Under the pieces are notes generated by a model. That model was not told the DNA's origin and did not search any database. It saw only the letters and a program-made list of their open reading frames with translations. Below, piece after piece: positions 1 through 13,153 of a stretch of 13,153 nucleotides of DNA. The translations under genes and the position numbers were made by a program. This DNA comes from a candidate division LCP-89 bacterium (GTDB lineage: Bacteria > Electryoneota > B3-LCP): NCBI GenBank assembly GCA_025774735.1, contig JALGZU010000081.1, positions 1-13,153 on the forward strand, in the 5' to 3' direction. Numbering within the stretch: the stretch's first letter is position 1; every line of letters starts with the position of its first letter.

Positions 1-2048
1 TAGTTATCGAACAGACCGTGAATGTACGCCAGTCCCCTCCACAGTGCCGCCGCCCCGTGGACGATGCCGTCGATTACATACTGGTCGAATACAGCGCAGA
101 TTTTCGCCAGCAGGTGGACGCCACCCACGAAGATGGTGTTGTAAACCTCGTCCACCCACCACTTGTGGAACATGCCCTTGTAGAAAATGCCCAGCCGCTT
201 CTGCCACTCCGCCGCCGAGATCTTCCACTGGTAGTAGGTGCGGTAGGCGATGAAGATGCCCAGACTTGCCATGATGATCGAGATGATCATGGCTGTGGTG
301 TGCGCCTGGTGATGGACGTGTTCGATGTGTTCGTCGTGAAGCGCCGCTTCGCCGGCGGCATCGTGCCCCTCCGCCTCTGCTTCTTCGGTCATGGCGTGGC
401 TTTCAACGGGCGTGGCGTCACCATGAGCTGTCGCCTCCGAGTGGACTGGCACTTCAATGCTCAAGTAACCTCGTGATGCCTTTTCGTCGGTATGAACAGG
501 AGCGTCCGTTACATAGACTTTCTCCGGGGTCGGGAACAGTTGCGCGAACCAGCCCTTGGCAGCCGACGTGGGATTGACGGTGGGCATCGTCCAGAAGAAG
601 AAGAGGCTCAGTACGGCCATGATCGTCACGGGGATGGTCATGTTGGCCGGAGCTTCGTGGAGGTGACCTTCGGCTTCTTCACCCATGCGAAACTTCCCGA
701 AAAAGGTCAGATAGACCAGCCGGAACATGTAGAAGGCGGTGAGAATCGCCGCGCCGAAGCCGAAGACCGGCAGGAGCCAGTTGCCCGGATGAAGCTGGGC
801 GTAGGCCAGCGTGCCCCCCAGGATAGCGTCCTTGGAGAGGAACCCGGCTGTGAAGGGTACTCCGGAGAGTGCCAGAGTCGCCAACAAGAACGTCCAGTAT
901 GTCAGCGGCATATATTTCTTCAAACCGCCCATGTTGCGCATGTCCTGCGGATCGGCATCGGAATGGATATGATGCAGGGCATGGTGCATGGCGTGGATAA
1001 CGCTGCCCGAACCGAGGAATAGCGCCGCCTTGAACATGGCATGCGTGCAGAGGTGGAAGAAGCCCGCCGTGTAGGCTCCCGCCCCCAGCGCCATGATCAT
1101 ATACCCTAATTGACTCAGCGTGGAATAAGCCAGCACCCGCTTTATGTCGTTCTGCGCCACCGCGATGGTTGCGGCGAAAAGGGCGGTAAAGCCGCCAATG
1201 TAGGCGATCACCAGCCCCGCGTCCGGGGTCAGGATGACGAACATGCGGGCAGTCAGGTAGACGCCTGCGGCGACCATGGTGGCGGCGTGGATCAGGGCGG
1301 AGACCGGGGTGGGACCTTCCATGGCGTCCGGCAGCCAGACGTGCAGGGGGAATTGCGCCGACTTGCCGATGGCTCCGCAGAAGAGGCACAGCCCGGTGAT
1401 GGTCAGCAGGGTGCCCGACATCTCGCCGCGGCCGACGGCGGCGGCGATTTCGTTCAGGTTCAACGTGCCCAGGTTTGTCAAGACCAGCATGATACCGATC
1501 AGCATGCCCGCGTCACCGACCCGATTGACGATAAAAGCCTTGACGGCGGCGTCCGAAGCGCTCTTCTTCTCGTACCAGTGTCCGATCAGGAGGTAACTGG
1601 AGAGACCCACCAGTTCCCAGAAGCAGAATATGACCAGCAGGTTGTCGGCCAGCACCAATCCCAGCATGCTGAAACTGAAGAAGGAGAGAAAGGCGAAGAA
1701 CCGCGAGTAGCGCACGTCGCCGTGCATGTAACCCACGCTGAAGAGGTGCACCAGCGAGCTTACCACCGTTACAATCACCAGCATCATGATGGCCATGTTA
1801 TCCAGGTTGACGCCGACGGTGAAGGTGTAATCGCCGAAAAAGAGCCAGTTGAACTGCCATGAGAGAGCGAAGTTAGCATCCCAGTTCCCCAGCATCTTAA
1901 AGAAGAGGTCGAACGCCAGGACGAGTCCCAGGAAGATCGCCGCCAGGCTCACCCAGTCGCCCCCGCGAGGCAGCCGTTTTCCCAGGAAGATAACGATGAT
2001 GAAGGCCGTGATCGGGGCCAGCAGGATGATTAAGGCTTCGGTTATCAT
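1..2048 (-). CDS. nuoL: NADH-quinone oxidoreductase subunit L (proton-pumping antiporter-like subunit), 3' end cut by window
   Basis: This is the membrane antiporter-like subunit at the distal end of complex I, which helps couple quinone reduction to ion translocation. The frame opens at ATG 2048-2046 (MITEALIILL) and stays open for 682 codons to the window edge, where the last two bases do not complete a codon. Family landmarks are present: FWELVGLSSYLL with the conserved Glu at about residue 145, GAIGKSAQFPLHVWLPDAMEGPTPVSALIHAATMV with the key Lys at about 229, and LSQLGYM near 312-317. The N-terminal Proton_antipo_N and central Proton_antipo_M regions are intact, and many hydrophobic segments cover residues 1-500. 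A hydrophilic linker at about 505-585 is rich in His, Glu and Ala and precedes a further membrane segment near 586-602. The gene lies 91 nt after nuoK, and nuoM/nuoN would be expected beyond the left edge. The family assignment is secure; the C-terminus is not visible. Confidence 0.97.
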   Translation of the reverse strand, partial: MITEALIILLAPITAFIIVIFLGKRLPRGGDWVSLAAIFLGLVLAFDLFFKMLGNWDANFALSWQFNWLFFGDYTFTVGVNLDNMAIMMLVIVTVVSSLVHLFSVGYMHGDVRYSRFFAFLSFFSFSMLGLVLADNLLVIFCFWELVGLSSYLLIGHWYEKKSASDAAVKAFIVNRVGDAGMLIGIMLVLTNLGTLNLNEIAAAVGRGEMSGTLLTITGLCLFCGAIGKSAQFPLHVWLPDAMEGPTPVSALIHAATMVAAGVYLTARMFVILTPDAGLVIAYIGGFTALFAATIAVAQNDIKRVLAYSTLSQLGYMIMALGAGAYTAGFFHLCTHAMFKAALFLGSGSVIHAMHHALHHIHSDADPQDMRNMGGLKKYMPLTYWTFLLATLALSGVPFTAGFLSKDAILGGTLAYAQLHPGNWLLPVFGFGAAILTAFYMFRLVYLTFFGKFRMGEEAEGHLHEAPANMTIPVTIMAVLSLFFFWTMPTVNPTSAAKGWFAQLFPTPEKVYVTDAPVHTDEKASRGYLSIEVPVHSEATAHGDATPVESHAMTEEAEAEGHDAAGEAALHDEHIEHVHHQAHTTAMIISIIMASLGIFIAYRTYYQWKISAAEWQKRLGIFYKGMFHKWWVDEVYNTIFVGGVHLLAKICAVFDQYVIDGIVHGAAALWRGLAYIHGLFDN

Positions 2049-2108
2049 AGTCGGTTTAAGGCACCCAGCCTGTTATGTATCGTTTCCGTAAATGTCAGTT
2101 GGTCAGGC

Positions 2109-2128
2109 GTCAGGCGTTCCCGCCTGAC
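2109..2128 (-). other. Intercistronic hairpin between nuoK and nuoL
   Basis: A perfect 8-bp inverted repeat lies in the 91-nt gap between the nuoK stop and the nuoL start: GTCAGGCG at 2109-2116 and CGCCTGAC at 2121-2128. In the minus-strand transcript the loop is GGAA, which fits the GNRA tetraloop class. The left arm is also the second copy of a 7-bp tandem repeat (TCAGGCG at 2103-2109 and 2110-2116). No U-run follows the stem in the transcript, so it does not look like an intrinsic terminator. An mRNA-stability or processing role is inference. Confidence 0.55.
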
Positions 2129-2139
2129 AGCACAGCCGG

Positions 2140-2445
2140 TTACCCTCGCAGTTGATCCGCCCGGTCTACTTCCGAGGTGGCGAGGGTGCGGTAGATGTTC
2201 AGGAAGATTGCCAGCGCCACGGCAGCTTCCGCGGCTGCCAGGATTATGACGAAGATGGCCGCGCCCTGACCCAGCAGATTACCGGCGGTGTAATGGCTGA
2301 AAACGACGAAGTTCAACGCCGCCGAATTCAGGATCAGTTCGACTCCCATCAGAATCGAGATGGCACTCTTGCGCGTCATCACGCAGAGCAGACCCAGGCA
2401 GAATAGGATCACTCCCACAGCGAGGAAGATATGGAAATCACTCAT
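2140..2445 (-). CDS. nuoK: NADH-quinone oxidoreductase subunit K
   Basis: This is a small three-helix membrane subunit of complex I, forming part of the proton path next to NuoJ and NuoA. The 101-residue length is normal for the family. Hydrophobic segments sit at about residues 4-22, 29-50 and 61-84. The two intramembrane glutamates expected in NuoK are visible: Glu36 in ILMGVELILNSAALNFV and Glu73 in FVIILAAAEAAVALAIF. The start at ATG 2445-2443 is supported by a strong GGAGGAGG ribosome site inside the end of nuoJ, which nuoK overlaps by 8 nt, so the two are probably translationally coupled. Confidence 0.97.
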   Translation of the reverse strand: MSDFHIFLAVGVILFCLGLLCVMTRKSAISILMGVELILNSAALNFVVFSHYTAGNLLGQGAAIFVIILAAAEAAVALAIFLNIYRTLATSEVDRADQLRG

Positions 2446-2950
2446 GGTCGTCCTCCTCCCGGGGCCTGGAGATGCGCATCGCCCCGATCAAAGCGGCCAG
2501 CAGCAGCACGCTGGCAACTTCGAAGGGAACCAGATAGGTAGTCAGCAGGAGCTTGCCGATACTCTTGGTGGTCGGTTCTGCCGTGGGAATCAACAGGTTC
2601 CAGTCCGCCGAGAACATCACGTAGATCAAGACCGCAGCGATGGCTCCGACTGGCAAAAGCGCCATGTAGCGCTGGTGCGTCTGTTCCGGGATGGTTTTGC
2701 TGTATATTTTCGCCGTCAGGAAGACGCCGAAGATGATCAGGGTCAGAATGCCGCCAACATATATCAGCATCTGGCTGGCGGCCAGGAAGTCCGCAGCCAG
2801 GAACAGGTAGAGTCCAGCAACGCCGATGAATGTGAAGAGCAGGGCGAAGGCGGCATAGATGATCCGCTTGTTGAAAACCACCACGATGGCCGATCCGACG
2901 GTTAAAACGACCAGCAGCCAGAAGATGGCCCTTGTCAAAATCTCGATCAT
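2438..2950 (-). CDS. nuoJ: NADH-quinone oxidoreductase subunit J
   Basis: This is a membrane subunit of complex I (ND6-type). The 170-residue protein has about five hydrophobic segments: near residues 4-26, 30-50, 54-77, 90-112 and 138-160. The third carries the conserved family signature AADFLAASQMLIYVGGILTLI, where a pi-bulge in the helix takes part in conformational coupling in homologues. The length is close to the family norm, without the long C-terminal extension seen in some bacteria. Its ATG overlaps the nuoI stop as ATGA (2947-2950), and its own end overlaps nuoK. This places it inside a tightly packed nuoI-J-K block. Confidence 0.96.
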   Translation of the reverse strand: MIEILTRAIFWLLVVLTVGSAIVVVFNKRIIYAAFALLFTFIGVAGLYLFLAADFLAASQMLIYVGGILTLIIFGVFLTAKIYSKTIPEQTHQRYMALLPVGAIAAVLIYVMFSADWNLLIPTAEPTTKSIGKLLLTTYLVPFEVASVLLLAALIGAMRISRPREEDDHE

Positions 2951-3674
2951 TCCCCCTCCTTTTCGTCCTGGTTCCCCGGCGTTTCAGGGGGTTCGCCAGC
3001 TTCGGGTTCCTGGGATTTCTCGTCCGAATGCTGTTCATCTGAATCGGTAGCGGTCGCTTCAGGTGCAGGTTTCTCTGGAGCTTCCACGGATTTCTCGTCA
3101 GCTTCGGCAGCCGCTTTGGCCGCTTTCGCCGCCGCCGCTTCGGCCGCAGCTTTCTCCTTGGCGGCCTTCATTTCGGCGGCTCGTTGCTGCAACCGCTGGC
3201 GCTCTTCCGCTGAGTAAGTCGCCCAACGCCTCATCATCCCTTCCTGGGTCAGCGATATCTCTTCGTGCATATTTTCCCAGTGAATGGATTCGGTGGGGCA
3301 GGCTTCTGTGCAGAGGCCGCAATGCACGCACTTCAATGCACGCACTTCGCCATCTCCACGTCGAAGAGGAGGACGTGCAGTTTCCTCGGCTTGCCGTCAG
3401 GCATCGGGGGCAGGTTATCTTCTTCCAGGGCTTTGGCAGTTTCGACGTGAATGATCTCCACCGGGCAGGCGCGCACGCATTGCAGGCATCCATTGCAGGA
3501 GTCGATGTCGACCGCCAGGAGCGTGCGGGCACGCGGCGGATAAGTCAGCTTCTCTTTGGGATACTGGACGGTGATGGTGGGCATGAAGATGTGCCGAAAG
3601 GTCACCTGCATACCCAGCAGGGTCGTCACCACACCGAGGTAAATATCCCTGAAGTAGCGGTAGATCGGATTCAT
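2947..3674 (-). pseudogene. nuoI: NADH-quinone oxidoreductase subunit I (2x[4Fe-4S] ferredoxin-type), frameshifted by a 14-bp tandem duplication
   Basis: NuoI carries clusters N6a and N6b on the electron path to quinone. Reading starts at ATG 3674-3672 (MNPIYRYFRDIYLG). The first motif, Cys60-x2-Cys63-x2-Cys66-x3-Cys70-Pro, is intact. The frame then runs into the second motif (DVEMAKCVH) and stops at TGA 3335-3333, giving 113 residues. The remainder is open in another frame from a GTG at 3345 to 2947 (132 codons) and carries CVHCGLCTEACP. The break lies within an exact duplication of 14 bp (3321-3348). With one copy removed, the gene encodes 237 residues with both motifs (second at Cys111, 114, 117, 121). 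The restored protein has a long tail: Ala/Lys/Glu-rich helix at about 150-187, then acidic Pro-rich sequence to 237, ending ATGA into nuoJ. This could be a real mutation, an assembly or read error, or two coupled half-proteins. Identity as nuoI is certain; functional status is open. Confidence 0.9.
3321..3348. repeat. Exact 14-bp tandem duplication inside nuoI
   Basis: AATGCACGCACTTC occurs at 3321-3334 and again, without any difference, at 3335-3348. Because 14 is not a multiple of three, it shifts the reading frame of nuoI exactly at the codons Lys-Cys-Val-His of the second 4Fe-4S motif. Deleting one copy gives an uninterrupted MAKCVHCGLCTEAC reading. It is either a slippage-type duplication or an assembly artefact. 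Confidence 0.95.
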
Positions 3675-3686
3675 GATTTCCCAGGT

Positions 3687-3714
3687 ATTCAGAAGTCAGG
3701 AGCCAGGATTCAGA
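3687..3714. repeat. Four degenerate heptamer repeats upstream of nuoI
   Basis: Four consecutive 7-mers fit the consensus AKYCAGR: ATTCAGA (3687-3693), AGTCAGG (3694-3700), AGCCAGG (3701-3707) and ATTCAGA (3708-3714). They sit in the 124-nt nuoH-nuoI gap, ending 12 bp before the nuoI start codon. The pattern resembles the short tandemly repeated heptanucleotide elements known from some bacterial genomes, such as those of cyanobacteria. No function is evident. The rest of the gap (3715-3798) is AT-rich and shows no gene. Confidence 0.5.
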
Positions 3715-3798
3715 CCAGTTTATCTTATGACACTTTTCTGTTACTGTAAGAGGTAATCAACATATACAGCTTTATGATTTACTTTGCGGAAGCCGTTC

Positions 3799-4815
3799 TT
3801 ACCCCCCCAGCACTATCCACAAACCCACCAACAGCAGGTTGGCGAAGGAGAAGGGTAGGAATATCTTCCAGCAGACGTGCATTAGCTGATCGACTCGCAG
3901 CCGCGGCAGCGTCCAGCGCAGCCACATCTGTACGATCACCAGAGCCAGCGACTTGCCGATGAACCAGATCGGCCCCGGTATAAATGCAAGGAACGGAAAC
4001 GGGGCGTGCCACCCGCCCAGGAATACCGTCGCTGCGATGGCCGATACCACGAACATATTCCCGTATTCGGCCAGGAAGAAGACGGCGAAGCGCATCCCCG
4101 AATACTCCACGTGGAAGCCGGATACCAGTTCAGACTCGGCTTCAGGAATGTCGAAGGGCGTGCGGTTGACCTCCGCCAACGACGCCCAGAAGTAGATGAC
4201 AAAAGCGATGAGACCGAACGGAAACGTCTGGAAGACGTACCAGTTCCAGAACCAGCCCGTCTGATTGGCGACGATGGTCTGCATGGACATCGTCCCTGCG
4301 ATCATCACGGGGATGAGTAGCGAGAGCGCCACAGGTACTTCGTAGGAGACCATCTGTGCTGCCGACCGCATGGCGCCGTAGAGCGCCCATTTGTTGTTCG
4401 ACGCCCAACCCGCCATCAGAATCCCGATCACTACCAGGGACGTCACCGCGATGACGTAATAGACTCCGATGTTCAAATCGGTGCCGATCAGGTTCGAGGC
4501 AAAGGGCAGGACCGCGAATCCGGCCAGGCTGCCGATGAACACCAGGTAAGGCGCCAGTTTGAAAAGCTTCCGGTCTGCCGCGGCCGGGATAATATCCTCC
4601 TTTAAAATCAGCTTCAGGGCATCGGCGATGGTCTGCGACCAGCCGTGCCAGCCGCCGGTCATCATGGGACCAAGCCGGTCCTGGAGGTGAGCGGACACCT
4701 TCCGTTCCAGCCAGATCGCTAGCAAGGCAAAGACAAACAGGAAAAGCACCACGCCGATTAGGTAGACGACTGAAATCAGCAGATCGGTATACGGTTCTAA
4801 GAAGCTAAAATTCAT
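3799..4815 (-). CDS. nuoH: NADH-quinone oxidoreductase subunit H
   Basis: This is the ND1-type membrane subunit of complex I. It joins the membrane arm to the hydrophilic arm and helps form the quinone-entry chamber. The 338-residue protein has about eight hydrophobic segments and the expected signatures. WLERK lies at about residues 35-39. LQDRLGP at 44-50 is followed by [20 protein letters not shown] at 59-78. The long acidic loop [20 protein letters not shown] spans 215-234, and [17 protein letters not shown] follows. The start at ATG 4815-4813 overlaps the nuoD stop as ATGA, implying coupled translation. In many bacteria nuoE, F and G lie between nuoD and nuoH; here they do not. It ends in TAA, then a 124-nt gap to nuoI. 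Confidence 0.98.
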
Positions 4816-6002
4816 CGGTCAACCTCACCCAGGACGATATCGACACTGGCGATGACGGCGACGAGATCGGCGATCAACACCCCGGTGGAAAAAGCCGGAA
4901 TGGCTGATACGGAGCAGTACGCTCCGGAGCGGGCTTTGACTCGGTAGGGCGTCTTGGTGCCGTCTGAAACTATGTAGAAGCCAAGTTCGCCGCGCGGCGC
5001 TTCCGTGCTCATGTAGGCGTCGCCCACGGGCATTTTATTGAAACTCTTGGGAATTTTCTCTTTCACGTCACCTTCTGGCAGGCGATCCAGCGCCTGGCGG
5101 ATGATCTTCAGCGATTCAGTGATTTCCCGCACGCGCACGATGTACCGGTCCCAGCAATCGCCCACCTGGCCTTTTTCGCCGCGACCAATTGCTGGTTCGA
5201 AATCGTATTTCTCGTATCCGCTATAGGGCATGTCTCGCCTTAAATCCCAGTCAACGCCGCTGGCTCGCAGATTCGGTCCCGTAACCCCGTATGAGATGGC
5301 AACATCTCCCGGCAGTACTCCAACGTTCGCCGTCCGTTCGATAAAAATCTTATTGTATGATAGCAATTGATTCAGTTCAGGGATCTTCGGGTCCATGAAA
5401 TCGCAGAATTCACGCACCTTGTCCGTCCAACCGTCGGGCACGTCCTGCGCCACTCCGCCGATGCGAATGTAGTTGTACAATAGGCGGCTGCCGCTCAACT
5501 CCTCCAGCAGATCGATGATGTGCTCCCGCTCCTGGAAGAGGTACAACAATGGCGTCCAGGCGCCGACATCGAGACCGAAGGTCGCCAGCAAAACGCAGTG
5601 GCTGGCGATCCGGTTCAATTCGCAAACGATAACCCGCAGCGTCTCCACCCGGTCGTTAACCTCGATCCCCATCAACTTCTCGACCGCCAGGCAATACCCT
5701 AAACTCATGTTCATACTGCCGAGGTAATCCATGCGGTCGGTGTAAGGGATCACCTGGTTCCAGGCGACGTTCTCGGCAACCTTCTCGAAACAGCGGTGCA
5801 GGTAGCCGATGTAAGGTGTGATCTTGGTGACCACTTCACCGTCGGTTTCCAGTTCGAGACGTAGCACTCCGTGAGTCGCAGGGTGCTGAGGCCCCATCTG
5901 CAGGGTCATCCGCTCCCCGAAAGGATCGACGCTCCCCGCGATCCTCTCCCATTTTTCGGGGACCGGCCCCAGGGCTATATTTAGCTCTTTAGTTTCCTTC
6001 AT
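4812..6002 (-). CDS. nuoD: NADH-quinone oxidoreductase subunit D (49-kDa-type)
   Basis: This hydrophilic-arm subunit, related to the large subunit of NiFe hydrogenases, forms the quinone-reduction pocket with NuoB. The 396-residue length is normal for a stand-alone NuoD, with no NuoC fusion. [14 protein letters not shown] holds the pocket histidines (His40 and His44). [12 protein letters not shown] holds the conserved tyrosine region at about 87-98. Near the C-terminus are [14 protein letters not shown], then the hallmark ending [19 protein letters not shown]. The NiFe-ligating cysteines of hydrogenases are not conserved in the family, as expected. The ATG at 6002-6000 overlaps the end of nuoC by 14 nt, and the stop overlaps nuoH. 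Confidence 0.98.
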
Positions 6003-6486
6003 CGGTGGAACCTGGTACTGCGTTGGTTAGAGGAATCTTGTGCCAGAATTTGGGGGGCTCGTAATCCTTGCGCAGCGGATGGCCTTCCCAATCCTCGGGC
6101 AGTAAGATGCGCCGGTGATCCTGATGACTTTGAAAACGCATTCCCACGAGGTCATACGCCTCCCGTTCGTGCCATTCGGCCGTCCGCCAGATGGAAGAGA
6201 CGGTCGGAATGACAGCATCATCCTTGGGGCAGCGCACCTTCAGAACGATCTGATGCTTGTGTTGCTGAGATCTCAGATGATAAACCACTTCTAAATGTTC
6301 CGGCCAGTCCAGCCCGGAAAGGCACATCAGGAGATCAAAGTTTAGCTCGGGATCCTCTTTCAAGAGTCTGGCGACGTCCGTGATCGCTTCGCGGGGCACC
6401 TCGATGGAAGGGTCCGGAGGCGTGTCGTTCAGGATTACCTGGAATCCTGCGGCGCTGAGTTTGCCGCTAATCTCTTCGGGGGTCAT
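5989..6486 (-). CDS. nuoC: NADH-quinone oxidoreductase subunit C (30-kDa-type)
   Basis: This is a peripheral-arm subunit of complex I that packs against NuoD. The protein has 165 residues and starts at ATG 6486-6484 (MTPEEISGKL). The family signature lies at about residues 105-142: WHEREAYDLVGMRFQSH followed by RRILLPEDWEGHPLRKDY. The N-terminal half (about 30-100) is the usual alpha/beta region with LDWPEHLEVVYHL. It carries no cofactor. It is separated from nuoB by 120 nt, which contains no other gene, and overlaps nuoD by 14 nt. It is shorter than the mitochondrial 30-kDa homologue but typical for short bacterial NuoC. Confidence 0.97.
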   Translation of the reverse strand: MTPEEISGKLSAAGFQVILNDTPPDPSIEVPREAITDVARLLKEDPELNFDLLMCLSGLDWPEHLEVVYHLRSQQHKHQIVLKVRCPKDDAVIPTVSSIWRTAEWHEREAYDLVGMRFQSHQDHRRILLPEDWEGHPLRKDYEPPKFWHKIPLTNAVPGSTDEGN

Positions 6487-6606
6487 TGTGATTTATACCT
6501 TGTTAGGTTACCGTCCTATATGGATATTGCTTCTGATTGTAAACCTGATAAGGGAAGACCTCCGCCGCGATTCATTTCACACCAGGATCAACATCGGCGG
6601 ATCCGC

Positions 6607-7095
6607 TTATCCGGTCTTTTTTGCCAGCGTCTCTTGTCTGATCAGTTCTTTCAATTCCAGGTAGCCGTCCAGCAGCGCTTCGGGCCGCGGGGGACAGCCG
6701 GGAATATAGACGTCGACAGGGAGAATCTGGTCAACTCCCTTAACCACGTGATACCCGTGCTGCCAGTAGGGGCCGCCGGTGTTGGCGCAGGATCCCATGG
6801 AGATCACCCAGCGCGGTTCGGGCATCTGATCGTAGAGCCGCCGGACGCGCTCGGCCATCTTGGCGGTGAGCGTCCCCGAGACGAGCAGGCAGTCAGCCTG
6901 GCGGGGCGATGGACGCGGAAAAATCCCCAGGCGATCCAGATCGAATCGGGATGCATTGGTGCACATCATCTCGATGGCACAACAGGCCAATCCGAAGGTG
7001 AGTGGCCAGATCGAACTCAATCTCGCCCAATTGAACAGTTTATCGACTGAGGTGATGATCACATTAGGGCCGTAGCGGCCTTCCAGTATTCCCAT
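6607..7095 (-). CDS. nuoB: NADH-quinone oxidoreductase subunit B (cluster N2 subunit)
   Basis: This is the PSST-type subunit that binds cluster N2, the 4Fe-4S centre that hands electrons to quinone. The protein has 162 residues. The four expected ligands are present: tandem Cys38-Cys39 in [11 protein letters not shown], Cys103 in [14 protein letters not shown], and Cys134 in [25 protein letters not shown] at about 73-81 is also a family signature. The start at ATG 7095-7093 (MGILEGRYG) gives the normal length. It is 91 nt downstream of nuoA and 120 nt upstream of nuoC, looser than the rest of the operon, and neither gap contains a recognisable gene. Confidence 0.98.
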
Positions 7096-7186
7096 CTCTG
7101 CTCTCGTGCGATGATATTGCGATGATCTAACGCTTGGATAGTTTTATACAACTGACGCGAGGTGGCCGGGTTGCCACATCTCGTCA

Positions 7187-7600
7187 TCAATCCTGCGAAC
7201 CGGGTTCTGAATCTTGCTGAGTGGATAGGGTCGCGACCTTGGGTTTCGGCTTGATCCATTCCAGGTCGCGCTTGGCCCATACATAGGCCAGACCGACGGA
7301 GAGAATAACGACGAAGACGGCCATCTCGATCCAGGCGAACATACCCAGATCCCTCAAGTTCACACCCCAGGGAAACAGAAACAGGACCTCTACATCGAAC
7401 ACCAGGAATATCAGAGCGATGACGTAAAAGCGGGTGTTGAATCGGATCCAGGGGGAACCGATCGGTTCTTCACCGCATTCATAGGTGGTGAGTTTCTCCG
7501 GGTAGGGCTTTCGCGGGGATAACAACCGCTGCAGAAACAGTGCGATGAAAACCACACCGGCCGCCGCCGCGAAAAAGATGAAAACTGGTCCGAAATCCAT
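7187..7600 (-). CDS. nuoA: NADH-quinone oxidoreductase subunit A
   Basis: This is the ND3-type membrane subunit and the first gene of the operon. From ATG 7600-7598 (MDFGPVFIFF) it encodes 137 residues with three membrane helices at about 4-24, 56-79 and 86-106. The functional loop motif YECG lies at 40-43, and FDVE, with its conserved membrane acid, at 68-71. The C-terminal tail after residue 110 is charged. I prefer this start to the in-frame TTG at 7648. The ATG has a GGAG ribosome site 5 nt upstream, and the TTG lies inside the -35 box of the operon promoter, so it would not be transcribed. Confidence 0.97.
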   Translation of the reverse strand: MDFGPVFIFFAAAAGVVFIALFLQRLLSPRKPYPEKLTTYECGEEPIGSPWIRFNTRFYVIALIFLVFDVEVLFLFPWGVNLRDLGMFAWIEMAVFVVILSVGLAYVWAKRDLEWIKPKPKVATLSTQQDSEPGSQD

Positions 7601-7624
7601 GGATTCTCCGTGCGAAATTTCACT

Positions 7625-7653
7625 AATATACAAAATGAGGAGAATCAAGTCAA
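7625..7653 (-). promoter_or_regulatory. Candidate sigma70-type promoter of the nuo operon
   Basis: On the minus strand, TTGACT (7653-7648) is followed after exactly 17 nt by TATATT (7630-7625). Transcription would begin near 7618, giving an untranslated leader of about 18 nt before the nuoA ATG at 7600, with GGAG just ahead of it. Each box differs from consensus at a single position. This is a sequence match only. Confidence 0.75.
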
Positions 7654-7698
7654 CGAAAATTCCCGATTCTCGCCTTCAGCCGTAATTTCGGATAGGAC

Positions 7699-7727
7699 TT
7701 GCATCCATTACGCGGGGTAATTATATT
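7699..7727 (+). promoter_or_regulatory. Candidate sigma70-type promoter of the Nudix gene
   Basis: TTGCAT (7699-7704), a 17-nt spacer and TATATT (7722-7727) precede a full AGGAGG ribosome site at 7737-7742 and ATG at 7747. The leader would be only about 13 nt. This promoter is divergent from the nuo promoter, with their -35 boxes about 45 bp apart, so one regulator could affect both. Confidence 0.65.
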
Positions 7728-7746
7728 ACCCGGCACAGGAGGATAG

Positions 7747-8328
7747 ATGTATTTTTCAGACGAAATGGTGCGGGAATCCGAAGCCAATTACGGCCAACCT
7801 CAAGTGGTGAGACTAAACTACCCCACCCCGCGAGAAGATTTCGAATTTATCCGGTCTACGCAGAAGAACGGCCGGTCTCATGATATCACATTTTACCTCT
7901 ATCACGACAATCGTCTCGCCGTGACGCGCAAACCGGTCTACCCCACCGGATGCTACCGGCCCTCCTCCGGTGGGCTGAATCCGGGTGAAAGCCTGGAAGC
8001 GGGCGCCGCCAGGGAAGCCTTCGAGGAGATGGGGATCGAACTGCGACTGGAACGCTATCTCCTGAGGAGCCGGGTGGATTTCGTCTGCGGCGCTGACCGG
8101 ATCCGCTGGACCTCACACGTCTTCCAGGCGTGCTGCGATGGTTCGGAAGAGCCGGTCTTGAATCCTCAGGATCGCCATGAGATTGTGGATGCGGTCTGGG
8201 CGGACGAAGAGACGTTTTTCGGTCCGATGAGGAGGGGGCTTCTATCAACAGGTTTGACCGGCCTGCTCTACCGGGTTCACCTGCACGACAGGATCTGGAG
8301 ATTGTACGGATGGGGGAAAGTGAAATGA
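7747..8328 (+). CDS. Nudix hydrolase domain protein
   Basis: Nudix enzymes are metal-dependent pyrophosphohydrolases that cleave nucleoside diphosphates linked to another group. The 193-residue protein carries a complete Nudix box, G-x5-E-x7-REUxEExGU, at residues 75-97: Gly75, Glu81, Arg89-Glu90, Glu93-Glu94, Gly96 and Ile97. The metal-binding REAFEEMG core is intact. There is no signal peptide or membrane segment, so it is probably cytoplasmic. The N-terminal 45 residues precede the beta strands of the fold (DITFYLYHDNRLAVTRK), and nothing in them is recognised. The substrate cannot be read from the sequence. The ATG at 7747 has a perfect AGGAGG 4 nt upstream. It is a single-gene unit divergent from nuoA, with a hairpin terminator directly after it. 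A link to NADH or FAD turnover is tempting because of the neighbour but is speculation. Confidence 0.93.
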   Translation: MYFSDEMVRESEANYGQPQVVRLNYPTPREDFEFIRSTQKNGRSHDITFYLYHDNRLAVTRKPVYPTGCYRPSSGGLNPGESLEAGAAREAFEEMGIELRLERYLLRSRVDFVCGADRIRWTSHVFQACCDGSEEPVLNPQDRHEIVDAVWADEETFFGPMRRGLLSTGLTGLLYRVHLHDRIWRLYGWGKVK

Positions 8329-8338
8329 CCGGATAGCA

Positions 8339-8368
8339 GAAGCCCCGTCTCGACCGAAACGGGGCTTC
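8339..8368 (+). terminator. Hairpin terminator after the Nudix gene
   Basis: A perfect 10-bp stem, GAAGCCCCGT (8339-8348) and ACGGGGCTTC (8359-8368), encloses a 10-nt loop and starts 10 nt after the Nudix stop codon. Only a short, weak run (AATTT) follows, so termination may be partial; position and stem strength support the call. Confidence 0.65.
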
Positions 8369-8530
8369 AATTTCGCCTGCCGGGAGTCCCAGAGGGACGT
8401 CAGGCCCAATATCGGGATCGTTATAACCCCGGAGGCGTCAGCGGAGGCAGCGCCGAAATAGATTGATCGCGTGGAGGCTGCCGGCTGCCATGCCGCTGTA
8501 TAATGATCGCAAGATCGATTGATGTCAAAG
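8369..8530. other. GC-rich non-coding segment between the two terminators
   Basis: No credible gene is seen here. The segment contains a small perfect hairpin, GTCCC-AGA-GGGAC, around 8387-8399. It also holds two similar stretches, GGAGGCGTCAGC and GGAGGCAGCGCC, near 8431-8454. Its texture, with several short inverted and near-direct repeats in a convergent intergenic region, resembles an interspersed repeat element. No second copy exists in this window, so that is a guess. Beyond the next hairpin, 8590-8777 is AT-richer and holds only short TTGACA-like words without a good -10. Confidence 0.3.
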
Positions 8531-8589
8531 AAAGCCGCCACACCGGTTTGCCCCCCTCACGTAGTTCAGGCACGGTGCGGCGGCTTTTT
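8531..8589 (+). terminator. Strong, possibly bidirectional terminator between convergent genes
   Basis: The arms AAAGCCGCCACACCG (8531-8545) and CGGTGCGGCGGCTTT (8573-8587) pair over 15 bp with one mismatch, around a 27-nt loop. On the plus strand the stem runs into TTTTT. On the minus strand it runs into TTTCTTT, so it could also stop transcription from the response regulator gene, which ends at 8778. It lies between the convergent Nudix and regulator genes, as expected for a shared terminator. Confidence 0.75.
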
Positions 8590-8777
8590 CAAAGCGTCCC
8601 GCACATGACTCAACCCTATTAAAGGCAAAACCGGTGCCAGTTTTCAGTACCGTCCGCACAAAACGTAAATCCATATATTAAATAATCTTAAGAAAAGAGC
8701 CATATTGGGTTGCTGTCGGATTTTTTGACAGGGAATTCTGAGAAGGGCTAAAAAAGGCGGGTGATTATTGACAGGCG

Positions 8778-10190
8778 TTAAGCCTCGCACAAATCGTGGG
8801 TCTCGGCGGTGAGCTTGAACTTCTTCATTTTAGCCAGCAGCGTGGTGCGGTTGATGCCCAGCCTCCGGGCGGCCAAGCTGCGGTTGCCGCGGCATTCGGT
8901 GAGCATATCCTCCAGGAGACTCCTCTCATATTCGTCCACCCTCTCCTGCAGAGCCTCACTACCGCGTTGAAGCGAAGCCTCGACTTCCCCCATTCGAGAC
9001 AAACGCTCGGGATCGAGGAATCCCAGCGTCTGCTGATCGATCCATTCCCCTTTGCAGAGCACCACGGCGCGTTCGATGGCGTTCTCGAGTTCGCGGACGT
9101 TGCCCGGCCAGGCGTGATTTTCCAGCATCTGCAGGGCTCCGGGAGTAAAACCTTCGAGGCGCTTGCCCACTTCCAGACTGAAACGATGGACGAAATGCCG
9201 GGCCAGTTTTAAGATATCCCCGCGCCGCTCGCGCAGGGGCGGAAGACCGATCGGGAAAACGTTCAGCCGGTAGTAGAGATCTTCGCGATAGGTCGCCTCA
9301 TCCACCATCTTCTTCAAATCCCGGTTGGTCGCTGCGATGATCCGCACGTCCACGGAGAGATCCCGGGTCCCCCCCACCCTTCTGAAAGTCCCGTCCTGCA
9401 GGAACTGCAGCAGCTTCACCTGCGTCGAAAGAGACATCTCACCGATCTCGTCCAAAAACAGCGTTCCCCCGTCGGCCACCTCGAAAAGCCCCTGCTTCAT
9501 GTTGATGGCGCCGGTGAAGGCTCCCTTCTCGTGGCCGAATAGCTCGCTCTCCAGGAGCGATTCAGACAGCGTTACGCAGTTGATCTTGACCAGCGGGCGG
9601 CGGTTGCGGGGGCTGTTGTAGTGGATGGCTCGGGCGATCAATTCTTTACCCGTGCCGCTTTCGCCGATGATCAGCGCCGAGGTGTTGGTCCCGGCAACGT
9701 CACGCACCAGGTCGTACACCCCCAGCATGCGCGGGTCGTCGCCGACGATGTTCTCGAAACGGTAGGGTTTGGCTAACTCTTCTGCAAGAAGTCTGCTCTC
9801 CCGACGCAGCCTCCCCACCTCCAGGGCGTTTTGCACCGTGCGCAGGAGATTCTCCACGTTGAACGGCTTTTCGACGTAATCCAGGGCGCCCTGCTTGATC
9901 GCCCTGACGGCGTCCTGAGTGGATTTCGATCCGGTGATCACCAGGACGGGCAGGTCAGGTTGATCCCCCTGCATCAGTTCCAGCAGCTTGAAGCCGTCCA
10001 GGTCGGGCATCTGCAGGTCGGTCAGCAGGAGATCGAAGCCGCCGGCCTTCAAGGTCTCATAGGCGGACGTCCCCCAGGACTCCGTCGTCACGCGGTAACC
10101 GTGACCCTCGAAGATGTCTCTGAGCAGCTCCAGGACGTCGGAATCGTCGTCGGCGATCAGAATGTGTGGTTTTTCCTTCGGTGCGGCCAT
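8778..10190 (-). CDS. Sigma54-dependent response regulator, NtrC/AtoC type
   Basis: This is a two-component regulator that, when phosphorylated, hydrolyses ATP to open sigma54-RNA polymerase promoters. The 470 residues show the three standard domains. The receiver spans about 8-124, with acid pocket Asp14-Asp16, phosphoacceptor Asp58 (LLLTDLQMPDLDG), Thr86 and Lys108. The AAA+ domain spans about 146-380, with Walker A GESGTGKE at 176-183, the sigma54-contact loop GAFTGA at 223-228, Walker B LFLDEIGE near 244-251, and NHAWPGNVRELENAI at about 358-372. The Fis-type helix-turn-helix spans about 425-460 (RGNRSLAARRLGINRTTLLAKMK). All key residues are present, so it should be active. The start at ATG 10190 has GAGG immediately before it, an unusually tight spacing. 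No histidine kinase and no sigma54 (-24/-12) promoter were found here, so its signal and targets are unknown. Confidence 0.96.
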   Translation of the reverse strand: MAAPKEKPHILIADDDSDVLELLRDIFEGHGYRVTTESWGTSAYETLKAGGFDLLLTDLQMPDLDGFKLLELMQGDQPDLPVLVITGSKSTQDAVRAIKQGALDYVEKPFNVENLLRTVQNALEVGRLRRESRLLAEELAKPYRFENIVGDDPRMLGVYDLVRDVAGTNTSALIIGESGTGKELIARAIHYNSPRNRRPLVKINCVTLSESLLESELFGHEKGAFTGAINMKQGLFEVADGGTLFLDEIGEMSLSTQVKLLQFLQDGTFRRVGGTRDLSVDVRIIAATNRDLKKMVDEATYREDLYYRLNVFPIGLPPLRERRGDILKLARHFVHRFSLEVGKRLEGFTPGALQMLENHAWPGNVRELENAIERAVVLCKGEWIDQQTLGFLDPERLSRMGEVEASLQRGSEALQERVDEYERSLLEDMLTECRGNRSLAARRLGINRTTLLAKMKKFKLTAETHDLCEA

Positions 10191-10214
10191 CCTCGCTTCT
10201 GCTTTGACCTTATA

Positions 10215-10243
10215 ATTATAGCCATCCTAAGCCCTCCATCCAA
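10215..10243 (-). promoter_or_regulatory. Candidate promoter of the response regulator gene
   Basis: On the minus strand, TTGGAT (10243-10238), a 17-nt spacer and a consensus TATAAT (10220-10215) lie upstream of the ATG at 10190. The -35 box matches the consensus only in TTG, so the perfect -10 carries the call. The -10 lies within a longer AT palindrome, TATAATTATA. Confidence 0.5.
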
Positions 10244-10341
10244 ACCATTTCAGCCGGATTTTAACGGTTGACCGGACTCCAGTAAAAAGGATGACCAACC
10301 CTGCCCATTTCAAAAAATTTTGGCCGGGTGGGAAAAAGAGC

Positions 10342-10370
10342 TTGACAAAGAGGTCTTTTATCACTATATT
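10342..10370 (+). promoter_or_regulatory. Candidate sigma70-type promoter of the beta-helix protein genes
   Basis: A consensus TTGACA (10342-10347), a 17-nt spacer and TATATT (10365-10370) lie just ahead of GGAGG (10390-10394) and ATG 10400. Transcription would start near 10377. No second promoter is evident before the downstream paralogue 15 nt after this gene, so both are probably read from here. Confidence 0.75.
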
Positions 10371-10399
10371 AAAATGTGGCATTGTTCCCGGAGGATATT

Positions 10400-12691
10400 A
10401 TGAAATCGTTAGTATCTGTTTTATTTTGTCTTGCGGTTTTCACCTTTTCAACCTCCCACGCCGACGTCATCACCGTATCCGGCAACGTCTCCGGCACCTG
10501 GTCGGCGGATACGGTGCTGGTAACGGGAGAAGCCCTGGTACCGCCGGGAGAGGTTTTGGAAATCATGCCCGGTGTGCAGGTGCTGTTCACGGTCAACTGC
10601 AAGCTGATTGTGCAGGCGAACTCCACCCTGATGGCGGTCGGCACGGAGTTCGAACCGATCCGTTTCGATGCATATAACATCAACAACTGGTGGCACGGCA
10701 TCGAATTTCTGAATGCACAAGATTCCTCTAGATTGGAGCATTGCATACTGAAGCGAGGGCAGGAAAGTGCTTTACGATTCGAATATTGCAGCCCGACAAT
10801 CGCAAATTGTATCATAGATAGTTGCCAAGCCAATGGGGATGGTGGTGCCATGCACTGCTATTATTCAAGTCCCATCATTAGCAGTTGCGTAATCAGTAAT
10901 AATTCCTCAAATGATGACGGTGGAGGAATTTATGCCTATGAGTCTAACATCACCATAACGGATAGCGAGTTTACAAACAACTGGGCATCTGACTGGGGAG
11001 GAGGATTTGTCTGTCTCTATTCTAATCCCATTATTATTGGCAATACTTTCATTGGGAATTCAACTAACAACGATGGTGGGGCGCTTGGAATTGATGTCAG
11101 CCCAAGCGGGATTATTGCCGATAATCTGATCACTTACAATATGGTTGACGATCAGGGAGCGGGAATAATATGTTGGGGATCGAGCCCGGAGATCACAGGG
11201 AATATAATTAGCAGTAATTTTGCCGCGGGCAGCGCGGGTGGAATCTGTTCAAAAGTCGACTCTGCGCCAATTATAAATGGTAACGTTATCGTGGATAATG
11301 CAACGTCTCAGACGGGTGGAGGGATTTCCTGCTTTACGAACGGAAACACGATAGAAAATAATATCATCAGCAATAACACGTCCTTCTATCAGGGAGGCGG
11401 CATTTATTGCTCCGGATCGTTAAATATCATAGACGGCAATTTCATTTCCGGTAACACCGTCAGGGGCGGTTACTATGGAGGTGGGTTGTACATTAACAGT
11501 GGCTCAGACCATGTCGTCGCCAATAATACCGTCGGTTATAATTTCGCCGCCAATGGTGGAGGCGTGTACGTATCCTATGCTTCAAATCTGGATATGAAAG
11601 GTAATTCCGTTGCCCATAACACCGCTTCAGGTCAGTGCGGCGGAGTATACCTATATGGTGGCAGCGGAGCCTTCTATAAGAATACCGTTCGCGATAACAG
11701 TAGCACCGCCGGCGGAGGATTGCAATTTCAAACCGGATCGTTCATAATAACAAACCTAATCGTGCGCGGTAATACGCCCTCCCAAATCACCGGCTCTGCG
11801 CCCGCCATCACTTATTCCGACATCGAAGGCGGCTTCCCCGGCACCGGCAATATCGACGAGGATCCTCTCTTCGCCACTGTCGCCCAGCCCTTCTCTGAAC
11901 TCCTCTGTGGATCCCCGTGCATCGACAGCGGCGATCCCGATCCGATGTACCTTGATCCTGACACCACCCGGTCGGACATGGGGGCCTGCTTTTACGACCA
12001 GAGTGTACCCGTCCGCATGCTGGCAACACCCTACGACGCGCCCAATCTCATCCCCGCCGCTGGCGGTGATTTCGAACTCAAGCTCACCCTGTCGAACCAT
12101 ACCAACTCCCAGCAACCCGTCCTGATATATTGCGACATCACCCTGCCCGATGGAAGCATTTACGGCCCGGTCATCGGCCCCATAAACTACACCGCGGCTC
12201 CCAACAGCAACATCAGCCGGATCCGCACCCAGAGCGTCCCGGCCGTCGCACCGCTGGGCGTCTATCATTACAACGCCTACGCGGTCATGGGCACGGATAC
12301 CTCCATGAGCAGCTTCATCTTCGGCAAACTGGGAGTATCGGATGACGATAATACGTCCGGATGGAGCAACAGCGGCGATTCCTTCGAAGGGCCAATCAGT
12401 TACACGAAACTTATAGCAAATCAGCCCACCGAGTTTTCACTCGAACAGAACCACCCCAATCCTTTCAATCCCGTCACCACTATCGGGTTTACCCTGCCAA
12501 AGGCGGGTATGACGAAACTCACGATATTCGACCTGCAGGGCCGCCGAATCGCATCTCTGATCGACGACTGGTATCCTGCCGGTGATCATGAAGTCGTCTT
12601 CGACGGGTCAAACTTTCCTTCCGGAATCTACCTTTACCGCCTCGAGGCTGGAGATTTCACCGCTTCGGGCAAAATGGTGTTATTGAAGTAA
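10400..12691 (+). CDS. Secreted right-handed beta-helix protein with T9SS C-terminal sorting domain
   Basis: This is a predicted cell-surface or secreted protein of 763 residues, exported through Sec and then the type IX system. The start is ATG 10400, with GGAGG 5 nt upstream; an in-frame GTG at 10376 lies too close to the -10 to be used. Residues 1-21 form a signal peptide ending Ser-His-Ala, cut before Asp22. Residues 22-90 form a capping region. About 90-480 contain roughly a dozen and a half rungs with recurring N-x-I-x-x-N and GGGI/GGGL motifs, typical of parallel beta-helices. DPLF and SPCIDSGDPD follow at about 490-515, then a beta-sandwich-like stretch. Residues 673-763 are a sorting domain with NHPNPFNPVTTIGFTLP, LTIFDLQGRRI and SGIYLYRL, ending KMVLLK. 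Cysteines are frequent for an exported protein. The ligand and function are unknown. The centre (about 10700-11760) is AT-richer than the ends, unlike the paralogue that follows. Confidence 0.93.
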   Translation: MKSLVSVLFCLAVFTFSTSHADVITVSGNVSGTWSADTVLVTGEALVPPGEVLEIMPGVQVLFTVNCKLIVQANSTLMAVGTEFEPIRFDAYNINNWWHGIEFLNAQDSSRLEHCILKRGQESALRFEYCSPTIANCIIDSCQANGDGGAMHCYYSSPIISSCVISNNSSNDDGGGIYAYESNITITDSEFTNNWASDWGGGFVCLYSNPIIIGNTFIGNSTNNDGGALGIDVSPSGIIADNLITYNMVDDQGAGIICWGSSPEITGNIISSNFAAGSAGGICSKVDSAPIINGNVIVDNATSQTGGGISCFTNGNTIENNIISNNTSFYQGGGIYCSGSLNIIDGNFISGNTVRGGYYGGGLYINSGSDHVVANNTVGYNFAANGGGVYVSYASNLDMKGNSVAHNTASGQCGGVYLYGGSGAFYKNTVRDNSSTAGGGLQFQTGSFIITNLIVRGNTPSQITGSAPAITYSDIEGGFPGTGNIDEDPLFATVAQPFSELLCGSPCIDSGDPDPMYLDPDTTRSDMGACFYDQSVPVRMLATPYDAPNLIPAAGGDFELKLTLSNHTNSQQPVLIYCDITLPDGSIYGPVIGPINYTAAPNSNISRIRTQSVPAVAPLGVYHYNAYAVMGTDTSMSSFIFGKLGVSDDDNTSGWSNSGDSFEGPISYTKLIANQPTEFSLEQNHPNPFNPVTTIGFTLPKAGMTKLTIFDLQGRRIASLIDDWYPAGDHEVVFDGSNFPSGIYLYRLEAGDFTASGKMVLLK
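10452..10641 (+). repeat. Near-identical block shared with the downstream paralogue (copy 1)
   Basis: This block aligns without gaps, at an offset of 2307 bp, to 12759-12948. It has three differences in 190 bp, all at third codon positions and silent. It begins at the codons around the signal peptidase site and covers the first 60 or so residues of the mature protein. Similarity then drops sharply, first to scattered matches and then to protein-level similarity only. Confidence 0.9.
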
Positions 12692-12706
12692 ATTGTGGAG
12701 GCGAAC

Positions 12707-13153
12707 ATGCGCGGGAATAGTCTTATTATCTCCGTCTTAATGCTCCTGGCAGTCGGCGCCTCCCACGCCGACGTCATCACCGTCTCCGGCAACGTCTCCG
12801 GCACCTGGTCGGCCGATACGGTGCTGGTAACGGGAGAAGCCCTGGTGCCGCCGGGAGAGGTTTTGGAAATCATGCCCGGTGTGCAGGTGCTGTTCACGGT
12901 CAACTGCAAGCTGATTGTGCAGGCGAACTCCACCCTGATGGCGGTCGGAACAGAACTCGAACCGATCCGCTTCGACGCATACTATGCCAGTAACTGGTGG
13001 CACGGCATCCGCTTCCTCTCCGCCAACGACACATCCCGGCTGGAACACTGCATCATCAAGCGGGGCTGGGCGTCCGGCGCGGATACGGAGGGCGGCGGTC
13101 TTCAGTTCAACAGTTGCGGTCCTACGGTCAAAAACTCCACTGTCGACAGCTGC
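12707..13153 (+). CDS. Second secreted beta-helix protein, paralogue of the preceding gene, 3' end cut by window
   Basis: The first 149 codons are visible, starting at ATG 12707 with GGAGG (12697-12701) 5 nt upstream and only 15 nt after the previous stop, so the two genes are probably co-transcribed. Residues 1-21 are a signal peptide of different sequence from that of the first protein but with the same Ser-His-Ala end. The mature N-terminus is then identical in protein sequence to the first protein for about 60 residues. Divergence follows, with conserved landmarks NWWHGI, SRLEHCI and KRG. GGGLQFNSCGPTV near the edge looks like the first beta-helix rungs. Base composition here stays GC-rich, unlike the corresponding part of the first gene. 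A C-terminal T9SS domain is expected but lies outside the window. Confidence 0.9.
   Translation, partial: MRGNSLIISVLMLLAVGASHADVITVSGNVSGTWSADTVLVTGEALVPPGEVLEIMPGVQVLFTVNCKLIVQANSTLMAVGTELEPIRFDAYYASNWWHGIRFLSANDTSRLEHCIIKRGWASGADTEGGGLQFNSCGPTVKNSTVDSC
12759..12948 (+). repeat. Near-identical block shared with the upstream paralogue (copy 2)
   Basis: This is the partner of 10452-10641. The three differences are third-base changes in Val (GTA/GTC), Ala (GCG/GCC) and Val (GTA/GTG) codons. The signal peptide codons just before it and the rungs just after it are clearly different, so the near-identity is confined to the cap region. Confidence 0.9.

What the first reader, a model, noticed from the sequence alone, without database searches (positions are those of the whole stretch)
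3321..3348. 14-bp tandem duplication splits nuoI inside its second 4Fe-4S motif
An exact 14-bp repeat shifts the frame at the first cysteine of the second cluster motif, in an otherwise intact complex I operon. Removing one copy restores a perfect MAKCVHCGLCTEACP reading. NuoI is normally indispensable for complex I, so this is either a fresh loss-of-function allele, a phase-variable slippage site, or an assembly error. All eight cysteines survive across the two fragments, and the downstream frame has a GTG start (3345) that overlaps the upstream stop (3333-3335). A translationally coupled split protein is therefore formally possible but unlikely.
Basis: partly seen in the sequence, partly recalled or inferred. 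Interest (0 to 1): 0.72.

Follow-up and report, generated by a model that had tools for sequence, protein, structure and literature searches.

The report
One-off 14-base duplication breaks nuoI
A short stretch of DNA is copied twice in a row inside a gene for a respiratory enzyme subunit, which cuts the gene in two; related bacteria have the gene whole, so this is most likely an assembly error or a fresh chance mutation rather than a working device.

Summary
The feature is really in this record: an exact 14-bp tandem duplication (3320-3348) splits nuoI (minus strand) into a 113-aa N-terminal ORF (3674-3333) and an overlapping 132-aa C-terminal ORF (GTG 3345-2947). It is beyond chance. It does not look like a conserved or functional device. 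Of 80 relatives' loci, 70 gave a nuoI match and 67 were open across both cysteine motifs; the three exceptions were two scaffold gaps (NN) and one contig end. Neither nuoI piece shows a significant excess of amino-acid change on the window branch, so the lesion is very recent or an artefact. One other locus (L031) carries an exact 14-bp tandem duplication that shifts nuoD. I put assembly/consensus error at about 0.52 and fresh loss of function at about 0.38; reads, which would decide, are not available. Phase variation and a coupled split protein have no positive support.

The parts
3320..3348 (.). exact 14-bp tandem duplication (two full copies plus one base)
3333..3674 (-). nuoI N-terminal fragment, 113 aa, ATG to TGA; first cluster motif complete plus the first cysteine of the second
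2947..3345 (-). nuoI C-terminal fragment, 132 aa if read from GTG; complete second cluster motif and a long Ala/Lys/Glu-rich tail
3354..3357 (-). GGAG 8 nt upstream of GTG 3345; a possible chance Shine-Dalgarno match inside coding sequence
   Evidence: sequence
2947..2950 (-). ATGA overlap of the nuoI stop and nuoJ start (coupling would be lost if nuoI translation ends at 3333; inferred)
   Evidence: sequence; the same overlap is seen in L001
3799..4815 (-). nuoH, intact, upstream neighbour
2438..2950 (-). nuoJ, intact, downstream neighbour
2140..2445 (-). nuoK, intact
3..2048 (-). nuoL, open, runs off the window
4812..6002 (-). nuoD, intact
5989..6486 (-). nuoC, intact
6607..7095 (-). nuoB, intact
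7187..7648 (-). nuoA, intact (longest ORF, TTG start)

Best explanation
The duplication is a one-off, non-functional frameshift in an otherwise normal nuoI, and most likely an assembly or consensus error in a contig of a lineage known mostly from draft metagenome assemblies: the same 14 bases were written twice at a join or local mis-resolution inside the conserved second 4Fe-4S motif. Shown: the duplication, the split, intact nuoI in relatives, and no sign of decay. Inferred: that the living population has one copy, and that the window is itself a metagenome assembly (its source is not told).
For: Relatives are intact: 67 of 80 loci are open across both motifs; of the other 13, two are NN scaffold gaps, one is a contig end and 10 gave no nuoI match. 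The repeat was not found in 39 of 39 genomes of G001's phylum at up to 2 mismatches (a weak test, because those genomes are diverged). There is no significant excess of amino-acid change in either nuoI piece on the window branch: eight two-sided binomial P values from 0.22 to 1.0 (counts, P values). The other nuo genes in the window are open. Breaks fall in these genes in other draft assemblies too: NN gaps inside nuoI of L033 and L063, and an exact 14-bp tandem duplication that shifts the nuoD frame in L031, with, by my reading, about 40 residues missing further on. The 29-base array for a 14-base unit leaves 1 base of flanking homology, so the microhomology pair typical of one class of real duplication is lacking.
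Against: No reads, coverage or assembly method were available. A graph assembler working with k longer than 29 would normally need reads that contain the junction (general knowledge). Spontaneous exact duplications of this kind are a known real mutation class. The site has no N runs. L031 may itself be a true pseudogene. No same-species sequence was found for comparison. The C-piece counts are small and lean towards the window in three of four comparisons (4:1, 5:4, 5:1).
Confidence: 0.52

Rival explanations
1. A genuine, very recent spontaneous 14-bp tandem duplication that inactivates this nuoI in the sampled strain. Translation ends at 3333; the ferredoxin-like subunit is lost, the complex cannot pass electrons, and nuoJ/K translation, coupled to nuoI by an ATGA overlap, is probably reduced. 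It may be tolerated because a second nuo set covers the function.
For: Exact copies with no sign of decay. In G001 and G015 a second NuoI was typed above the TIGR01971 cut-off (118.4 and 117.2 bits against 113.05). NuoF over cut-off is in 6 of 6 nearest genomes examined, two NuoJ matches on different contigs in 6 of 6, and a second, distant NuoI-like match in 6 of 6.
Against: An unbroken nuoI of the window's type and the second NuoI-like gene are both kept in those 6 genomes, which suggests that this complex is under selection. A consensus contig reports the majority sequence of a population (general knowledge). Whether the window's own genome has the second set is unknown, because no genome is held.
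Confidence: 0.38
2. A reversible switch: the two-copy state toggles nuoI off, as with reversible intragenic duplications in pneumococcal capsule genes or microhomology-mediated tandem duplications in fission yeast.
For: An exact two-copy tandem can revert by slippage (general knowledge). Reversible sequence duplication in the pneumococcal capsule operon is described in passages of PMC4243769, and reversible duplications in the S. pombe gene ssp1 in a figure legend passage of PMC13207564.
Against: No repeat of this length in relatives: of 71 nuoI core stretches (first 160 residues), 32 held exact tandems, all of period 6 or 7. There are only two copies and 1 base of flanking homology. An energy-metabolism core subunit is not a typical phase-variable gene (general knowledge).
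Confidence: 0.06
3. A translationally coupled split NuoI: the C-terminal half restarts at GTG 3345, which overlaps the upstream stop, and both halves assemble into complex I.
For: GTG 3345 lies upstream of stop 3335-3333, with GGAG 8 nt before it. Motif 1 is whole in the N piece and motif 2 is whole in the C piece. The C frame stays open to the nuoJ overlap.
Against: None of the 70 loci with a nuoI match shows a natural split (67 intact, 2 N gaps, 1 contig end). The GGAG is part of coding sequence (GTG-GAG-ATG) that L003 also has in an unsplit gene. The cut falls within a compact two-cluster fold (general knowledge).
Confidence: 0.04

Closest known systems
Spontaneous short tandem duplications within genes (pneumococcal capsule types 3, 8 and 37, Waite and colleagues; primary papers not read, seen only as cited in PMC4243769)
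   Same: intragenic sequence duplication that inactivates a gene
   Different: there reversibility and a phenotype are reported; here only one sequence is known, and the gene is respiratory
Microhomology-mediated tandem duplications (S. pombe ssp1; passages of the review PMC13207564)
   Same: short duplication within a coding sequence
   Different: they are bounded by a microhomology pair; here a single base is shared
Complex I without NuoEFG (Fpo-like or 11-subunit Nuo; name recalled)
   Same: gene order A-B-C-D-H-I-J-K-L with no E, F or G in between
   Different: nuoI is frameshifted here; M and N, and anything else downstream of L, lie beyond the window

Membership tests
NuoI (complex I 23-kDa subunit) | two CxxCxxCxxxCP motifs in one reading frame | tested here: not met
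   the motifs lie on two overlapping ORFs in different frames
NuoI (complex I 23-kDa subunit) | sequence similarity and operon position between nuoH and nuoJ | tested here: met
   the pieces score below the whole-protein cut-off because each is partial
Phase-variable repeat locus | repeat tract present or varying among relatives | tested here: not met
   71 nuoI core stretches hold exact tandems of period 6-7 only; pattern absent from 39 of 39 genomes at up to 2 mismatches
Phase-variable repeat locus | mixed alleles in a population | not testable with these tools
   no reads available
Microhomology-mediated tandem duplication | microhomology pair flanking the duplicated unit | tested here: not met
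   29-base array for a 14-base unit, i.e. 1 shared base
Assembly error | reads support one copy | not testable with these tools
   no reads available
Complex I without NuoEFG | no nuoE/F/G in the operon | tested here: inconclusive
   none between A and L in the window, but the window ends inside nuoL. In G001 and G015 no NuoF match lies on the corresponding stretch. Extra untyped ORFs occur between K and L in L131 and L130, and between B and C in L130
Split (translationally coupled) protein | the split is conserved in relatives | tested here: not met

The most novel reading that the evidence does not exclude
The duplication is a real and reversible allele that switches off the complex I encoded here in part of the population, with a second NADH-oxidising nuo set as backup: a bet-hedging switch between two respiratory entry complexes.
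Probability: 0.03. Interest if true: 0.6.

Novelty: already known. Interest (0 to 1): 0.12.

Why it matters
If it is an error, it is a caution for reading gene loss from single contigs of uncultured bacteria. If real, it is a snapshot of a fresh loss in one of what may be two complex I systems, and could test whether this complex is dispensable when a second nuo set is present.

Tried and rejected
Same-species copy: the C piece (only the 7994 candidates sharing most words were scored), the L001 NuoI (497 candidates, 39 hits) and the window NuoD (8000 candidates scored, best 120 of 339 listed) were searched against 5.8 billion proteins. The best match to the N piece among the fetched proteins is 81% (L001's own) and the best NuoD match is 93%. 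No conspecific nuoI was found. The length limits of the search mean that a copy broken like the window's would not have been seen, and the C piece found no self-match.

Apparent stops in the phylum survey: the two strong matches with a stop (G014 and G008) were read out, and both stops lie at the natural end of the gene after the tail (G008, G014). Two weak matches with a stop (one each in G011 and G017) were not read out.

Chimera of two organisms at the site: both nuoI pieces are closest to G001, as are most of the neighbouring genes tested (exceptions in the comparison: nuoA, where G002, G005 and G015 are higher by percent identity over shorter stretches, and nuoL, where G003 is higher over a partial match). 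DNA similarity to G015 runs through nuoA into the NUDIX gene, and a similar-looking response regulator follows there (by eye, L130). Rejected as unsupported.

RNA element at the site: no tRNA and no Rfam match at gathering threshold in the window.

Literature: eight searches; two searches returned nothing. No title or abstract start listed there described this lesion in nuoI. Beyond listings I saw only passages of PMC7696260, PMC3578206, PMC13207564 and PMC4243769. The primary duplication papers were not read; one of them (PMC8639346) is not held.

Full report
Observation. The window holds an exact 14-bp tandem duplication. Tandem Repeats Finder places it at 3320-3348 with period 14, 2.1 copies and 100% match. 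It is the only exact tandem with two full copies and a period of 10-60 in the window, and 0 of 200 first-order Markov randomisations of the window gave any such tandem of period 10-40. On the minus strand it splits nuoI into ATG 3674-3333 (113 aa) and GTG 3345-2947 (132 aa). Both pieces match NuoI models over consecutive parts of the profile. One detail to add is that the first cysteine of the second motif is now encoded twice.

Setting. The window carries nuoA-B-C-D-H-I-J-K-L on the minus strand, with the other genes open (nuoL up to the window edge) and no nuoE, F or G among them. What lies beyond nuoL is not seen. A scan of genome contigs with NuoH kept the best 80 of 585 relatives. The nearest are L001 (candidate division LCP-89 bacterium B3_LCP, 90% in the best segment), L003 (84%), L002 (80%), L004 (79%) and L052 (77%). 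DNA identity to the genome of L001 is 70-78% over the matching pieces of this nuo operon, so no close strain is at hand. The window NuoD searched against 5.8 billion proteins gave 93% as the best match. The best NuoI match to the N piece is 81%.

Relatives. The first 160 residues of the L001 NuoI were compared with the 80 loci. They gave a match in 70; 10 had none (L004, L009, L020, L022, L027, L044, L045, L053, L058, L067). These 10 were not followed up, except that the genome of L004 holds an unbroken nuoI on another contig. Of the 70, 67 are open across both motifs. The three others are L033 and L063, where a two-base N run sits inside the gene, and L059, which ends at the contig end. A survey of the 39 genomes held for the phylum of G001 found matches in 38, many of them only distant ones. 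Two strong matches with an internal stop (G014, G008) proved to be natural gene ends. One weak match each in G011 and G017 also carries a stop; these were not read out. The repeat junction was found in 0 of the 39 genomes with up to 2 mismatches, which is a weak test in diverged genomes; the open frames above are the stronger one. No relative shows a repeat of this length: of 71 nuoI core stretches (70 of the 80 loci plus L130), 32 hold exact tandems, all of period 6 or 7. One of them (L040) has a 7-base repeat near the second motif in an intact gene.

Age. Amino-acid changes private to the window and private to G001 were counted against four outgroups, G015, G003, G002 and G005. For the N piece they are 9:8, 4:8, 7:3 and 4:7. 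For the first 51 aligned residues of the C piece they are 4:1, 5:4, 2:3 and 5:1. None differs significantly from equality (two-sided P 0.22 to 1.0). The C-piece numbers are small and lean towards the window in three of four. Intact neighbours show asymmetries as large in number of changes (nuoL 25:12 against G003, nuoJ 14:7 against G015). The gene shows no sign of decay, so the lesion is very recent or not real.

Artefact or mutation. Exact tandems of period 10-60 are rare: 14 rows, some of them one array counted at more than one period, in 822,758 bases of the 80 loci. One is an exact 14-bp duplication in L031 that shifts the frame of nuoD; by my reading about 40 residues are missing further on. 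Together with the two N gaps inside nuoI this shows that nuo genes are broken in other draft assemblies by what looks like joining trouble, though L031 could be a true pseudogene. The duplication has one base of shared flank, not a microhomology pair. Against the artefact reading, reversible sequence duplications that inactivate genes are real (pneumococcal capsule genes, passages in PMC4243769), there are no N runs at the site, and a graph assembler normally needs reads that carry the junction (general knowledge). Without reads I put the error at 0.52 and a genuine fresh lesion at 0.38.

Consequence if real. The N piece would lack the second cluster motif. nuoJ starts in an ATGA overlap with the end of nuoI, so ending translation at 3333 should also lower nuoJ and nuoK unless the C frame is re-entered (inference). 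GTG 3345 with GGAG 8 nt upstream makes re-entry conceivable, but that GGAG is ordinary coding sequence shared with intact L003. G001 has a separate cluster with nuoC, D, E, F, G, H and a second NuoI above the TIGR01971 cut-off, with other ORFs in between. In G015 the second NuoI, NuoH and NuoG were typed in the same kind of cluster and NuoF lies there too. The six nearest genomes examined (G001-G005 and G015) all have NuoF over its cut-off, two NuoJ matches on different contigs, and a second, distant NuoI-like match. All six also keep an unbroken nuoI of the window's type, which argues that it is under selection. Whether the window's organism has the second set is unknown.

Verdict. It is an ordinary one-off frameshift, somewhat more likely an assembly error than a mutation, with no support for a conserved switch or a natural split gene.

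Noticed in passing
window 10376-12691 and 12695-13153, plus strand: Two adjacent ORFs encode similar starts of a secreted-looking protein: 74.7% amino-acid identity over 146 residues and 93.7% DNA identity over 252 bases. The first ends in a Por_Secre_tail sorting domain. A recent tandem gene duplication is likely.
   Followed up: partly
L122 (G001:C7:386000-405900), L123 (G015:C31:22000-41002): Relatives carry a second nuo set: a C-D-E-F-G-H-I cluster in G001 and an F/G/H/I-containing cluster in G015, interrupted by other ORFs. A second NuoJ lies on another contig.
   Followed up: partly
L031 5782-5809: An exact 14-bp tandem duplication shifts the nuoD frame, with about 40 residues apparently missing further on, in a record titled Bacteroidetes bacterium isolate CTSoil_038.
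   Followed up: partly
window 2947-3200, minus strand: The NuoI C-terminus has a long Ala/Lys/Glu-rich tail. Similar low-complexity tails are seen by eye in L001, L003, L052, L002 and L079.
   Followed up: no
window 8778-10190, minus strand: Sigma-54-dependent response regulator (Response_reg, Sigma54_activat, HTH_8) near nuoA; G015 has a similar-looking ORF in the same relative place (L130 16124-17530, by eye).
   Followed up: no
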